Shown here piece after piece: positions 1-64,000 of a stretch of 64,000 nt of DNA. Under the pieces are notes generated by a model. It had not been told where the DNA came from, made no database searches, and was given only the letters and a program-made list of their open reading frames with translations. The stretch spans positions 62,001-126,000 of the forward strand of contig NZ_JTEV01000012.1 in assembly GCF_000786105.1 (NCBI RefSeq), in the 5' to 3' direction. The stretch comes from Bdellovibrio sp. ArHS (lineage in GTDB: Bacteria; Bdellovibrionota; Bdellovibrionia; Bdellovibrionales; Bdellovibrionaceae). How positions within the stretch are numbered: the stretch's first letter is position 1; each line of letters begins with the position of its first letter. Both the position numbers and the translations under genes were made by a program.

Positions 1-250
1 CCATGCCTTGGCCAGAGCCACAGATCAAAATACCTAAAGCAGGACCTTCAAGTGAATCTTGAATATTGTTTTTCTGGTTTTGAAGTTCTACTTCAACAAT
101 ATTTTTGCAAACCTTGTCGGCAAAATCGGGATAGTCAACAGAGTCAACACTGTGTGTGCCCATATCCTTCCATTGAAGGTCGGGGAAGGCTGCCATCACT
201 TTCAGTTTTAAATCCAACCCTGCGTGATCACAACCTATATACACAACCAT
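1..250 (-). CDS. rpiB: Ribose-5-phosphate isomerase B, N-terminal part (runs off the window)
   Basis: RpiB interconverts ribose 5-phosphate and ribulose 5-phosphate in the non-oxidative pentose phosphate pathway. Only the first 83 codons are present, read from the ATG at 250; the rest lies left of base 1. The translation begins MVVYIGCDHAGLDLK, carries VDYPDFADKV near residue 40 and ends in LICGSGQGM, the glycine-rich loop with an active-site cysteine typical of the RpiB/LacAB family. It starts 9 bases after the fabF stop, so it is probably the last gene seen of the fatty-acid operon. The N-terminal motifs make the family assignment firm; the C-terminal half cannot be judged. Confidence 0.88.
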   Translation of the reverse strand, partial: MVVYIGCDHAGLDLKLKVMAAFPDLQWKDMGTHSVDSVDYPDFADKVCKNIVEVELQNQKNNIQDSLEGPALGILICGSGQGM

Positions 251-258
251 GTTTCACC

Positions 259-1527
259 CTATTTCAATTTTGAGAATATGATCGACGCGTTTGTTCCGCC
301 GAACCCGAAGCTGTTGTTAATAACGTTATCGATTTTTCCTTCACGAGCTTTGTTAGGAACATAGTCCAAATCGCAGTCTTCGCTTGGGTTTTCAAGATTG
401 ATTGTCGGAGGCGCCACTTGATCGCGAATCGCCATCACGCAGAAAGCCGATTCAATTGCTCCCGCCGCACCTAGTGCGTGACCCGTCATTGATTTCGTTG
501 AAGAAACCCAGACGTTCTTAGCGTGGTCTCCTAAAAGACGTTTGATGGCCGCGGACTCAAGACCATCACCCATAGGTGTGCTTGTGCCGTGAGCATTTAC
601 GTATTGAATATCAGATGTCTTCAGGCCTGAATCCTCTAAAGCCATCTTCATCGCACGGTATCCGCCTTCACCTTCCGGCGCTGGCGATGTCATGTGGTAA
701 GCATCAGAAGAAACACCGTAACCAGTCACTTCACAGAGAATCTGAGCACCACGCTTTTCCGCATGTTCCAAAGACTCAAGGCAAAGAACCGCAGCACCTT
801 CAGCAAGTACAAATCCATCACGATCTTTATCCCATGGACGGCTGGCTTTTTCAGGAGCGTCGTTGCGGGTAGAAAGAGCTCGCATGGATGCAAATCCACC
901 CACAGCAAGTCCGCAGATTGTGCTTTCGGCACCACCTGCTAGCATGACTTCGGTATTTCCATCGCGGATATAACGAACGGCATCACCGATAGAGTGGACG
1001 CCCGATGCGCATGCGGAAGTGATAGAGTAGTTAGGACCTTTCAGTCCTAAAGCGATGGAAACCTGTCCCGCCGCCAAATTTGTGATGACTGAAGGAATGA
1101 AGAAAGGACTGATACGTCCAGGTCCTTTCTCCTTCAATTTAATCGACGTATCTTCGATAGTCTGAAGACCACCGATGCCCACGCCGATAATCACTCCCGT
1201 TTGCTCTTTCACTTCTGGCGTCAGCTCAAGCTTGGCCATTTCGATCGCCATTTTTGAGGCAGCAATCGAGTAGTGAATGAATTCATCCATTTTCTTCTGT
1301 TCTTTTTTCTCGACATAAAGATCCGGATTAAAACCCTTCACTTCGCCGGCAAAAGTAACATCGAAACCCGTCGTATCGAATTTTGTAATCTTGGCAATAC
1401 CAGATTGCCCGCGTTTGGCAGCAGCCCAGCTCTCCTCAATGGTGTTACCCAGGGGAGTGACGGCGCCAATACCAGTGACGACAACTCTTCTTTGCGGTTT
1501 TGATGGACGTTCAAATCGGGAGTTCAT
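259..1527 (-). CDS. fabF: Beta-ketoacyl-ACP synthase II
   Basis: Condensing enzyme of type II fatty-acid elongation; it joins malonyl-ACP to a growing acyl-ACP in the cytosol. The 422 residues match the usual FabF length of about 410-420. The nucleophile is C173 in the motif [10 protein letters not shown], and the two catalytic histidines lie in [11 protein letters not shown] and [11 protein letters not shown]. The C-terminus carries the family-typical [11 protein letters not shown] loop. It follows acpP by 6 bases and precedes rpiB by 8, the common acpP-fabF order. The C-H-H triad separates it from FabH (C-H-N), which is also encoded here. Confidence 0.97.
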
Positions 1528-1533
1528 AAAAAA

Positions 1534-1770
1534 TTAAGCTTTTCCTTTTTTCTCAAGGTAAGAAGCGACGTCTTGAACTGTTTTCAGTTTCTCAGCGTCT
1601 TCGTCTGGAATTTCAAGATCGAATTCTTCTTCCATAGCCATCACAAGTTCAACGATATCAAGGCTGTCTGCACCTAGGTCGTCGATGAAAGAAGCTTCAG
1701 GCTTCACTTTATCTGGATCTACACCTAATTGCTCAACGATGATGTCTTTTACTTTTGGATGAATTGCCAT
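1534..1770 (-). CDS. acpP: Acyl carrier protein
   Basis: Small acidic carrier of acyl chains for the Fab enzymes. At 78 residues it has the normal length. The phosphopantetheine attachment serine is S36 in the motif [15 protein letters not shown], which is nearly invariant in bacterial ACPs. An AGGAG-type ribosome site lies just before the ATG at 1770. The 125-base gap to fabG is the largest in the cluster and could hold a separate acpP promoter, as in other bacteria, but no clear -35/-10 was identified. Confidence 0.97.
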
Positions 1771-1895
1771 TTGTCCTCCTAATATGCGTTCATCTAATTT
1801 AATTCACAAGTCTAGTCGTCATCTGCGTTTAGCCGCATTTGACTTTGTATTTTTGCGAAGAGCTTTGGAAAAATGAGTTCTCTTCAGCAAAAAAA

Positions 1896-2645
1896 TTAAT
1901 TCATATGCATGCCACCATTTACATCTAGGGTGTGTCCCGTGATGTATTTGGACTCGTCGCTCAAAAGAAATCTGACAGCTTGAGCGACGTCAACACCTTC
2001 GCCAATCTTGGCTAAAGGGATTTTTTCCATCATCTTCGTTTTGACGTCTTCGGAAAGAACATCTGTCATCTCAGTGCCAATAAAGCCCGGAGCCACGTTA
2101 TTTACGCGCACATTTCTTGATGCCAATTCCAGCGCCACTGATTTACCGAAGGCAATCGTGCCAGCTTTAGAAGCGGCATAGTTCGCCTGTCCGGCATTGC
2201 CAGTTTCTCCGATAATGGACGTGATATTGACGATGGAACCTTTGCGCGCCTTCATCATTGATTTAGTAAAGGCCTTTGTGACCAAGAAAGTGCCACGCAA
2301 GTTCGTGTTAACAACAGCATCAAAATCTTCCGCTTTCATACGCAAAAGAAGTTGATCTTTGGTGATGCCGGCATTGTTCACAACGCCGTCGACCTCGGGC
2401 CACTTTTCTAGAATATGTTCAACAGCTTCGTTGACGGAAGTTTCGTCTGCGATGTCCATTTTAATATAGAAATGACCTTCGCCAGAAAGAGTGTGCGCAA
2501 CTTGTTGTGCGGCTTCTTCGCGTGAAGAGTAAGTGAAAGCGACTTGTGCGCCTTCTTCCGCGAGAAGTTTTACGATTGCAGCGCCAATACCGCGGCTGCC
2601 ACCGGTGACAACGATTTTCTTTCCTTGAAGAGATTTTCCACTCAT
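1896..2645 (-). CDS. fabG: 3-oxoacyl-ACP reductase
   Basis: NADPH-dependent reductase of the second elongation step, from the short-chain dehydrogenase family. The N-terminus has the nucleotide-binding motif VTGGSRGIGAAI, NNAG lies near residue 90, and the catalytic Ser-Tyr-Lys set lies in NITSIIGETGNAGQANYAASK. A TTG two codons upstream (2651) is also open. The ATG at 2645 is preferred because AAGGA sits seven bases before it, giving 249 residues. It lies between fabD and acpP in the usual fabD-fabG-acpP-fabF order. Confidence 0.96.
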   Translation of the reverse strand: MSGKSLQGKKIVVTGGSRGIGAAIVKLLAEEGAQVAFTYSSREEAAQQVAHTLSGEGHFYIKMDIADETSVNEAVEHILEKWPEVDGVVNNAGITKDQLLLRMKAEDFDAVVNTNLRGTFLVTKAFTKSMMKARKGSIVNITSIIGETGNAGQANYAASKAGTIAFGKSVALELASRNVRVNNVAPGFIGTEMTDVLSEDVKTKMMEKIPLAKIGEGVDVAQAVRFLLSDESKYITGHTLDVNGGMHMN

Positions 2646-2700
2646 GTGCAAGTCCTTTTCAGCACACTTTGGCTGAACTCAGAGTAAAGCTCAAGAAATT

Positions 2701-3675
2701 TCAATGACTCGAAGCTTTCAAAAAATCCTCAATATTTTTAATATCTTCCATGCTAGTCGTGGTCATCACTTTGAAGTAGTCGCCATCGATCTTTTTTAGC
2801 AGGCCCTGAAGAACTTTACCAGCGCCACACTCGATGATTTGTGAGTGTCCTAGAGCTTTTAAAGTTTCCATACTTTGTGTCCAGCGAACAGGCGCAGAGA
2901 CTTGGCGAATAAGATTTTCGCGCAAGATAGCGCCTTCTGTTTCCGCCTTTGCATGAAAGTTTTGAATAATGGGGAATGCGGCCGTCTTAAATTCCATCGC
3001 AGTCAGCACTTCGCGCATTTTATCTTCTGCAGGTTTCATCATTTCGCAATGAAAGGGCGCTGATACAGACAGAGGAATTAACTTAGCTCGCTTCGGAGCA
3101 TCCGCAAAGATAACTTCAGGTTTGAAGTTATCTTTCAGCCAACTAATCGCCGCTTGAGAGCCCGAAATAACGATTTGCCCAGGAGAGTTGAAATTGGCCG
3201 GAGAAAGAGGGCCTGCACCCGAGTTTTTAACAACATAGTTGCAAAGAGTTTCAACTTGTTCTGGCTCTAAACCGAGAACCGCCACCATGCCGCCTTTGCC
3301 AACAGGAACGGCGGATTGCATAGCTTGCCCGCGTGTGCGGACTGCGCGCATAGCTTCGTCGAAGCGAATGACATCGGCTGATACCAAAGCGGCGTATTCA
3401 CCGATAGAGTGTCCCGCAGCTGTGATAACTTTAAGATTGAATTCTTGGCGAAGAACTTTTTGCGTCGCTGTTGAAACAAGAAGTAAAGCCGGCTGGGTGT
3501 TTTCAGTCAGCGCAAGTTCGGATTCACTGCCTTCAAAGCACAGTTTTTTCATATCTTGCTTAAGAGCCTCAGAGCCTTCTTCAAAAACTTCTTGAGCGAT
3601 TTTGAAGTTCTCAAACAAAAAACGGCCCATGCCAGGTTGCTGGCTACCTTGTCCAGGGAATGCTAATGTAAACAT
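2701..3675 (-). CDS. fabD: Malonyl-CoA:ACP transacylase
   Basis: Loads malonyl groups onto ACP for chain elongation. The 324 residues fit the family (about 310). Visible motifs are FPGQGSQQPGMG at the N-terminus, the nucleophile elbow GHSIGEYAAL with S90, and FHCEMM, whose histidine is the catalytic base. It starts two bases after the fabH stop, so the two are very likely cotranscribed and perhaps translationally coupled. Confidence 0.96.
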   Translation of the reverse strand: MFTLAFPGQGSQQPGMGRFLFENFKIAQEVFEEGSEALKQDMKKLCFEGSESELALTENTQPALLLVSTATQKVLRQEFNLKVITAAGHSIGEYAALVSADVIRFDEAMRAVRTRGQAMQSAVPVGKGGMVAVLGLEPEQVETLCNYVVKNSGAGPLSPANFNSPGQIVISGSQAAISWLKDNFKPEVIFADAPKRAKLIPLSVSAPFHCEMMKPAEDKMREVLTAMEFKTAAFPIIQNFHAKAETEGAILRENLIRQVSAPVRWTQSMETLKALGHSQIIECGAGKVLQGLLKKIDGDYFKVMTTTSMEDIKNIEDFLKASSH

Positions 3676-3677
3676 TT

Positions 3678-4673
3678 TTAGTACCTCAATAGAATACTGC
3701 CGGAAGTAAGACCTGCTCCGAATGCGGTTAGCAGAATCGTTTGACCCCGTTTGATTTTTCCATTTTTAACTGCCCAATCAAAGGCAAGAGGAATAGAGGC
3801 TGCGGAAGTGTTACCTGTTTCTTGCAGGTACACAATCACGCGCTCCATAGGGAACTTAAACTGATCAGCCACAGCTTCGATGATACGCTTATTGGCTTGA
3901 TGTGGAACAATCCAATCCACTTGTTCAGGAGACACCTTGTTGTGTTCCAAAGCTTCTTGGCAGCATAACGCCATCGTGCGAACAGCATTTTTAAAGATTT
4001 CGCGGCCCTTCATAGCCATGAAGTTCAGGCCTTGATCGATCGCTTCGTGCGACTGCGGAATGCGACTTCCGCCGGAAGGAAGAATCAGCAACTCTGCCAA
4101 ACTTCCATCGGCATGCAGATGCGAACTTTCAATAAGGTTTTTGTCACCTTCTTGTGCGCGCGAAAGCACCCAAGCACCTGCACCATCACCAAACAGGATG
4201 CAAGTTTCACGATCTTTGTAATTCATGTAACGAGAAAGAACTTCAGCGCCTAGCACGAGGATGTTTTTATACATACCTGTGCGGATGAATTGATCTGCGA
4301 TAGAGACACCGTAAAGAAACCCAGAGCATGCAGCATTTAAGTCTACAGCCATAATGTTTTTTGCGCCCAACTTAGCCTGCACAAAGGCTGCGGTCGAAGG
4401 CATCTGATGGTCACCAGTGACGGTGCCCACAAGAATCATATCGATGTCTTCGATTTTTAAGTTGGCGTCTTCAAGAGCTCTTTTTGCGGCAATAACGCAA
4501 AGATCAGACGTTGCCTGATCTTCAGCAGCAATATGGCGGCGTTCGATCCCGGTTCTTTCAACGATCCATTGGTCGTTCGTCTCCACCATCTTTTCAAGAT
4601 CTTTATTAGAAAGAATCTTTTCTGGTAAATACGAGCCTATCCCTGAAACTCGAGATCGATACATTCCTGCCAT
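3678..4673 (-). CDS. fabH: Beta-ketoacyl-ACP synthase III
   Basis: Starts fatty-acid synthesis by condensing an acyl-CoA with malonyl-ACP. Its 331 residues match the family. C116 in DLNAACSGFLYG is the nucleophile, and the histidine in VPHQANKRI and the asparagine in GNTSAASIP complete the C-H-N triad of the KAS III class. The ATG at 4673 gives the N-terminus MAGMYRSRVSGIGSYLP; an internal ATG three codons later is also possible. It follows rpmF by 26 bases. In many bacteria plsX lies between these two genes; here nothing does. Confidence 0.96.
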   Translation of the reverse strand: MAGMYRSRVSGIGSYLPEKILSNKDLEKMVETNDQWIVERTGIERRHIAAEDQATSDLCVIAAKRALEDANLKIEDIDMILVGTVTGDHQMPSTAAFVQAKLGAKNIMAVDLNAACSGFLYGVSIADQFIRTGMYKNILVLGAEVLSRYMNYKDRETCILFGDGAGAWVLSRAQEGDKNLIESSHLHADGSLAELLILPSGGSRIPQSHEAIDQGLNFMAMKGREIFKNAVRTMALCCQEALEHNKVSPEQVDWIVPHQANKRIIEAVADQFKFPMERVIVYLQETGNTSAASIPLAFDWAVKNGKIKRGQTILLTAFGAGLTSGSILLRY

Positions 4674-4699
4674 GGAGTCAACCTTGCTGTAATAAGTGA

Positions 4700-4885
4700 T
4701 TACTTAGCTGCGCTGATTTGTTTGCCTTTGTAGTACAACGCACCGTCAGCGCCTTTAGTGGCACGGTGAGGGCGTACTAGCTCGCCAGTTTTCTTTTCAA
4801 CAGCTACTGCTGGAGCAGTTAGACCATCATGAGAGCGGCGCATGTCACGGCGAGAGCGAGACGTTTTCTTCTTAGGAGTTGGCAT
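4700..4885 (-). CDS. rpmF: 50S ribosomal protein L32
   Basis: Small protein of the large ribosomal subunit. The 61 residues begin [20 protein letters not shown], the family signature. No cysteines are present, so this is the zinc-free (C-) form rather than the CxxC...CxxC form. An AAAGAGGTTTGAA-type ribosome site precedes the ATG at 4885. It sits between a DUF177 gene and fabH, the widely conserved yceD-rpmF-fab context. Confidence 0.95.
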
Positions 4886-4957
4886 TTCAAACCTCTTTTT
4901 GAGTCATTTATAATTGAAGCACGTTAATTTAACCAAAGAATGATAAAAATCAACCCT

Positions 4958-5512
4958 TTAATTGAGTTTGATGTTCTTTAGAACCGCAAAAGGATTCTGA
5001 GGCTTCTCTACGGGCATCTCTTCATTGTAGCTAAAGAGCTGTCCTTCCTCAGGAATTCTGCAATCCGAAGGCTTTCCATCCACGTTTTCGGGACATGCTG
5101 GATTAAAAGGCGCAGCAAGAGCCACGATTTCGTGAAGGAATTCACCCATATCAAAAACCATATTTTCGTATTCAGAGACCTCAGGCCCGTCGGCAGGAAG
5201 GTCGCTGACATGATTGACTTTAGAATACTTGCTATTGCGAGGCTGATCCTGTTTCGGGATCAGAATCTCGTGAAACTTCTCGTTGACCGGATAATTGATG
5301 TCGATGCCACAACGAGAGCAGATCTCGGGGGTTTTCGTTACAATGCGCCCGGTAAGGTCGAAGTCTCTGGAATTTAAAGGTTTAATGAAGAATTCGGCCT
5401 GATAGTGATTGCTACCGACAATATCCTTCAAGACGGCATTGGCCTCGCCGGTTTCCGTGGACCAGGAATAAGAGCGTCCCTCTTCAGGAACTTCGGTCAG
5501 TTTGATTTTCAT
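4958..5512 (-). CDS. yceD: DUF177/YceD family protein
   Basis: The YceD family is almost always encoded just upstream of rpmF and has been linked to ribosomal RNA processing; the exact role is not settled. The 184-residue protein has paired cysteines in EICSRCGIDIN near residue 90 and two more in NPACPENVDGKPSDC near residue 150, the metal-binding pattern of many DUF177 members. An AAGGAG-like site (reading aaggagttcct on the minus strand) precedes the ATG at 5512. It is the first gene of the leftward fab operon; the promoter probably lies in 5513-5640. Confidence 0.85.
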   Translation of the reverse strand: MKIKLTEVPEEGRSYSWSTETGEANAVLKDIVGSNHYQAEFFIKPLNSRDFDLTGRIVTKTPEICSRCGIDINYPVNEKFHEILIPKQDQPRNSKYSKVNHVSDLPADGPEVSEYENMVFDMGEFLHEIVALAAPFNPACPENVDGKPSDCRIPEEGQLFSYNEEMPVEKPQNPFAVLKNIKLN

Positions 5513-5637
5513 AGGAACTCCTTAAGTGCGGCCAAAATCAGCACTTTAACTAATGGCAAGCAGGATGTTTTAAGGCATTTTGAAGCGCTAGGTCAAGCCC
5601 TGATTTGGGAATGGATTTTAGGTGGAAATAAGCGGGT

Positions 5638-5668
5638 TTTGAGATCTTAGATGTAAAAAGACCTCAAA
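5638..5668. other. Stem-loop between yceD and the ABC operon
   Basis: An 11-base arm (TTTGAGATCTT, 5638-5648) faces AAGACCTCAAA (5658-5668) with one position that would be a G-U pair in RNA and a nine-base loop. It lies 20 bases beyond the stop of the leftward binding-protein gene, where a terminator is expected, but no T-run follows on the minus strand. It could be an intrinsic terminator of weak type or an operator. Confidence 0.4.
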
Positions 5669-5688
5669 TTGCCACACTCCAAACTGGA

Positions 5689-6621
5689 TTAGAAGTTTTG
5701 ATAGAGGTCTTCAGTTTTGGGCGAAACCTTGATCAGCTTTAAATCCTTAAGCTGTTGTACCAGCGTCTCCCAGCGGTTGGAGCTCATAGCGCCTAAGGGG
5801 CCTTTTGTTTCAATAAGGGGTTTTTGCACTTCGGCGGCTTTATTAAAGGTCGCCAGATCAAAGGCTTTATTAAGTTTAGCCATGTATTCATTCGTCGCCT
5901 GCGGGTCTTTTAAATAAGCAGCCCAGCCTTCACGTGAGGCGGCCACAAACTTTTTTACGACTTCAGGTTTCTTCTTAAGTGTGTCCTCGGTGGCGCCAAT
6001 CACGACAAGATAGGGGTTGAATCCTTCATCGGCAATCAGGAAGGTCTTCACCTTGGCGCCGGCTTTTTCCGCGCTTAAAGGCTCGGTGGTGATGAATCCT
6101 TGCTGGGATAAGCTTTTGTCGTTTAAGAAATTACTAACACCCCCGGCATAGGGCACCACTTTTACCTGAGGTTTTCCGAATTTTTGCACTAGAAATTGGT
6201 AATAAGGCAATCCAGACTGCATGGAAAGAACCCCTTCAGACATAAAAACATCGCGAAGAGTTTTCAAGTTTCTTTCTGCATGAGTCATCACGATGTACGG
6301 AGACGTCTGATAAACGGCGAAAAGACCTTTAACTTTATTTTTAGGATTTCTATCCTGAGACAAAATGATTTCATCCGCACTGACAATGGCGAATTCGACT
6401 TTACCATTGGCCAACATTTGCACCGTGGGTGTCCCTGATCCTCCCTCAAGAATCTTCACATCCAAGCCGTGTTTTTTGTAAATACCTTGAAGGGCGGCTG
6501 TATAAAAACCTCCGAATTCAGGTTCGGCTTTCCAATTTAAAGCCAAGGTAGTTGGAACAAGTGACTCAGCAAACGCTGGGGAGATGACAAGGAAGTTGAT
6601 CAGTAAAAGCCATTTTTTCAT
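5689..6621 (-). CDS. ABC transporter substrate-binding protein, NMT1/SsuA family
   Basis: Periplasmic binding protein of an importer for a small organic solute. A signal peptide is visible (MKKWLLLINFLVISPAFAES, cleavage after AFA). The mature start TTLALNWKAEPEFGGFYTA and the downstream GGSGTPTVQMLANGKVEFAI are the hallmark of the NMT1/THI5-like and sulfonate/nitrate/taurine binding proteins. Its 310 residues are normal. It is the last gene of a four-gene leftward operon. The substrate cannot be told: aminopyrimidines (ThiY), sulfonates and riboflavin precursors are all bound by relatives. Confidence 0.85.
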   Translation of the reverse strand: MKKWLLLINFLVISPAFAESLVPTTLALNWKAEPEFGGFYTAALQGIYKKHGLDVKILEGGSGTPTVQMLANGKVEFAIVSADEIILSQDRNPKNKVKGLFAVYQTSPYIVMTHAERNLKTLRDVFMSEGVLSMQSGLPYYQFLVQKFGKPQVKVVPYAGGVSNFLNDKSLSQQGFITTEPLSAEKAGAKVKTFLIADEGFNPYLVVIGATEDTLKKKPEVVKKFVAASREGWAAYLKDPQATNEYMAKLNKAFDLATFNKAAEVQKPLIETKGPLGAMSSNRWETLVQQLKDLKLIKVSPKTEDLYQNF

Positions 6622-6630
6622 TTTAAGTCC

Positions 6631-7386
6631 TTATTCTTGTGAGTCCAAGGCGAAGGGGCGACGTTGGCTGATCAGTTTATGGATCACGGCCAAAGCTCCC
6701 ATAAATAGTAAACCCATGAGTGATAACAATAATAACGCAGCAAACACGATGTCCACTCTTTGCTGCGTGCGTGCAGAGTCAATCAGTGCGCCCAGGCCGC
6801 CACCGCCCACAAATTCGCCCGCGATAGCGCCAATGATGGAAAGACCCGCAGAGATTTTAAGGCCAGAATAAATATAGGAATAGGCCGCCGGAACCCGCAG
6901 CTTTACAAGCATCTGCCAGCGAGACGCGTGATAAATACGAAAAAGATCCTTCTGCGAATCGCTGACACTTTCAAGCCCCATCAAAGTGTTCGCAATAATC
7001 GGGAAAAGTGACACGATAAAACTAGAGGCGATCACCGTCGGGGCGCCGAAGCCGAAATAGATCACTAACAGGGGAGCTATCGCGATGATCGGGACTGTTT
7101 GAAAAAAGACGGCAAAAGGCAGAATGGCGCGCTTGAGGATTTCGGAAAGCGAAAAGACGAAGGCAATCAGATTCCCGACCAAGATGCTTAGCGCGAGCCC
7201 AGCTAAAACATTTAGAAAAGTTTCTTTAAACGCCAGAAGAAAGTCTTCATGCAACTCTTGCAGAGTCGCGATAATGGACGTTGGGGCTGGTATTAAAGTA
7301 TTGCTGACAAGGCCGTTTTGAACGATGATTTCTAAAAGTAAAGTGAGAAGTAAAAAGCTTAACAGCGCCGGGTATAAGCGTTTCAT
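6631..7386 (-). CDS. ABC transporter permease, SsuC/TauC/ThiX type
   Basis: Inner-membrane channel subunit of the importer. About six hydrophobic segments can be seen over 251 residues. The cytoplasmic coupling loop that contacts the ATPase lies around residues 155-185 (LFRIYHASRWQMLVKLRVPA). The gene overlaps the ATPase gene by four bases (7383-7386) and is followed nine bases later by the binding protein, so the three subunits are almost certainly made together. Confidence 0.87.
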   Translation of the reverse strand: MKRLYPALLSFLLLTLLLEIIVQNGLVSNTLIPAPTSIIATLQELHEDFLLAFKETFLNVLAGLALSILVGNLIAFVFSLSEILKRAILPFAVFFQTVPIIAIAPLLVIYFGFGAPTVIASSFIVSLFPIIANTLMGLESVSDSQKDLFRIYHASRWQMLVKLRVPAAYSYIYSGLKISAGLSIIGAIAGEFVGGGGLGALIDSARTQQRVDIVFAALLLLSLMGLLFMGALAVIHKLISQRRPFALDSQE

Positions 7387-8135
7387 GCTCTCAACCTCGC
7401 GGAAACGCCTCTGACAAGTTGATTTAATTTTTCTGATGTCCGTAGATCCTCGGTGCGTTCGAAAGGCAGGTCGACTTTTTCATCAATCACGATTCTTGCG
7501 TCAGGGCCTTTTAACATAATAATTCGTTCAGATAAATAGACCGCTTCGAACAACGAATGGGTGACAAAGACGATGGTCATCTTTTCTTTTTTCCACAAAT
7601 CTAAAAGCTGATTCTGCATTTCAAAACGTGTGTTTTCATCTAGGGCTGCGAAAGGTTCATCCATCAACAAAAGTCGAGGGGTGTGAACCACAGCGCGTGC
7701 TAAAGAAACCCGCATTTTCATGCCCCCTGAAAGTTCATGAGGAAAAAGATTTTCTGAACCCTCAAGCTGGACTTTTTTAAGAGCCGCCAGAACACGAAGT
7801 TTTTTGTCTTTTTCAGGCAAAGATTGAAACTCGGGTCGTAGTTCAAAAGGCAGGGCGACGTTTTCAAAAACATTCCGCCAAGGCAGCAGATTGGCCTCTT
7901 GAAAGACGAAGCCGGAAATGTTTTTGCCAGGCGGGGAGAGACTCACCTCCCCGTTTGTGGGATTTTCTAGACCTGCAATCAAACGTAACAACGTCGATTT
8001 GCCGCAGCCAGAAGGGCCGACTAACGAAACAAAAGAACCGGCCGCGATATCCAAACTCAAATCATGAATGACTTCACGCTTTTTGAAGCTTTTGTGAAGG
8101 TTCTGAATGTGAATGCCTAGGCCCTCTGTCATCAT
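7383..8135 (-). CDS. ABC transporter ATP-binding protein, SsuB/TauB type
   Basis: Energises the importer by ATP hydrolysis. It has Walker A GPSGCGKST near residue 40, the Q-loop FQEANLLPW, the signature LSGGMKMRVSLARA, Walker B LLLMDEPFAALD and the H-loop VFVTHSLFEAVYLS. Its 250 residues are typical of the nitrate/sulfonate/taurine branch. It overlaps the next gene upstream by one base and the permease downstream by four. Confidence 0.92.
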   Translation of the reverse strand: MMTEGLGIHIQNLHKSFKKREVIHDLSLDIAAGSFVSLVGPSGCGKSTLLRLIAGLENPTNGEVSLSPPGKNISGFVFQEANLLPWRNVFENVALPFELRPEFQSLPEKDKKLRVLAALKKVQLEGSENLFPHELSGGMKMRVSLARAVVHTPRLLLMDEPFAALDENTRFEMQNQLLDLWKKEKMTIVFVTHSLFEAVYLSERIIMLKGPDARIVIDEKVDLPFERTEDLRTSEKLNQLVRGVSARLRA

Positions 8136-8749
8136 TAGACCCAGTCGTAATTAAAGCTGATGCTAATACGCTCTTTGTTCGCATCGTTTTTGGGGACCTC
8201 GTGGCGCAGCCAGCTTTCAAAGAGCACAACATGCCCTTCTTGCGGTGCTAGGGAGTAGTGCCGCTGATTGTGATCTTTGGCGTTGTGTTTGCGCGGTGGC
8301 GAGGCCATGAAAGAATCCAGGCGCGGGTCCTCGAATTTGATGGACGAACAATTTTTTGGGGTCTGAACATAATAAGTTCCGCTAATCACGGAAAGGGGGT
8401 GGATGTGCATGGTGTGAATGACGTCCGTAGGCATGATATTCACCCAGCATGACGACATCTTCAATTCTTTCGGATCAATATCCATTTCAAGATGTTTGAC
8501 GAACTTACGCACATGTTTATTGATTTCTTTTTCCAAAGTTTCAAAGGTGGAGGAATAGCGATGCAACTGCGCCAGTGATCCATAGGAGGTGTAGCCGCCC
8601 TTGTAGTTCTTCTTAGACCAAATCTGTCCTTCTTCGTCGATCTCTGCAAATTTCAGGGCCTCTTGTTTTAACTCTTTAAGAAGATGGGGTTGGCCTTTAA
8701 CACTTAAGGGGGAATAATAAATGAAGGTGGGGAACAGGGTTTTGATCAT
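8135..8749 (-). CDS. Putative 2OG-Fe(II) oxygenase (TIGR02466-like)
   Basis: Probable iron/2-oxoglutarate-dependent oxygenase fold, first gene of the ABC operon. In 204 residues the middle carries HTMHIHPLSVISGTYYVQ and FEDPR, and the C-terminal half carries HVVLFESWLRHEVPKN followed by RISISFNYDW. This is the His...His...Arg layout of the double-stranded beta-helix oxygenases, most like the family annotated as 'conserved hypothetical 2OG-Fe(II) oxygenase'. The pairing with an NMT1-type importer suggests it may act on the imported compound (inference). The ribosome site before 8749 is weak. Confidence 0.65.
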   Translation of the reverse strand: MIKTLFPTFIYYSPLSVKGQPHLLKELKQEALKFAEIDEEGQIWSKKNYKGGYTSYGSLAQLHRYSSTFETLEKEINKHVRKFVKHLEMDIDPKELKMSSCWVNIMPTDVIHTMHIHPLSVISGTYYVQTPKNCSSIKFEDPRLDSFMASPPRKHNAKDHNQRHYSLAPQEGHVVLFESWLRHEVPKNDANKERISISFNYDWV

Positions 8750-8939
8750 TTTGAGACACCTTTGTCATAGCGATGTGTGCCCTTAAGATAGAGGGAATTT
8801 CGTCTCATATCAAGAAGTTCACCAGGAGTTAGACAGGTGTCAGGCGCTTTTTCGGCAAGACCCTTTTAAAGCGAAATTATCGGGGTTCTAGGTGGCATTA
8901 GCCTTGCTTAAGTAATCAGTATCCACAAGGAGTGAAACT

Positions 8940-9272
8940 ATGAAAAAGCAAGTTCTTGTAACAATCATCGCCATGATTCCTGCTGTGAGCTTCGCTAAAA
9001 TCTCTGACTTCAACGCTCTTATTTCTGAGAACGTAAAAGCTCAGGGCGAGTTGCACTCGACAGTGAAACAAAATATCGACGACGCCCGCGATCAAGTGGC
9101 GGCTGCGGAAGTGCGTGAGCGCATTGTGGTTGTGGAAAATTCAGGCGTGTCTTATAACTCTCCGACCAAAAAAGATCTTTTGGCTTTCAAAAAAGAAAGA
9201 AGATCTCACCGTGCTTCCGAGGCCAAACAGTTTGAGCGTCTTGCTTCTGAGATCAGCTCTTCTGAAGAATAA
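8940..9272 (+). CDS. Small secreted protein of unknown function
   Basis: No family recognised. The 110 residues start with a clear signal peptide (MKKQVLVTIIAMIPAVSFAK, cleavage after SFA). The mature part is highly charged and helix-prone, with KERRSHRASEAKQFERLASE at the end. An AAGGAG site lies seven bases before the ATG. The gene stands alone between a leftward operon and a strong terminator, so it has its own promoter in 8760-8930. Likely periplasmic and possibly abundant. Confidence 0.7.
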   Translation: MKKQVLVTIIAMIPAVSFAKISDFNALISENVKAQGELHSTVKQNIDDARDQVAAAEVRERIVVVENSGVSYNSPTKKDLLAFKKERRSHRASEAKQFERLASEISSSEE

Positions 9273-9298
9273 ATAAAGCTTTAAAAATGAACCACCAA

Positions 9299-9327
9299 AG
9301 CGCCTTCCTAAAACGAAGGCGCTTTTT
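9299..9327 (+). terminator. Rho-independent terminator of the small secreted protein gene
   Basis: AGCGCCTTC (9299-9307) pairs perfectly with GAAGGCGCT (9315-9323) around a seven-base loop, followed by a T-run to 9327. It lies 26 bases after the stop codon. Confidence 0.9.
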
Positions 9328-9365
9328 CTATTTAATGTCCTAGAAACTTTTCGTTGGTAAAGGGC

Positions 9366-9902
9366 TTAAAGAATGAGTTTGCGCAGCTCTTGTTGGGAGT
9401 AAACGTAGTCCGCATAGATCATGGTATTGGTGATATTCCTGTGCCCCAATGCCACCTGAACTAAACGCAAATCCTTCGTCTTCTGATAAAGCTCAATGGC
9501 AAAAGTATGCCTTAAAGCATGGAACTTCTTTGGGACGGGGCGATATAGCTGCCAGACCTGATAAAGGCGATCGTAGGTGATGGGGAAAACTTTATTGCCG
9601 CCTTGATTTTCGGCGAAGCGATGAAGTCTGCCAAAAAGTTGCGAATGAAGTGGAATTTCCCGGTCGTTAGAGTTTTTGAGGCCCCGAATAAAGACCGTTT
9701 CATCATAAGGGTTCAAATCATTACGCTGGATGTTCAAAATTTCTTGGGCCCGGGCGCCCGTCCTTAAGGCCATCCAAATCATCAAACAATTCCGGGGATC
9801 CCGATCTTCAAAATCCGTGAGAATTTTTCGCAAACGTTCTGATTCGGGCGCCAGGAGATATTTGTTCTTATTGAGTTGATACCGAGGTGCTGAGGATGCC
9901 AT
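9366..9902 (-). CDS. Short tyrosine recombinase (catalytic domain only)
   Basis: Site-specific recombinase of the phage integrase/Xer family. It has the catalytic R51 in LRTGARAQEI, HALRHTF (His-x-x-Arg), LGHRNI and the nucleophile region YADYVY. At 178 residues it lacks the N-terminal core-binding (SAM-like) domain of the usual 300-residue enzymes. Either it is a naturally short form or the product of a deletion; there is an in-frame ATG at 9902 but no clear ribosome site. No partner genes, repeats or att-like sequence are evident nearby except an AT-rich upstream stretch. Confidence 0.8.
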   Translation of the reverse strand: MASSAPRYQLNKNKYLLAPESERLRKILTDFEDRDPRNCLMIWMALRTGARAQEILNIQRNDLNPYDETVFIRGLKNSNDREIPLHSQLFGRLHRFAENQGGNKVFPITYDRLYQVWQLYRPVPKKFHALRHTFAIELYQKTKDLRLVQVALGHRNITNTMIYADYVYSQQELRKLIL

Positions 9903-10284
9903 GAATCCATCATCGAGAGTCCAGGTGGCTTTGACAACCGATATTCATAATGCGACGCATTCAAAGTAGTGATAGGTATAAAATATTTGTTTAGACGCAA
10001 TGAATAATAAATATATGCACTGCATTACGAATATCCAACCCGAAATACCAATAAATATTATTCAATAATATCAAATACTTAACACTAAATAATATAACTA
10101 TAAGCTTTAGGTGAATTTGAAAAAGGGCATATCCCAGCATCCCTGTGGATATTCTTTTGTTGTTTCAATGACTTAGCTTGACTCCCTGAATGCGACTCTA
10201 TGATTATATATGTATTATACAACGTCAAATATTGTAAAAAACAATATAAATGTTGTGAAAAACAATAGTCCTGAAGGGGTTCGG
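9903..10284. other. AT-rich intergenic region between recombinase and HTH gene
   Basis: This 382-base stretch has no convincing gene. It is much richer in A and T than its flanks and holds a short palindrome at about 10058-10074 (ATATTAT-TCA-ATAATAT) and two operator-like palindromes at 10229-10268. Divergent promoters for the flanking genes probably lie here. A 145-codon frame on the minus strand (10085-10522) overlaps the HTH gene antisense and looks spurious. Confidence 0.6.
10229..10268. promoter_or_regulatory. Tandem operator-like palindromes upstream of the HTH gene
   Basis: Two neighbouring copies of one pattern are seen: ATATTGT-aaaaa-ACAATAT (10229-10247) and ATGTTGT-gaaaa-ACAATAG (10250-10268). 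Their centres are 21 bases apart, two helical turns, on the same face of DNA. They end about 17 bases before the HTH start codon, so a repressor bound here would block transcription. Autoregulation by the adjacent HTH protein is the simplest guess. Confidence 0.6.
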
Positions 10285-10875
10285 ATGGAAATGGGCGATC
10301 TAGGGTTAGGTCTAGGTGAGGATGAAAAGACCACTTTAAAAGAGGGGTTTTTGGAGGGCGATATAGGGCCTCGTTCAAAGACATCTTTGCGCATTCATTA
10401 CGAGGCTCAGGTCTCTGTAATCCAAAAGCAGATCGGAAATTTGGAGGAGATTCGGGGTGTTTTAGGGCTTTCGCAACGTAAAATGGCCCAACTTCTTTTG
10501 GTTGATCCTTCAAGTTGGACACGTTGGACGAAACAAGATGATGAAGCTCCTCCGCATATTTGGAGGGCGTTGCAATGGTATATGGCCCTGCGCGAAAAGA
10601 TCCCGGGCTTAACCCCCCAGTATTTTATCAGCACCAACCCGCAAGTTTTGCATCAAAAGGCCTTGAAAGAGGTCGATTTAGAACGTCAACAGCGCATGGA
10701 AGACATGGCTCATTTATCAGCAAAATTAGAAAGCATCGGCTATGAGCGCGATGCTCTTCGCGGCGAGATTTCTTCGCTTAAAAAAGACCTGAATTTTCAT
10801 AAGAAGGTGAGTATAGTCATCCTTTTAATTAGTTTATCCTGGTTTGCCGTTTTTTGGTTTTGGAAAGGCCTATGA
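10285..10875 (+). CDS. HTH protein with C-terminal membrane anchor, coupled to argS
   Basis: Unknown family. The 196 residues contain an XRE-like helix-turn-helix (LGLSQRKMAQLLLVDPSSWT) near residue 60, a charged coiled-coil stretch around 120-165 (VDLERQQRMEDMAHLSAKLE) and one C-terminal membrane segment (VSIVILLISLSWFAVFWFW). The ATG at 10285 is chosen over upstream starts because GAAGGGG lies five bases before it. Its TGA overlaps the ATG of argS (ATGA, 10872-10875), which implies translational coupling. A membrane-tethered DNA-binding protein recalls RodZ in layout only. Confidence 0.7.
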   Translation: MEMGDLGLGLGEDEKTTLKEGFLEGDIGPRSKTSLRIHYEAQVSVIQKQIGNLEEIRGVLGLSQRKMAQLLLVDPSSWTRWTKQDDEAPPHIWRALQWYMALREKIPGLTPQYFISTNPQVLHQKALKEVDLERQQRMEDMAHLSAKLESIGYERDALRGEISSLKKDLNFHKKVSIVILLISLSWFAVFWFWKGL

Positions 10876-12617
10876 TTAAGCACGACTCAATTCGACTTTT
10901 AGCTACGAAAAAAATCTCTGAAGCCATTCAAAAAATGGGGCAAACCCTTACAGAAGATGAAATCTATAAGGCTCTCGTTGAACCCCCGCAGTCTGAAATG
11001 GGCGATCTGGCTTTTGGGTGTTTCACGTTAGCTAAGGCCTTAAAAAAAGCTCCTCCGCAAATTGCCGGCGAAATCGCAATAAATTTTTCCGCAGATCCGT
11101 TGATTGAAAAGGTGCAATCGGCGGGCCCCTATTTAAATATTACTTTTTCGCCTGTCTGTCATGGAACGCAAGTCCTTGAGACCATTTTGGATGGAAGCTT
11201 TTTTAGAAAGCCTTTGATCGAAAAATCCCCCAAGACAATGATCGAATACTCTCAACCCAATACTCATAAAGAACTGCATGTTGGTCACATGCGGAACCTT
11301 TGTTTGGGGGATGCGATTGTGCGAATGCTGCGCTATTCGGGTCGCGATATTGTCGCTTCGACGTTCCCGGGCGATATGGGGACGCATGTGGCAAAATGTC
11401 TTTGGTATATGAAAAAGCACAATCAAGAGCCGGTTCCTGAAACAGGAAAAGGGGAATGGTTGGGGCGGATGTATTCCAAGGCGAATTTACTTTTGGAAGA
11501 TCAAAACGGAACTCCCCAGGAAGCCATTAATAGACAAGAGCTTACCGACATTCTTCATCAATTAGAGTCTAAGACCGGCCCTTATTTCGAATTGTGGCAA
11601 GAAACGCGAGAGTGGTCGATCGCTCTGATGAAAAAGGTTTATGCGTGGGCTGGTGTTCATTTTGACGAATGGTATTTTGAATCCGAGATGGATTCGCCGT
11701 CCGTCGCCTGGGTTAAGGACTTGTATGCGCAAGGAAAGCTTGAAAAGTCTGAAGGAGCTATCGGTAAGAATTTAGAATCTGAAAATCTAGGCTTCTGCAT
11801 GCTTTTAAAATCTGATGGCACGGGTTTGTATGCGACCAAAGATTTGCTTTTAGCCAAACATAAATTTGAAGACGTTCATATCGAAAAAAGCGTCTATGTC
11901 GTGGATATGCGTCAGGCCTTGCATTTCAAGCAGGTCTTTCGCGTCCTAGAGATGTTGGGCTTTGAACAGGCGAAAAACTGCTTCCATCTTCAATACAATT
12001 ATGTCGAGTTGCCAGACGGTGCGATGAGTTCTCGAAAAGGAAATATTGTTCCTTTGACTGAGTTGGTTCACCGCATGGAAGACCATGTGAAGAAAACCTA
12101 CCTTAGTCGCTATGAAAACGAATGGACCGTGGACGAAATCAAACACACGGCTGAGCAGGTGGCTAAGGGAGCGATTTTCTACGGCATGCTTCGTATTGAT
12201 ACGAATAAAAAAATCGTCTTTGATATGGATGAATGGTTAAAGCTCGATGGTGAGTCGGGGCCTTTTGTGCAGTATTCCTACGCGCGGATTGCAAGCTTAG
12301 GGCGTAAGTTTTCACGCACATCTGCAAAAGTGGATTGGTCGAAACTTACGCATGCTTCAGAGCGACAGTTGATGCAAGCTCTTTTCGGCTTTAATTCGGC
12401 GGTGGCTCAGGCAGCGGAGAACTTCAAACCCGCCGCGATCTGCACGTACTTGTATGAGCTGGCAAAGAAGTTCAATGTCTTCTATCATGAGTGCCCGATT
12501 GGGACAGAAAAAGACGAAAGCATCCGTGAAGCTCGTCTTGCTTTGGCCTCCGCAGTGGGTGTGACGCTTAAAAATGGTCTTTCTGTTCTCGGGATGCCGG
12601 CGCCAGAGAAAATGTAA
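10872..12617 (+). CDS. argS: Arginyl-tRNA synthetase
   Basis: Class I aminoacyl-tRNA synthetase that charges tRNA-Arg. The 581 residues match ArgRS. The HIGH-type motif is HVGHMRN near residue 133, preceded by EYSQPNTHKELHVGH, and the KMSKS region is replaced by MSSRKGNIV, as in many ArgRS. The C-terminal DALR anticodon-binding domain starts with FVQYSYARIAS. A TTG at 10854 is in frame, but the ATG at 10872 gives the normal N-terminus. It overlaps the HTH gene by four bases. Confidence 0.96.
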   Translation: MIKHDSIRLLATKKISEAIQKMGQTLTEDEIYKALVEPPQSEMGDLAFGCFTLAKALKKAPPQIAGEIAINFSADPLIEKVQSAGPYLNITFSPVCHGTQVLETILDGSFFRKPLIEKSPKTMIEYSQPNTHKELHVGHMRNLCLGDAIVRMLRYSGRDIVASTFPGDMGTHVAKCLWYMKKHNQEPVPETGKGEWLGRMYSKANLLLEDQNGTPQEAINRQELTDILHQLESKTGPYFELWQETREWSIALMKKVYAWAGVHFDEWYFESEMDSPSVAWVKDLYAQGKLEKSEGAIGKNLESENLGFCMLLKSDGTGLYATKDLLLAKHKFEDVHIEKSVYVVDMRQALHFKQVFRVLEMLGFEQAKNCFHLQYNYVELPDGAMSSRKGNIVPLTELVHRMEDHVKKTYLSRYENEWTVDEIKHTAEQVAKGAIFYGMLRIDTNKKIVFDMDEWLKLDGESGPFVQYSYARIASLGRKFSRTSAKVDWSKLTHASERQLMQALFGFNSAVAQAAENFKPAAICTYLYELAKKFNVFYHECPIGTEKDESIREARLALASAVGVTLKNGLSVLGMPAPEKM

Positions 12618-12663
12618 GTTGAAATCCCTTTTTTCAGAGGGATCTCGCTCCCTTTCTAGGCAA

Positions 12664-12706
12664 TTAATGCGGCGAACATATTCGCCGCATTAACGCTAGT
12701 CTTTTT
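12664..12706 (+). terminator. Probable terminator after argS
   Basis: A perfect 13-base inverted repeat, TTAATGCGGCGAA (12664-12676) and TTCGCCGCATTAA (12681-12693), surrounds a four-base loop 46 bases after the argS stop. The T-run is displaced (12702-12706), so termination may be inefficient. Confidence 0.65.
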
Positions 12707-12758
12707 ACTCAAATGGCCACATGATCTCCTCGCACTTAAATAAATGAAGGAGCCTACT

Positions 12759-13874
12759 TTGGGAACTTTTGAGCTTATTTCTAAGCATGGAGACCATGAG
12801 CAAGTTGTTTTCTGTAACGACCCTCACGTTGGTCTTAAAGCCATCATCGCTATTCACAACACTTCTTTGGGGCCTGCTCTTGGTGGTACACGCATGTGGA
12901 ACTACAAGAATGAAGATGAGGCTTTGGTAGACGTTCTTCGTTTGTCTAAAGGTATGACTTACAAAGCAGCGGCTTCAGGGTTGAACTTGGGTGGTGGTAA
13001 AGCGGTTATCATTGGTGATCCAAAAACGCAAAAATCAGAAGGTCTTTTCAGGGCTTTCGGTCAATTTGTAAACTCATTGAACGGCAAATACATCACGGCG
13101 GAAGACGTGGGTACTTCTGTTCAAGATATGGAACACATCTACATGGAGACTCCTTGGGTGACCGGTATTCCTAAGGATTTCGGCGGATCGGGCGATCCTT
13201 CTCCTTACACAGCGCACGGTGTTTTGATGGGTATCAAAGCTTCGGCAAAAGAAAAGTTTGGCACGGATTCTTTGAAAGGCATTCGCGTTGCTGTTCAAGG
13301 TCTTGGTAACGTGGGTTCCAACCTGGTGAAGTACTTGAAAGAAGAAGGCGCTGAAATTACAGTTGCTGACATCGATATGGGCCGCACTAAAAAAGTTGCA
13401 GAAGCTTCTGGCGCAAAAGCCGTTTCTCCTGACGAAATCCTTTATGTGGAGTGTGATATCTTGGCACCGTGTGCCTTGGGTGCGATCGTGAACGATCAAA
13501 CTATCACGAAGTTCAAAACAAAGGTGATCGCCGGCGGCGCGAACAACATTCTTGCCGAAGCTCGCCACGGTGATCAATTGAAGGAACTGGGTATTCTTTA
13601 TGCTCCTGACTATGTCATCAACGCTGGCGGCCTGATGAACGTCTTTGTCGAGCTTGAAGGTTACTCGCAAGAGCGTGCGTTCGAAAAAACGAAGCGCGTT
13701 TATGACAACATTCTTAAAGTTTACGAAATTGCAAAACGTGACAATATCGGAACTCATACAGCGGCAGACCGTTTGGCTGAAGAGCGTATCAACACAATTG
13801 GTCGCTTGAAACAACGTCACCCAGGTAAGTCTTCTCGTTCATTCACGACGCTTAAAGAAGTTTATAATCGCTAA
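12759..13874 (+). CDS. Leucine (branched-chain amino acid) dehydrogenase
   Basis: NAD-dependent oxidative deamination of leucine/valine/isoleucine. The first domain carries [10 protein letters not shown] and [19 protein letters not shown] with the substrate and catalytic lysines; the Rossmann domain carries [15 protein letters not shown] and ANNILA. I place the start at the TTG at 12759: AAGGAG (12747-12752) lies six bases before it, and the product [18 protein letters not shown] aligns with the usual start of leucine dehydrogenases. The ATG at 12744 would put the ribosome site inside the gene. That gives 371 residues. For a protein-eating predator this enzyme would feed amino-acid catabolism. 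Confidence 0.92.
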
Positions 13875-13965
13875 CAGTCCTGGCGTAAGCCAGCAAAGCA
13901 CAGGCGGCCGGAGTGCCGCCGAAGCTGAAGCCGTCTTAGCGCTGCACATCTTTCCAGCGAAATTC

Positions 13966-13989
13966 AAGGGGCTTTTGAGCCCCTTTTTT
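13966..13989 (+). terminator. Rho-independent terminator after leucine dehydrogenase
   Basis: AAGGGGCT (13966-13973) pairs with AGCCCCTT (13978-13985), with a four-base loop and a T-run to 13989. A second small stem (GGCGGC 13903-13908 with GCCGCC 13915-13920) lies upstream. Confidence 0.88.
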
Positions 13990-14092
13990 ATGCGGCGAGT
14001 GATATTCAATTCCCTTCCCCATCTCTTGACAACCCACCTCGACCAAAGAACAATCTTTCATCGTAAGTATTTATTAACAGCGAGGAATTATC

Positions 14093-14899
14093 TTGAGCAC
14101 AAAGATTTCTAAAGAAGATTTGAAGTCCCCAGATCAGGTCACACAAACTTTGCGAAAAGGTTTTATCTGGACCACAACGCATTCAAAAATAGTGATCGTA
14201 GCTGTGATCGCTTTTATTGTTATTGGTCTAGGCACTTCTATTGCTGGGTATCTATCTGAAAAGAAAGAAGTCACGCAGCAGGAAAAATACTTCTTGCTAG
14301 AGAAGGCGTATAACGAAAAGAAAGCTGGATTTGAAGAGGCGGCCCGCGCTGAACTTATGGCGGCTCAAAGTAAAGATAAAAAGAACGTTCCCGCATTTGA
14401 TCCAGCTAAAAAGGCTTCGGGAGATTTGCAAAAAGACTACGGTACTGTGATCGCCGGCTTTGAAAGCTTTATTGCTGAAGCTCCAAAAACCAAAGCGGCC
14501 CAGATGGCGGCATTGAACGTCAGCGAAATTTATTCCAACTACGGAAAACAGGAAGAAGCCCTTGTAACGCTACAAAAGGTGGAAGCCGGTCTTGATAAAG
14601 ATGATATGCTGACGGCTTTGGTATTGATGCAAATGGGGAATGTGCTTTCTGCTAAAAATGACTGCAAAGGCGCGATTGAAAAATGGCAAGCTTTGACGGG
14701 TCATAAATCTTTAGCTTTTGCGCACGATGAAGCGAAGCTTCGTATGGGCCTTTGTTTTGAATCTATGAACGATCTTACGAAGGCGGAAGAGCTTTATACA
14801 GAGATCGCAAAAAAAGAAGACCAAAACACAACTGATTTTGCGGCAGCACGTGAAGCGCAAAAATATCTGCGTCTTTTAAAAGCGAAAAAGAATCTTTAA
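14093..14899 (+). CDS. YfgM-like TPR protein (inner-membrane anchored)
   Basis: Probable periplasmic chaperone-associated protein. The 268 residues have a cytosolic N-terminus, one membrane segment around 35-55 (IVIVAVIAFIVIGLGTSIAG), and tetratricopeptide-like repeats in the rest (e.g. ALNVSEIYSNYGKQEEALVT). This layout and its place just before bamB match YfgM. The start is a TTG at 14093 with GAGGAA five bases before it. It is followed 12 bases later by bamB. Confidence 0.78.
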   Translation: MSTKISKEDLKSPDQVTQTLRKGFIWTTTHSKIVIVAVIAFIVIGLGTSIAGYLSEKKEVTQQEKYFLLEKAYNEKKAGFEEAARAELMAAQSKDKKNVPAFDPAKKASGDLQKDYGTVIAGFESFIAEAPKTKAAQMAALNVSEIYSNYGKQEEALVTLQKVEAGLDKDDMLTALVLMQMGNVLSAKNDCKGAIEKWQALTGHKSLAFAHDEAKLRMGLCFESMNDLTKAEELYTEIAKKEDQNTTDFAAAREAQKYLRLLKAKKNL

Positions 14900-14911
14900 T
14901 TTGGGGCTTTA

Positions 14912-16066
14912 ATGAAGAATTTGCTTCTAGGATCTCTTTTATTAAGTCTTGCTGGGTGTACGACGCTAGATCGCACACTGGAGCAATGGAGTTCTAAAAA
15001 CAATCTTAAAAGAGAATACGAAGTCAAAACCGCCTGGGTTCGTCAGACAACAGAAAAAGACAATCTGGGCTTTCGTAAAATCAATCGCATGACGCCAGTT
15101 ATCGTCGGCGACTTGGTGATCCAGGGAAATGGTCTGGATGGACTTGTTGCCTACGAAAAAGAAAGCGGTCAGTTGAAGTGGCGTCTGCCAATTCAAAACG
15201 GGGTCGAGCCAAGCGCGGCTCTTATCCGCGATCGTCTTTTTGTTGGCGCTAGTGATGGCAACTTCTATTCCATTTCCGCAAGTACTGGTGAAATTCAGTG
15301 GTCCTTTGCCACTAAGGCAGAAAACTTATCGGCGCCTCTTTTGGAAGACGGTGTTGTTTACTTCCTGGCTGGAAATAACGTTTTCTACGCATTAGATGCG
15401 GCCACGGGGCGGCAGTTGTGGCTTTATTCTCGTCAGGACACCTCGCAGTTTTCTATCCGTGGCGGCAGTCAGGCGGCCTTTAATAAAGGGACGTTGTACG
15501 TCGGCTTTTCAGATGGCTCGTTGGTCGCTTTAAATGCACAGACTGGGGCTGTGGTTTGGGAGCTTCAGTTAAATCGCAACAAGCGTTTCCGGGATATTGA
15601 TGCCACTCCTGTGATCGACGGAAATCAGCTTTACATCGCTGGCTACGATGACAAACTTTACTGTGTGTCGATCGATAAGGGCGAGGTCCTGTGGCGGATT
15701 GATGGCGGCGGCTATAGTGCCGTCACGATGACGGGTGATAAGATTTTCTATCCGACCACGACGGGTGAAATCTGGGCGCTCAAAAAATCCAATGGCGACA
15801 AAGTATGGTCCTATAAAATTAACGAAGGTATCGCTTCGCAGGTGAAGACTTACAAAGGCACTCTGGTCTTTGGTGAATCGCAAGGAAGTCTGCGCTTTTT
15901 AGATCCAAATACGGGAGTTTCTTTAGGAAGTATCGAGCCTGGCCGGGGCATTCTTTCTGCCCCTCAAGTCGATGAAAAGGCGGGACGAGTGTATTTCATT
16001 TCAGGCGAAGCCAATCTTTTTGCGATTCAAGCGGGTTGGATTAAAACACCTTATTTTAAGGAGTAA
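14912..16066 (+). CDS. bamB: Outer-membrane protein assembly factor BamB
   Basis: Lipoprotein of the BAM complex that inserts beta-barrel proteins in the outer membrane. It has a lipoprotein signal (MKNLLLGSLLLSLAGC, lipobox LAGC) and eight-bladed PQQ-like propeller repeats, e.g. LVAYEKESGQLKWRL, FYALDAATGRQLWLY and LVALNAQTGAVVWEL. Its 384 residues match E. coli BamB (392). The yfgM-bamB order is conserved, but der (engA), which often follows, is absent here and replaced by a small lipoprotein gene. Confidence 0.93.
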   Translation: MKNLLLGSLLLSLAGCTTLDRTLEQWSSKNNLKREYEVKTAWVRQTTEKDNLGFRKINRMTPVIVGDLVIQGNGLDGLVAYEKESGQLKWRLPIQNGVEPSAALIRDRLFVGASDGNFYSISASTGEIQWSFATKAENLSAPLLEDGVVYFLAGNNVFYALDAATGRQLWLYSRQDTSQFSIRGGSQAAFNKGTLYVGFSDGSLVALNAQTGAVVWELQLNRNKRFRDIDATPVIDGNQLYIAGYDDKLYCVSIDKGEVLWRIDGGGYSAVTMTGDKIFYPTTTGEIWALKKSNGDKVWSYKINEGIASQVKTYKGTLVFGESQGSLRFLDPNTGVSLGSIEPGRGILSAPQVDEKAGRVYFISGEANLFAIQAGWIKTPYFKE

Positions 16067-16069
16067 GAG

Positions 16070-16459
16070 ATGAAACAACTTTTAGCCGTTCTTCCTTTTG
16101 TCTTGGTTCTAGGGGCTTGCACTCACGGCAACTGCCGCACGCAAAAGCAACCTGGCAAAGGCGAGGTAACAGCAACTCAAAGTGAGGTTCCTGTGACAAA
16201 GTCAGCGGCGACAGATCGAGTAAAAGTTTTTAAGCCCGACGGATCTTTGCAATGTGGTCAGGGTAAAGCGATTCCTGTTGCGGAAATGCAGAAACAACTG
16301 AAAGACATCAAGGTTTATTCCGCTTCAAACCAAAACGACGGAATGATGCGTATTCAGGTTTGTGGAAGCCCTACGGGCAACTCCAATGTCTACGAAATTG
16401 ATCGCAAAGACATTGAGGCTGCCCTAAAGCTGGGTTTTAAGGAGTGGTTGGCTGAATAA
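16070..16459 (+). CDS. Small lipoprotein of unknown function
   Basis: The 129 residues begin with a lipoprotein signal (MKQLLAVLPFVLVLGAC, lipobox LGAC). The rest has a short low-complexity linker and a compact region with two cysteines (SLQCGQGKAI and RIQVCGSP) that could form a disulfide. It lies three bases after bamB behind a good AAGGAG site, so it is probably in the same operon. Its last 23 bases overlap the 3' end of the convergent Fic gene. No family recognised. Confidence 0.75.
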   Translation: MKQLLAVLPFVLVLGACTHGNCRTQKQPGKGEVTATQSEVPVTKSAATDRVKVFKPDGSLQCGQGKAIPVAEMQKQLKDIKVYSASNQNDGMMRIQVCGSPTGNSNVYEIDRKDIEAALKLGFKEWLAE

Positions 16460-18752
16460 GCAGGCGCTCTTTGATTCTTTCTGTCGGGAGAGGTCCTTCT
16501 CCCGGCACATAGCGACCGTCGATAACCAAAACTTCATTTGGCTTTTCAACGTTTCTTAGAAGCGTTTCCATAACTTTACCGGTCGCATCCAATTTTTGGA
16601 TTAACATCACGGCATCTGGATCTGTACCTCCGATACCCATCACTTCGGCTTGGCGGCCATAGGTGTAGGAAAACTCGGGATCAAACGCCTTTAAACGACC
16701 CAAATCAACGTCTTTAAGTGCACGGTAAGAGGCGACATTGATACGAGACTTCAGTTGCGCCTGAAGCGCCGGATCCATGTGTTTACCATACTCGCCGACA
16801 ACCATCGCGCCCATCGCAAAGGCTTTACCAACTACTTCACGCTTAGACGTCGAATATCCGTAGGAGATGCCGTATTTAGGACCACTTCTATGGTGATCAA
16901 TAGCCATTTCAACCATATCGCCATTCAAAGATTCTTTGTTAAACAGAGCAAAGTCAGCCTTGATCGCCTGAACCAGTGGCGTGCCCGCACGAAGAGCTCT
17001 TAACACGCTATTGGAAACCAGGTGAGAAGTCGGTTTTTTGAAGTAGTCCAATAACTCCTGACGAATAGGCTCTTTGGTTTTATTGGAAAGACCACGCCAG
17101 ACAAGCATGTCTTTGTCGTACCAGCGGTCGATTTTTGCGTCCCAAAGTGTTTTATTGCCGGATCTGTTAACGGCAAACAGATCCACAAAGTCCGGGTCAA
17201 CAAGGCGCAAGCCGATCTCGCGTTCCCCATCTTTATCGTGGATGTAGCGAACCGTTTTTGATCTGTAGTACTCAACAAACAAATCAGCGATACGAGACAT
17301 CGCGCGCAGGCGGTTGTTCTTAATCTCAGTTGTCAATTCAGGGTGTTTTTGCATCAAAGCTTTGATGAAGGCATTGAACTGTCCTGCATCCACTTTTGCT
17401 TGGGCGTAGTTCTGCACTTCCTTGGTCTTGCCCTGTTGTTTTAGCGAGATACTGACCATTTCCGGCAAACCTGGGTACAATAACTCTGGCGAGTGCTCAA
17501 CTGTCAGGCCATTTTTCAGGCGGAACAGAACATCTGCCTGTAGTTTTGCGTTGTTAACCACGCCTTTATGAACGTATTCACGCCACTCTTTTTGAGAGAC
17601 CTGAACATCTAAAAAAGGATCCACTAGACGAACCGGAGGCAAACCTTCCTTCGTCAGCATGTAGTTCATCAAGAGTCTTGTCGTGCGACCATTCCCATTA
17701 AGAACCGGGTGGATCGCAACCAGGTCACGCTGAAGATCTGCGACGAGGTCGATATATCTGTGTTCATTAATGCCAATTTTAACTTCGCCCAAAGCGGCGC
17801 GTTCGGCATTGAAACGTGCAAAGCGTTCCTCAACAAGAGCTTTGGTGAAGGCTTGTTCTAAAGCTTGAGGACCTTGGCCTGAGTAGGAAGTACCATGCTG
17901 TTCACGGTATTCCATGATCTGTTTGTAAACTTCCGGATGAGAATTCTTAATCAGATCGACGGTCTCTTGCTTTGGCGTCTTCACATAGGGGTAATGAATA
18001 CGGCCGGAGATCTCGACGGCATTGCCTGTTTCGGCAACCATGTTGCGGTGGGATCCCCAGATTTTTACATTTTTCCAAACATTTTCATTCAGCGTGCTGT
18101 CTGAGCGGGCCCCTTCCTCAAAACTTAGATAGGGATTTTCTCTTAAAATCTCAGCTTCTTTCGGAGTGACTTTGAAGGCGCCAGCAACATTCCCGGTCCA
18201 ATGACCATCGCGCCACACGCCGAGCTGTTGAAGACGAACACCCTCAACACCATTTTCCATGATGCGCTTATGGATTTCCGACAAAAGTTCAGCCGTGATG
18301 GGAGGCTGTTCTTTTCTTAGGAAATTATCACGAGCTCGCAAGAACCCCTTAAAAGGGGCCGATCTTTCTTCTCCCGCGCGATCGTAGAGTACAGAAAAAT
18401 CCAAAACTTCGCGCTTGCCTTCAAGGAAGTTAGGTAGAATCTTTTCGGCCGTGTGGGTGTAATCGAAGAACTCGACCGATGCCAGAAGGTGCTCGATCTG
18501 AGCTTTGCGTTGTGGCGGGATTTTTTCCAGCGTGGCCCAAAGATCGCCTTTGATTGTTTTAAATTGCAAAAGTTCAAGGGGAGTTTCGGGCTGTCTTGCT
18601 TCAGATCGCAGACCAAAATCCGCGCCGCGAGCTTTGACCTGCGGCTCTGTAAAGACATACTCGCACATTTGGGCGGCATGTGCCGGTCCAAAAAAGCTGA
18701 GCGCCATTATCAAAGTTAATACGAACCTATAAACCATCTTATGCACAGGCAT
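16437..18752 (-). CDS. Exported Fic-domain protein with possible ADP-ribosyltransferase-like C-terminus
   Basis: Fic enzymes transfer AMP or other phosphate-containing groups to proteins. Of 771 residues the N-terminus is a signal peptide (VLTLIMALSFFGPAHAA). The Fic motif HPVLNGNGR lies at about 348-356, with valine for the usual phenylalanine; the catalytic histidine is kept. Well downstream, LVWRGLS (about R553), YGYSTSKREVVGKAF (about 633) and RQAEVMG (about E703) resemble in order the R, STS and ExE elements of mono-ADP-ribosyltransferases. That second assignment is tentative. The ATG at 18752 is preferred to the start 48 bases upstream because AGAGG lies seven bases before it. It could be a periplasmic enzyme or an effector released into prey. 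Confidence 0.8.
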   Translation of the reverse strand: MPVHKMVYRFVLTLIMALSFFGPAHAAQMCEYVFTEPQVKARGADFGLRSEARQPETPLELLQFKTIKGDLWATLEKIPPQRKAQIEHLLASVEFFDYTHTAEKILPNFLEGKREVLDFSVLYDRAGEERSAPFKGFLRARDNFLRKEQPPITAELLSEIHKRIMENGVEGVRLQQLGVWRDGHWTGNVAGAFKVTPKEAEILRENPYLSFEEGARSDSTLNENVWKNVKIWGSHRNMVAETGNAVEISGRIHYPYVKTPKQETVDLIKNSHPEVYKQIMEYREQHGTSYSGQGPQALEQAFTKALVEERFARFNAERAALGEVKIGINEHRYIDLVADLQRDLVAIHPVLNGNGRTTRLLMNYMLTKEGLPPVRLVDPFLDVQVSQKEWREYVHKGVVNNAKLQADVLFRLKNGLTVEHSPELLYPGLPEMVSISLKQQGKTKEVQNYAQAKVDAGQFNAFIKALMQKHPELTTEIKNNRLRAMSRIADLFVEYYRSKTVRYIHDKDGEREIGLRLVDPDFVDLFAVNRSGNKTLWDAKIDRWYDKDMLVWRGLSNKTKEPIRQELLDYFKKPTSHLVSNSVLRALRAGTPLVQAIKADFALFNKESLNGDMVEMAIDHHRSGPKYGISYGYSTSKREVVGKAFAMGAMVVGEYGKHMDPALQAQLKSRINVASYRALKDVDLGRLKAFDPEFSYTYGRQAEVMGIGGTDPDAVMLIQKLDATGKVMETLLRNVEKPNEVLVIDGRYVPGEGPLPTERIKERLLIQPTTP

Positions 18753-18895
18753 AGAGACACCTCTTCTTCGAAGCATTACCAGAGCAATGCCTGTGCTCAA
18801 TCAAAGGCCTTTATATTGAATAAAAAGAAAAGGCGGGGGCGGCTCCCTGTCTCATTTTGAGAAAGAGGCATTTTGTGTCGACAGACGTCAAGACA

Positions 18896-20077
18896 CTAGA
18901 CAAACTTTGCAAGGGTAAGAAGAGCCGTGTCCAGTTCAGCCTGAGAGTTGTGAATATGCGGGGTCAGTCGCATTACAGGACTGCCTGGAACACGAGGCAG
19001 CCCGACCTGGATTCTGGGATTGGAATCGCGCACGATCAAATCGTCAAAATGCAACCCCTTGAAATCCTCAATTTTGTAACATAACAAAGATGAAGCTATT
19101 TCTGAATGACGGCTTTTAAGTGGCTTTATCTGCAAACGATTCAATCCGTCCTCAAGATAGTTTCGGCGTTTTTGAATTTCAGCGAAGATCTGATTTTTTC
19201 CTGAGCGGGACCAAAAGGCCAAAGTCGATTCCAGGCCGTAATACGAGCTAAAGTTTTGTGAGTGTGACCATAGCATGCGGGCGGCAAAGGGATGATTTCT
19301 GAATTCTCCCATGACGGGAGCTAGTTCTGCTTCCGTTGTCCATGAGCCATATCGAGGAAAAAGCTGACTCTGGAGTGCGGGATTCACCCAGCCGAAGGCA
19401 GTGCCCTTTGGCCCCATGAACCATTTATGTAAATTTCCGGCATAGAAATCGACATCTTGAAGATCTTTATTAAAATCCAGATTAAACAATCCCGGAGCAT
19501 GAGCGCCGTCCACCACCAGCCACACATTTTTCTTACGCAGTTCTTTCGCAAGTTTTGCCAAGGGAAGTTGAATGCCATTGCCGGTAAAGACATGACTGAC
19601 TACCAACACCCGGGTTTGTTCGGAAATTTCTTTGGCGAAATTGGCAACAGCCTCGTCAGCACTGATATCCGAGTAAAGAAAATCAGCATTCATAAAGCGC
19701 AGATTTAGTTGCTCGTTACGTGCTTTGAATTTCAGAATATTAACGACGGCACCGTACTCAAAGTTCGTGGTCAGGATCTCAGAGCCTTTCGGCAGAGGAA
19801 GTCCCATGACAATTTCATTTAATGCCAGCGTGACATTGGGGCGCAGGAAAAGATCCTGAGGGTCGGCATTGAAGAAGGCCGCCAGTTGTTGCTGCAGACT
19901 CCATAAACGCGACCACGAGGCCCCTAGACTGTAAGAAGTGTTCAACTCGAAGAGTTCGAGCTCTCTTTTTTGCTGGTCAATAACAGCCGAAGGACAAAGC
20001 CCCAGCGTGCCGTTATTCAGATTTACAAAAGAGGTGTCCTTGTACTTCTTAAAATCAGTCGAAAAATCCTGAAACAT
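18896..20077 (-). CDS. Class V aminotransferase, isopenicillin-N-epimerase-like
   Basis: PLP enzyme of fold type I. In 393 residues the aspartate in VVDGAHAPGLF and the PLP lysine in GNLHKWFMGPKG match the class V family; the start LNNGTLGLCPSAV is typical of the isopenicillin N epimerase/cysteine desulfurase-like branch. No cysteine-desulfurase active-site cysteine loop is evident. It starts two bases after the stop of the NADAR lipoprotein gene upstream, so the two are probably cotranscribed. The reaction cannot be predicted. Confidence 0.82.
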   Translation of the reverse strand: MFQDFSTDFKKYKDTSFVNLNNGTLGLCPSAVIDQQKRELELFELNTSYSLGASWSRLWSLQQQLAAFFNADPQDLFLRPNVTLALNEIVMGLPLPKGSEILTTNFEYGAVVNILKFKARNEQLNLRFMNADFLYSDISADEAVANFAKEISEQTRVLVVSHVFTGNGIQLPLAKLAKELRKKNVWLVVDGAHAPGLFNLDFNKDLQDVDFYAGNLHKWFMGPKGTAFGWVNPALQSQLFPRYGSWTTEAELAPVMGEFRNHPFAARMLWSHSQNFSSYYGLESTLAFWSRSGKNQIFAEIQKRRNYLEDGLNRLQIKPLKSRHSEIASSLLCYKIEDFKGLHFDDLIVRDSNPRIQVGLPRVPGSPVMRLTPHIHNSQAELDTALLTLAKFV

Positions 20078-20079
20078 AA

Positions 20080-20853
20080 TTAGTTGTTGTGACCTTTACA
20101 GGTTTTCAAAGAGAGATCCTCCGTCGTTACCAAAGACAACTGATTCTTTTTCAGCTGTTCGCGAATATCCATCCACAATAAATAGTAATGCCATTCACGA
20201 GGCGATTTTTCTGAAACACCGTGGTCGGGGAGAAGTTTCAAATCATTTGTTTTCATCAGAACCTCAAGCACGATCGGGTTTTGACGAAGCTTTTCGATCA
20301 GGGCTGCATAGATCAAATTGTAGTGTTCGGCGGGTTCTTTCGTCGCAAACGGAAAAACTTTGCCTTCGAAAGTCACCCAGTTGGCATTGTTCTTTTCCAT
20401 CAGAAAGTTGGCGTAGCCCCCAGCACTTTTTGCAGCATAGCCGTTCATCTGTGATACTTCTTCACGCGTGTATTTCCATTTTTTTGCCCAGGTCCAGCGC
20501 GGATCATTTTCGGTCTCGGGATATTTCATCATTTGCCAGAAAGCTTCCACTGTCGGGTAACACACGCCGTGGAACACGAAAGACGCGTCGGCGAAATTAG
20601 AAAGCAGACCTAATTCATTTCTTTTGCTCAAAACAACTTCCATAATGCCTGCATCCTGAGGAAGAATTTCCCAGGATTTTGCCTGCTCGCGCGGAACACT
20701 CTTCCACCAATGGGCTGGATAGGGGGCTTGCCAGGAATTATCTGCTTTATTGGCAGGATTTACGATTTGAGGGTTTTTCGAGCTGGAATCTGAACAAGAA
20801 ATTAGAACGGCCGACAAGAACACAAAAAAAGAAATAAATATCGTTTTAGCCAT
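20080..20853 (-). CDS. Lipoprotein with NADAR (YbiA-like) domain
   Basis: NADAR proteins are N-glycosidases acting on riboflavin intermediates or ADP-ribosyl groups, normally in the cytosol. Here a lipoprotein signal precedes the domain (MAKTIFISFFVFLSAVLISC, lipobox LISC). The domain is recognised by LGLLSNFADASFVFHGVCYPT and AFWQMMKYP near residues 100-125, then KSAGGYANFL and PREWHYYLLWMDIREQ. The open frame extends to 21036, but the ATG at 20853 has a GGGGGA ribosome site and begins the signal. The 257-residue protein would sit in the envelope. Confidence 0.75.
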   Translation of the reverse strand: MAKTIFISFFVFLSAVLISCSDSSSKNPQIVNPANKADNSWQAPYPAHWWKSVPREQAKSWEILPQDAGIMEVVLSKRNELGLLSNFADASFVFHGVCYPTVEAFWQMMKYPETENDPRWTWAKKWKYTREEVSQMNGYAAKSAGGYANFLMEKNNANWVTFEGKVFPFATKEPAEHYNLIYAALIEKLRQNPIVLEVLMKTNDLKLLPDHGVSEKSPREWHYYLLWMDIREQLKKNQLSLVTTEDLSLKTCKGHNN

Positions 20854-20989
20854 GAATCCCCCTTGTGCAAAAACGCCCGCAAAGACTAGCGGAGCTTTGC
20901 ACCGAATACAATTCTGACTGTATGCGTAAACGGTCAAAATACGGTCAGGAATAAGGCTATTATTAAAGAAATCAGCGAGAGGGGATTTT

Positions 20990-22345
20990 GTGGAGATTGG
21001 TTTTCTTGGCGGTGCAAGCACTGTGACTGGATCCAAATTTTTGGTTCATAATGACGGAACCCGTATTCTTGTTGATTGCGGCATGTTTCAAGGCCTTAAA
21101 GAATTGCGCCAACTCAACTGGTCTGATTTCCCAATCGAACCAAACAACATCGATGCGGTGGTCTTAACCCATGCTCACTTGGACCATTGTGGAGCTTTGC
21201 CATTACTTGTAAAAAAAGGTTTTAAAGGGGAGATTCACTGCACCGAAGCCACGCTTGAAGTCACGAAGATCATTCTTCTGGATTCCGCAAAAATTCAGGA
21301 AGAAGATGCTGAATACGCCAATAAAAAAGGGTTCTCTAAACATCATCCCGCTCTGGCTCTTTATACCGTTGAAGACGTCAATCGCACTCTGCCTCTGTTT
21401 AGAACGCATAAAGTGCATGAGGAATTTAAAATTGGCACCTTATCCATCGAATTATTTAACTCAGGACACATCCTGGGCGCATCTTCTGTCTTAGTTTCTA
21501 ATGGTGAAAAGAAAGTTTATTTTTCCGGGGATTTGGGACGCAATAACGATCCTTTGATGTGGCCTCCAGAGCCGCCTCAAGAAGCGGATTATATCGTGAT
21601 GGAATCTACATATGGGAATCGCGACCATTCAGAAATCCCTTCAAAAGAGATTTTGAAACAATGTATCTTAGAGATCGCAAAATCCAAAGGGGTGCTGTTA
21701 ATACCTAGTTTTGCCGTGGGCCGCGCGCAGAATCTGATGTACGAAATTGTAGAGTTAAAAAGGGCAGGGGAAGTCCCCGCGCAAATCCCCGTTTATTTAA
21801 ATACTCCCATGGGACAAGAGATCTCAGATCTGTATGAGGCCTACCCGTTTTTCCATCGTCTAGGTCCAGGTCAATTTGCGGAAATTCTGTCAGAAGTTCA
21901 CAATGTCAAAACCGCCGAAGATTCGAAGCTTTTAAACGAGCAATCAGGCCCCATGGTGATCATTGCCGCCAGTGGTATGTTGACTGGAGGCCGAGTTTTA
22001 CATCACTTAAAGGCCTTTGCGCCAAACCCACGAAATATTCTGCTATTGGCAGGCTTTCAAAGTGCTGGAACTCGTGGTCGCCGCATTCTGGATGGTGAAA
22101 AGGAAATCAAAATGCATGGTATGTATGTAGATATCTCATGCAAAGTCGTTCCTTCGGATTCGTTTTCAGCCCATGCAGATCGCAGTGATCTGATGAACTG
22201 GTTAAAACAAGCTCCTATAAGCCCGCAGAAAGTCTTTTTAGTGCATGGGGAAAGGTCTGCATCGGAAGAGCTTGGATCGCGTATTAAAGCCGATTTAAAG
22301 TGGGATGTGGAAATTCCAGAAATGAACCAAATTATCAGGCTTTAA
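20990..22345 (+). CDS. MBL-fold/beta-CASP RNA hydrolase
   Basis: Probable ribonuclease of the CPSF73-like metallo-beta-lactamase family. The N-terminus has GGASTVTGSKFLV and the zinc motif THAHLDHCGALP near residue 65; the beta-CASP part has SFAVGRAQN, LNTPMGQEISDLY and AASGMLTGGRVLHHL; the RMMBL end has SFSAHADRSDLMNWL and FLVHGE. Its 451 residues match bacterial members. It starts with GTG at 20990, with GAGAGGGG five bases before it. It is single and divergent from the NADAR gene. Confidence 0.9.
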   Translation: MEIGFLGGASTVTGSKFLVHNDGTRILVDCGMFQGLKELRQLNWSDFPIEPNNIDAVVLTHAHLDHCGALPLLVKKGFKGEIHCTEATLEVTKIILLDSAKIQEEDAEYANKKGFSKHHPALALYTVEDVNRTLPLFRTHKVHEEFKIGTLSIELFNSGHILGASSVLVSNGEKKVYFSGDLGRNNDPLMWPPEPPQEADYIVMESTYGNRDHSEIPSKEILKQCILEIAKSKGVLLIPSFAVGRAQNLMYEIVELKRAGEVPAQIPVYLNTPMGQEISDLYEAYPFFHRLGPGQFAEILSEVHNVKTAEDSKLLNEQSGPMVIIAASGMLTGGRVLHHLKAFAPNPRNILLLAGFQSAGTRGRRILDGEKEIKMHGMYVDISCKVVPSDSFSAHADRSDLMNWLKQAPISPQKVFLVHGERSASEELGSRIKADLKWDVEIPEMNQIIRL

Positions 22346-22518
22346 GACGTATATTCTAAAGCTGATATATATACATCGTTACATAATATAACTTATCAGA
22401 AGAATATGTCTGGACCTTCCTGAAGGTAAATTCTCATTAAAAATGTCTCTTCTTTAAGTCTCAGTAATTAAGTCACCGACCGCATTATGCGGGGTTATGC
22501 TGAGTCCAAAGCTGTGTC

Positions 22519-22869
22519 TTAAAGATGTTCCAAAATGTTCACTGTCTGACCAAAAGGATCTTGAACGAAAAATCTTCGTACGCCCCAAGGTTCTTCGGTT
22601 AAAGGATATTTGATTTTAAATCGGGCTTTTTTCATGCGGCGATATGCCTCGTTAACATCATCGACTTCAATCGATAAATCAGGCACTTTCGTATTCGATC
22701 CACCTTGAGATGCAAAGCTAATCTGCACCGTCATTTTTGTACTGGATCCATAAGTAACAAGCCAGCCGTGGTCCATAAGGACATCCAAGCCCAAAACTTT
22801 TTCATAAAAACGGCGCGCGGCTGAGATCTTTTTGGTTTCGATGTTTGCGACGATTCGTTTTACTTTCAT
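22519..22869 (-). CDS. VOC (glyoxalase-fold) family protein
   Basis: The 116 residues form one vicinal-oxygen-chelate unit: ISAARRFYEKVLGLDVLMDHG at the start, then LSIEVDDVNEAYRRMKKA and WGVRRFFVQDPFGQTVNILE at the end. The terminal glutamate (NILEHL) is in the metal-ligand position. These motifs are typical of glyoxalase/bleomycin-resistance relatives; the substrate is unknown. Confidence 0.83.
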   Translation of the reverse strand: MKVKRIVANIETKKISAARRFYEKVLGLDVLMDHGWLVTYGSSTKMTVQISFASQGGSNTKVPDLSIEVDDVNEAYRRMKKARFKIKYPLTEEPWGVRRFFVQDPFGQTVNILEHL

Positions 22870-22906
22870 TTCTTGATTTCACCTGATACTTCAGAAGATG
22901 TCGTCT

Positions 22907-22935
22907 AAAAGGCGCAGAGAAATTCTGCGCCTTTT
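22907..22935 (-). terminator. Bidirectional-type terminator
   Basis: AAAAGGCGCAGA (22907-22918) pairs perfectly with TCTGCGCCTTTT (22924-22935) around a five-base loop. It lies five bases beyond the stop of the leftward small secreted protein gene; the A-run gives the U-tail on the minus strand. Confidence 0.88.
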
Positions 22936-22940
22936 ATCTG

Positions 22941-23198
22941 CTATTCAGGGTCTGGTGTTCCGCCAGTTGGTGGTGGTGTTGGTACTTTTTGACAAAGAGT
23001 TCCGCATTTCACTAGACAGCCGCGATACTCATTCCAACAGTACTTAGCGACAGGACGAGTGCCTGAGGGACAACCGCCCAACATTGGCTCAATCACCGCA
23101 TCCCAAGGCATTTCGTCGGTCGTTTGTATATCTTCAGCATGTGCATTAAGACTGGCTAAACAAATACTTGCAAATAAAACCGCAATCCATTTCTTCAT
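22941..23198 (-). CDS. Small secreted cysteine-rich protein, unknown
   Basis: The 85 residues start with a signal peptide (MKKWIAVLFASICLASLNAHA). The mature part has five cysteines in about 30 residues (GGCPSG, YCWNEY, RGCLVKCGTLC), suggesting disulfides, and a proline-rich tail (PTPPPTGGTPDPE). A GGAGGAGG site precedes the ATG. It is monocistronic with its own terminator. No family recognised. Confidence 0.7.
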   Translation of the reverse strand: MKKWIAVLFASICLASLNAHAEDIQTTDEMPWDAVIEPMLGGCPSGTRPVAKYCWNEYRGCLVKCGTLCQKVPTPPPTGGTPDPE

Positions 23199-23359
23199 TT
23201 ATTCCTCCTCCGTGGATGACTCAAGGATAGGTAGGCGGACTTTATTTTAGCCATGATAAATGATAGAACATGCCAATTTTCATAGATTCTGTGGACAGCC
23301 AGGTATGGAATTCAGACGCTGACATTGCCGCGTCTCGCTTTGTCTTTTAATCTAAGACT

Positions 23360-23833
23360 ATGTCGATAAATAAAAAATTTATTAAAGCCTCTGAGGCGCC
23401 GTTACGGACCACCCCTTCGAATTACCCTCCCGAATTTGCTGTGCGCATGAATGGACGAGACAAAAGACCTTTAGGAGACCTCTTTGGAATCAAAAAATTT
23501 GGCGTCAATCTGACCACTCTGAGGCCCGGTGCGGAATCCGCGTTATTGCATAAGCACTCTTTACAGGAAGAGTTTATTTTTATCCTGGAGGGACAACCCA
23601 CCTTGGTCACGGATGAGGGTGAATATCTTCTTGCACCCGGTGATTGCGCTGGATTTTCCCCTGAAGGTCCAGCCCATAAACTCATAAATAGATCACCAGA
23701 TCCGGTGATCTATCTTGAAATGGGAGATCGTAGTCCCCATGATGAAGCGTCTTATCCTGCGGATGATCTGAAAGCTGTGCTTGGCGAAAATGGAAAGTGG
23801 ATTTTTACACATAAAGACGGAAGGCCTTACTAG
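23360..23833 (+). CDS. Cupin-domain protein
   Basis: Single small beta-barrel. In 157 residues the first cupin motif is HKHSLQEEFIFILEGQPTLV (two His and a Glu as metal ligands) and the second is GDCAGFSPEGPAHKLINRS with the third His. It ends GKWIFTHKDGRPY. It resembles the cupins found near transcription factors or sugar isomerases, but here it stands alone. Function unknown. Confidence 0.85.
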   Translation: MSINKKFIKASEAPLRTTPSNYPPEFAVRMNGRDKRPLGDLFGIKKFGVNLTTLRPGAESALLHKHSLQEEFIFILEGQPTLVTDEGEYLLAPGDCAGFSPEGPAHKLINRSPDPVIYLEMGDRSPHDEASYPADDLKAVLGENGKWIFTHKDGRPY

Positions 23834-24055
23834 GTCTGCCGTCCCCGATCCTGCCCGACTTGATTTATTTTTATTGCCGCTTTGATATTTTTTCTTTAAG
23901 AGCAGTTTAGAAATTACTCTTAAATTCTGTCAGTTGTCGATTTTTCCTGAAGCTTTTACGGCAGATCACACCACAGAGTGCGGCATTTTTGATTGTTACC
24001 AAGCGGACCATTTAAGAATTCCATTCCTCTACCAAAGCATGGCTAACTATGACTC

Positions 24056-24721
24056 ATGAAAAAACTAATACTACTACCCCTAACATTATTGGCGTTCATC
24101 GGTTGTGCTAACTCTTCAGACGATTCTCCGACCGGAGAAGTTCTTCAGGGAACAGAGTCTGTTGTGGACGAGGCCTCCGCTGAAGAAAGAAACATTGTCG
24201 ACGAAAACATGGCGCTGATCCGTGATTATGCCGCCCAGTTTTCCATTAACGTGGATTGGAGTAAAATCCCGGTGGTCGTTTCCAAGACTCACTTGCAACG
24301 TGAATCTTCGTCCTGTGTCCGCGATGCCAACGGCGTCGGAACGAAAATCGTTCTGAACAAAAAGTTCTTTTCGACACGAGTGTACGATAAAGAAAGCGGT
24401 TACGCTTCACCTTTGTACAACTTGCTGATCCATGAAATCGGACACTGTTATATGAATAGAAATCACGAAGAAGCCCTACTGAAGAAAGCCGGCTATCGCG
24501 CGCAATTTGTGATCGACGGCAAGAGCGGCCGTCAGGTGGTTTCATATCCATCCATTCAAGTCTCTATGATGCAGAATGCTTACTTCCAGATGCCGAAAGT
24601 TTTAATGCCTTATTATGTCGGCGAAATTTTTGGTGCTTATCGCGCAAAAAGTCTTGAGGATTTACAGCAACGCTACGAATTCGATATCGTACGTGCGACA
24701 AATTTCGTGGAAGAAGAATAG
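24056..24721 (+). CDS. Lipoprotein with HExxH metallopeptidase-like motif
   Basis: The lipoprotein signal is MKKLILLPLTLLAFIGC (lipobox FIGC). In the 221-residue protein LLIHEIGHCYMNRNHEE near residue 125 gives a HEIGH zinc-binding helix with a further histidine six residues on. In metzincins the third ligand lies five residues on, so this is not a textbook metzincin. A cysteine pair (SSCVRD, GHCY) may form a disulfide. Probably an envelope zinc peptidase or a relative; no family name can be assigned. Confidence 0.68.
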   Translation: MKKLILLPLTLLAFIGCANSSDDSPTGEVLQGTESVVDEASAEERNIVDENMALIRDYAAQFSINVDWSKIPVVVSKTHLQRESSSCVRDANGVGTKIVLNKKFFSTRVYDKESGYASPLYNLLIHEIGHCYMNRNHEEALLKKAGYRAQFVIDGKSGRQVVSYPSIQVSMMQNAYFQMPKVLMPYYVGEIFGAYRAKSLEDLQQRYEFDIVRATNFVEEE

Positions 24722-24746
24722 AAATTTCAAATACTAACTTTTAGCG

Positions 24747-24771
24747 GCGCGAAGGAAACTTCGCGCTTTTT
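24747..24771 (+). terminator. Rho-independent terminator
   Basis: GCGCGAAG (24747-24754), GAAA loop, CTTCGCGC (24759-24766), then a T-run. It lies 26 bases after the HExxH lipoprotein gene. Confidence 0.9.
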
Positions 24772-24775
24772 GTAT

Positions 24776-25405
24776 TTAAAGATTCGCTGAAAAGGACGCT
24801 TCGTTTGCAGCCGGAAATCTTCGGTAAAGCTGAGTTTCCTCTTTCGCGAAGCGCGAAAAAAACTGTTCCCGCTCGCAGACCATTATTGCCGAGGTTCTTT
24901 CCGGAAGTGTGACGATTTCTCTTTGCACAAAACAATTGGCTTCTGCATAGAGAAGGGCGGCCTTATTACGAATATCTGGCTCGCCGATAACACGTTGGGT
25001 CCGCTTTTCTGTAAAGATGAGTTTCGTGAATGCCGCTATTGAAGAGGACGTGTGTAAGCGTCCGAAATAGGTTGGTTCGCCGATAAGAAAATGCAGCCCC
25101 TGATCAAAGGGCTCATGATGAATAAAGTGCCCCAACGCATCTGCATGCAACCAGTACTTTTCGAAATAACTTACTGGTCGACCATTAATAAGACCGATAA
25201 AAAGTTCCTGATGAGTATCCTCAAGCTCTGCAAGCAGTTTTTGCGCGAGATCCGCGCGGGATAAATTCAATCCCCACCATTGCGCTACGTAGGGCTGTTG
25301 CATCCATCGGCAGTAAAGATCGACATCCTGTTCAAAAGAAAGACGTCGAAAGGCGTAGTAATTGTTGGTGCGATGGTTGAAGACCTCGAACTCGGCATGT
25401 GACAT
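24776..25405 (-). CDS. IucB/RhbD-like N-acetyltransferase
   Basis: GNAT-fold acyltransferase of the siderophore-biosynthesis type (Acetyltransf_8). In 209 residues the hallmark run is HFLIGEPTYFG, TQRVIGEPDIRNKAAL and the end motif IVTLPERTSAIMVCEREQFF. Relatives acetylate N-hydroxylysine or similar amines in hydroxamate siderophores. No other siderophore gene is nearby, so it may act on a different amine or work with genes elsewhere. No ribosome site is obvious before 25405. Confidence 0.8.
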   Translation of the reverse strand: MSHAEFEVFNHRTNNYYAFRRLSFEQDVDLYCRWMQQPYVAQWWGLNLSRADLAQKLLAELEDTHQELFIGLINGRPVSYFEKYWLHADALGHFIHHEPFDQGLHFLIGEPTYFGRLHTSSSIAAFTKLIFTEKRTQRVIGEPDIRNKAALLYAEANCFVQREIVTLPERTSAIMVCEREQFFSRFAKEETQLYRRFPAANEASFSANL

Positions 25406-25419
25406 ACAAGCCCAGTTCT

Positions 25420-25465
25420 AAAAGGCCTTTCTAACCAGAGCAACTCTGGGCTTAAAAAGCCTTTT
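25420..25465. repeat. Nested inverted repeats
   Basis: Outer arms AAAAGGC (25420-25426) and GCCTTTT (25459-25465) enclose an inner CCAGAG (25435-25440) / CTCTGG (25444-25449) hairpin with a three-base loop. It lies just upstream of the acetyltransferase start and downstream of the KH gene promoter region. It could be an operator or part of an untranslated leader. Confidence 0.45.
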
Positions 25466-25545
25466 AAGTGAAAAGAAACTGAGTTTTAAATGAAAACAAA
25501 ATGCGAACGGACACCAAGGGGCGAAAGCAGGGGGTGATTTCGCTT

Positions 25546-25869
25546 CTAAACCGGTATTTCCACGATGGAACGAATCCCCGTCCTTGCTGTCATGGCGTGA
25601 ACCACCGCGCGCAAGCCCATAATGGTTTTACCCTGACTGCCAATGACCTGACCTAGATTTTCTTTGGCACAATTCACCCGATAAACAGTGGTTTTAGGGC
25701 CGACATAGGTGGTCACTGTCACCGTCTCTGGCTGATCGACGAGCAGTCGCGTGATGTGCTCAACCAATGAGCGAATCTCTTCACGATAAGCCTCTTGAGC
25801 TTCTATAGACATACTCTTGCTTTTCGGTTCTTCAAATTTATAAGATTCCATCTCGCCCATAAACGTCAT
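25546..25869 (-). CDS. KH-domain RNA-binding protein
   Basis: The 107 residues contain one KH fold: TTVYRVNCAKENLGQVIGSQGKTIMGLRAVV, with the RNA-binding GSQG loop near residue 80. It resembles KhpA/YlqC, but those usually sit between rpsP and rimM and are about 80 residues; this one has a longer N-terminal helix region. Its ATG overlaps the stop of the esterase gene (ATGA, 25866-25869), an unusual partner. Confidence 0.82.
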   Translation of the reverse strand: MTFMGEMESYKFEEPKSKSMSIEAQEAYREEIRSLVEHITRLLVDQPETVTVTTYVGPKTTVYRVNCAKENLGQVIGSQGKTIMGLRAVVHAMTARTGIRSIVEIPV

Positions 25870-26747
25870 TCCCCCATGATGAAGTAAGCCGTGTTTTTTC
25901 TATTAAAATTACAGTGACCACCAGGAACAGGGACCCATCTGGAAAAGAAGGATTTCCCGTGAGCCATATCATAAAAATCTTTCGATCCTTCTTGGAAGCC
26001 ATATCCGTCTATCATGCCAGTCGACAGATAAAATTTGGCTCGTTCAGAAGACTTGTATTTTTTTAACAAATTAAAGGGATTGTGAAGATCCCAATCCGCT
26101 TTGTTTAAAAAAAAGGACCGGGAAACTGTCAGCATTTTTTTGACCAAACGAAGTTTCGCTCCGGTCCGCGCAACATAGTTTTGAATGTCTTTTTCTGAAT
26201 CATAAGGACCAATATGAGTGATCGCGGGACAAAGCAGAGCCACACGGGAAAACATTCCCGGATTTCTTAGGGCCACTTGAGTGGCATTGAATCCACCCAT
26301 CGACTGGCCGATTATATGGCGTTTGCCTTTTCGCAATCCCCCCAGACGTTTTTCCATCATGGGCATGATCTCTTCAGTAAATAGCGGCAGCAGCGGATAC
26401 TTTTTGTTATTCACAAGAAGCCACTGAGGACCGAAGGAAATAGAGATCACGCGCGGCTGATAACCTCTGAAATACCACCACTTTTGAATAAACCAAGTTC
26501 CCCAAAACTGACGCTGCCAGGATTTTTCTGAGCCATACAGTCCATGAAAGAAATAGACGATGTCATCATTGTTGGTAGCCCTGGCCTTGCGATAACAATA
26601 CTTAAAGTCAATACCGCGAACGGTGTCCGCGCCGCACTGATAATTCAGGCTTTCAATTTCAATTTCGTTTTGAATTTCTTCTTTGGATTGCGCCCAGGAA
26701 AACACTGCAACGTGCAGAAGGAGCAAGAATAAAGATGCGCTTTTCAT
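25866..26747 (-). CDS. Secreted alpha/beta-hydrolase (putative esterase)
   Basis: The 293 residues have a signal peptide (MKSASLFLLLLHVAVFSWAQ). The fold is shown by the oxyanion strand VYFFHGLYGSEKSW, the nucleophile elbow GQSMGGFNATQVA, and a late PGGHCNF histidine. It resembles the esterase D/S-formylglutathione hydrolase group. It likely acts in the periplasm or outside the cell. It is followed by the KH gene with a four-base overlap. Confidence 0.82.
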   Translation of the reverse strand: MKSASLFLLLLHVAVFSWAQSKEEIQNEIEIESLNYQCGADTVRGIDFKYCYRKARATNNDDIVYFFHGLYGSEKSWQRQFWGTWFIQKWWYFRGYQPRVISISFGPQWLLVNNKKYPLLPLFTEEIMPMMEKRLGGLRKGKRHIIGQSMGGFNATQVALRNPGMFSRVALLCPAITHIGPYDSEKDIQNYVARTGAKLRLVKKMLTVSRSFFLNKADWDLHNPFNLLKKYKSSERAKFYLSTGMIDGYGFQEGSKDFYDMAHGKSFFSRWVPVPGGHCNFNRKNTAYFIMGE

Positions 26748-26791
26748 AGCCTCCCCCTTCAGATTTCATTCTGGAGGAGGCGTTTACAAAA

Positions 26792-27190
26792 TCAATTTGC
26801 AATGTCGAAATCTTCGCGGATTCTGTCCTTGGACACCTGAACAGTTTCACCCGTGTACATGCACTTTAAAAATAGATGGTTGTAGGCTCTGTTGGTCACC
26901 ACAAAACGCCCCGGATTTGTCGGAGTCACTTTTCGACAAAGAACATCCCCCACCTCTAGCTTTTCGTACTTTTTTACCAACTTTTCACTGATATTGCTGC
27001 GCAGAGAGTGCAGGTATAATGCCGTCACACCTAATACAAAACCCACCGCGCTACATAGGGGCCACTGAACTTTTTGATTCAACATCAGCGTGAAAGAAAT
27101 CGGCGCCAAAACCGATACCAAAACCAAGGCTCCTGTTAGAAGTCGTTCTTGTTTTTGATACTTTTTAAATTCTTTCACGAAAGATGACAT
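26792..27190 (-). CDS. Small membrane protein, unknown
   Basis: The 132 residues have two membrane segments near 18-60 (LTGALVLVSVLAPISFTLML and LCSAVGFVLGVTALYLHSL). After them comes a soluble tail with KYEKLEVGDVLCRKVTPTNPGR that looks like a small beta-domain. A good AGGA ribosome site precedes the ATG. No family recognised. Confidence 0.65.
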   Translation of the reverse strand: MSSFVKEFKKYQKQERLLTGALVLVSVLAPISFTLMLNQKVQWPLCSAVGFVLGVTALYLHSLRSNISEKLVKKYEKLEVGDVLCRKVTPTNPGRFVVTNRAYNHLFLKCMYTGETVQVSKDRIREDFDIAN

Positions 27191-27353
27191 AAATCCTCAC
27201 GGCTAGGGGAAATGAAATTGTCGGGGGATGTCCCTATAGAACCACGAACCTTGAGGACCTTCGAGTCCAGATTTCGTCATTTTTTTTAATGTGTCTTTGT
27301 TTTCTTACTGACAGTGATTTTCCCGTGAGTTCTGCTTTAATAACGAGGTGTTT

Positions 27354-28052
27354 ATGAAAGCAAAACTGTGTTTGTTTTTTCTAACCGGTATTTTATTTCC
27401 GTCAGCATTTGCCGCTCCCCCAGTCTGTAAAGATGTCGTGGAACGCGGTGGCAGCATTCAGATTCAAATGGGCACCTTTTCAAGTGGAGAATGCTTTCTG
27501 TCCGTACGAAACTGCAAAAGCTCGGGATTGATTTATCGGGACTACATGTTCACCCAAGACAGCAACTTCATGGTTTTTAATTCCTTTGGCCAGGGCCCTA
27601 ACTCCGAAGACACAGGGGCCCGAGAGTTCTATTTGTTCCCAAGAAAAGATGTCATTCCACAGTATAAATGGAACCCAGAATCTCGCCAACTTGAGGTATT
27701 TTCAGTCTCTGGAAACGTTTTTTATTTCGACTATGAGACCGCCGACGTCGTGTCTATCACTGAAGCCACCGTCAAGGTCGCCTCTGACATCTCCCGAACC
27801 AATCGCGGTGGCGTTGAGATCACTCATTACAAAGGTCTTCTTCTGGATGCGGGCTTCACTAAAGGCAAAGCTCCCACGGAAGTTTTGTCGGCCTCTTCTT
27901 TATTGACCGATGAAAAAGGCAACACCTGCAAAATTAAAAACAGTGAGGTGTTTGCGAAAACCTCTGAAGGAGATGTGTACTTTAAATACTCCGACAAGAA
28001 CTTGGCAAACTTTCTGAAAAATCGCTGTCCCCAATTGACGTTTACGCCCTAA
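27354..28052 (+). CDS. Secreted protein, unknown
   Basis: The 232 residues start with a signal peptide (LCLFFLTGILFPSAFAAPP). The body is beta-rich with four cysteines (PVCKDVV, GECFLSVRNC, NRCPQL) and no recognised domain. The ATG at 27354 is preferred over the GTG at 27348, because GAGG lies six bases before the ATG. It is monocistronic with a terminator at 28055. Confidence 0.7.
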   Translation: MKAKLCLFFLTGILFPSAFAAPPVCKDVVERGGSIQIQMGTFSSGECFLSVRNCKSSGLIYRDYMFTQDSNFMVFNSFGQGPNSEDTGAREFYLFPRKDVIPQYKWNPESRQLEVFSVSGNVFYFDYETADVVSITEATVKVASDISRTNRGGVEITHYKGLLLDAGFTKGKAPTEVLSASSLLTDEKGNTCKIKNSEVFAKTSEGDVYFKYSDKNLANFLKNRCPQLTFTP

Positions 28053-28054
28053 AC

Positions 28055-28085
28055 AAAAAAGCCCTCGCGAAGAGGGCTTTTTTTT
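28055..28085. terminator. Bidirectional terminator
   Basis: GCCCTC (28061-28066) pairs with GAGGGC (28072-28077) around a five-base loop. An A-run precedes and a T-run follows, so it can stop transcription from both sides between convergent genes. It overlaps the stop codon of the M28 peptidase gene. Confidence 0.9.
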
Positions 28086-30999
28086 ATTCTTTTAGTTTTG
28101 GTGTGATCTTAAGCTCAATCAACTTCCCATCGCGCAGCACTTTCAGGAGGGTCTCTTTATTCGGTTTCACCGCCTGAAGTGTGTATACGTAATCATAAAG
28201 ATTTTCGATCTTTGTATTATCAAATTCGACAATGATGTCTTTTTCCTTCACGCCAGCAGCCTCTGCAGGACTGTCTTTCGAGGCTCCCGTAATACGAACC
28301 CCTTTTACACCCTCCTGCGAATAGTCGGGAATAGTTCCCAAATAAACGCGGAAACTGCGACCTTCCATTTTGTTCTGTGCGCCAGCAACTTTGACGTATT
28401 TCACCATTGGAATGGAAGAATCTGCCAGCACGTCACTGAATCCCTGAACGACTTTAAGAACCTTGACGACCCCTTCATAATTCACCAGATCGGCCGTATC
28501 GCGAGGCGTGTGATATTCTCCGTGCGAACCCGTGAAGAAGTTCGCCGTGGGCACGCCTGCCATATAAAAAGCCAATGAATCAGTGGGAAGATAGGGATCC
28601 TCTTGCACAACCATGGGCACTGCAGAACGAATCCCCACCTCTTCCGCTAAAGGCACCCAGTGATCCCCCGATCCCAAGCCTTGCACAAAAAGACGATCTT
28701 TCAGACGACCGATCATATCCATGTTCAAATAGGCACCGATGTTATGTTTCGCAATGTTTTTCGTAAAATGAGTGGAACCTAAATTACCCAACTCTTCTCC
28801 GGACCAGACGCCGAAATACAAATTCTTTTTAATTTTTCCCGGAGACACTTTAGCAAGATGGGCGTAATAGTGCGCAAGCTCCATGACACCGGAAACACCC
28901 GATGCATTATCATCAGCTCCGTAGTGAGACTGGCCAATCTCATTGCCGCGAGCTAAAGAACTGCCGAACTGTCCATGACCCAAATGATCGCCGTGAGCGC
29001 CAATCATCACCGAGCTTTTCGCCCCGACCACGGGAAGTTTTGCTACGACGTTAATGCCGGTCGATTTCTGAAACTGCAGGTCCACTTTGGCCTTGATGTA
29101 GGCTGAAGGAATGACCACAGCCTCTGCCATTTCGCCTTTATCTAAACGTTTTTGCAAAGCCGCGAGGTCTTGTCCCGCGTATTTCAAAAGATCTGTTGCC
29201 GCTGCTGCCGATAAACGTAACACCGCCATGGTGCTATCAGACAGTGAACCTTCAAATTTGATCTTACCAAATTTTTCAGGCAGACCGCTGACCGGTCCAT
29301 TTGCAATGATCAGCCCTAAAGCCCCTTCGTTCTTGGCAACTGTCACTTTATGTTGCAAACGCGAATAAAGATTCAAGTAATGACGACGCTGAGAGGAGAT
29401 ATCTGCCGGCAAATCCGTCAAAGCCAAAACCCATTTTCCTTTAACGTCCAGGCCTTGATAAGAATTGTATTCAGGTTCTTTGTCACTGGCGGGAGCTTTA
29501 ATGCCGTAACCAACAAACACGACAGGAGCTTCTCTGAAATCACCAATTTTTGAAAAAGAAATTGGCTCAAAGTCCTTAGAAACTTCGTACTTCTTCTGAT
29601 AAGAACCCACAACTTCAAGTGAGTTCTGAGGACCTAGATGAACACCTGAAGTGAATTCAAAGGTATCGAAAAAGCTGCCATTAGCGGCCGCACCTTGTAG
29701 GCCCCAAGACTTAAAGAGTTGCGCTAACTTTTCTGTATAAACCTTTTCCTGAACAGTACCTGTGCCACGCCCCTGATGTTCAGGGGACGCTAAATAGTGC
29801 ACCCATTTCTTGATATCATCGCTGCGAACTTCCGGGGACAGTGAGCCTGTGGCTGGATCTTGGGCGGGAAGACCAAGAAGTTTTCTGGCAAGAACATCAT
29901 CCCACTTGGAAATAAGGATTTGTGACTCCCCTTTTTCATTTCTATGAGTCCAGGACAGACTGTTGCCATCCGGCGTAAATACCGGAAGTCCATCAAATCC
30001 GTCATCGAAAGTCACCCGCACAGGCGCATGCTTGCCTTCGGCATCAACGATGAAAAGCTCAAAATTGGAATATCCCAACACACTGGAGCCAAAGATGATG
30101 TAGTCTCCGGAAGGATGAAAGAATGGCGCCCAGGACATGGATTTTAAACGAGTGATTTGCTTTTGCTCTGTTCCATCCACATTCATCGTATAGATTTCTG
30201 CCGTAGAGCCATTAGGAGCAAAGCGACGCCACGTGATCTTCTTACCATCTGCGCTGAAGAAAGGTCCCCCGTCGTAACCCTTAGAGTTTGTGAGACGTTT
30301 CACCTGCGTCCCATCGGACTTCATGATGTAAATATCCATCATATAGGAAGGATCTTGTTCAAAGAATTTTTTATCCTCACCTTCAAGCTTTTCGTTATAT
30401 CCAGCACGATTCGAAGCAAAGGCGATCCATCGACCATCCGGTGAATAAGAAGCCTCAGCATCATAACCTTTCTCTTTGGTCAGGCGTTGAATCTGCTTCC
30501 CATGCAGGTCGGAAGAAAAAATGTCATAGGTGTCATCAAAGCTCCAGGAATAGCGGGCTTTAACGGCTTTTTTGCGGCTGTCATATTCTTCCTGAGTCTT
30601 CTTTTTTGTTGCCGGGTCCAGATGTGTGGACGAATACAACACCTTCTTCATAGAGGGATGAATCCAACCACATGTCGTTTTCCCTTCGCCAGGAGAAACG
30701 CGGGTTGTTTCCCCACTGACTAAATCCAAAATATACATTTGGTAAAAAGGATTTCCGGGATGTCTTTCACTTTGAAAAATCATCTTCTTACCATCAGGAC
30801 TGAAGTAGCCTTCCCCCGACTTAGGCCCCACAAAGGTCATTTGGCGGGCCTCGCTTATAAGCTGATTAGGCTCATTCATAAAAGAACCGCTGGCAGTTGA
30901 AGTCTCAGAGTTGGATTTAGTAGGCTTTGCTTCCTTGTATTGACAGGAAATAGCCGAGAAAATGCAGGCACTTGTAAGAAGAACTTTCACTTTTTTCAT
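28084..30999 (-). CDS. Lipoprotein PD40-M28 peptidase-PDZ fusion
   Basis: Zinc aminopeptidase on the cell surface or in the periplasm. Of 971 residues, the lipoprotein signal (lipobox SAISC) comes first. TolB-like PD40 propeller repeats follow over about 50-390 (e.g. SPDGRWIAFASNRAGY, SPDGKKMIFQSERHPG). The M28 domain lies near 400-850: GAHGDHLGHG, GADDNASGVSGVMELAHY, WSGEELGNLGS and MDMIGRL supply the metal ligands, and SHGEYHTPRDTADL the last. A PDZ domain ends it (GVRITGASKDSPAEAAGV). A protein-eating predator would use such an enzyme for prey degradation; this role is inferred. Confidence 0.92.
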   Translation of the reverse strand: MKKVKVLLTSACIFSAISCQYKEAKPTKSNSETSTASGSFMNEPNQLISEARQMTFVGPKSGEGYFSPDGKKMIFQSERHPGNPFYQMYILDLVSGETTRVSPGEGKTTCGWIHPSMKKVLYSSTHLDPATKKKTQEEYDSRKKAVKARYSWSFDDTYDIFSSDLHGKQIQRLTKEKGYDAEASYSPDGRWIAFASNRAGYNEKLEGEDKKFFEQDPSYMMDIYIMKSDGTQVKRLTNSKGYDGGPFFSADGKKITWRRFAPNGSTAEIYTMNVDGTEQKQITRLKSMSWAPFFHPSGDYIIFGSSVLGYSNFELFIVDAEGKHAPVRVTFDDGFDGLPVFTPDGNSLSWTHRNEKGESQILISKWDDVLARKLLGLPAQDPATGSLSPEVRSDDIKKWVHYLASPEHQGRGTGTVQEKVYTEKLAQLFKSWGLQGAAANGSFFDTFEFTSGVHLGPQNSLEVVGSYQKKYEVSKDFEPISFSKIGDFREAPVVFVGYGIKAPASDKEPEYNSYQGLDVKGKWVLALTDLPADISSQRRHYLNLYSRLQHKVTVAKNEGALGLIIANGPVSGLPEKFGKIKFEGSLSDSTMAVLRLSAAAATDLLKYAGQDLAALQKRLDKGEMAEAVVIPSAYIKAKVDLQFQKSTGINVVAKLPVVGAKSSVMIGAHGDHLGHGQFGSSLARGNEIGQSHYGADDNASGVSGVMELAHYYAHLAKVSPGKIKKNLYFGVWSGEELGNLGSTHFTKNIAKHNIGAYLNMDMIGRLKDRLFVQGLGSGDHWVPLAEEVGIRSAVPMVVQEDPYLPTDSLAFYMAGVPTANFFTGSHGEYHTPRDTADLVNYEGVVKVLKVVQGFSDVLADSSIPMVKYVKVAGAQNKMEGRSFRVYLGTIPDYSQEGVKGVRITGASKDSPAEAAGVKEKDIIVEFDNTKIENLYDYVYTLQAVKPNKETLLKVLRDGKLIELKITPKLKE

Positions 31000-31055
31000 A
31001 GTGCGTGTAGCCTAAAATTACGCCCTATTTATGTCAACTCGCCGGAAGGAAAAGA

Positions 31056-31712
31056 ATGATTATGATGCGCACGTTTCACTGTATTATCATTTCACTTTCA
31101 CTGACTGCCTGTGCAAGTTCGTCGCCCTACAAACTCTCTTCCTTGCCTTATAAAGAGTCAGATCTCAAAACGTCGAGCAGATCCATTGCCTCTGTCGACT
31201 CGAATAAGAAGAAAAGCACCTCGTCCTATCTTTCTTTAGAACTGCCCTACACGGCGTTTGAAAAGCTCCGCACAGAGCTTGAAAAATCTCAGCATGTCAG
31301 CCTGCAACATCGCGGCGAAGCGCACATCACGGTCATTACACCTCCGGAGTATAAAAAGATTCAGAAGAAAGTCTCGATGAAGGAGATTAACGCCTTAGCC
31401 GAACAGATGGATTTAAAGAAGGCGCCTTATAAGCTTCTTTGCGTGGGTCAGGGAAAAGTGGAGGATCGCGGCCATAAAGAGTCCACTTATTACGTAGTGG
31501 TTGAATCCGATCGCCTCTTTCAGATCAGAAAGGCCGTTCAACTGCTGTACACATCCAAAGGTGGCAGCGCTCAGGATTTTAATCCTGAGGCCTTTTATCC
31601 CCATGTGACTTTAGGTTTTACCAAAAGAGATCTTCATCTGGAAGATGGTGTGATTAAGGACGCAAGCTCATGTATCTATTCTTTACGTCCTGAAGAATCT
31701 GCTAAAAACTAG
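31056..31712 (+). CDS. Lipoprotein with 2H-phosphoesterase-like domain
   Basis: The 218 residues begin with a lipoprotein signal (MRTFHCIIISLSLTAC, lipobox LTAC). Two His-x-Thr motifs of the 2H superfamily can be seen: EAHITVITPPE near residue 90 and YPHVTLGFTKRD near residue 185, about 95 residues apart, as in ligT/CPDase proteins. These usually act on RNA 2',3'-cyclic phosphates or cyclic nucleotides. An exported version is unusual. It is divergent from the M28 gene across 56 bases that must hold both promoters. Confidence 0.68.
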   Translation: MIMMRTFHCIIISLSLTACASSSPYKLSSLPYKESDLKTSSRSIASVDSNKKKSTSSYLSLELPYTAFEKLRTELEKSQHVSLQHRGEAHITVITPPEYKKIQKKVSMKEINALAEQMDLKKAPYKLLCVGQGKVEDRGHKESTYYVVVESDRLFQIRKAVQLLYTSKGGSAQDFNPEAFYPHVTLGFTKRDLHLEDGVIKDASSCIYSLRPEESAKN

Positions 31713-32143
31713 TAAGTCTTAGAAAGGGCGTTATCCAGAGCTTCATTCGATCCAGAGCCAGCGCCCAGCCATAAAGTCGTCTCTTCGATCAAAGAGCCAT
31801 CGCTGAATTGGCAAAGATTGAACGAGCGTCCTGTTGTGTCTTTTCCTTCAACCAATTCGGCATCGAAAGCGCCACAAACGCCGCCACGCGGGGACGAAGA
31901 GTTGCGATTTTTATAAGCGTGAATCGCTTCAGGAACGCCGGAATTTGTTTTAAAAAGAAAGAAAGTTTCAGCGCCGATGCCAGCGTCGCCAAAAAGACAA
32001 AGAGCTTGCTCGTCCCCGGGCACTTTTACGGTCCAAAATCGACCTTGATCGATGCGACAAGTGCGCATCCAGGGATTGTTGTTAGCGGCTTGAGCCATAA
32101 ATCCTGCGAAAATGATCATGATAGAAAGCAAGAAAACCTTCAT
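31709..32143 (-). CDS. Small secreted protein, unknown
   Basis: The ATG at 32143 is chosen because GGAGG lies five bases before it, giving 144 residues. A signal peptide is present (MKVFLLSIMIIFAGFMAQAA). The mature part has four cysteines (MRTCRID, ALCLFGD, GVCGAFD, NLCQFSD), likely in two disulfides, and ends IEETTLWLGAGS. Four bases overlap the end of the convergent 2H lipoprotein gene. No family recognised. Confidence 0.68.
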   Translation of the reverse strand: MKVFLLSIMIIFAGFMAQAANNNPWMRTCRIDQGRFWTVKVPGDEQALCLFGDAGIGAETFFLFKTNSGVPEAIHAYKNRNSSSPRGGVCGAFDAELVEGKDTTGRSFNLCQFSDGSLIEETTLWLGAGSGSNEALDNALSKTY

Positions 32144-32213
32144 CATCCCCTCCAATACCTGCTAAAATAGGGGTTCAGAAATATATCACTCATAAGGTCG
32201 GGGCAAGCATTCA

Positions 32214-33383
32214 ATGACAAACCTGCTAGAAAAAGAAAACTTTGACCACCAGACTGTGGTGCCCTGCTCTTACAAAGACGATTGCTCAGGATGTCAATCC
32301 TTGGGAGTTCCTTATGGGGCCCAAATTGAAGCAAAAAAAGAACAACTAAAGCAATTACTTAGCTCTTTCAGTCTGCATTCAAAGTCGCCCATTCGGGCTT
32401 TCAGCGCAGGCCCGGCGTTTTTGCGGGACCGTCTTGATTTCAGCCTGGAAGAAGGGCGTCTGGGGCTTTATCGTAAGGAACAACGGCAGATTTTAGATCT
32501 TCCCACCTGCTCCCAACTGTCCCCTGAACTGAGTGCTTGGTTGAGTGACTTCCGTGAACAGTTCCAGTGGCCTTTCAAAAAGGGATCAATCCGCCTGCGC
32601 GTCGGCCCGCAAGGACACAGAGGTGTGTGGCTGGATTTTGCAAATGTCGATATTAAAGCACTTTTGGATGAGCAGACTTTGTTGCGAAGACTGCAACAAC
32701 AGGCCTTCGTTGAGATCGGCCAAAGACGCAAAGTTCCGGTGTGGACGGGGCAAGAGTACAAACTGCGAGATCCTGAACTGCATGTGTGGTTTCAAACCTG
32801 GATAGAAAATCGCCCTGTGGATCTATATTGTCAGGTCGCAAGCTTCACCCAACCCAGTCTACGCGCGAATAAAATTATCTGTGACATTATCAATACGTGG
32901 ATTCAAACCTTTCCACGCAGTCGCCTTATTGAATTTGGCTCAGGGATCGGAAATCTCACGCTTCCCGCAGCAGCAGTGGCCGAAAGCATTTTAGCCTGCG
33001 AGATTGATGAACTCTCGTTAGAGGGACTGCGTAAAACAATCGAATGCGTGCCTGCAGACCTGCGTTCTTTACAAAGTAAAATTCAAATTCATCGGGGAGA
33101 TTTCCAAAAAAAACTCACTGAAGATTTTTCTCGTTTTGATGGGGTGATGGCGAACCCACCACGATCAGGACTGATGGGTTTTTTAAATCCTCTAGGAGCA
33201 CTTTCACTTGCCCAGCGCCCGCGCTTTTTCATTTACATGTCGTGCTTCCCGGAATCCATGGCCAGAGACATGGCCCGCTTGCAGGATTATGGCTACGAGT
33301 TGCAGGAAACCTTTATTGTTGATCAGTTCCCGCAGACACATCATTATGAGGTTTTAGGATTACTTCAAAGAAAACAGTCTTAG
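32214..33383 (+). CDS. TrmA/RlmD-family uracil-5 methyltransferase
   Basis: SAM-dependent methyltransferase for U-5 in rRNA or tRNA. In 389 residues the N-terminal Fe-S cysteines are CSYKDDCSGCQ, with a fourth further on (LPTCSQL). The SAM motif is LIEFGSGIGNLTLP near residue 245. ANPPRSGL and the nucleophile region YMSCFPESMARD (C near 348) end the catalytic core. There is no TRAM domain, so it is closer to RlmC than to RlmD. The 3' end overlaps the convergent RDD gene by 24 bases. Confidence 0.87.
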   Translation: MTNLLEKENFDHQTVVPCSYKDDCSGCQSLGVPYGAQIEAKKEQLKQLLSSFSLHSKSPIRAFSAGPAFLRDRLDFSLEEGRLGLYRKEQRQILDLPTCSQLSPELSAWLSDFREQFQWPFKKGSIRLRVGPQGHRGVWLDFANVDIKALLDEQTLLRRLQQQAFVEIGQRRKVPVWTGQEYKLRDPELHVWFQTWIENRPVDLYCQVASFTQPSLRANKIICDIINTWIQTFPRSRLIEFGSGIGNLTLPAAAVAESILACEIDELSLEGLRKTIECVPADLRSLQSKIQIHRGDFQKKLTEDFSRFDGVMANPPRSGLMGFLNPLGALSLAQRPRFFIYMSCFPESMARDMARLQDYGYELQETFIVDQFPQTHHYEVLGLLQRKQS

Positions 33384-33995
33384 ACCAGAAAGCACCCCGG
33401 CCAGATCTTTCCCCAAAAGCAAAGAAAGCAGCGGCAAGGTCACCACACCTGTCACAAGAATCAATGTGCTTCGTAGGGCCACACGCAGGATATAACCCGA
33501 CTGTAAGCGCTCGTGCGGTTGACCTAGACGTAAATCACACGCCCATTCGCCAATGGTCGAACCCATCAGGCTGCGAATGGAAATCATGTAAACCCAGCCA
33601 AAAACAAAAAACACTTCAGCAAAAAATAGCAGTTGATGCTGACTGTGAGTCAAAGTTCCCAATAGCGACCCCAAGGAAGTTCGCATGATCAAAGAAAAAG
33701 CGGCAATGAAGGCGCAACTGGCTGAAATCAGAATCAGAGCATCGATGCAAGATGCCAGCCACGACCAAAGAGCCAGACGGTAGCCTTGGCGTCGTGAGGC
33801 TCCGCCATGAAATCCCGTGCCCTGGTCAAAATTCAGCCTGCGATCCTTGAATAATTCTTGAACTTTATTAGAGCCGGCCGGAGGCGTCGGCGCCCGTCGG
33901 CGACGAATCCCGGGGCCTATTAACGGAACAGGGGCTTCCCTTTTCAGAGGAGCCCGCTGTGAATTGGTCTTTTCGTGATTTTTTTCAATGTCCAT
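33360..33995 (-). CDS. RDD-family membrane protein
   Basis: The 211 residues have a basic, proline-rich N-terminus (about 70 residues) and then an RDD domain: LWSWLASCIDALILISASCA starts the first membrane segment, with the conserved R...D. MGSTIGEWACDLRLGQ follows, with two to three more membrane segments. The ATG at 33995 has AAGGA five bases before it, better than the ATG at 34001. Function of RDD proteins is mostly unknown; some are ion antiporters. Confidence 0.82.
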   Translation of the reverse strand: MDIEKNHEKTNSQRAPLKREAPVPLIGPGIRRRRAPTPPAGSNKVQELFKDRRLNFDQGTGFHGGASRRQGYRLALWSWLASCIDALILISASCAFIAAFSLIMRTSLGSLLGTLTHSQHQLLFFAEVFFVFGWVYMISIRSLMGSTIGEWACDLRLGQPHERLQSGYILRVALRSTLILVTGVVTLPLLSLLLGKDLAGVLSGLRLFSLK

Positions 33996-34019
33996 TTGCA
34001 TCCTTGCAAGGGGCCGGAG

Positions 34020-35831
34020 TTAGCGAACTCCGCCCGCTTTAATTCCATCATCCGTCTTCGTACCACCTTCGGTCGTGGTGGTAGGCGGCGGAACAACGAC
34101 CGGAGGCACACACACGCCGTTCACCAAAGTGTTTGGTGATGGGCATGGCGCCGGAGGTGGCGTTTCCACAGGAGTTGCTGTTGCTGTGGCCGTTGCCGTG
34201 GGCTCTGGCACAGGAGCTGGTGGAACGTAAACAGGATCTGTGCTCTTCGCCTTGCTGTCTTTTTTGAAAATCCACCAGAAGGCACCTAAAGCTAACAAAC
34301 CCACACCCACGGGGATGATCCAGTTTTTATTACGGCACCAGAAACCACAACTGTCTTCTTTCGCGCCCGTCGTAACTTCTTTTCCGCCTGGAAGATCGCC
34401 GTTCCCGCCGGTTTCAACGATCATACAAATGCCGCCTTCGCCTTCTTTCTGGCCTTCAGGACATTTACATTTTCCATCAGCGCCGGCTTGACCGCGACCC
34501 TGATCGGTACAATTGCCCACACCTGGATCCGGATTAGGAAGCGGCGTTGGTGGTACAGGGTTGACTGCGAAAGCCTGAAGTTCAAATGCACGGTCTTTGA
34601 TCTCTTGGCAGGCATTCACCTGGTCTTCACGTTGTTTTTGGATGTCTTTCAAAGGTGCTGTATCACAAGCCCCAATTGCTGAAGAAATATACGATTTCAA
34701 ATCTGTCAGATACGTCGAAATCTGCTTGTACTGTTCTTCAGAAATTTTATTTTCATCATTCAATTGAAGATCAATGTTTTGACCTTTGCTTTTCAAATAG
34801 GATTCGATAATGCGTTTTTTATTAAGAGCGGTCGCTTTGTCGTCGCCGCCATTCAATGGCGACATCGAGTTACACGTACGCGTTGCATACTTCACATCCG
34901 CACGACTGACACAGAATGCTTGTCCGGAAGAGTTAAAGCCATACACCATCGGATTACAGGCGACGCCGTTGTTTGAGCAGGACGCTCCGCTCGCAGCCAT
35001 TTTCGCTCTTAAATCGTCAGCCCCTTGCTTGTTACCACCGCAAGAACCATTCTCGCCATAAACGGACAAGTAACCCGCCACGATACAGTTTTTACCCGTA
35101 AGACCCGCAGCATAAGCCTCGGTTCCCAATAAGAAGTTCATCACGAACTCATATTTGCTGTTGCTGTTGAATTCATTCATCGCTTGCGCGCCGTAAATCG
35201 CGGTATAAACGCGTTGAGCAGACTCCATCGCGCGACGCATGCGAATCATATACTCTGCTTTTTGCCGTGCAGACAATTTCACATATTCTTTGTAGGATAA
35301 AACAAAATCACTGCCCAGTGGCTTTTGTTTACCTGTCTTAAGAGCTTTGTTAATCGTTGGATCTTGTTTCGCTAACTTGCCAGCTAAAGCATTAAAGCTG
35401 TTATAGTTAAGAAGTTCTTTTTTCTGAACAGGAACGCCATTTACCTTCAACGGATTTTCTTCATCACCCGTGAAATTCAAGTTCATCGTTTGACCGTCTT
35501 TCGTCAAAGTCAAACGCACTTGTTCGTTGCCATGGGAGTCTTTAAAAGTGCTCGCCTCGATCGACGGCATCATCTGATTGCGGTTTAAAGCCACCCATTG
35601 ATCCATCTGCGACTGCAGTTTTTCCGGATAAACGTGACGAACCATGCGCCAGTATTCACCCACCGTCATTTTCTTTGTCGTCAGACCTGTTTCTTTCAGG
35701 TATTGATTGATCAACTTCTTCTGGTTCGATGCTGCTGCACCTTCCGCGACGGGCGCAATACACATTGTCACAACAGAAACACCTGCTGCGAGATTTTTTA
35801 GCAAAGAACTTGGTTTAAACTTCCCAATCAT
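34020..35831 (-). CDS. Large exported protein with C-terminal anchor, unknown
   Basis: The 603 residues start with a signal peptide (LAAGVSVVTMCIAPVAEGAAA). A helical, cysteine-containing middle region follows (about 230-420). At about 425-470 is an EGF-like cysteine cluster (GNCTDQGRGQAGADGKCKCP), then a membrane segment near 500-520 (WIIPVGVGLLALGAFWWIF). The tail is rich in Pro/Thr/Ala (PEPTATATATATPVETPPPA). It resembles nothing recognised. A GAGGT site precedes the ATG. The layout, an exported domain plus a TM and a Pro-rich tail, suggests an envelope protein. Confidence 0.72.
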   Translation of the reverse strand: MIGKFKPSSLLKNLAAGVSVVTMCIAPVAEGAAASNQKKLINQYLKETGLTTKKMTVGEYWRMVRHVYPEKLQSQMDQWVALNRNQMMPSIEASTFKDSHGNEQVRLTLTKDGQTMNLNFTGDEENPLKVNGVPVQKKELLNYNSFNALAGKLAKQDPTINKALKTGKQKPLGSDFVLSYKEYVKLSARQKAEYMIRMRRAMESAQRVYTAIYGAQAMNEFNSNSKYEFVMNFLLGTEAYAAGLTGKNCIVAGYLSVYGENGSCGGNKQGADDLRAKMAASGASCSNNGVACNPMVYGFNSSGQAFCVSRADVKYATRTCNSMSPLNGGDDKATALNKKRIIESYLKSKGQNIDLQLNDENKISEEQYKQISTYLTDLKSYISSAIGACDTAPLKDIQKQREDQVNACQEIKDRAFELQAFAVNPVPPTPLPNPDPGVGNCTDQGRGQAGADGKCKCPEGQKEGEGGICMIVETGGNGDLPGGKEVTTGAKEDSCGFWCRNKNWIIPVGVGLLALGAFWWIFKKDSKAKSTDPVYVPPAPVPEPTATATATATPVETPPPAPCPSPNTLVNGVCVPPVVVPPPTTTTEGGTKTDDGIKAGGVR

Positions 35832-35894
35832 ATCGACCTCATGCTTTTGAGTCTTTTCGGTACACTTTTTAAAATACTTAACGAGAACCTAGAC

Positions 35895-36638
35895 TTAACC
35901 TTTGGATTTCTGTTCTGTCTCAATCTGAGACCGAAACCAGTCATGCAGATATCCACGATCCCTACGACTTAAGTCTTTAAATTTCAAACGAAGCACGTTT
36001 TCGTGATATTCCACGACCTTACTTTTGATCTTCACATTGCGGATCTCAGGGAAGATCACATCCACAAAGCGCAATCCCCGGGAACTTGCTTCCATATCTC
36101 TTTTCAATCGGATGCGCGCTCCCGAAACGGAAATAGATTCTGTAACACCCTCAAAAATATCTTGCGCCACCACATCAGCGCGAGTCGCAAACTCATAGCG
36201 GTGGGCGGTTGGAAATAACCATTGGGCACGACGATCCAAATAAGGAAAACGAAAATAAAAGGCCAAAAGCAGAACGCCGACGGTGACGAAGCTGGAAAGA
36301 ACCAGATGAGTTTGATTAAAAAGCCCGTCCCCCACCAAAGCGTGGGTGCTGAAACGATACCCATTCACGACCAGAACGAAGACAAGAGACAAAATGGCCA
36401 GGGTCCAAGAAGTCTTATGCGGTTTGAAAAGCAAAATTCCCGACAAAAAAAGCAGCCCCAGCCACACCCAATCCAAAGGTGTCACCGCTTTGAGAAATTC
36501 AAATAACGTGGGTGGTAAGTACCAGTGGGGAACCCCGCTTCCCGCGAAACTGATTGCCAGATTTCCCAGGGGCGCCAACAGAAAAAGCACGGCCAGAAAA
36601 TAAATCCCGGTAGGCTTTTTGAGTGGTGTCTGTGTCAT
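35895..36638 (-). CDS. Four-TM membrane protein with C-terminal PilZ-like domain
   Basis: The first 130 of 247 residues contain about four membrane segments (e.g. IYFLAVLFLLAPLGNLAISF). The rest looks like PilZ, the c-di-GMP receptor domain: RYEFATRADVVAQDIFEGV, then SISVSGARIRLKRDM where PilZ proteins have D/NxSxxG. The first RxxxR arginines are not perfect. A sensor of c-di-GMP at the membrane is plausible in a bacterium that switches life phases. A GGGGGAA site precedes the ATG. Confidence 0.65.
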   Translation of the reverse strand: MTQTPLKKPTGIYFLAVLFLLAPLGNLAISFAGSGVPHWYLPPTLFEFLKAVTPLDWVWLGLLFLSGILLFKPHKTSWTLAILSLVFVLVVNGYRFSTHALVGDGLFNQTHLVLSSFVTVGVLLLAFYFRFPYLDRRAQWLFPTAHRYEFATRADVVAQDIFEGVTESISVSGARIRLKRDMEASSRGLRFVDVIFPEIRNVKIKSKVVEYHENVLRLKFKDLSRRDRGYLHDWFRSQIETEQKSKG

Positions 36639-36717
36639 GAATTTCCCCCAAAAATTATGCTAAACGAAACGGACTCGGGGGGGCACGAATTCTTTGAGAT
36701 ACCAGACCTTAGTTGAA

Positions 36718-36754
36718 TTAAAAAAAATAGACCACCCTACCAGAGTGGTCTATT
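36718..36754 (-). terminator. Terminator of the ankyrin-like/L,D-transpeptidase pair
   Basis: AATAGACCAC (36726-36735) pairs perfectly with GTGGTCTATT (36745-36754) around a nine-base loop, and the A-run at 36719-36727 gives the U-tail on the minus strand. It lies 26 bases after the stop of the transpeptidase gene. Confidence 0.88.
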
Positions 36755-36779
36755 CGCCTAATATTTAAATCATGCTCTT

Positions 36780-37487
36780 CTACTGAGCTTTACCGGGGAT
36801 AGAAATAGACTTCAAGTCACTCTCTTCTTTAGCTATATCTTCCGCAATTTTCAAAGCACTATTGGATGCTCCCCGCTCATTGGCAGGACAAATTTCAAGC
36901 TCCGTCTTTACAGGGACCAACTGATAGAGTTCATCAATCTCTTCGTTCGTGACAGCGATACAGCCACGTGTCCAGTTAATGATTGGATGAGCTTTATCAA
37001 CAAAAAAACGTGAAGTGTCGTCATTTGGTAACCCATGAATCATGATGTCACCACCAGGACTCAAATCTACACCTTTGTTTTGAGATATTCTTTTAGTTCT
37101 TTCAAGATCAGCTTTGTTTGGATAGTTTACATGTAAAGCTTTATGGTATTCACTATCATTCTTTTTAAAATCAATCTGATAAACTCCTTCCGGAGTTTTA
37201 TTATCTCCTTCTTGAGTTTTGTGTCCGTACGGAGATCTACCTAGGGCCACATTATAAACTCTTAAAAGACTATCGCCGCTAAATAAGAAAAGACGCTTTC
37301 CTTCTTTAGAAACAATGACTTTAGTGCCTTGAATTCTTTTGTTTCTGAGAGACTCTAGACTTTCTCCAGTTAAATCTACTAAGTTTCGATCTTCCACAAT
37401 TGAATCGATATTCTTACAGCTATACTTCCCGGCAAGTGCGCTTTGCGCTACTCCAAAAACTGACAAAGCTACTAAAAGAACTTTCAT
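36780..37487 (-). CDS. L,D-transpeptidase (YkuD domain)
   Basis: Makes 3-3 cross-links or attaches proteins to peptidoglycan in the periplasm. Of 235 residues the signal peptide is MKVLLVALSVFGVAQSALAG. The YkuD domain follows: KVIVSKEGKRLFLF, then the motif MIHGLPND and NWTRGCIAVTNEEIDEL with the catalytic cysteine. Predatory Bdellovibrio use such enzymes to reinforce prey walls during invasion; whether this one does so is unknown. It overlaps the upstream lipoprotein gene by four bases (ATGA). Confidence 0.92.
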   Translation of the reverse strand: MKVLLVALSVFGVAQSALAGKYSCKNIDSIVEDRNLVDLTGESLESLRNKRIQGTKVIVSKEGKRLFLFSGDSLLRVYNVALGRSPYGHKTQEGDNKTPEGVYQIDFKKNDSEYHKALHVNYPNKADLERTKRISQNKGVDLSPGGDIMIHGLPNDDTSRFFVDKAHPIINWTRGCIAVTNEEIDELYQLVPVKTELEICPANERGASNSALKIAEDIAKEESDLKSISIPGKAQ

Positions 37488-38614
37488 TGCGACCTCTCAT
37501 TATCAGGATACAAAGAGTACCTTTGTAAGTTATACTTCTTAAAAAGAACTGCATAGTAATGACTAAACTCTGCTTTAACGTGATCAGCAAACATCAAAAG
37601 ATCGGCTTGCTGGTACTTAATCCCACTATAAGTAATACTCATCGAGACATTTTCATCAGGAATCGTAACTTGCAACACCAGTTCGGGCTCTTCATTTAGC
37701 TGTGCAAACTCTGCAGCGGCTTTACTTATTTCCTCTTTGGAAATGGGCAGCCCAGCAGGTTCTGCTTTATCAGACAAATAGATGAGAGCAAGTGCAGAAT
37801 ATACTAACTTTGCATGTGTTAACTCTTTTGTTTGCGAGGTTACAATCGGCGAAGCCTCGAATTTAGGTATTTTTACATTCGCTTCTTCCGAGAGAATCTT
37901 TAAAACTTCAAAATTATTCACTCCATACTTCAGTCTTGCAGCAAACTCTAAGATTAAGAAATCTTGCGCCTCAGCTGAAGATTTTGATGGTAAGCACTCT
38001 TTAGTTTTCACAAGTTCACGAATAAATGGTGGCACTTCAATATGAGGGTTTGCCCATAGCATAAACATCATAGATCTGGTAAACACGCGACAGGGAATTT
38101 GCGCTTTAGAAAGAATGTTCATACCTGCAGCTGTGTGACCTTTATGAAAATATCGCTTGGCAATATCCAGATCTTTACGCAGAGAACTTTCCAAGTAGCC
38201 TTTAAGGGCTGAATCAACATCCGCCGAAATTATGTTGATATCTGTTATTAGACTTTCGCCAGTTTTCCTATTAGACGACCAAAGACTTAGCCCCTTTTCT
38301 CTCAGAAGTTCAAGGATCTCAATAGACCCTCTGCGAGCTGCTACCAAAATTAAAGAATCACCATTAATGGCTACAATATTCTCAAGCTCTTTGGCTGACT
38401 TCTCGCCAAGATTCCGTTCTACTTCTTCTTTGGAACCAGATCGGACAACTGTAACTAAAGGATCTTCTTTCGATGAGGTCTCAACTCGTGATTCAATAGG
38501 AAATTTCTCCTCATTGCCTTTCTTAAAAGAGCATGCGGAAATGATAAGAAAAGCCATTAGAGTGAAAAGCTTAAGAATAGCCATAAGGCTATTAACAGCA
38601 ATTCTAAGACCCAC
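37484..38614 (-). CDS. Lipoprotein with ankyrin-like repeat, partner of the L,D-transpeptidase
   Basis: Lipoprotein signal: LKLFTLMAFLIISAC, lipobox ISAC. Near residue 75-110 lies an ankyrin-type stretch (NGDSLILVAARRGSIEILEL followed by LREKGLSL); the rest is helical with no known domain. The start is uncertain: GTG at 38614 gives 376 residues, ATG at 38584 gives 366 with a more normal signal length. Its stop overlaps the start of the transpeptidase, so the two are probably produced together. Confidence 0.7.
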   Translation of the reverse strand: MGLRIAVNSLMAILKLFTLMAFLIISACSFKKGNEEKFPIESRVETSSKEDPLVTVVRSGSKEEVERNLGEKSAKELENIVAINGDSLILVAARRGSIEILELLREKGLSLWSSNRKTGESLITDINIISADVDSALKGYLESSLRKDLDIAKRYFHKGHTAAGMNILSKAQIPCRVFTRSMMFMLWANPHIEVPPFIRELVKTKECLPSKSSAEAQDFLILEFAARLKYGVNNFEVLKILSEEANVKIPKFEASPIVTSQTKELTHAKLVYSALALIYLSDKAEPAGLPISKEEISKAAAEFAQLNEEPELVLQVTIPDENVSMSITYSGIKYQQADLLMFADHVKAEFSHYYAVLFKKYNLQRYSLYPDNERSQ

Positions 38615-39008
38615 CTTGGGTAAAAATGTACGTTCATAGGGGTGTCTAAATTTTAAACACGGTCCATTTTCGGCACCTACTCTCGGATCCCTTTTTTCTC
38701 CACTTTTTTAAAAGGATACACATAAGGCTTAGGTATTTTCATTTTCGTTTCGCTGAAGCTATGAGTTAAAAATGAATTTCAATAAAAAAGAACTTGCCAT
38801 GTTTTTTGGATCTCTATACCGCGATTAAACCAATTGATATTTTTATCGCGCGAAGGTTCTCGAATTATCAAGAAAGTCTCTTTAGCTAGTCTATTAGCGG
38901 CTATAACAAGGTTTTTCATCCTTACTTAGAAACCGCGAATAAATTAAAAAAACTCTAAAATCGATTTTTAAAAATGGTGCTAAATTCATTTTGAGCAAGG
39001 AGGTTTCT
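38615..39008. other. Intergenic region with divergent promoters
   Basis: No gene seen in these 394 bases. They are AT-rich, lie between divergently read genes and must carry both promoters. One near-perfect palindrome is at 38642-38660. Short frames here lack ribosome sites. Confidence 0.6.
38642..38660. promoter_or_regulatory. Near-perfect 19-base palindrome, possible operator
   Basis: GTGTcTAAAtTTTAaACAC is symmetric except for one pair and the centre. It lies 28 bases upstream of the GTG start of the leftward ankyrin-like lipoprotein gene. The size and spacing suit a dimeric repressor. Confidence 0.45.
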
Positions 39009-39662
39009 ATGAACCTAACGAACATCCCAAATGACGAACTAACTCGTCGTCTCGAAAAACTTGTGCGCACAGAAAGAAAAATCACACATCTGATTTTACA
39101 GCATATAAATGAAATTGAATCCCGAAGGCTTTACGCTGATTTGGGTTACGATGGAATGTTTTCTTATCTAACAAAAGGGTTGGGGTATTCAGAATCCAGT
39201 GCTTATCGCCGTATTCAATCAGCGCGGCTTTTAAGACAAATCCCTGAGGTTGCAGAAAGATTGGAAAACGGAGCTCTGAATTTATCCCAACTCACACAAT
39301 TGAATAAGTGCCTCAGAGAAGAGACACGTACATCAGGCATCGGGGCAACTAGAATAGATACTAAAGCACTTCTTAAAGAAATCGAGCACAAAAACACCTA
39401 TGACACCCAAAAAGTTCTCGCCAAAGAGTTTAACCAATACCCGCAAAAAAGGACACTCATAAAGCCTCAGTCCGATGCCAGTATTCGTCTGGAGGTGACT
39501 TTAAGCCAAGAAGATTTCTCTGATCTAAGTAAAGCCAGATCCCTTCTTTCGCATTCATGTCCAGATGGATCTTGGAGTGACGTCATTTCAACATTGGCAA
39601 GAAAGTTTATAAAAACGAAAATGAGTGTTAAGACAAATCATAATCAAAAAAAAGCGATATAG
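39009..39662 (+). CDS. HNH-endonuclease-family N-terminal domain without the HNH part
   Basis: The 217 residues start MNLTNIPNDELTRRLEKLVR, followed by LGYDGMFSYLTKGLGYSESSAYRRIQSARLLRQIP and LENGALNLSQLTQLNKCLRE. This matches, from memory, a family of bacterial proteins that end in an HNH nuclease domain. Here the frame stops before any HNH motif appears, and no downstream frame restores it. So it is truncated or a naturally nuclease-free form. The ATG at 39009 has AAGGAGG five bases before it, indicating the gene is still translated. Confidence 0.68.
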   Translation: MNLTNIPNDELTRRLEKLVRTERKITHLILQHINEIESRRLYADLGYDGMFSYLTKGLGYSESSAYRRIQSARLLRQIPEVAERLENGALNLSQLTQLNKCLREETRTSGIGATRIDTKALLKEIEHKNTYDTQKVLAKEFNQYPQKRTLIKPQSDASIRLEVTLSQEDFSDLSKARSLLSHSCPDGSWSDVISTLARKFIKTKMSVKTNHNQKKAI

Positions 39663-39678
39663 GTTGAATCACAAACAT

Positions 39679-39711
39679 ACAAGACTGAGAGGAAAGTCCT
39701 CTCGGCCTTGT
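39679..39711 (+). terminator. Stem-loop after the truncated HNH-family gene
   Basis: ACAAG...CTTGT outer arms and GAGAGGA / TCCTCTC inner arms (39687-39703) form a strong hairpin with a short internal mismatch. No T-run follows on the plus strand, so termination is possible but not certain. Confidence 0.5.
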
Positions 39712-39743
39712 AGAAGAACTTAACTATCGATAGAGAATCCAGC

Positions 39744-41300
39744 CTAACGCTGCAACGAAGAACAAGATTGAATACAGCTTTCGCGAGCCATCTTCACCCG
39801 GGGGGCCACACAGTCGGCGGTTCCCTTGTGGCGAACGATCGAAAGAGTTCCCACATTGGGGGTGTATGTCTTGCCGTTAAACTTCGCAAGACATGTGTAG
39901 TAGGCGTATTTTTCCAAACCCGTTTTCATCTTACTGCTAGTGGGAAGATAGTCCCGAGCTTCGTAGTAGTTAATCCCGATCCCTTCCTTATTCGGAGAAC
40001 TTTGCGCCACGACGAAATCAAAGCGATCAGACGTCAGTTTCGCGCACTCACTTTCGGACTTAACGCTGTTAACACCAAAGGGGTCTGCGCCAACTTTATC
40101 GATCAATAAAACGTGACCATAGACCGCGACAATGTCACCCGCCTTTATCGTGGTGGCCGGCGAAACAGAGATTTTATTTAAACACGTCAGACCGTTATCC
40201 TGAGGCTCGACGTAAGAGGACGATCCCCACGCCCAAGCATCTGAAGCTTTCAAAGCGCGACCGGCTTTCAAACGAAGTCCTGCCGTAGCCATGGAAGTAA
40301 AGACGTAGCCTGAGCAGTCAATTCCAAGAACACTGGTCCCGTCTCCGTTATTCTTGAACATATCAATTTCCGCATTCGCGGCGGTGGTCGCATAGGGTTT
40401 TCCACCATAGTCATAAATCAGCGGATTAGAGCGCACGTTGAAACACCCCTCACCATAAGTCGTCATATCTTTAATGTAGTAATGCGAGCCTTGAACCTTG
40501 GCCAAACTGGCAATCTGGCGTTTACTGCCAACGCCATCAGAGTGTTTGCCGACGATGCTAATCCCCTGCACATTGGGTGCTTGCGCATCCAGCGATGGAA
40601 GTTGCACACTTTGGCAACTTTGATAAGTTGTCGCGAAGGCCCAGCGTCCCCCGAAAACAGAAAGAGGCGTTCCCGAATTTAAGGCCTGCATTTTATGCCA
40701 TTCATAATCACGATTGGGTTCTTCAACCACGGGAACCGAGGGCTCCGAGGGAGTTTCCGTCGAAAGACCGCCGTCGCCCGTTGCAGGCGCTCCTGAAGAG
40801 GCATTGTCTTTAGAACAATTCACATCCAGGGCCTGAACAGTTTTTTGTAACTGATTGAAATTTCCACGCACCTTGTCCTGCATGTACGAGCGAAAAACAG
40901 TGGTGCGATCTCCGACATCAATCGCGGAGAGAAGTAAAAGAAGCTGTTCTGGAGTTTCCACTCTTTCCCCTTCCGGGGCCTCACTCAATAAAGAATCCAC
41001 CAGAGCTTCAAGATCCCGGTTCAAACGCTTGATTTGCGCGGATGTCAATTGAGGATTTTGTTCAGAAAGCTTGTCGACTTGTTCCTGAAACGCTTGTTTC
41101 AGGACGTCGGCGGAAGGAATGCTCTTTTGCTCAAGAAGATAAGTTTTAAGACCATCCCAGAGTTTGGTTTCAAGTTGTTGATTCTTACAGGCAATATCCT
41201 GCACTGTCTCTGAAGCGATATCTTGAACCGCATCAAATCCTTGAGGTGCGCAGGCTGTCATCATCATGCCCAATGCGAAGTATAAACTGTGTTTTCTCAT
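39744..41300 (-). CDS. NlpC/P60-like lipoprotein
   Basis: Probable envelope cysteine peptidase, perhaps a peptidoglycan hydrolase. The ATG at 41300 begins the lipoprotein signal (MRKHSLYFALGMMMTAC); the frame extends 45 bases further. Of 518 residues the first 190 are helical. The C-terminal part has LGIDCSGYVFTSMATAG (catalytic Cys) and KAGDIVAVYGHVLLID (His) as in NlpC/P60 proteins, with six or more further cysteines at the end (CVAPRV, SCIQSCSS). The spacing and extra cysteines are unusual, so substrate is open. Confidence 0.75.
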   Translation of the reverse strand: MRKHSLYFALGMMMTACAPQGFDAVQDIASETVQDIACKNQQLETKLWDGLKTYLLEQKSIPSADVLKQAFQEQVDKLSEQNPQLTSAQIKRLNRDLEALVDSLLSEAPEGERVETPEQLLLLLSAIDVGDRTTVFRSYMQDKVRGNFNQLQKTVQALDVNCSKDNASSGAPATGDGGLSTETPSEPSVPVVEEPNRDYEWHKMQALNSGTPLSVFGGRWAFATTYQSCQSVQLPSLDAQAPNVQGISIVGKHSDGVGSKRQIASLAKVQGSHYYIKDMTTYGEGCFNVRSNPLIYDYGGKPYATTAANAEIDMFKNNGDGTSVLGIDCSGYVFTSMATAGLRLKAGRALKASDAWAWGSSSYVEPQDNGLTCLNKISVSPATTIKAGDIVAVYGHVLLIDKVGADPFGVNSVKSESECAKLTSDRFDFVVAQSSPNKEGIGINYYEARDYLPTSSKMKTGLEKYAYYTCLAKFNGKTYTPNVGTLSIVRHKGTADCVAPRVKMARESCIQSCSSLQR

Positions 41301-41411
41301 GCCTTTCTTATCGGCAGCCGTTACGACACAGATTACCTTCCTCACAAATTTTAGACTCGACTAGACTAAAATTTAGCCACTATAATCAGACTTACGAGGA
41401 ACATCGCAGAT

Positions 41412-42470
41412 ATGGCAGAAAAGTTTATCAAAATTCAGGCACTTTACGGGCTCCTTGAGCTTGAACCCTTCGTTCTTTTGGGCTGTTTAATCGCCATCAC
41501 GTGGGTGTTTTATAAGTTTTTCCTGAAGGAGGCCTCCGAGGAAAGACATCGTAGTATTCGCAATCACTTTCGGACTTTATTACGCCACTACATTGTCTTG
41601 AGCTTTTTGTTTTTGCTATTTATTTTTCTCCAGACCTCTGAACCCCAGATCGGCACGGTCGCGAAGATCACTCCGTATGTCGCCATCGTCACCTTCCTTT
41701 GGGGGAACGTGGTCTTTGTTAAAACCAGCCGCCTGATTGTTTTGCAGTATCTTTTCCTGGGCTCGATGAAGCATGGCGTGCCTTTGCTCTTGGTGAATAT
41801 CTTTTCACTGCTCCTTTCCATCGTTCTGCTTTTCTGGGGAGTCACACACGTTTTCGGACTTCAAGTGGGTCCACTCTTAGCAACGTCAGCCGCGGCTTCG
41901 GTCATTCTGGGTTTGGCCTTGCAAGACACTTTAGGAAATTTATTTGCCGGCATTTCTTTGCAGTTGGATCGCAATTTCGAAATTGGTGACTGGCTGGAAA
42001 TCGTCAGTGGTATTCAAAAAACCACCGGTCAGGTTCGCGAGATCACCTGGCGTTCGACAACCCTGGTGGGCTTCTCGGACGAACTTATCACTTTGCCCAA
42101 TCGCTTCATGGCGAACGCCACTATTTCCAATTTCTCGCCCCCTGAAACACCCATCGTCCGCAGTCAGGTCTTCCGCTTGGCGTATGGGGAAAATGTGGAA
42201 CTGGCCAAACAGGTTTTGGAGCGCACTGTGGCGGGAATTGGCGAGATCAGAGGCATTCCAGCCCCCTGGGCTTATGTGAATGAATCTAATGAAAACTGGA
42301 TTCAAATTAAGATCATTTACTTCCTGGATAACTACGGCTCGCAGTTTAATGTTGGCGACAAGGTTCTTATCCGCGGCATTGAGGCGTTAAGAGCTGCGAA
42401 CTTGAAATTAGCTCGACAAGTGATCGAATTTTCAGATAGAACCGTGAATCATGAACACGGTAAATTTTGA
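41412..42470 (+). CDS. MscS-family mechanosensitive channel
   Basis: The 352 residues have about four membrane segments and the MscS core: LLATSAAASVILGLALQDTLGNLFAGI (pore helix rich in Gly/Ala) then LDRNFEIGDWLEI, VREITWRSTTLVGFSDELITLPN in the beta domain. The C-terminal vestibule part follows (KIIYFLDNYG). Members open under membrane tension. It overlaps the ttcA gene by 20 bases. Confidence 0.9.
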   Translation: MAEKFIKIQALYGLLELEPFVLLGCLIAITWVFYKFFLKEASEERHRSIRNHFRTLLRHYIVLSFLFLLFIFLQTSEPQIGTVAKITPYVAIVTFLWGNVVFVKTSRLIVLQYLFLGSMKHGVPLLLVNIFSLLLSIVLLFWGVTHVFGLQVGPLLATSAAASVILGLALQDTLGNLFAGISLQLDRNFEIGDWLEIVSGIQKTTGQVREITWRSTTLVGFSDELITLPNRFMANATISNFSPPETPIVRSQVFRLAYGENVELAKQVLERTVAGIGEIRGIPAPWAYVNESNENWIQIKIIYFLDNYGSQFNVGDKVLIRGIEALRAANLKLARQVIEFSDRTVNHEHGKF

Positions 42471-43287
42471 GCATCCCCTAGCGATTAAAATTCGCAAACA
42501 AATCACCCAGGCGCTGAACGACTTCAATATGATTGAAGACGGCGACAAGGTGATGGTTTGCGTTTCGGGCGGCAAGGACTCCAGCGTTCTCTTAGCTTTG
42601 CTGACGGAAATTCAAAGACGCTCGGAAAGAAAATTCCAAGTCGAAGCGGCGATTTTAGATCAAAAACAGCCGGGCTTCGATGCGACAGCTTTTCGCGTTT
42701 GGGTTGAAAGCTTGGGTGTGAAATTGCATGTTGTCGAAAAAGACACCTACTCCATCGTCAAAGAAAAAGTTCAAGGCGCTACGTACTGCTCGCTGTGTTC
42801 TCGCCTGCGCCGAGCTATTCTTTATGATTATGCTCACGCGCAAGGCTTCACGAAGCTGGCGCTAGGACATCACCGTGACGACGTCGTGCACACGGCACTT
42901 TTGAATTTGTTCTATGTCGGAACTATGGCCGCTATGCCTGCCAAACTGAGATCCGATGACGAAAGAAATATCTTGGTTCGCCCCCTGACTTATGTTTCAG
43001 AGCGCGACATCGAAGAACTTGCCGCCGCCTGGAATTTTCCGGTCATTCCGTGCAATCTTTGCGGTTCACAAGATGGCTTAAAGCGCCAACGCATTAAAAG
43101 ACTTGTGCGTGATTTGGAAAAAGAAATTCCCAATATTTATGCTTCCATTCAAACTGCGCTGGGCAATGTAAAACCCAGCCAGTTGATGGATTCGCAACTT
43201 TGGGATTTTAAAAACCTTAAGGCATCACCTTCTTCACCGCCGGACGCTCTGCCAAAGTCTGAGCCCAACGACGAATTGAAGGTCTAG
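42451..43287 (+). CDS. ttcA: tRNA 2-thiocytidine biosynthesis protein TtcA
   Basis: ATP-dependent thiolase that makes s2C32 in tRNA. In 278 residues the PP-loop VSGGKDSSVLLALL lies near residue 35. The Fe-S cysteines are the pair in YCSLCSRLRR and the one in PCNLCGSQDG; LALGHHRDDVVHTALLNLFY is the second conserved region. The start inside mscS suggests translational coupling. The 3' 71 bases overlap the convergent GST gene. Confidence 0.93.
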   Translation: MNTVNFEHPLAIKIRKQITQALNDFNMIEDGDKVMVCVSGGKDSSVLLALLTEIQRRSERKFQVEAAILDQKQPGFDATAFRVWVESLGVKLHVVEKDTYSIVKEKVQGATYCSLCSRLRRAILYDYAHAQGFTKLALGHHRDDVVHTALLNLFYVGTMAAMPAKLRSDDERNILVRPLTYVSERDIEELAAAWNFPVIPCNLCGSQDGLKRQRIKRLVRDLEKEIPNIYASIQTALGNVKPSQLMDSQLWDFKNLKASPSSPPDALPKSEPNDELKV

Positions 43288-43831
43288 ATTCAAACCATTC
43301 CGGTTTGGTGTGCAGATAGTGAATGAGCCACGGGTACGTGGCTATATCGGCGATGGTATAAGCTTCACCAGCAAGATAGGTGTTCTTTTCAAGCTGGATT
43401 TCCATCACTCCTAAAAGACGAAGAGCCTCTTTTTCGAAACGTTCGATGAAACCTGGATTTTCAGGTTTCAAGGTGTGCTTCCCGTAGTAATAGTTCCCGA
43501 AGATGGGGCCGATAGCAGACATCTGAAACATCAGCCATTGCATGACATGCGCTTTTTCTTCCAAACTATGGCCAAAGAAAGCCTGATGTTTTTCCGCCAG
43601 ATAGTAAAGTATCGCCCCACTTTCAAACACCGTGGTTTTATGATCGTAAGATCCATGAGTGTCGATGATGACGGGGATTTTCCCGTTGGGATTTTTTGCA
43701 ATAAATTCGGGGGACTTTTGTTCAAGTTTGCCCAAATCGATGTTGTGCTGAGTATAGGGAATAGCGAGCTCTTCAAGCATTAAAGACACTTTGCGGCCAT
43801 TGGGAGTTTGCGCTGTATAGAATTCAATCAT
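43217..43831 (-). CDS. Glutathione S-transferase family protein, YfcG-like
   Basis: The 204 residues begin with the thioredoxin-like half (MIEFYTAQTPNGRKVSLMLE, then NPNGKIPVI and VFESGAILYYLAEK) and continue with the all-helical half (AYTIADIATYPWLIHY). This matches the Nu-class GST/YfcG group, which act as disulfide-bond oxidoreductases. An AGAGG site precedes the ATG. The convergent overlap with ttcA is long (71 bases). Confidence 0.9.
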   Translation of the reverse strand: MIEFYTAQTPNGRKVSLMLEELAIPYTQHNIDLGKLEQKSPEFIAKNPNGKIPVIIDTHGSYDHKTTVFESGAILYYLAEKHQAFFGHSLEEKAHVMQWLMFQMSAIGPIFGNYYYGKHTLKPENPGFIERFEKEALRLLGVMEIQLEKNTYLAGEAYTIADIATYPWLIHYLHTKPEWFESRPSIRRWAQTLAERPAVKKVMP

Positions 43832-43944
43832 GACTTACCTCTTAAAACCCCAGCATACGCCTCTAATTATAAAAGGTTATCCCTGACCAGCTGCATCTAT
43901 GATTGCCGCCCCCCGCTTTACGATGGTAGATTTAATTCCTCTGT

Positions 43945-44020
43945 GCGGATATAGCGTAGTTGGTAGCGCGCTTCCTTGACATGGAAGAGGTCACTGGTTC
44001 AAGTCCAGTTATTCGCACCA
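43945..44020 (+). tRNA. tRNA-Val (GAC)
   Basis: A 76-base tRNA with encoded CCA. The acceptor GCGGATA pairs with TATTCGC; the anticodon stem CTTCC/GGAAG encloses loop TTGACAT, anticodon GAC; the T-loop is TTCAAGT. It lies 113 bases downstream of the GST gene start and is the site at which the prophage sits: phage sequence begins right after the CCA. Confidence 0.95.
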
Positions 44021-44097
44021 AGTCTTTTCCAGTAGTTAACCAAAAATCAGTTCTAAAAAGGAAGAGGTCACTAACGATTTAGAACTGATTTAGAACT
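43983..44097. other. attL region with arm-type repeats
   Basis: The 3' half of the tRNA is the expected att core. The 13-base GGAAGAGGTCACT in the tRNA (43983-43995) recurs at 44060-44072, just outside. The second copy sits in the loop of a perfect 13-base inverted repeat (44045-44057 and 44078-44090), and GATTTAGAACT is repeated in tandem at 44076-44086 and 44087-44097, ending exactly at the integrase stop codon. These repeats look like integrase arm-binding sites. The matching attR lies outside the window. Confidence 0.7.
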
Positions 44098-45177
44098 CTA
44101 GATTGCACCCCTCCTTTCCCGACGCTTTTCGTCGAGACTGGCTACGATGCCCTTTAGTTCCTTTTCTGGCATATCAACATAACCAAGCGTCGTTTGATAA
44201 CGCCTGTGGCCCGCCAAGGCTTGAACCTTTGGCAGCCCTATGTCGCTTGCTACTAAAGCTGTAATAAATGTATGGCGAAGCTTATACGGCGTTAATGCCT
44301 CTCTAAGCCCAAGGCTTCGCCGGATCTCCCGAACTTTTTCGGATAAAACATCCGGCACAATCTTGTTGCCTTTTGTGTTCAAAAAAACAAAGTCGTCGCC
44401 TTTTGAAAAGGGCCGCTCTTTTTTGATCTGCTTCAGTAAGCCCTCAATATCGCCGACGATGGGGTAACTTCTTTCCAAAAGTTTCCCGCCCTTTTTGCTT
44501 TTAAGCTTTAAATAGCCTTCATCAAAATAGACTTCTTTGAATTTTAGATTTGTAGCTTCTTTGGGTCTACAACCTGTGCTATAGATGAAGAGAATATATT
44601 GCTTAAGATGCTTGGGCAGCAGGGGGAAAACCATATTGATTTCATCCTCTGTCCAGGTAACTTTTTTAACCTCTTCAACCTGAAGCGGTTCGACTGACCG
44701 CATAGGCGACTCTTTTAAAAATCCCCTTTTGATGCACCGATTGAAAAACCCGCCAAGGCTTGCAAAGTGACGATTCACAGAGCTTGCTTTCATGGATTCT
44801 AAAAGCTCACTTTGATATGCCTCCATATCCTCGCAAGTAATCTCGTGCAGGTAATCTCGGCCCTGATCGAAAATAAAGTCATAGAATCGCCCAAAAATGG
44901 CCTTATCCACTCCCTTATCTTCGCCTTCAGTTTTTTTCTTTCGCATTTCGACATGGTGCTTGATTGCATCACTGATTTTCTTCGGATCAACCGAGGACAC
45001 TCCACTAACGCCCAAGCTTTTACGCATATACGCCTGCTCAAGCTGGAATTTCTTAATCCCCGCCCAATCCTGCGCGTCCGATTTGGTCTTAAAAGTCTTT
45101 TCAAACTTCTCAGGCCCCATTCTGACTCGCACTCGAATCGAGTTGTTGTTTTGATAAAAATATACTTTTGCTACCAC
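44098..45177 (-). CDS. int: Prophage integrase (tyrosine recombinase)
   Basis: Integrates and, with an excisionase, excises the phage. The 359 residues have an N-terminal arm-binding-like part (FYQNNNSIRVRVRMGPEKF), a SAM-like core-binding domain near 80-170 and the catalytic domain: YSTGCRPKEATNLKF (Arg), YKLRHTFIT (His-x-x-Arg), LAGHRRYQTTLGYVD (His and the Tyr nucleophile). It reads towards the tRNA gene and ends at the tandem arm-like repeats. The upstream 98-aa gene overlaps its start by seven bases. Confidence 0.95.
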   Translation of the reverse strand: MVAKVYFYQNNNSIRVRVRMGPEKFEKTFKTKSDAQDWAGIKKFQLEQAYMRKSLGVSGVSSVDPKKISDAIKHHVEMRKKKTEGEDKGVDKAIFGRFYDFIFDQGRDYLHEITCEDMEAYQSELLESMKASSVNRHFASLGGFFNRCIKRGFLKESPMRSVEPLQVEEVKKVTWTEDEINMVFPLLPKHLKQYILFIYSTGCRPKEATNLKFKEVYFDEGYLKLKSKKGGKLLERSYPIVGDIEGLLKQIKKERPFSKGDDFVFLNTKGNKIVPDVLSEKVREIRRSLGLREALTPYKLRHTFITALVASDIGLPKVQALAGHRRYQTTLGYVDMPEKELKGIVASLDEKRRERRGAI

Positions 45178-45467
45178 AGCTTTTCTTTCTCCCTTTTATT
45201 GGTTTTAAAAGCTGCGCTTTTCCCGATCTCTTTATTTTTCAAAGAACAATTCTCAGCCGCCGAAGGCGACTTAAAGAACAATTCTTCTATAACATCGGGA
45301 TGGAAGCGTAAACTTCCCATGTTTCTAACTGTCGGGATTCTGGGCTCACGTCGTGCGTTTGGGCCGGTCCTTGCGTAAATGAAAGATGGAGCGCATTGAA
45401 GCATTGCGCAAACGTCGTGGAGCGTCAGAAGCCTTCTACTGTTTGTTGCCAAGTTTCTCGCGCCCAT
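45171..45467 (-). CDS. Excisionase-like small HTH protein
   Basis: In 98 residues the N-terminal half is a winged-helix/MerR-type DNA-binding module: RLLTLHDVCAMLQCAPSFIYA, followed by MGSLRFHPDVIEELF, as in the helix-turn-helix_17/excisionase family. The C-terminal part is basic. Place (directly upstream of int, overlapping it by seven bases) and size fit a Xis. GTGAGGAAAC gives a good ribosome site before the ATG at 45467. Confidence 0.7.
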   Translation of the reverse strand: MGARNLATNSRRLLTLHDVCAMLQCAPSFIYARTGPNARREPRIPTVRNMGSLRFHPDVIEELFFKSPSAAENCSLKNKEIGKSAAFKTNKREKEKLW

Positions 45468-45473
45468 GTTTCC

Positions 45474-45581
45474 TCACTTTCCAATCGGCAAATTAACCAC
45501 TGCCCAAATTGTATAAAGATGACCAATCAAGAATCCGATAAATAAACCAAGACCTAGTCCTACTGTTTCAAGCAGTTTCAT
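45474..45581 (-). CDS. 35-aa membrane peptide in the prophage early operon
   Basis: A short frame gives MKLLETVGLGLGLFIGFLIG, continuing HLYTIWAVVNLPIGK. It has one glycine-rich membrane segment (about residues 7-30). The ATG at 45581 is preceded by a purine-rich GGGGGCGGCGAA stretch, and its stop lies seven bases before the next ATG, tightly fitted in the operon. Function unknown; small phage membrane peptides can be antiholins, exclusion factors or regulators. Confidence 0.55.
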   Translation of the reverse strand: MKLLETVGLGLGLFIGFLIGHLYTIWAVVNLPIGK

Positions 45582-46163
45582 TTCGCCGCCCCCTACAAAA
45601 AAAGACTCGCGCTACCCGTGATTTGAACACAAAATAATTTGTTAAGTTTCCCTTACGGGAGGCCCGCTTAGTCTCAAGGAAGTGCTTCATAGTGAAACCA
45701 TATTCTCCGTGGTTAGGGCTGCGCAACCGGTCCCTTCAGAGATCCGGGCTCGAACCGGACACCAATGTTTTTTTATCTGCGCAGACTCCAAAACAAAGGA
45801 AGCACTTCATTCAAACTGAGACTGGCAGGGCGCGACTCCTACTGTGCCGTTTTGGAAAGGGTTCTCTGCCACTAAGCTAGCTACGCATAGGCTTACAACC
45901 ACGGTCTATTCCATTCAGCGTGCTCCAGTGAAGATGGGCTCTCATTCTCCCTCGAGTGTCTTTAGAATCGACATTTCAACACAGCTTCCACGCTTCAGCC
46001 TCAAGAAAACCCACCTTCTATTCCCAAGCTAATTATGGGACCCTTGCACGGGCCATCTGTGCAACAATGGCTTCCAGTGGGTTTTATTCAAACTGCGGCA
46101 CTTTCTCCGCCCGTCACTTGGGTAGGCTTTCCCAAGGGCCTTGATTCTCAGGGGACGCTGAGA
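45582..46163. ncRNA. Gene-free structured stretch with tRNA-like pieces
   Basis: No convincing protein gene in 582 bases within an otherwise packed operon. On the minus strand a T-arm-like hairpin TCCGG-TTCGAGC-CCGGA (45743-45759) is enclosed by a perfect 7-base stem (CTGCGCA 45719-45725 / TGCGCAG 45778-45784). A D-arm-like AGCTTAGTGGCAGAG follows the pattern of tRNAs at about 45865-45880. CCCGT/ACGGG (45615-45619, 45655-45659) within GACT/AGTC (45604-45607, 45670-45673) closes another hairpin before a T-run. None folds into a full cloverleaf. AAGGAAG-yr-CTTCAT occurs twice, 120 bases apart (about 45677 and 45797). Confidence 0.5.
45597..45673 (-). terminator. Possible terminator at the end of the structured stretch
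   Basis: Reading leftward, the nested GACT/AGTC and CCCGT/ACGGG stems are followed directly by seven Ts (A-run 45597-45603 on the plus strand). It would separate the recombination genes from the small peptide-xis-int group. The long loop makes it atypical. Confidence 0.4.
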
Positions 46164-46406
46164 TTAAAATGGAATTACATCGTCATTAAAAGAGTCGCTA
46201 TTTTGCTCTTTTTTCTCTTCAAACATATGGATCAAAACAGAGTTTTTTCCGTCTTGGATGCCTGCGGGATTGAAAGTCTTATCAAGTAAAATGAACTGTC
46301 CTTTTTCAGACTCCATAACAGCACCCACATTTTGATAGCGGCCTTTTGTTTGACCGTCTTTTTGATATTCACCCGTTTTCACCGCTAGATTATATTTCTT
46401 TTTCAT
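46164..46406 (-). CDS. Phage protein of unknown function (80 aa)
   Basis: The ATG at 46406 is chosen: AGGAG lies seven bases before it, and it overlaps the stop of the exonuclease gene by one base (TAATG). The 80 residues (MKKKYNLAVKTGEYQKDGQT..., QFILLDKTFNPAGI, SVLIHMFEEKKEQ) look like a small beta-barrel with an acidic C-terminal tail ending DDVIPF, as in single-strand-binding proteins whose acidic tails recruit partners. It lies next to RecT and exonuclease genes, consistent with that idea, but homology cannot be shown. Confidence 0.65.
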   Translation of the reverse strand: MKKKYNLAVKTGEYQKDGQTKGRYQNVGAVMESEKGQFILLDKTFNPAGIQDGKNSVLIHMFEEKKEQNSDSFNDDVIPF

Positions 46407-47125
46407 TATGCTACTCCTGCACTTTCTTTGACTGCCAAGCGAGACCATTGATCGCCATATTTTATACCGATCATTTCAAGCATCGTATCCATATCCATTA
46501 AAAACTGAGGGATAAGCTCATCAAATTTCGCTTGATACTCTGGATCGCGCTCGACCGTTAGAGCCTTAAAAGGACTAACTTTCATTCTTGGATCAAATTG
46601 AACAAAGTCAGCAACATCGGCGCCAGTCACGCGCATCTGATACTGATACTGCCACATGTACTCAGCCTTGATTTTGTCTTCGACGACAAACTTGATAAAG
46701 TTAGTCGGATTATATGGGCACTTGATTTCGACTAGCTTATTCTGCCCCTTAATGAATCCATCAAGACTTGCGCCTTCACGGAAGGTGTCATCTTTAAAGA
46801 TAAATCCGACAGTCTGAATTTCGCAGTCATTTGCAAACTCGTAGGATGCGCGAGCCGCCGCCTCGTGCATTTTTCCCCAATCCATATATTTAGAATTGAT
46901 CTCTTCTACGACTCCAGTGGCTACCTCAGCGACAAGCTGACACATATAAGTGTTACGAGTCTCAGAGCCTAACTTTGCTACGGCCTTTGACACTTCAGAT
47001 GCGGTAATCACGCCCAAGCGAGAATAAAGCCAATTCAAAGAGCCTTGCTCTGCTGTAAGAAGATCCACGCCGAACTTATCTTGGAAAGTTTTTATTTGCG
47101 TTTCGATTTGATTAAGCGTTTTCAT
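46406..47125 (-). CDS. YqaJ-type exonuclease (lambda Exo family)
   Basis: Alkaline exonuclease that resects DNA ends for phage recombination. In 239 residues YSRLGVITASEVSKAVAK starts the domain; MDWGKMHEAAARASYEF, GASLDGFIKGQ and LVEIKCPYNP (the D-x(n)-E-x-K PDDEXK core) supply the catalytic acids; YMWQYQYQMRVTGADVADFV follows. This is the normal size for YqaJ proteins. It overlaps recT by 14 bases; the two would work as a RecE/RecT pair. Confidence 0.9.
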   Translation of the reverse strand: MKTLNQIETQIKTFQDKFGVDLLTAEQGSLNWLYSRLGVITASEVSKAVAKLGSETRNTYMCQLVAEVATGVVEEINSKYMDWGKMHEAAARASYEFANDCEIQTVGFIFKDDTFREGASLDGFIKGQNKLVEIKCPYNPTNFIKFVVEDKIKAEYMWQYQYQMRVTGADVADFVQFDPRMKVSPFKALTVERDPEYQAKFDELIPQFLMDMDTMLEMIGIKYGDQWSRLAVKESAGVA

Positions 47126-48074
47126 TTTGAGTTTCCTTTTTTTGAGTCGCCTTTGCCCATGAACAAAGTTGAACTAAAGCCGCATCGATTTCTTTTTGCG
47201 ACAAATCTTCGATTGCCTCAATCTTGCGATTGTTAACTGTGGATAAGTACCCGATGAATTTAGACTCTTCTTTTCCAAGAGAATCTAGAAGGTCGCGGAT
47301 CTTTTGGAATTGAGGATTTGGGCCTTCAATTTGCGGCGTTGCCTCGACAGATACAGGCGACACGTCTATTGCCATCTCACCTTCATCTTGAATCTTGGTC
47401 GCAGTTTCAACTCGTCCCGCATTACTCATCGGCCAAGACTTTGAAGCTCGTCGGATGATTGTCTTCTTAGCCATCTCTGCGAAATCGGTATCCCAAATCG
47501 CTGACTTAGCTTTGCCTGCCTTGAAAGCTTTGTACGCTTGAGTCTTGTCTCTGATTGTTTCGATCTCATCAACACTCATCGTTTCGACTAGGAAGTCACC
47601 ATTAGATAATTTTGCAACACAGTACGCGCCAAGGATTGCTCCACGGTCTTTTGCAAAAGGATTTCTATTATGGATAGGCTCTTGACCTCGGCCTTTTATA
47701 ACGAAATCGTCTTTTTCATATACGATTTCAGCTTGGGCAAAAATCACAGAGCCAGAATCGACCGCTAAATGCACTAAGCCTTTATAGCCGAAATCAAGGC
47801 AAACTTTCCCATCACGAGGAACAAGGTAAGCGTGCTTCAATGCTGGATTCAAAGAAAGCCCGACCGATGCGATGTTGTGAACTGCATTGATAAGTGAATC
47901 TGGATTTTTCGCCGCGGTATCAGCCAAAAAAGAATTAGCTTTTAAAGCCTGAAGCGCAAAGTGCGCCTCTTGCTCGAAGTTTACAGCCTTGTGCGATTTT
48001 GCCAGCTCGACGAATTTCTTCGCTTGAGCCATAATTAGAGATTCTGATTTTTGGAAAAGAGTTAGGTTTGACAT
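47112..48074 (-). CDS. recT: RecT-family single-strand annealing protein
   Basis: Anneals complementary DNA strands after exonuclease resection. The 320 residues match RecT: LQALKANSFLADTAAKNP, then AVHNIASVGLSLNPALKHAYLVPRDGKVCLDFGYKGLVHLA, followed by ETMSVDEIETIRDKTQAYKAF and WDTDFAEMAKKTIIRRASK. The C-terminal 80 residues are acidic and variable as usual. GGGAGG precedes the ATG at 48074, which overlaps the gene before it by 13 bases. Confidence 0.93.
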   Translation of the reverse strand: MSNLTLFQKSESLIMAQAKKFVELAKSHKAVNFEQEAHFALQALKANSFLADTAAKNPDSLINAVHNIASVGLSLNPALKHAYLVPRDGKVCLDFGYKGLVHLAVDSGSVIFAQAEIVYEKDDFVIKGRGQEPIHNRNPFAKDRGAILGAYCVAKLSNGDFLVETMSVDEIETIRDKTQAYKAFKAGKAKSAIWDTDFAEMAKKTIIRRASKSWPMSNAGRVETATKIQDEGEMAIDVSPVSVEATPQIEGPNPQFQKIRDLLDSLGKEESKFIGYLSTVNNRKIEAIEDLSQKEIDAALVQLCSWAKATQKKETQNENA

Positions 48075-48364
48075 CTTAAACCTCCCCCCTTCGCTTTAGC
48101 TAAAACAGCTTCAATCTCTTGAATTGCGTCACAAACTTCTTTTTCTTCTCTTCTACTGAGGTGGTCTTGGTCTAAATCAAGCAATACAGACAGAACATCA
48201 TCAAGCGTTTTAAACATCTCAGGAGCCGCCGCTATTAGGTGGGCGTTATTGGATATAACAGTGCCTATTCTCCCAAATTGTTGACCGTCGTGAATCTCTG
48301 TTTCGTATTCAGAAGACCTCTGTCCAACCTTCCAAGGCCCCGGCGTGTGTTTTGTTTTTTTCAT
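48062..48364 (-). CDS. Small phage protein with 'HTPGPW...NAHLIAAAPEM' motif
   Basis: The 100 residues contain HTPGPWKVGQ at the start and SNNAHLIAAAPEMFKTLDDVLSVL in the middle, a pair of motifs common in small early proteins of many phages, function unknown. It overlaps recT by 13 bases and belongs to the early leftward operon. Confidence 0.75.
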   Translation of the reverse strand: MKKTKHTPGPWKVGQRSSEYETEIHDGQQFGRIGTVISNNAHLIAAAPEMFKTLDDVLSVLLDLDQDHLSRREEKEVCDAIQEIEAVLAKAKGGGLRCQT

Positions 48365-48388
48365 CTCAATGTCCCCTTTGAGTGATTG

Positions 48389-48685
48389 TTAAGCTATGTC
48401 ATCGTTATTAAATTGCTTCGGAAAGCACGCGTTCTCGAAGTCTTGAGTCTCTTTGACTAGTTCCATGAGCTTATTTTTCTTTGACTCACCCAAGACAAGC
48501 GCACTCACAAAAACCCAGTCGTTAAGCACAGAGCAGTAAGTTTCGTAGCCCATGCACTCTTTTTCGAAGTGGTGGACGTAACAAACTGTCTCATGGGTTC
48601 TGAATGGGCTCTTACTGACCTTTTCAATCGCAGTAACCGACCATTTTGGATTGATTGGCTTTTCGTCGTTATTGATAAGGCGCAT
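48389..48685 (-). CDS. Small phage early protein, unknown
   Basis: The 98 residues (MRLINNDEKPINPKWSVTAI...) have a mixed alpha/beta look and no recognised motif. GGAG six bases before the ATG supports translation. Second gene of the early leftward operon. Confidence 0.6.
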   Translation of the reverse strand: MRLINNDEKPINPKWSVTAIEKVSKSPFRTHETVCYVHHFEKECMGYETYCSVLNDWVFVSALVLGESKKNKLMELVKETQDFENACFPKQFNNDDIA

Positions 48686-48769
48686 ATTTTCTCCGTTTTG
48701 GGCAAAGCAGTGCCCTTACTTTTTTTCAAAGTTTTAAATTTAAAGTTCAAATTTGAATTAACTAAGCTA

Positions 48770-49030
48770 CTAGGAGGCTGCTTGATTGCGTCCCTGGTTC
48801 AAACAGGGAAACAGTTCAGCCTCTGAACATTCAAATACTTTTGCTGCGAGAATTTCTCGCTCAACTGGCATCGGAAGACTTGGGTATCGACCACCCGCGA
48901 TCTTCGTAGCTTTAGAGTGAGAGCATCTAAGTGCAGCCTCGATCAGTCGCGTAAGAACCGGCACCCCGCCCACCTTACGAACTGTCTTTTGTCTAATTTT
49001 ATCGTTCATCATTGAATTGCTCGTCGTCAT
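48770..49030 (-). CDS. Cro-like HTH protein
   Basis: The 86-residue frame holds VRKVGGVPVLTRLIEAALRCSHSKATKIAGGRYPS, a helix-turn-helix-like stretch, and ends SEAELFPCLNQGRNQAAS. It is divergent from the repressor gene across a control region, the position of cro in lambdoid phages. Start uncertain: GTG 49036, ATG 49030 or ATG 49012; none has a strong ribosome site. Confidence 0.6.
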   Translation of the reverse strand: MTTSNSMMNDKIRQKTVRKVGGVPVLTRLIEAALRCSHSKATKIAGGRYPSLPMPVEREILAAKVFECSEAELFPCLNQGRNQAAS

Positions 49031-49136
49031 GAACACAATATGCCGCAGTTACTGTTATATCGCAAGCATAATATGTAGCTATATGCGATATTTACGCGCG
49101 GCAATGCGTAATATATGCTGCATATGAGGTAACGCG
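49031..49136. promoter_or_regulatory. Divergent control region with operator palindromes
   Basis: ATATCGCA (49058-49065) and TGCGATAT (49084-49091) form a perfect inverted repeat with an 18-base spacer, and related GCATAATATG, GCGTAATATATGC and GCATATG pieces lie between and after them. The stretch separates the repressor from the early operon, so it should hold both promoters and the repressor's operators. Confidence 0.7.
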
Positions 49137-49556
49137 TTGGATTCATTGAAGAAAAAGTTTGGGAAAAAATTACAGGCTCGCCGTAAAGAAATGGGATTTG
49201 CCACCCAAACCGACCTAGGAAATAGAATCGGCGTAGATCAACCTATGATAGCCCGTTGGGAAACGGGAGTTTATTATCCTTCAGGTGAGTACAAAGAGGC
49301 CCTTAAGCGGGAATTAAAAATTGATGATTCATTTTTTGATGAGCAAGAAAATACCGACGTGAGCATTGTCGAGCTCTTAAAAAGAATTGAATCATTGGAG
49401 GCACAATCTAGAGTCAAAGTGCCAACCGGAGATAGAGGCGAACTAATCAACCTCATCAACAGTCTCGACGATTCGCAAGTGAGGGCTCTGATCGGTCCGA
49501 TCAAGCAGCTCATCGCCGCGCAATCCTCCATGAATAAGAACAAGATCGGGTCTTGA
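49137..49556 (+). CDS. Phage repressor (XRE-type HTH)
   Basis: The 139 residues start with an HTH: FGKKLQARRKEMGFATQTDLGNRIGVDQPMIARWETGVYYPS. The rest is a short acidic linker and helix; there is no S24 peptidase domain, so induction would not follow LexA-type self-cleavage. The start is a TTG at 49137 with GAGG seven bases before it. Probable maintainer of lysogeny. Confidence 0.83.
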   Translation: MDSLKKKFGKKLQARRKEMGFATQTDLGNRIGVDQPMIARWETGVYYPSGEYKEALKRELKIDDSFFDEQENTDVSIVELLKRIESLEAQSRVKVPTGDRGELINLINSLDDSQVRALIGPIKQLIAAQSSMNKNKIGS

Positions 49557-49809
49557 TTCAATCTGATACTTCAATGTCTCAGCTTTAAACATAAGCAACA
49601 AGGCAATGGCTTGATCGAGTCGATCCACTTACTAACCCCTCTTTTCAACTCATCCATGCTTTCGGCTAGGTCAAACAAAATCTTAACGACAAACAGGGGC
49701 TTATTTTGCGCAAATCTTAACCCGTAAGTTCAGAATCGACACCTAGTGAAGAAAATTTAATTAAAGCCCTGTTTATTTCAGGCCGAAAACTTTGGCGTGG
49801 AGGTCGATA

Positions 49810-50349
49810 ATGAGACTTTTTTTACTGGTCGGTCTAGTCTGGGCTTTAGCATCTTGTTCCAACAGCGGTGGCGGTGGCAGTTCAGCATCAAATGACCCGT
49901 ACGCCGGAGAATATTTTTTAGTTCAGAACATTCAGGGGGGAAGTTATGTTCATGCTTTAAAGATTGAAGGAGTAAACAGTTTTAAGGGCATGACCATTTT
50001 CATTCCGGTAAGTCAAACCAACCTCATTTACAGAAAATCGGTCGGAACATTCACAAAAAACGGAAACAAGTACACCGTGAATTACTCGTATAGTACATGC
50101 GGCGGGACAGAGCCGGAAACATTTGAGCTAAGCGGTGACGCTTCCGATGTTATTGGCGTTAAAGCAGAAGGAAATGCCACGTCCTTAGTTTTCAGAAATA
50201 GCAAAAAGTATGTAATAACAGGACTGAATGAGAATAACATTCAAAGTGGAACCGAAGACAAGTCTTGCAATCTTCTATCAAAATACTCCGGCAAGAGCCG
50301 AACCGTTGCCAGCAAGAAAAAGTCATTTATCGCTGAAATTGCAGAATAA
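49810..50349 (+). CDS. Prophage lipoprotein next to the repressor
   Basis: The ATG at 49810 has GGAGG six bases before it. The 179 residues begin MRLFLLVGLVWALASC (lipobox LASC), then a Gly/Ser linker (SNSGGGGSSASND) and a beta-rich domain with two cysteines (YSTCGGTEP, DKSCNLL). It is read with the repressor and against all lytic genes, so it is probably expressed in the lysogen. Such genes often block superinfection or alter the host surface; that is inference. Confidence 0.72.
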   Translation: MRLFLLVGLVWALASCSNSGGGGSSASNDPYAGEYFLVQNIQGGSYVHALKIEGVNSFKGMTIFIPVSQTNLIYRKSVGTFTKNGNKYTVNYSYSTCGGTEPETFELSGDASDVIGVKAEGNATSLVFRNSKKYVITGLNENNIQSGTEDKSCNLLSKYSGKSRTVASKKKSFIAEIAE

Positions 50350-50355
50350 AAACGA

Positions 50356-50385
50356 GGGCCAAGCACTATAATGCATGGCCCCTTA
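50356..50385. terminator. Stem-loop between the lipoprotein and HNH genes
   Basis: GGGCCA (50356-50361) pairs with TGGCCC (50376-50381), with an inner GCA/TGC after one mismatch. It lies seven bases after the lipoprotein stop between convergent genes and may stop both; the T-run is very short. Confidence 0.5.
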
Positions 50386-50394
50386 AATTGGAAC

Positions 50395-50805
50395 TTAAAG
50401 TAACACTTTACGCCTGTTCTTTGAGTTCTTTTTTTGACATACAAGGCAGCGCCGCTTTCCATTCGATATTCTCAATGTTTCAGGTGTGTACTGATGCCCT
50501 TTGCCGCAATGATTTCGGGACCCAAAAGGATGTCTACCTTTTCTTGTTTTATCAGCATTGTTTTCGTTTATAGTACCCAGCCATAAATGCTCTGGGTTTA
50601 CACAGCCAGGGGTATCACATTTGTGGCAGACCAACATTCCGCTCGGAATATTGCCGTTAAACAATGAGAACGCAAACCTGTGGGCGTATAGTGTCTTTCC
50701 GTTTACAGAGATAGTTCCGTACTCATGCACTCCCTTGGTCCAGAGAAGACAGCCCGTATTAGGCTCCGGAATAGTATGTTTTTCGAATAAATCATGTAAA
50801 TTCAT
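50395..50805 (-). CDS. HNH homing-type endonuclease
   Basis: The ATG at 50805 starts MNLHDLFEKHTIPEPNTGCLLW; the open frame extends upstream into the preceding gene but without support. In 136 residues the HNH fold shows YAHRFAFSLFNGNIPSG, VCHKCDTPGCVNPEHLWLG (the HNH zinc motif) and a C-terminal zinc-ribbon-like CGKGHQYT...RRCLVCQKK. This is typical of free-standing phage HNH nucleases. It lies at the end of the virion block. Confidence 0.82.
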   Translation of the reverse strand: MNLHDLFEKHTIPEPNTGCLLWTKGVHEYGTISVNGKTLYAHRFAFSLFNGNIPSGMLVCHKCDTPGCVNPEHLWLGTINENNADKTRKGRHPFGSRNHCGKGHQYTPETLRISNGKRRCLVCQKKNSKNRRKVLL

Positions 50806-50845
50806 AGTGCTTACATAAAAAATGTCATCCTCTAATTCAACATAT

Positions 50846-52405
50846 TTATTGCCCAAGCATCTGTTTTTGCATTTTGATTTGCTCATTTCGCCGCTTAGCT
50901 TTTTCGATGTTAGACATGGGCATGGGCATGCGCTGCTGATATATCTCATTTGGCGTAGGCAGCCTTGTGGCATCGTTAATCGTTTGCTGAATGGTGTTTG
51001 CTACCACGGGTCCTGAAGGCTTTAACATTTGAGGAATAGCCTCATTCACGCGGCCTACCTTTGATAAACCCACTTGAAGTTCTGGAGCTCTTAATACACT
51101 TCCAAAAACATCACCCGGGTCTCTTGGTAATCTTCCCGCTGCAGAATCAACTGCATCCGCTGCCATCGAGTAGATGTCTGAGCTTAATGAGTAACGACGA
51201 TTTGCTTCTCTTAAAGCTGCGCCAAGTTCTTTGTCACGGCTTCGTCCTGCCAAGGTCGCAAGGCTATCGACACGCTGTTTAATCTCATCATCGACGATTC
51301 GTCCTGCAGTTCTCCAAAATTCCTCGGTTGATGTAGGAAGTTCTGCGCGGCTTTCTTTAAATGACTTTGAACCAATAGAGCTCTTGATGTCATGAAGCTG
51401 CAAAAGATTTGGATCTGGGCCTATTTCAGATTTTAGACTCTCAAAATAATCCCCGAGCTGCTTTAATGCTGCGTCCTTATCGGCATCTGCCCATTTTTTA
51501 GTCTTAATTTCTTGAAGGACCTGGCTCTTAATTGAGTCAATATTCTTCATTGGAGGGGTTGCGGTTGGATTGCCGGACGCAATTAGGTTGTCCATAACTT
51601 CTTGAGCTCTGCGATAGATCTTATCCAATGCATCTCCGTACTTAGACTTAGAAGCTAAAGCTCGATCATAAAGGTCCTTAGACCCCGGAAGGCCATCAAG
51701 CATCCCTTCTTCCTTTGCAAAGCCAATGATGTTCTTTTTAGTTGAAAGAGCCCCTGACTCTTCAGCTAATCGCACATTTCTTCTTGCGGCCTTACCAGGC
51801 TGAAGCGCTGAAAACGCTCTGGCTAATTCATCAGGAGTGACCGCCTTTATTGTAGAGACTCCAAGTTCTGCCACCGGACCAACAGCTGCACCCATCGCAA
51901 CATTTGCACCTCGCTCTTTTAGATCTTCAGATGACAAAGGGCTAGTGACCTGCCCCTCAACGTCCGGCGTATCAGCCGCCGCGCCAAGTCCTGCGCCAAT
52001 CATTGCCGCCCGACCTAATCGGGTCGCAAGCTTTCCGGCCTTTAAAGCAGCGCCGCCGGGAATAGCTAGAGTCGCAGCCCCACCGCCGACTTGACCAGCA
52101 AGAAAAGAGCCTGGATCTTCTTCTTTCATTGCCTTGTTTTCGGCATTAATTCTGTCACGTTCTGAAATGTATTCAGGAGACGAGAAACTTCCTGTCGATA
52201 TTGCCGCTCTAACATTTGGGCCATATCCCATAAGTGCTGTATCTTCCGCGCCCGCTAAAGCAGATCGCCACGCAGGATATTTATCATAAACGCTCGCCTC
52301 TAAGGCTTCGATTTCGTCATCCGTAAAGCCCGCACTTTCTTGGGCTTCAATCGCTTCCATTTCCTCATCTGTGAAACCTTTGGGTTGTCTTACTTCGGAA
52401 GCCAC
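50846..52405 (-). CDS. Putative DNA-ejection/internal virion protein (gp16 position)
   Basis: The 519 residues start with two copies of GFTDxExEAxEA (residues about 10-36). A glycine/alanine-rich membrane-like stretch (GQVGGGAATLAIPGGAALKA) lies around 105-150. The rest is helical. P22 gp16, the ejection protein at the same relative place, is 609 residues and also has membrane-active parts; this analogy rests on order and size, not on sequence. It overlaps the upstream gene by 16 bases. Confidence 0.6.
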   Translation of the reverse strand: MASEVRQPKGFTDEEMEAIEAQESAGFTDDEIEALEASVYDKYPAWRSALAGAEDTALMGYGPNVRAAISTGSFSSPEYISERDRINAENKAMKEEDPGSFLAGQVGGGAATLAIPGGAALKAGKLATRLGRAAMIGAGLGAAADTPDVEGQVTSPLSSEDLKERGANVAMGAAVGPVAELGVSTIKAVTPDELARAFSALQPGKAARRNVRLAEESGALSTKKNIIGFAKEEGMLDGLPGSKDLYDRALASKSKYGDALDKIYRRAQEVMDNLIASGNPTATPPMKNIDSIKSQVLQEIKTKKWADADKDAALKQLGDYFESLKSEIGPDPNLLQLHDIKSSIGSKSFKESRAELPTSTEEFWRTAGRIVDDEIKQRVDSLATLAGRSRDKELGAALREANRRYSLSSDIYSMAADAVDSAAGRLPRDPGDVFGSVLRAPELQVGLSKVGRVNEAIPQMLKPSGPVVANTIQQTINDATRLPTPNEIYQQRMPMPMSNIEKAKRRNEQIKMQKQMLGQ

Positions 52406-53766
52406 ATGCCATCCTTTCTGATAAAGGTCTGTCCTTTAATTGTTTTTGTATCTCCGTCTTTGTAAATAGGAGCAAGAGGAGCGGATGACCTAGGAATAAC
52501 TAAACTAGGGCTTGTACCGTATTCTGAAGCAAGTCCCTTATAATCTTTTTCGATATTTGATACCAAAGACTGCTGAGAATCATAGATAGATCTTGCTTGG
52601 TTAATGAAATCTTGCCTTTGTTTTGGAGTGAGTCTTTCGCCATTTAGCAATCGATTGTATTGATTTCGTAATTGGTCAGAAATCCCAGCGGCATTTTGAG
52701 CTGTAGCCTGTTCTCCTTCTCGCACTACGGAGCCAGGATCAAGCATCTTCATGTAAGAGAAGATCATAGAAATATCACCAGCCGCACTTGGTTTTTTCGC
52801 CATATCAGTAATCTTCTGATAAGACTGCTGAACGTCCTTAAAATTCTTCACAACTGGATCAGCATTAAACTCTTTGCGAAGATTCGTTGCCTGCTTAAGA
52901 TCTTGACCCTCGGCGATAATCTTAGCTCTCTTAGCCTTACCCTCTTCTTCAAGACCTTTATTCGCAAGAGCCGCGTACTCTTTGTTTCCTGCCGAGGTAG
53001 CTTTTGTGATCTCACCTGAAATCTTATTGGCTTCCTTAGTGAACTCGGTAGCTCTTTGCGCATCCATTTTCGCGAAGTCGACCTCTGCTGTGGCAATAGA
53101 CTTGAGTCTATCAAGAGTGCGCTGCTGAGACTTATCCCATGACTCGCGCTGCTCTGATTTGATTTTAAGAAGCTGTTCGTATTGTTTTTGCGCGACTTCT
53201 TTGGCTTTAATTGCCTGCTCAATGGATTCTTTGCGTCTACCTTCATACATCTCACGCGCAGACTTTCCAGCCTGAAGCTGAGCAATTTGACCGCTTTCGC
53301 CCGATAGCCCACCTAATATGGCCGGACCGAACGAAAGAATCAACTCACTCCAAATATCTCTCGGTTGAGTTGTGTCAGCATTTGCTTTTTCTTTTGCGTT
53401 TTCAATCTGTCTGAGAAGCTCTGGGTTGTCTTGATAAACGTCTTGTGGGCTATTAACTGCGTTAACGGCCTCTCTTGCTTTGTTTCTAGATGCCAACTCA
53501 GCGACCGATGCTTTGTTTGCACGCCCTCGTGCATCTCTTTCAATGCCCTCTTGAGATGCAATATTAGAGACTTCATTTTTACGGAAGTTTTCAGCGACAG
53601 AATTAAAGTCATAATTCGGCGTTGGGGTAATAATTCCGATGTCGGCCGTTGTTTCATCCTGGACTTGCACATTCGCTGGAGCTCTTGAGATTACATCAAG
53701 CTCCTCATCTGGGAGATTGCGCACCACTTTGTCGTAAAATTTGTCGATGTATGATAAATCTGCCAT
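52390..53766 (-). CDS. Putative DNA-ejection protein, coiled coil (gp20 position)
   Basis: The 458 residues are largely helical with a long charged coiled coil at about 150-330 (SIEQAIKAKEVAQKQYEQLL). A possible domain follows and a short C-terminal KTIKGQTFIRKDGMWLP. Its place and length match P22 gp20 (471 residues). It is followed by the 519-residue gene with an overlap, so the two are coupled. Confidence 0.58.
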   Translation of the reverse strand: MADLSYIDKFYDKVVRNLPDEELDVISRAPANVQVQDETTADIGIITPTPNYDFNSVAENFRKNEVSNIASQEGIERDARGRANKASVAELASRNKAREAVNAVNSPQDVYQDNPELLRQIENAKEKANADTTQPRDIWSELILSFGPAILGGLSGESGQIAQLQAGKSAREMYEGRRKESIEQAIKAKEVAQKQYEQLLKIKSEQRESWDKSQQRTLDRLKSIATAEVDFAKMDAQRATEFTKEANKISGEITKATSAGNKEYAALANKGLEEEGKAKRAKIIAEGQDLKQATNLRKEFNADPVVKNFKDVQQSYQKITDMAKKPSAAGDISMIFSYMKMLDPGSVVREGEQATAQNAAGISDQLRNQYNRLLNGERLTPKQRQDFINQARSIYDSQQSLVSNIEKDYKGLASEYGTSPSLVIPRSSAPLAPIYKDGDTKTIKGQTFIRKDGMWLPK

Positions 53767-53774
53767 TTATTCCC

Positions 53775-54431
53775 CTAGAAAAATGAGTCTAAAATACCGC
53801 CAACCACGCCCTTGTCCTGCTTCTGATTATTTGCGGCTGCCTGTGCTGCGGCAGTTCGATCAGCAACACCAAGTTGAGCGTAACCAAGACCAGTTCCAAG
53901 CGTTCCGTATTTCTGTCTAAAAATGAAATCCTGTAGGTCATTCGTTCCAGATCGAACCATGTTTGCAGAATCTAGAGCCATTTTTCGTTCAGCATCCATG
54001 ACTTGGGCGCCTACTTTCTGATCGGCAGCCCCTCGAATTGCCGCACCACGGGCGCCACCTACGCCACCACGAGCAAGATTACTGGAAAGTCTACGCTGAT
54101 CGGCGTCTCTTTGCCCTGCAATTTCGCCCCTGGCAACACCACGAATAGCGCCGAGTTCTTCGCCAGAATAGCCTTTCGCAAGGTCTTCGCGCCTAGCCTT
54201 TAGAGCCTTCATTTCTGGGTCATCGTAGAAAATTTCTTTCCCTTTGGCGTAACCCGCATCCATGTCGGCTTGCCTGTCTTTTGCCCGTTGATCGCTAGAA
54301 TATATAGGATTTCCCTGTTCATCTTTTCCCATGAGAACATTCCCGCCGAGCTTGCCGTCTTTGATGAGGCCATAAGTTCCGGCCGTCATAAAATTTGCGG
54401 TCGAGTCAACTAAGTTATCAAACCAACCCAT
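53775..54431 (-). CDS. Putative DNA-ejection protein (gp7 position)
   Basis: The 218 residues have a short start (MGWFDNLVDSTANFMTAGTY), an Ala/Arg-rich helix with RGGVGGARGAAIRGAADQ and a C-terminal Gln/Ala-rich tail with GGILDSFF. Small Ala/Gly-rich internal proteins at this place include P22 gp7 (229 residues). Homology is inferred from position and style. Confidence 0.55.
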   Translation of the reverse strand: MGWFDNLVDSTANFMTAGTYGLIKDGKLGGNVLMGKDEQGNPIYSSDQRAKDRQADMDAGYAKGKEIFYDDPEMKALKARREDLAKGYSGEELGAIRGVARGEIAGQRDADQRRLSSNLARGGVGGARGAAIRGAADQKVGAQVMDAERKMALDSANMVRSGTNDLQDFIFRQKYGTLGTGLGYAQLGVADRTAAAQAAANNQKQDKGVVGGILDSFF

Positions 54432-54449
54432 AAAACCCCCTAGGGTATT

Positions 54450-55004
54450 TTAACTAACCCTTGTGATAGAACAATAAAAATTAGATCCAACTGTGTTAGA
54501 GTCTCCAGTGAAATCAAAGTAAACGCCTAGAGTTGTAGTAAGGTTCATGAGAAACTTACCAGTGACGTATTTAGGTCCGCCAATAGTTGTATCAACGCGC
54601 TTTTGAAGAGTGTGTACTGCTGTTCCACTAGAATTTTTGGCTATTAGATTATTTGTAACCGTGCCAGACGTTCCAGGCGCAAATTCACATCCGTACTCAA
54701 TCCAAAACTTTCCTGAACTCGACGGGTAAAACACGTTAGAAGTGACGCTTCCAGATTTTAAGACTCTATCTGTGAGAGAAACAGTCCCCACTCCGAAAGA
54801 GGGTACGTTTTGCGCGTACAAGTCAGCACTTCCAAGCATCACCATGGTCGATTCGCCTGGTGACTCATCTACAGACACAAATTGATTCTGCAACGCCCTT
54901 AAAATCTGCTTAAACTCATTCTGCAAGAAGTCCTCAACGTCCATTCCTTTTCTAAACTCGCGGAGCTTTGCAAGCTGCTTGTTTTTAACCTTAAGATTCG
55001 TCAT
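54450..55004 (-). CDS. Phage structural protein, unknown (gp26 position)
   Basis: The 184 residues have a helical start (LKVKNKQLAKLREFRKGMDV) and a beta-rich rest (SGKFWIEYGCEFAPGTSGTV). The ATG overlaps the 911-residue gene's stop (ATGA, 55001-55004), indicating coupled translation. A head-tail needle or knob is possible from its place; sequence alone does not tell. Confidence 0.5.
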   Translation of the reverse strand: MTNLKVKNKQLAKLREFRKGMDVEDFLQNEFKQILRALQNQFVSVDESPGESTMVMLGSADLYAQNVPSFGVGTVSLTDRVLKSGSVTSNVFYPSSSGKFWIEYGCEFAPGTSGTVTNNLIAKNSSGTAVHTLQKRVDTTIGGPKYVTGKFLMNLTTTLGVYFDFTGDSNTVGSNFYCSITRVS

Positions 55005-57736
55005 CGTCGGGGCTCCGAAGTGTCGAAATCTGGCGCGTATTCGATTTCAAATCCTTGAATGCGCACAAGTTTGTTCTTCTCAGCATTTCTCAAACCAAAA
55101 GATATTGCCGAAAGCTTCGGAATTGCTGCTTTAGCGTAATCTTTGACTGTTTTCTTCGGAGCCTCTTTAAACCCAACATCAATCGACGCGATTCTATCGT
55201 CTAAATAGTTCGCGTATTGATCGATAGAGAGCGTAAATCCACCTTGAATGGAGTTTGCCCAAAGTTTTTCAAACATTTTGTCAATGGTAGGCAGGCCACC
55301 ATTCCACCATGCCTGTCTAGCGTCCATTTCGATCGCTGATTTATGATCGGTCATGTCAAAGCGAGTGTTTGTGACCTTCATCTTCCAAATTTTATCTGAA
55401 AGTAAAAGAATCTCTGAGTCAGATGTGAATAGCGCCGATTTTGCGTTAAATCGCTCCCAAATATACCAACAGTTTCTAGATCCGTTTTGAGTATCCGAGT
55501 AATCGTAGACGAACCATGTTGATCCCACGACACAGATATACATTCCAATTGCCCGGGCATTCATCGCCGAAGCTTTAGAATAATCTAGCTTGTCAGAATT
55601 GATCTGCATGTAATCACAAATAGGATACCCAATGTGTTGAGGTAGTCTTCCGGCAACGCAAGCATAGAATCCTTTAATTGGATCAAGCCAGATGAGAGCA
55701 CCTTTTGTTTGCTGAAGTGTTTTATGAGAAGCGAGGCCGATGTCGTCTTCTAAAACTTCCAAAATAATCTCATTTGTTCCAATGTCGCCAGTAAGAATGC
55801 CTGTTGATCTTTCTTTGATAGCAAAGAGTGCATCTTTATTTGGAGCAATGCCCTTGATTGCGTCATTGTATTCAGTATCAATCGAAAACTCATGAAGGCC
55901 GTCTTGCGGAAAACCCTCTGGAGTCAAAGGATCAGCCCAGTAGATTGATTGCTCATCGCAAAGGTTATTTTCCTGGTATATCCACGGTGGGTAAGGAATA
56001 GACATTCCCCACTTGTTGCCAGTTGTTGGAGGTGGAGGAGCAAAATACCATGGGTAAGGCTTGTTTAAAATCTCAGCCTCATTGATTGGACGCCCCGCCT
56101 GAACAATTACATTCTGCCATTTGGTTAAGTATTTACACGCCCGAGGAATCTCGTCGCCCGCCGAATAGTCGATGGGAATAGTAGTTAACGAACCAATAAC
56201 AGAGCCAGAAAGGTCCGTATCTGCAAGTTGATCTAAAATCTTGTAGAAATTTTGGTGAGAAATAGGTGCGTCGATCAACTTATAAAGGCTGTCAACTATC
56301 CCGCCTTTTGATCTGAAAATACGAACGAATGATCCGTAAACAATTTGCGGCGACCATGCTTGCGTAAGACCAAGTGTTTCAGAATCGTAAACCTCAGGCT
56401 CCGTGAAAATTCCTTTTACTTCTTCTGGAACATAGCAACCGTTAAGAACTAACTCATCCGGGAAAACATCTGGCAACTGAGTAGACGTGTTATTTAGCGC
56501 CATTGCGCAGTATGAGGTGAATGTTCCAGATTGAAGAAGCGTTATGCCAGACTTTGTCTTGTTGAAGGAAACTGTTGTGGCAGTAACCCCGGTGACTTCT
56601 AAATAAGCAAAAGAAATACCTTTATTGGTGCCAGAGAACCCGCCATTAGAGACTGGCACCCTTAAGCACATTCCAACTTTTATATTGTGTCCAGCATCAA
56701 CCGTAAGCGTTTTAGAACCAGTTCCAGAAAGAGTTTGATTTCCATTCACGGCACACGAATAAACAGGGAAACAATCATTTGTAACATCTGCATTTCCCAA
56801 AGGATAGACTGGGATTTCAATAGCCTGCTTCCCAGATGGAAGGTTTACTTGAACGTAGTCAACCTCGGTGACTTTGCCGAGTGTCTCTACACCATTTGGA
56901 TCGACAAATCCAAATTGAAATGCGTACCGATAATTTGAATTTGCAGTCAGCGCACCCGTTGCGTAGTCGAAGAAAGTAACGCCGTTAATTCCAAGCTCTC
57001 TTGAGAATTTTGGCATTCCTGCTCTATAAACAGAATAGCCATCATACTTCATGATAAACCAGCCATCTGTCATGAAGCAGGCGTTATTTATGTTTAGACT
57101 TGAAACACCCTCATACCCCTTTGGTTGAGAGATTGCGTTTGGAAAAGGAACACTAGAACACGGAACCACTTCCCAAAACCAACTTGAGTTTAAATTAAAA
57201 CTATCTTCAATGCGCACGTCCAATAGGTACGCGAGCTTAGATGATGTTACCGATGCCCCATCGCCGTCGACAATATCAACAGTGATGCCAGTAAGAGCAT
57301 TTAGGGCAGTCTTTAGTTGATCTAAAGTCATGGAGTCGGAGATATTTACCGAACCAACGCCATTCACGGTCACTTTAAAAGTGTCGCCGACCTCATCATA
57401 AAAGAATGAGTATGAAGTCGCTGCACCAGTCGCAATCCATTTTAAAGTGTGCTGAACTTTGCGATAAAGATTGCCGTCCGCCCCAACGGCTAACACTTGA
57501 GACTTAGATTCGCCCGTGTTTACGTCTCGGTATTTATACTCAAAGATGTCCACAAAACTAACTGGCGTATTTTCTGTTTTGTGCTGCCATCCATTAGCAT
57601 TTTGAATTTCGTCTTGAAAGTTATAGCGAAAGTTTTTAGATCCTTTTCGAAACGTGCGTGAATCTGCGACAAGCTTATTTGAGCGCGTATCGACGCCGCC
57701 GAAGCTTGAATAAAACTTTTCTAACTTATGAGGCAT
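55001..57736 (-). CDS. Putative tail hub/adaptor protein (gp10 position)
   Basis: The 911 residues open with MPHKLEKFYSSFGGVDTRSN and are rich in beta strands with WxxxGxA-type turns, as in the large tail-tube or packaged-DNA-stabilising proteins of short-tailed phages (P22 gp10, T7 gp12). Longer than P22 gp10 (472) and nearer T7 gp12 (794), it may carry an additional host-contact domain. It follows the 302-residue adaptor by eight bases. Confidence 0.58.
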   Translation of the reverse strand: MPHKLEKFYSSFGGVDTRSNKLVADSRTFRKGSKNFRYNFQDEIQNANGWQHKTENTPVSFVDIFEYKYRDVNTGESKSQVLAVGADGNLYRKVQHTLKWIATGAATSYSFFYDEVGDTFKVTVNGVGSVNISDSMTLDQLKTALNALTGITVDIVDGDGASVTSSKLAYLLDVRIEDSFNLNSSWFWEVVPCSSVPFPNAISQPKGYEGVSSLNINNACFMTDGWFIMKYDGYSVYRAGMPKFSRELGINGVTFFDYATGALTANSNYRYAFQFGFVDPNGVETLGKVTEVDYVQVNLPSGKQAIEIPVYPLGNADVTNDCFPVYSCAVNGNQTLSGTGSKTLTVDAGHNIKVGMCLRVPVSNGGFSGTNKGISFAYLEVTGVTATTVSFNKTKSGITLLQSGTFTSYCAMALNNTSTQLPDVFPDELVLNGCYVPEEVKGIFTEPEVYDSETLGLTQAWSPQIVYGSFVRIFRSKGGIVDSLYKLIDAPISHQNFYKILDQLADTDLSGSVIGSLTTIPIDYSAGDEIPRACKYLTKWQNVIVQAGRPINEAEILNKPYPWYFAPPPPTTGNKWGMSIPYPPWIYQENNLCDEQSIYWADPLTPEGFPQDGLHEFSIDTEYNDAIKGIAPNKDALFAIKERSTGILTGDIGTNEIILEVLEDDIGLASHKTLQQTKGALIWLDPIKGFYACVAGRLPQHIGYPICDYMQINSDKLDYSKASAMNARAIGMYICVVGSTWFVYDYSDTQNGSRNCWYIWERFNAKSALFTSDSEILLLSDKIWKMKVTNTRFDMTDHKSAIEMDARQAWWNGGLPTIDKMFEKLWANSIQGGFTLSIDQYANYLDDRIASIDVGFKEAPKKTVKDYAKAAIPKLSAISFGLRNAEKNKLVRIQGFEIEYAPDFDTSEPRR

Positions 57737-57744
57737 GAATCCCC

Positions 57745-58653
57745 CTAAAGGCCAATGTAATCTAAGTTGGTTATGGCGATGTCTGCCATATCACTCGAAG
57801 GTCTTGCAAAGACGCCGGAAATCATCTCAAACTCAGTAGTCATATCATCAAGAGCTTCTTTAGACCATTTTGATGCGTCACCATATCGAACCTGATAAAT
57901 TGCATATTTGCGCAAGAAAGGCTCACAAGCGTCTGGCCATTCGGGCACGTTTGTCGTGTTCTTTCCAACTAAGATATAGTCACCTACGGCAACAGTGTCG
58001 CCAGAACCAAGAGTGAAAGGATTAAGAGTGAAAATTCCACCGGCGCAAGATTCATATTCGATATTCCTAGCTTTTACGTTTCCATATTTATCGCAGACAC
58101 ATAAGAAAAAGTCTGAATTGATTTCAGTCTCATCATAAGGCTCTGTTGTAGCTACTTCTAAAGCCGTGAGATTGCCACCCGCGACTGTTGCCACAGTGAT
58201 TTGCCCTGACTTCTTTTGAAGCTTAGGAATTGTCTTGCCATAGGTAAAGTAAAAGATGCCACTTGTTACGGGAGGATTAAACTCAATCCCATCATGGCGC
58301 GTAAGATACCCAAATGGATAACCTAGTTGTCTTGTTACCTTCTCTTTGGTGTAAGACTTGTACAGAGTTTTAAAGTAAACCCCGCTATTAGAGTCAGACC
58401 ATTGGATAGTGTCGATGTCTCGAACATAGCAGTCTTCCGGGTAGTCATACATGCGCTGACCGGAAACGACCGGAACCTCTACTGTAATATCAAAAAACTT
58501 TGTCTTAAGGTTATGAACCTGCTTTGCCAAGAAGTCTTGAGCGTCGTTTAGGTTTTGAACCATGACGTCTTGAGGAATACCGCTATCTGAATCATAGCGC
58601 GTATTGCCAGTCATTTTTCTGATAATCGTGATGAGGTTCTCTACTCTTTGCAT
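57745..58653 (-). CDS. Putative head-tail adaptor (gp4/gp11 position)
   Basis: The 302 residues begin with a helix typical of short-tailed-phage adaptors (VENLITIIRKMTGNTRYDSD, LNDAQDFLAKQVHN), have a beta-rich middle (EVPVVSGQRMYDYPEDC) and end in a helix with FLRKYAIYQVRYGDASKWS. P22 gp4 and T7 gp11 share this layout. It overlaps the 72-residue gene by one base (TAATG). Confidence 0.6.
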   Translation of the reverse strand: MQRVENLITIIRKMTGNTRYDSDSGIPQDVMVQNLNDAQDFLAKQVHNLKTKFFDITVEVPVVSGQRMYDYPEDCYVRDIDTIQWSDSNSGVYFKTLYKSYTKEKVTRQLGYPFGYLTRHDGIEFNPPVTSGIFYFTYGKTIPKLQKKSGQITVATVAGGNLTALEVATTEPYDETEINSDFFLCVCDKYGNVKARNIEYESCAGGIFTLNPFTLGSGDTVAVGDYILVGKNTTNVPEWPDACEPFLRKYAIYQVRYGDASKWSKEALDDMTTEFEMISGVFARPSSDMADIAITNLDYIGL

Positions 58654-58871
58654 TACTCACCCATCATTGCAGAGATAAGCTTCTTCTTTTTTGCTACGTT
58701 TTCAAACTTCGAATAATCTTGCTCGCCGTCAACAGTCTCACCCATGTTTCCGTCTTGCTCGCCTGTGCGGGTTCCCTCTTGCATGGTGTAATGCTTTTCA
58801 ATCGCAGAAACGGCCTGCTTCATAGAATTGATAGCTTCCATCATTGGATTTTTTTCTTTAATGTCACTCAT
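58653..58871 (-). CDS. Small phage protein, unknown (72 aa)
   Basis: Acidic and helical, with no recognised motif (MEAINSMKQAVSAIEKHYTM, ending KKKKLISAMMGE). Tightly placed between overlapping genes in the virion block (ATGA with the preceding gene at 58868-58871), so it is likely real and possibly a scaffold-like or regulatory part. Confidence 0.6.
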   Translation of the reverse strand: MSDIKEKNPMMEAINSMKQAVSAIEKHYTMQEGTRTGEQDGNMGETVDGEQDYSKFENVAKKKKLISAMMGE

Positions 58872-59245
58872 TTTAATGCTCCTCCAAAGGCCTTCATCAT
58901 TGTGTCGAAACCTTGGTTTTGATTTTGTGCGTATTGTTGTTCAATTTGCGCAGCTCTGTCTCGTCTCGCCCTCTCATCTGCTGCTTTTTGCGCTAGATAA
59001 TTAGATAAAAACTGTCCACCCGCCATGATTCCGGCAGCCGCAGGACTGGACATCCCCGCAGCTCCAGCTCCAGATGCGGCCGCCGCCTCACCGCCACCAG
59101 ACGATGCAAAGTCAGCAGTTTGATAGCTTGCCGGATAAGAAGATGTTTCATAAGCGTCTGCTGATTTTCCAGTAATGTATGACTTTTCAGAACCCATTCT
59201 TGGTTTTTCAAATTCTTTAAGTTGTTCGTCTAGCCAAGACATCAA
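58868..59245 (-). CDS. Small phage protein with Ala/Gly-rich middle
   Basis: The 125 residues have a charged N-terminus, a Gly/Ala-rich central stretch (SGGGEAAAASGAGAAGMSSP) with membrane-like character and a helical end (KAADERARRDRAAQIEQQY). Such small proteins accompany ejection proteins in podoviruses. It overlaps its neighbours by four bases on both sides. Confidence 0.55.
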   Translation of the reverse strand: MMSWLDEQLKEFEKPRMGSEKSYITGKSADAYETSSYPASYQTADFASSGGGEAAAASGAGAAGMSSPAAAGIMAGGQFLSNYLAQKAADERARRDRAAQIEQQYAQNQNQGFDTMMKAFGGALK

Positions 59246-59571
59246 TACTCCTTTGCTAAGCAGTAAAAGTTATATTCGCCAGCGCCCGCCGAAAGAGTAA
59301 CTAGAATCTGAACGTGACCAGAATATAAATCAGGCACGTTGATTGTCTTTGCTGAATTCGCGGCGAGTGTCACAGTAGCCGATGGAATATCTTCCCAATT
59401 GGTATTGTCATTGCTTCTTTGAAGCTTCATAGAGCCAGCAGTTCCGGTTATTCCATTGATCTGGACAGAAATTCCATTGCAATTTGTAACGTCAATCTGA
59501 CCGATTACTTGATCAGACGAAACTGTCAGAGTTTTTTTGAAAGATTTGTGAATTACTTTAGCCATCAACAA
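59242..59571 (-). CDS. Small beta-rich phage protein (decoration-like)
   Basis: The 109 residues (KVIHKSFKKTLTVSSDQVIG, then VQINGITGTAGSMKLQRSND) form an all-beta jelly-roll-like pattern seen in head-decoration or fibre-tip proteins. No family identified. It overlaps the next gene by four bases. Confidence 0.52.
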   Translation of the reverse strand: MLMAKVIHKSFKKTLTVSSDQVIGQIDVTNCNGISVQINGITGTAGSMKLQRSNDNTNWEDIPSATVTLAANSAKTINVPDLYSGHVQILVTLSAGAGEYNFYCLAKEY

Positions 59572-59626
59572 CTCCTAAGAGTAATTATTGTTTTTGAATT
59601 TAAAATAAGCAACGAATATAGTTTGC

Positions 59627-59992
59627 CTACTTCGTCAGCGAAACCTTCTCGACAAGCCCATCAAGCGCCTTAATCACAGAGTCCACAGACTCCAAAGCGA
59701 CATTGCACTCATCGCCTGCGTAACGGCAGGCTTTTTTCCAAGAAAGCTTAACCTTTGACCATTGATCAGCATGCACCATGATCATGTAGGGCCGCTGGGC
59801 TTCCCATTCTTGGTTTGAAATTATGCGCTTTTTCTTGGAAAGATTCGTCGCGCACGCGCCCTCTCTTCCATCAATAAAGGGGATCTCGGCGCATATTTCA
59901 ACGTCGGGAACAACGTCTTTTGCGGCGCAGTTACATAGCGCCAAAGCGAGAAATGATAGCAAGATAATCTTGGCGAATCTTTTCTTTTTCAT
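59627..59992 (-). CDS. Small phage lipoprotein
   Basis: The ATG at 59992 begins the lipoprotein signal MKKKRFAKIILLSFLALALC (lipobox LCNC); the frame runs further up but without reason. The mature part of the 121 residues has several cysteines (VEICAEI, GACATN, KACRYAGDECN). Its first 62 bases lie inside the 3' end of the 59931-60281 gene in another frame, as Rz1 lies in Rz, although spanin pairs usually overlap more. Confidence 0.6.
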   Translation of the reverse strand: MKKKRFAKIILLSFLALALCNCAAKDVVPDVEICAEIPFIDGREGACATNLSKKKRIISNQEWEAQRPYMIMVHADQWSKVKLSWKKACRYAGDECNVALESVDSVIKALDGLVEKVSLTK

Positions 59993-60281
59993 CTTCGGTA
60001 TAAACCTTTTTTGTTGCATGGTCGTATGCTTTTTTTGCTTCGCTCTTAAATTCGTCGAGCTTTAAGCCCTCTTTGAGAGAATCAAGCGACAGATCAATTT
60101 GGAATACGCCAAGCTCATACACAAGGCCGAGAAAGCCAGCCACAAAAGGCATGAGGGCCGTAGCCCCCACGCCGACAATCCCTAGCTTCATAAGAATTAA
60201 AGATGATCCAAGGCGAACAGAGAAAAGGTCTTTTCCTTTGTTGTCTAAAATCTTTCCTAGAAAGCTAAGGAATTTTCCCAA
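59931..60281 (-). CDS. Small phage membrane protein
   Basis: The 116 residues have a membrane segment at about 25-58 (LILMKLGIVGVGATALMPFV, continuing AGFLGLVYELGV) and a charged helical tail (EFKSEAKKAYDHATKKVYTE). It starts with TTG at 60281, right after the stop of the preceding gene. With the overlapping lipoprotein it could be an inner-membrane spanin or holin partner; unproven. Confidence 0.55.
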   Translation of the reverse strand: MGKFLSFLGKILDNKGKDLFSVRLGSSLILMKLGIVGVGATALMPFVAGFLGLVYELGVFQIDLSLDSLKEGLKLDEFKSEAKKAYDHATKKVYTEDEKEKIRQDYLAIISRFGAM

Positions 60282-60524
60282 TTAGATTTCTTTCTCTACA
60301 GCGGGAAGCAATGCTTTGTTTGCGTCAAACCATTTTGCCAACAGTTGTGCTGTTGCATTGTCTTTCAAAGACTCGTCAAGAATCTCTGGAAGGTCTGCAA
60401 AAGCCTCCGCCTTGATGCCAGCAGATGCGCGACCGTCTTGGTCTTTATCGTAAGACACTTCGTAACCAATTTTTACGACTGCATCTTTAACTTCTAATTT
60501 TCCACCTTTTTTCAACTCTGACAT
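60282..60524 (-). CDS. Small phage protein, unknown (80 aa)
   Basis: Acidic, mixed alpha/beta (VKDAVVKIGYEVSYDKDQDG, ASAGIKAEAFADLPEILDES) and with no membrane segment. It has an AGGA site before the ATG and lies within the putative lysis gene group. Confidence 0.55.
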   Translation of the reverse strand: MSELKKGGKLEVKDAVVKIGYEVSYDKDQDGRASAGIKAEAFADLPEILDESLKDNATAQLLAKWFDANKALLPAVEKEI

Positions 60525-60564
60525 AAAATCCTCCGGCCCGTGTTCTCGGGCAAATGAGTTGTTG

Positions 60565-60756
60565 TTATTTTAGCCCGACGTGGGCTTTAATCTCTTTAAT
60601 TTCTTCCTTCAGACCGTCGAGAGCTTTAACCACTTTATCGACTTGCTTGTTCGTCATACGATAAAGAAGGAAACCAATGCCCATGATCGAAACAATCGTT
60701 CCGGCCTCAAATCCTGCCTCTTTTGCTGTTGTTAAAATCGTGAGAAGCTCAGTCAT
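60565..60756 (-). CDS. Holin-like small membrane protein (63 aa)
   Basis: One membrane segment (EAGTIVSIMGIGFLLYRM) follows a short soluble start, and a coiled-coil tail (VDKVVKALDGLKEEIKEIKA) ends it. This is the layout of single-TM small holins and of the XhlA family. No endolysin is nearby in the window, so the role is inferred. Confidence 0.55.
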   Translation of the reverse strand: MTELLTILTTAKEAGFEAGTIVSIMGIGFLLYRMTNKQVDKVVKALDGLKEEIKEIKAHVGLK

Positions 60757-60765
60757 GAAATCTCC

Positions 60766-62574
60766 TTATCTTGGCCCTTGGCATTTCATATCAAACTGAA
60801 ATCCTGTGCTTGCCGCCGATGTCGTCGCCCCATTTTGAGTAATTCCAACCAACGTAAAGCCAGATGCAGTTTTAGAAGTAACTTTATATGAATCAATTGT
60901 AGATGTTGACGAACCAAGAGCTACGAAATCGCAACTATAGTTTGAAGAAGAAAAGGCCGGAGAAAAGGTAATAGCGCATGACCCTGTCGAGTAGTTTCCG
61001 ATTGAAACACCACCAGTTCCACCTGTAATTGACGATGATGCCCCACATGTAACGCCATTTGCTCTAAAAATGAGATCAGATGTAAGTGTCGACGGCGTGG
61101 TCACGTTTCCGACAAAAATTGGAACTGGAATGTTGGCTGTAGCGGGAATTACCGTGAATGTTGGTCTATATGTTGCCGTAGATGCGTTGAGAGTCATGGT
61201 CCCGGCAGTTGTCTGACCCTGAATTTTAATACTAAAAGTTGAATCAGCCGTGACGATTCCACATAAATCATATGTTTGTGCGTATCCAGCCGTTGCATCT
61301 TGGAATGCGGCGCCAGAGTTAATTACGTTTCCAGATCCATCAACTAATCTAAGAGCGTTTGTTGACCCAGCAGAACTTCCCCATGCTGTCGCGTTTACAC
61401 AAACTTGATAAAGACCTGGATATTGAGATGTACAAGTAATTCCTGGTAAATTTCCAGAAATAGCTGAGCACACCAAATTAGAACCATTTATTTTCGTGAG
61501 ACTTGTACCAGAGCCAGAACCAAAATCAGAGAAACTTGCAGATGTTGTCGTCCATTGTCCAGAACCAGACAAGCTTCCTGAAAAATTGCCCTGCACTTTC
61601 CCGGGAACAATGGCTGGCAAGTTATAGTCAGCGCCCGTTTTATCACAAGTAAGCTTTACGGTAGTTGCTCCGTTAAAATATACCGTTACACCAGACGCAG
61701 ATGCGGCCCCGGCTGTTGAGGTGTTCGTCGATGTTGTTGAAGTGGTTGATGTTCCACAATTTGGATTGCTAGTAAATAGAGATGTTTTAAATGTACAAAC
61801 TGAAGGCGAAGCGGAAGTACAAGACACCCAATCAGATGATCCTGTCAATGATGATGCCCCAGATGCAGACGATACCATTGCGGTGAATGTGTTTGGAGGA
61901 GACACAAATGCTAGGTTAGTAGCTGGACCAAAATAAGACGATGCCGCATTAATAATTGCCGCAGCACCAACTATTCCAGTGTAATTAGCCCTTAAATAAA
62001 CTCTATATACTGTATCAGGGCTTGTCGCCTTGGCTGGATAGTTAAGAGAGACAATCGCCCATTGCATAATGTCGTTTGGCAAGATTGTATCACACTGAAC
62101 TTGAACTGAATTTATATCAAGACACCATTTTAGATCAACGCCAGCTTGAAAAACAGCCGCTGACAAGCGAATGTATGCCTGTAAATTGCTTCCATCTAAA
62201 TCGCCGAACGATGCAGTATAAGTCTGAGAAATTACGTCTAGATTTGATTGAGTCCCGGACGGCAGAGTTAATTGCAGAGACTTAGGGGGTGTATAATAAT
62301 ATGTGTCATCTGTAATCGCTGTAACGCCGGAACCAATAACCCATCCGTCTGAAGCGTTGACGCTATGGAATTGAGGATTTTTTAGTCTGTTATCGTTTCC
62401 TGTCTCAATCAAAGCTGTTGTTGAATTAATCCTTGTTGCTTGATTGAGTGGAACCTTAAAATTAAAAGTTACTGGTGCCGAACCAGTTAATAGTTGTCCA
62501 CCAAGTGTTGTTGGTGGAAGCCCTGCAAATGCGATGTTAGGAAATAATGATAAAATAGCTAATATTAATCTCAT
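60766..62574 (-). CDS. Fibre-like repeat protein with a signal peptide
   Basis: The 602 residues begin MRLILAILSLFPNIAFAGLP, a good signal peptide with cleavage after AFA. The rest is Ser/Thr/Gly-rich and beta-structured with no clear homologue (e.g. SGTSLTKINGSNLVCSAISG; CTSQYPGLYQVCVNATAW), with paired cysteines. It could be an exported host-surface protein or a fibre that acquired a signal. It follows the next fibre gene by eight bases. Confidence 0.55.
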   Translation of the reverse strand: MRLILAILSLFPNIAFAGLPPTTLGGQLLTGSAPVTFNFKVPLNQATRINSTTALIETGNDNRLKNPQFHSVNASDGWVIGSGVTAITDDTYYYTPPKSLQLTLPSGTQSNLDVISQTYTASFGDLDGSNLQAYIRLSAAVFQAGVDLKWCLDINSVQVQCDTILPNDIMQWAIVSLNYPAKATSPDTVYRVYLRANYTGIVGAAAIINAASSYFGPATNLAFVSPPNTFTAMVSSASGASSLTGSSDWVSCTSASPSVCTFKTSLFTSNPNCGTSTTSTTSTNTSTAGAASASGVTVYFNGATTVKLTCDKTGADYNLPAIVPGKVQGNFSGSLSGSGQWTTTSASFSDFGSGSGTSLTKINGSNLVCSAISGNLPGITCTSQYPGLYQVCVNATAWGSSAGSTNALRLVDGSGNVINSGAAFQDATAGYAQTYDLCGIVTADSTFSIKIQGQTTAGTMTLNASTATYRPTFTVIPATANIPVPIFVGNVTTPSTLTSDLIFRANGVTCGASSSITGGTGGVSIGNYSTGSCAITFSPAFSSSNYSCDFVALGSSTSTIDSYKVTSKTASGFTLVGITQNGATTSAASTGFQFDMKCQGPR

Positions 62575-62581
62575 AAGTCAC

Positions 62582-63973
62582 CTATTGAGAAAGAATCCAT
62601 TGAATTTCAAAAGCGTTTGTTCCCGATGTGGTCGCGCAAACAGACACGTTAGCCGCCGCTGGTATGTATCCAGAGTCTCGACCTGGCTGTAATTGCATAC
62701 CCGCCGTTGTAGATGCTGTGCCGCCGATTCTGTACCTAATGGCGTCTGTGTTCGTGTCTGGAGCTTGAATGATAAAACCAACAGCATTGGCCGGTGCTGT
62801 TGCGGTGGACGCTGTTGTAGCCGTCAATGAGGTATTTGCTTGGGAACCGTTTGTGTTAACTGGTGCCTTAGTCGGAATAGCTGACTGATCAGAAGAAAGA
62901 GTGACAGCAAGTGAATCTGTCATTGCTTTCTGACCAAGTGTGGCCGGTAGCTTCGCGCTCATTGCCGATAGAGTTGTTTCCGTTGCCGCACCTGTTGGAA
63001 GGGGTAGGGTCGCAGCACTTACCGGAACAGCAGATGCTCTTAATTGTGTATCAGTTAGAGGACCGCTTACAGGAACAGGCGTTGCTCTAAGTTCAGCATC
63101 GGTCAATGGACCCGATACTGGTACTGCTGTTGCTCTTAATTCGGCATCTGTTAGGGGTCCGGTTACCGGAACTGCGCCACCTACTAATGCAGGCGTTTTT
63201 GTGTCGATACTTGAAAGCGTCGCCTCTGTTGCCGCACCTGTAGGTAGAGGCAGAGACGATGCTGAAATTGGTACAGGAGACGCCCTAAGCTGAGTGTCTG
63301 ATAAGACTTTTGCTTCCAAGGAAGCCAAAGTTGTTTCGGTCGCAAAATCAATCCCTTGAATTGTTGTGTCAACAGCTAAGACGGCTGTTTCGACGTCATT
63401 TACCGATTCGATAGTCGATGGGTTGATCGGATTATTTGTAGAATCAAAAAGTTTAGTAGGAAGCGGCTTGTTATTTGCCGCATTTGCAGTGTCTTCTTCG
63501 ACCTCAACGTCATTTCCATCAAGCACGAACTGCGTTGGGCCCTGCTGGGCTATGACGATTTGTGAACCAGTTTCGTCAACCCGTTGAGTGGTATGTCTAA
63601 GAATAAAGAATGTATCACCCGGACTTGGCAAATAGCCCGAGTTAATAGAAAGAAGAAATCTGTTTGTCTCGACTTTTACAATTGGAATTTCAATGAAAGC
63701 GGCATTGCCGTCTTCAAATCTAACCAAGTCGCCGACTCTTGCCGGCGTGCTTGTGTCAGCAACATAGAAAAGATCACGACTTCCATCATTGACTAGTCCA
63801 GTGCCCACGCCTGCCGTTCTGGGATTTAATGCGTCACCGACTCGAAATGCGAATCGATTAACATCTAATGAATTTCGATTTGGATCCGTAGGAATGACGG
63901 TTACAAAATTCTCTGTGATGCCCGTCCCTAGATCTGTTTTTTTATTTGAGGGAAAACCCTTTGTACCTGACAT
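62582..63973 (-). CDS. Tail-fibre-like protein with tandem repeats
   Basis: The 463 residues have an N-terminal beta part and from about 235 to 345 a series of short repeats: PVSGPLTDAELRAT and variants (at least four TDxELRAxxVPVS units) and LPLPTGAATExTLxxxxxK units (three). Such units occur in many phage fibre and baseplate proteins. AGGAG six bases before the ATG at 63973 supports the start. It is the last gene seen before the window end. Confidence 0.72.
   Translation of the reverse strand: MSGTKGFPSNKKTDLGTGITENFVTVIPTDPNRNSLDVNRFAFRVGDALNPRTAGVGTGLVNDGSRDLFYVADTSTPARVGDLVRFEDGNAAFIEIPIVKVETNRFLLSINSGYLPSPGDTFFILRHTTQRVDETGSQIVIAQQGPTQFVLDGNDVEVEEDTANAANNKPLPTKLFDSTNNPINPSTIESVNDVETAVLAVDTTIQGIDFATETTLASLEAKVLSDTQLRASPVPISASSLPLPTGAATEATLSSIDTKTPALVGGAVPVTGPLTDAELRATAVPVSGPLTDAELRATPVPVSGPLTDTQLRASAVPVSAATLPLPTGAATETTLSAMSAKLPATLGQKAMTDSLAVTLSSDQSAIPTKAPVNTNGSQANTSLTATTASTATAPANAVGFIIQAPDTNTDAIRYRIGGTASTTAGMQLQPGRDSGYIPAAANVSVCATTSGTNAFEIQWILSQ
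62990..63285 (-). repeat. Tandem coding repeats in the fibre-like gene
   Basis: The DNA encoding the TDxELRAxxVPVS and LPLPTGAATE units shows near-identical 42-45-base copies at about 63045-63175 and further copies at about 62990 and 63230. Copy number may vary by slippage or recombination. Confidence 0.6.
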
Positions 63974-64000
63974 GAAAGCTCCTCGGGGTCGTTAACGCCC

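Follow-up and report, generated by a model that had tools for sequence, protein, structure and literature searches.

The integration locus and its repeats

The window, by which we mean the whole stretch of 64 kb that was analysed (contig C12, positions 62001-126000, from a 3.54-Mb genome in 47 contigs), contained a single tRNA gene, tRNA-Val(GAC). A spacer of 77 bp follows its 3' end, and beyond this lies an integrase gene on the minus strand, the stop codon of which starts at 44098. The following features were found here:

43945-44020, plus strand: tRNA-Val(GAC) (ARAGORN; Rfam tRNA, 70.8 bits), the target gene, restored by the phage
43973-44020, plus strand: attL core, sharing 48 identical bp with attR (contig C12, 143714-143761; L003, 1491-1538)
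43976-43982, plus strand: putative 7-bp crossover (overlap) TTGACAT, the anticodon loop, placed from the tRNA position and the start of the identity block
43983-43995, plus strand: core-type half-site C'/B', GGAAGAGGTCACT, an exact 13-mer, from the att comparison
44044-44091, no strand: perfect 14-bp inverted repeat with a 20-nt loop, arms AAATCAGTTCTAAA (44044-44057) and TTTAGAACTGATTT (44078-44091)
44098-45177, minus strand: tyrosine integrase of 359 aa (Pfam PF00589, 3e-23; PHROG integrase, 5e-45; predicted lambda Int-like fold)
45171-45467, minus strand: small ORF overlapping the integrase start (HTH_17, E 0.19, below the Pfam cut-off)

An earlier note on this DNA had described a 13-mer of the tRNA-Val gene that is found again at 44060-44072, in the spacer. 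We observed that both copies were exact, and that there were no others in the window. The note had placed the second copy in the loop of a perfect 13-base inverted repeat; the repeat was indeed perfect and its 20-nt loop contained the copy, but its length was 14 bp. The two tandem units that were said to reach the integrase stop were also present, as the 11-mers GATTTAGAACT at 44076-44086 and 44087-44097, directly before 44098. Across the 64 kb of the window, the inverted repeat was the sole perfect one of 14 bp whose loop measured 3-45 nt, and the 11-mers were the sole perfect tandem pair of that length. Dinucleotide shuffling of the spacer, done 1,000 times, yielded inverted repeats of at most 12 bp, and none of 20,000 shuffles contained the first 10 bases of the 13-mer.

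When the whole genome was searched for the exact 13-mer, we found the two window sites, a third site on C12 that marks attR, and one further place on contig C45 that had no tRNA. Random occurrence elsewhere in the genome had been named as evidence against the earlier proposal; with this one extra place, the exact 13-mer is rare in the genome, yet not unique.

The search for attR, which had been suggested as a check, thus yielded a core shared with attL. The block of identity was exactly 48 bp, as neither side extended by even one identical base, and it began three bases before the anticodon loop, in the 5' strand of its stem, and continued past the loop as far as the terminal CCA. An attR core that leaves out the repeated stretch had also been named as evidence against the proposal, and here the outcome was split: the first 13-mer copy lay inside the core, while the second lay outside it. 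As the attR core excludes the second 13-mer, this copy sits in the P' arm of the phage. The element between attL and attR was about 37.7 kb. Empty tRNA-Val loci were seen in two relatives that belong to this genus (L022 and L025), where the left chromosomal flank joins the tRNA and the right flank aligns partly, from about 70 bp beyond. The second 13-mer was absent from both loci, as expected. Two marks of a bipartite attP, a core duplicated at attL and attR and an empty attB, were therefore found.

The element is best explained as a temperate phage that uses the anticodon loop of tRNA-Val(GAC) as its integration site and leaves the tRNA restored. Its genes include those for RecT, a YqaJ exonuclease and a repressor-like protein, and, judging from their sequences, large late genes that appear to be like those of tailed phages. 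An ORF resembling a DNA cytosine methyltransferase was also noted within the prophage (L006, 12845-13750, minus strand).

Candidate arm-type sites and the integrase

The sites predicted in the spacer are as follows:

44026-44038, plus strand: weak IHF-like site (7/9), near the 8/9-9/9 places in tRNA-Glu relatives, with a score that is within chance here
44049-44059, minus strand: predicted arm-type site P'1, inverted (TTTTTAGAACT on the minus strand)
44060-44072, plus strand: putative accessory core-type half-site, 13/13 identical to C', from its position and its recurrence in relatives
44076-44086, plus strand: predicted arm-type site P'2, GATTTAGAACT
44087-44097, plus strand: predicted arm-type site P'3, GATTTAGAACT

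In the far P arm, just inside attR, we observed TTTTTTAGAACTGGTTTAGAACTGG, which is the tandem 11-mer with one or two changes. Since the tandem repeats recur in both arms and outside the core, the 11-mers (TTTAGAACT) are supported as candidate arm-type integrase sites, two in P and three in P', of which one is inverted. Counted from the middle of the overlap, the approximate positions of these predicted sites are -160 and -149 for the two direct ones in P, +67 for the inverted one, and +94 and +105 for the two direct ones in P'. With 11-mers in both arms, the inverted repeat would consist for the most part of two arm sites that face each other. The suggestion of the earlier note that an integrase binding array exists at attL is thus supported at the level of sequence by attR, the flanks of the empty site, the 11-mers in the other arm and the modelled lambda-like N-terminal domain of the integrase.

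The integrase had the R, K, R, H and Y residues of a tyrosine recombinase catalytic domain (R204, K229, R301, H324 and Y333), and these were invariant in alignment A1. In the HxxR motif, the first His was replaced by Tyr (Y298), both in this integrase and in that of L012. In the structure model (mean pLDDT 70.7), residues 4-54 form a three-stranded sheet and a long helix, with pLDDT above 75 over most of this part; a helical core-binding part comes next, and then the catalytic domain. The C-terminal region was poorly predicted. Among the best matches of the structure search, lambda integrase on DNA was the one to align over its full length (about 350 columns). As the sequence profiles for an arm-binding domain were marginal (Pfam, E 1.2), the N-terminal assignment rests on the structure model. 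The model fits a two-domain integrase, in which the N-terminal domain would bind arm-type sites and the rest core-type sites. The small ORF that overlaps the integrase start is, from its position, a possible directionality factor (Xis) of the HTH_17 type.

The integrase was rather isolated, its best relatives being 26-35% identical. In the three relatives for which attR was located (L012, L017 and L014), the repeat was present in both arms. A clear inverted arm site was confined to the window element and L013. Tandem repeats of 10-11 bp by the integrase stop are widespread at tRNA-adjacent integrases of the phylum (for example L108, L109, L111, L112, L216, L224 and L264). The exact tandem arm pattern was not found in viral_contigs. 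Four of the loci (L011, L014, L015 and L017) showed an IHF consensus of 8/9 or 9/9 at a common position, about 5 bases past the 3' end of tRNA-Glu. The IHF-like match in the window (7/9, at spacer position 6) scored no better than chance within this single element.

The proposed additional half-site and its recurrence

The 13-mer begins at tRNA position 39, the first base after the 7-nt anticodon loop, and is as long as a single core-type half-site. The copy in the P' arm, which we call the spare copy, starts identically to the tRNA copy, and the similarity stops abruptly after 13/13 bases. The 7-bp anticodon loop with its flanking stem is known to correspond to the overlap and the core sites in the attB of lambda (PMC8371274). 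We considered a second recombination site at 44060, and this was ruled out, as neither the overlap sequence nor a left half-site adjoins the copy. Lacking both, the spare copy cannot recombine alone.

We then compared 65 integrase loci of the phylum that lie 3' of a tRNA gene, the window included (64 others). L017, at tRNA-Glu(TTC), had an extra half-site, GGAGGATACA, with 10/10 matches to its own tRNA. L012, at tRNA-Gly(GCC), had GGTATcGGTC, with 9/10 matches to its own tRNA half-site, although this copy fits the opposite half of its own tRNA site better (11/12). L013, at tRNA-Val(TAC), had the weaker match GGTGGAcG within a 12-bp inverted repeat, and this case alone was not significant on the 10-base score. 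All three lay on the same strand, between the tRNA and the integrase gene. The claim of an extra half-site that matches the tRNA is thus supported by its position and by two relatives that carry the sequence of their own tRNAs, along with one weaker case.

The recurrence was evaluated with a swap test, in which each spacer was paired with its own tRNA or with swapped tRNAs, and at least 9 matches over 10 bases on the plus strand were scored. There were 3 hits among the 65 own pairings and none among the 2,447 swapped ones (Fisher p = 1.7e-5, or 6.4e-4 with the window left out); the threshold was picked post hoc, after seeing the window, and these p-values are guides and not clean tests. Across threshold choices the window-free p spanned 6e-4 to 1, and with 13 bases the window was the sole match. 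No copies above chance were seen on the minus strand of the spacer in this test, or in the P arm. In the elements with a known attR (the window element, L012 and L017), the copy was in P' only, never in P. The extra half-site was not seen in four close relatives (L011, L014, L015 and L068), and it occurs at only 3-4 of about eight tRNA loci of the close clade. In the four cases the copy lay 77, 84, 132 and 64 bp from the core half-site, and the helical phase was not constant.

A further candidate, at tRNA-Leu in L094 (10/12), was ruled out as a copy, since its arm sequence is common to L080, which has a different tRNA half-site; partial matches in L111, L176 and L194 were left uncounted. Searches of IMG/VR, phages, plasmids and genome_contigs for close relatives of the integrase gave none that were useful, the sole viral match (L127) being a distant integrase with tRNA-Glu on its other side. 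Two of the loci deserve a remark on their assembly or size. At L014/L135 (G059:C51:47429-52623), a related integrase at tRNA-Glu lies in a small element, whose attL and attR are separated by only about 5.2 kb and which is perhaps a satellite or a remnant. In the genome with the L017 element (G030), the pieces of the integrase and the two att ends were on separate contigs (C87, C29 and C69) and the integrase frame was short; this element may be decayed or misassembled.

Alternative explanations, known systems and a possible role

The inverted repeat could also be a terminator-like hairpin that ends the integrase transcript, with a loop that carries 13 bases antisense to tRNA-Val. The minus-strand RNA spanning 44040-44097 folds with an energy of -16.5 kcal/mol (z -4.6) and has a short U run at its end, and L013 too has a hairpin, of 12 bp. 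But no terminator was called in 43900-45500, and the A+T-rich stem and 20-nt loop are not those of an intrinsic terminator. L017 has an exact half-site without a hairpin (z -0.2), and an antisense role explains neither the boundary at tRNA position 39 nor the 11-mers in the far P arm. The Rfam antisense family HPnc0260 matched 43982-44105 (minus strand) at 37 bits, below its gathering score of 59, and this match is probably due to chance. We therefore regard the hairpin explanation as rather unlikely.

That the second copy is a relic, a tRNA fragment without any function today that was left by an earlier insertion or by a rearranged att site, is unlikely as well. Elements in tRNA genes do leave 3' fragments of the tRNA at attR, and tRNA sites do get reused; however, a decayed attR fragment should extend toward the tRNA end, whereas this copy is 13/13 identical and then the similarity stops. 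It is also placed exactly between intact arm sites, and the relatives show the matching segment of other tRNAs. A chance match inside an ordinary array of arm sites seems very unlikely to us, since the half-site recurs in relatives: even though the 13-mer was found once in the genome outside any tRNA, and most tRNA-adjacent integrases have no copy, its 10-base prefix was never obtained by shuffling and the feature is repeated in two independent relatives.

Considering these points together, we think it reasonably probable, from the sequence features, that the spacer represents the P' arm of an attP of the lambda type, in which an accessory core-type half-site lies among the arm sites. The attP of lambda has a two-domain integrase, arm-type sites in both arms and core-type half-sites around a 7-bp overlap (PMC4880445), and the window element shares this overall plan, along with the fold match of its predicted model to lambda Int. 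The core-type sites of lambda are only B, B', C and C' (PMC4880445), whereas the window element has a further half-site in P'. The 11-bp arm-type site pairs and triplets that flank the core in Pixie and Cluster K mycobacteriophages, one in the opposite orientation as here, are another likeness; such pairs are established in either orientation, and Pixie integrates at a tRNA-Lys gene (PMC3203893). The passages on these arm-type sites describe no extra core-type half-site (PMC3203893), while the window element carries a putative one. In the KplE1 prophage, the attL on which IntS acts lies at a tRNA (argW) and likewise combines sites of the arm type with sites of the core type (PMC2951348). There, attL overlaps the integrase promoter and its occupancy represses the gene (PMC2951348), whereas in the window the 3' end of the integrase gene faces attL, and control of the KplE1 kind is therefore not applicable.

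The closest likeness for the extra half-site is the Haemophilus phage HP1, which targets the anticodon loop of a tRNA-Leu and has an additional core-like copy in attP, namely TTTAAATACCA at the core and an inverted copy directly after the 3' end of the tRNA. Hakimi and Scocca are said to have found, in 1994, that HP1 integrase binds two classes of attP sites. The HP1 copy comprises the left half and the overlap in inverted orientation and, unlike the copy in the window, has no tandem arm sites around it. The attB of lambda does not lie in a tRNA gene, in contrast to the target of the window element. An extra core-like stretch in attP, as in the 13/13 copy at 44060-44072, is thus already precedented by HP1; what seems new is a core half-site that is enclosed by arm sites and matches the target tRNA across several elements.

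As to how the accessory half-site might act, the integrase would grip the arm sites by its N-terminal domain and the core half-sites by its remainder. An integrase molecule on P'1 or P'2 could then dock its core-binding part at the spare half-site between the facing arm sites. The most likely role would be that the spare half-site stabilises or retains integrase on P', and so tunes assembly or direction. Alternatively, it may keep integrase off the true core and thereby set the timing or direction; acting as a decoy, as suggested in the earlier note, is one possible function. Binding, and with it any function of the site, is what we infer from the att cores, the arm-site array, the boundary of the half-site and its recurrence in two relatives, all of which were observed directly. 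That the half-site was 'copied' from the tRNA is unproven, because convergence on the same integrase recognition sequence yields the same pattern. One protein surface must recognise all the core-type sites, and the resemblance to the tRNA may therefore reflect shared recognition and not copying.

More tentatively, and with considerable doubt, we suggest that this clade of phage integrases might keep a non-recombining core-type half-site, set between arm sites that face each other, that tracks the tRNA target; it would be a built-in parking site that keeps the core-binding part of the integrase off the real core and in this way sets the timing or direction of recombination. Models of lambda-type recombination put core-type sites at the crossover. 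With a half-site in an arm that tracks the tRNA target, the way in which integrases park on their own DNA would be readable from sequence. The natural variants allow the target half-site to be compared with the spare half-site, and attP arms of this kind would help in reading the core specificity of integrases directly.
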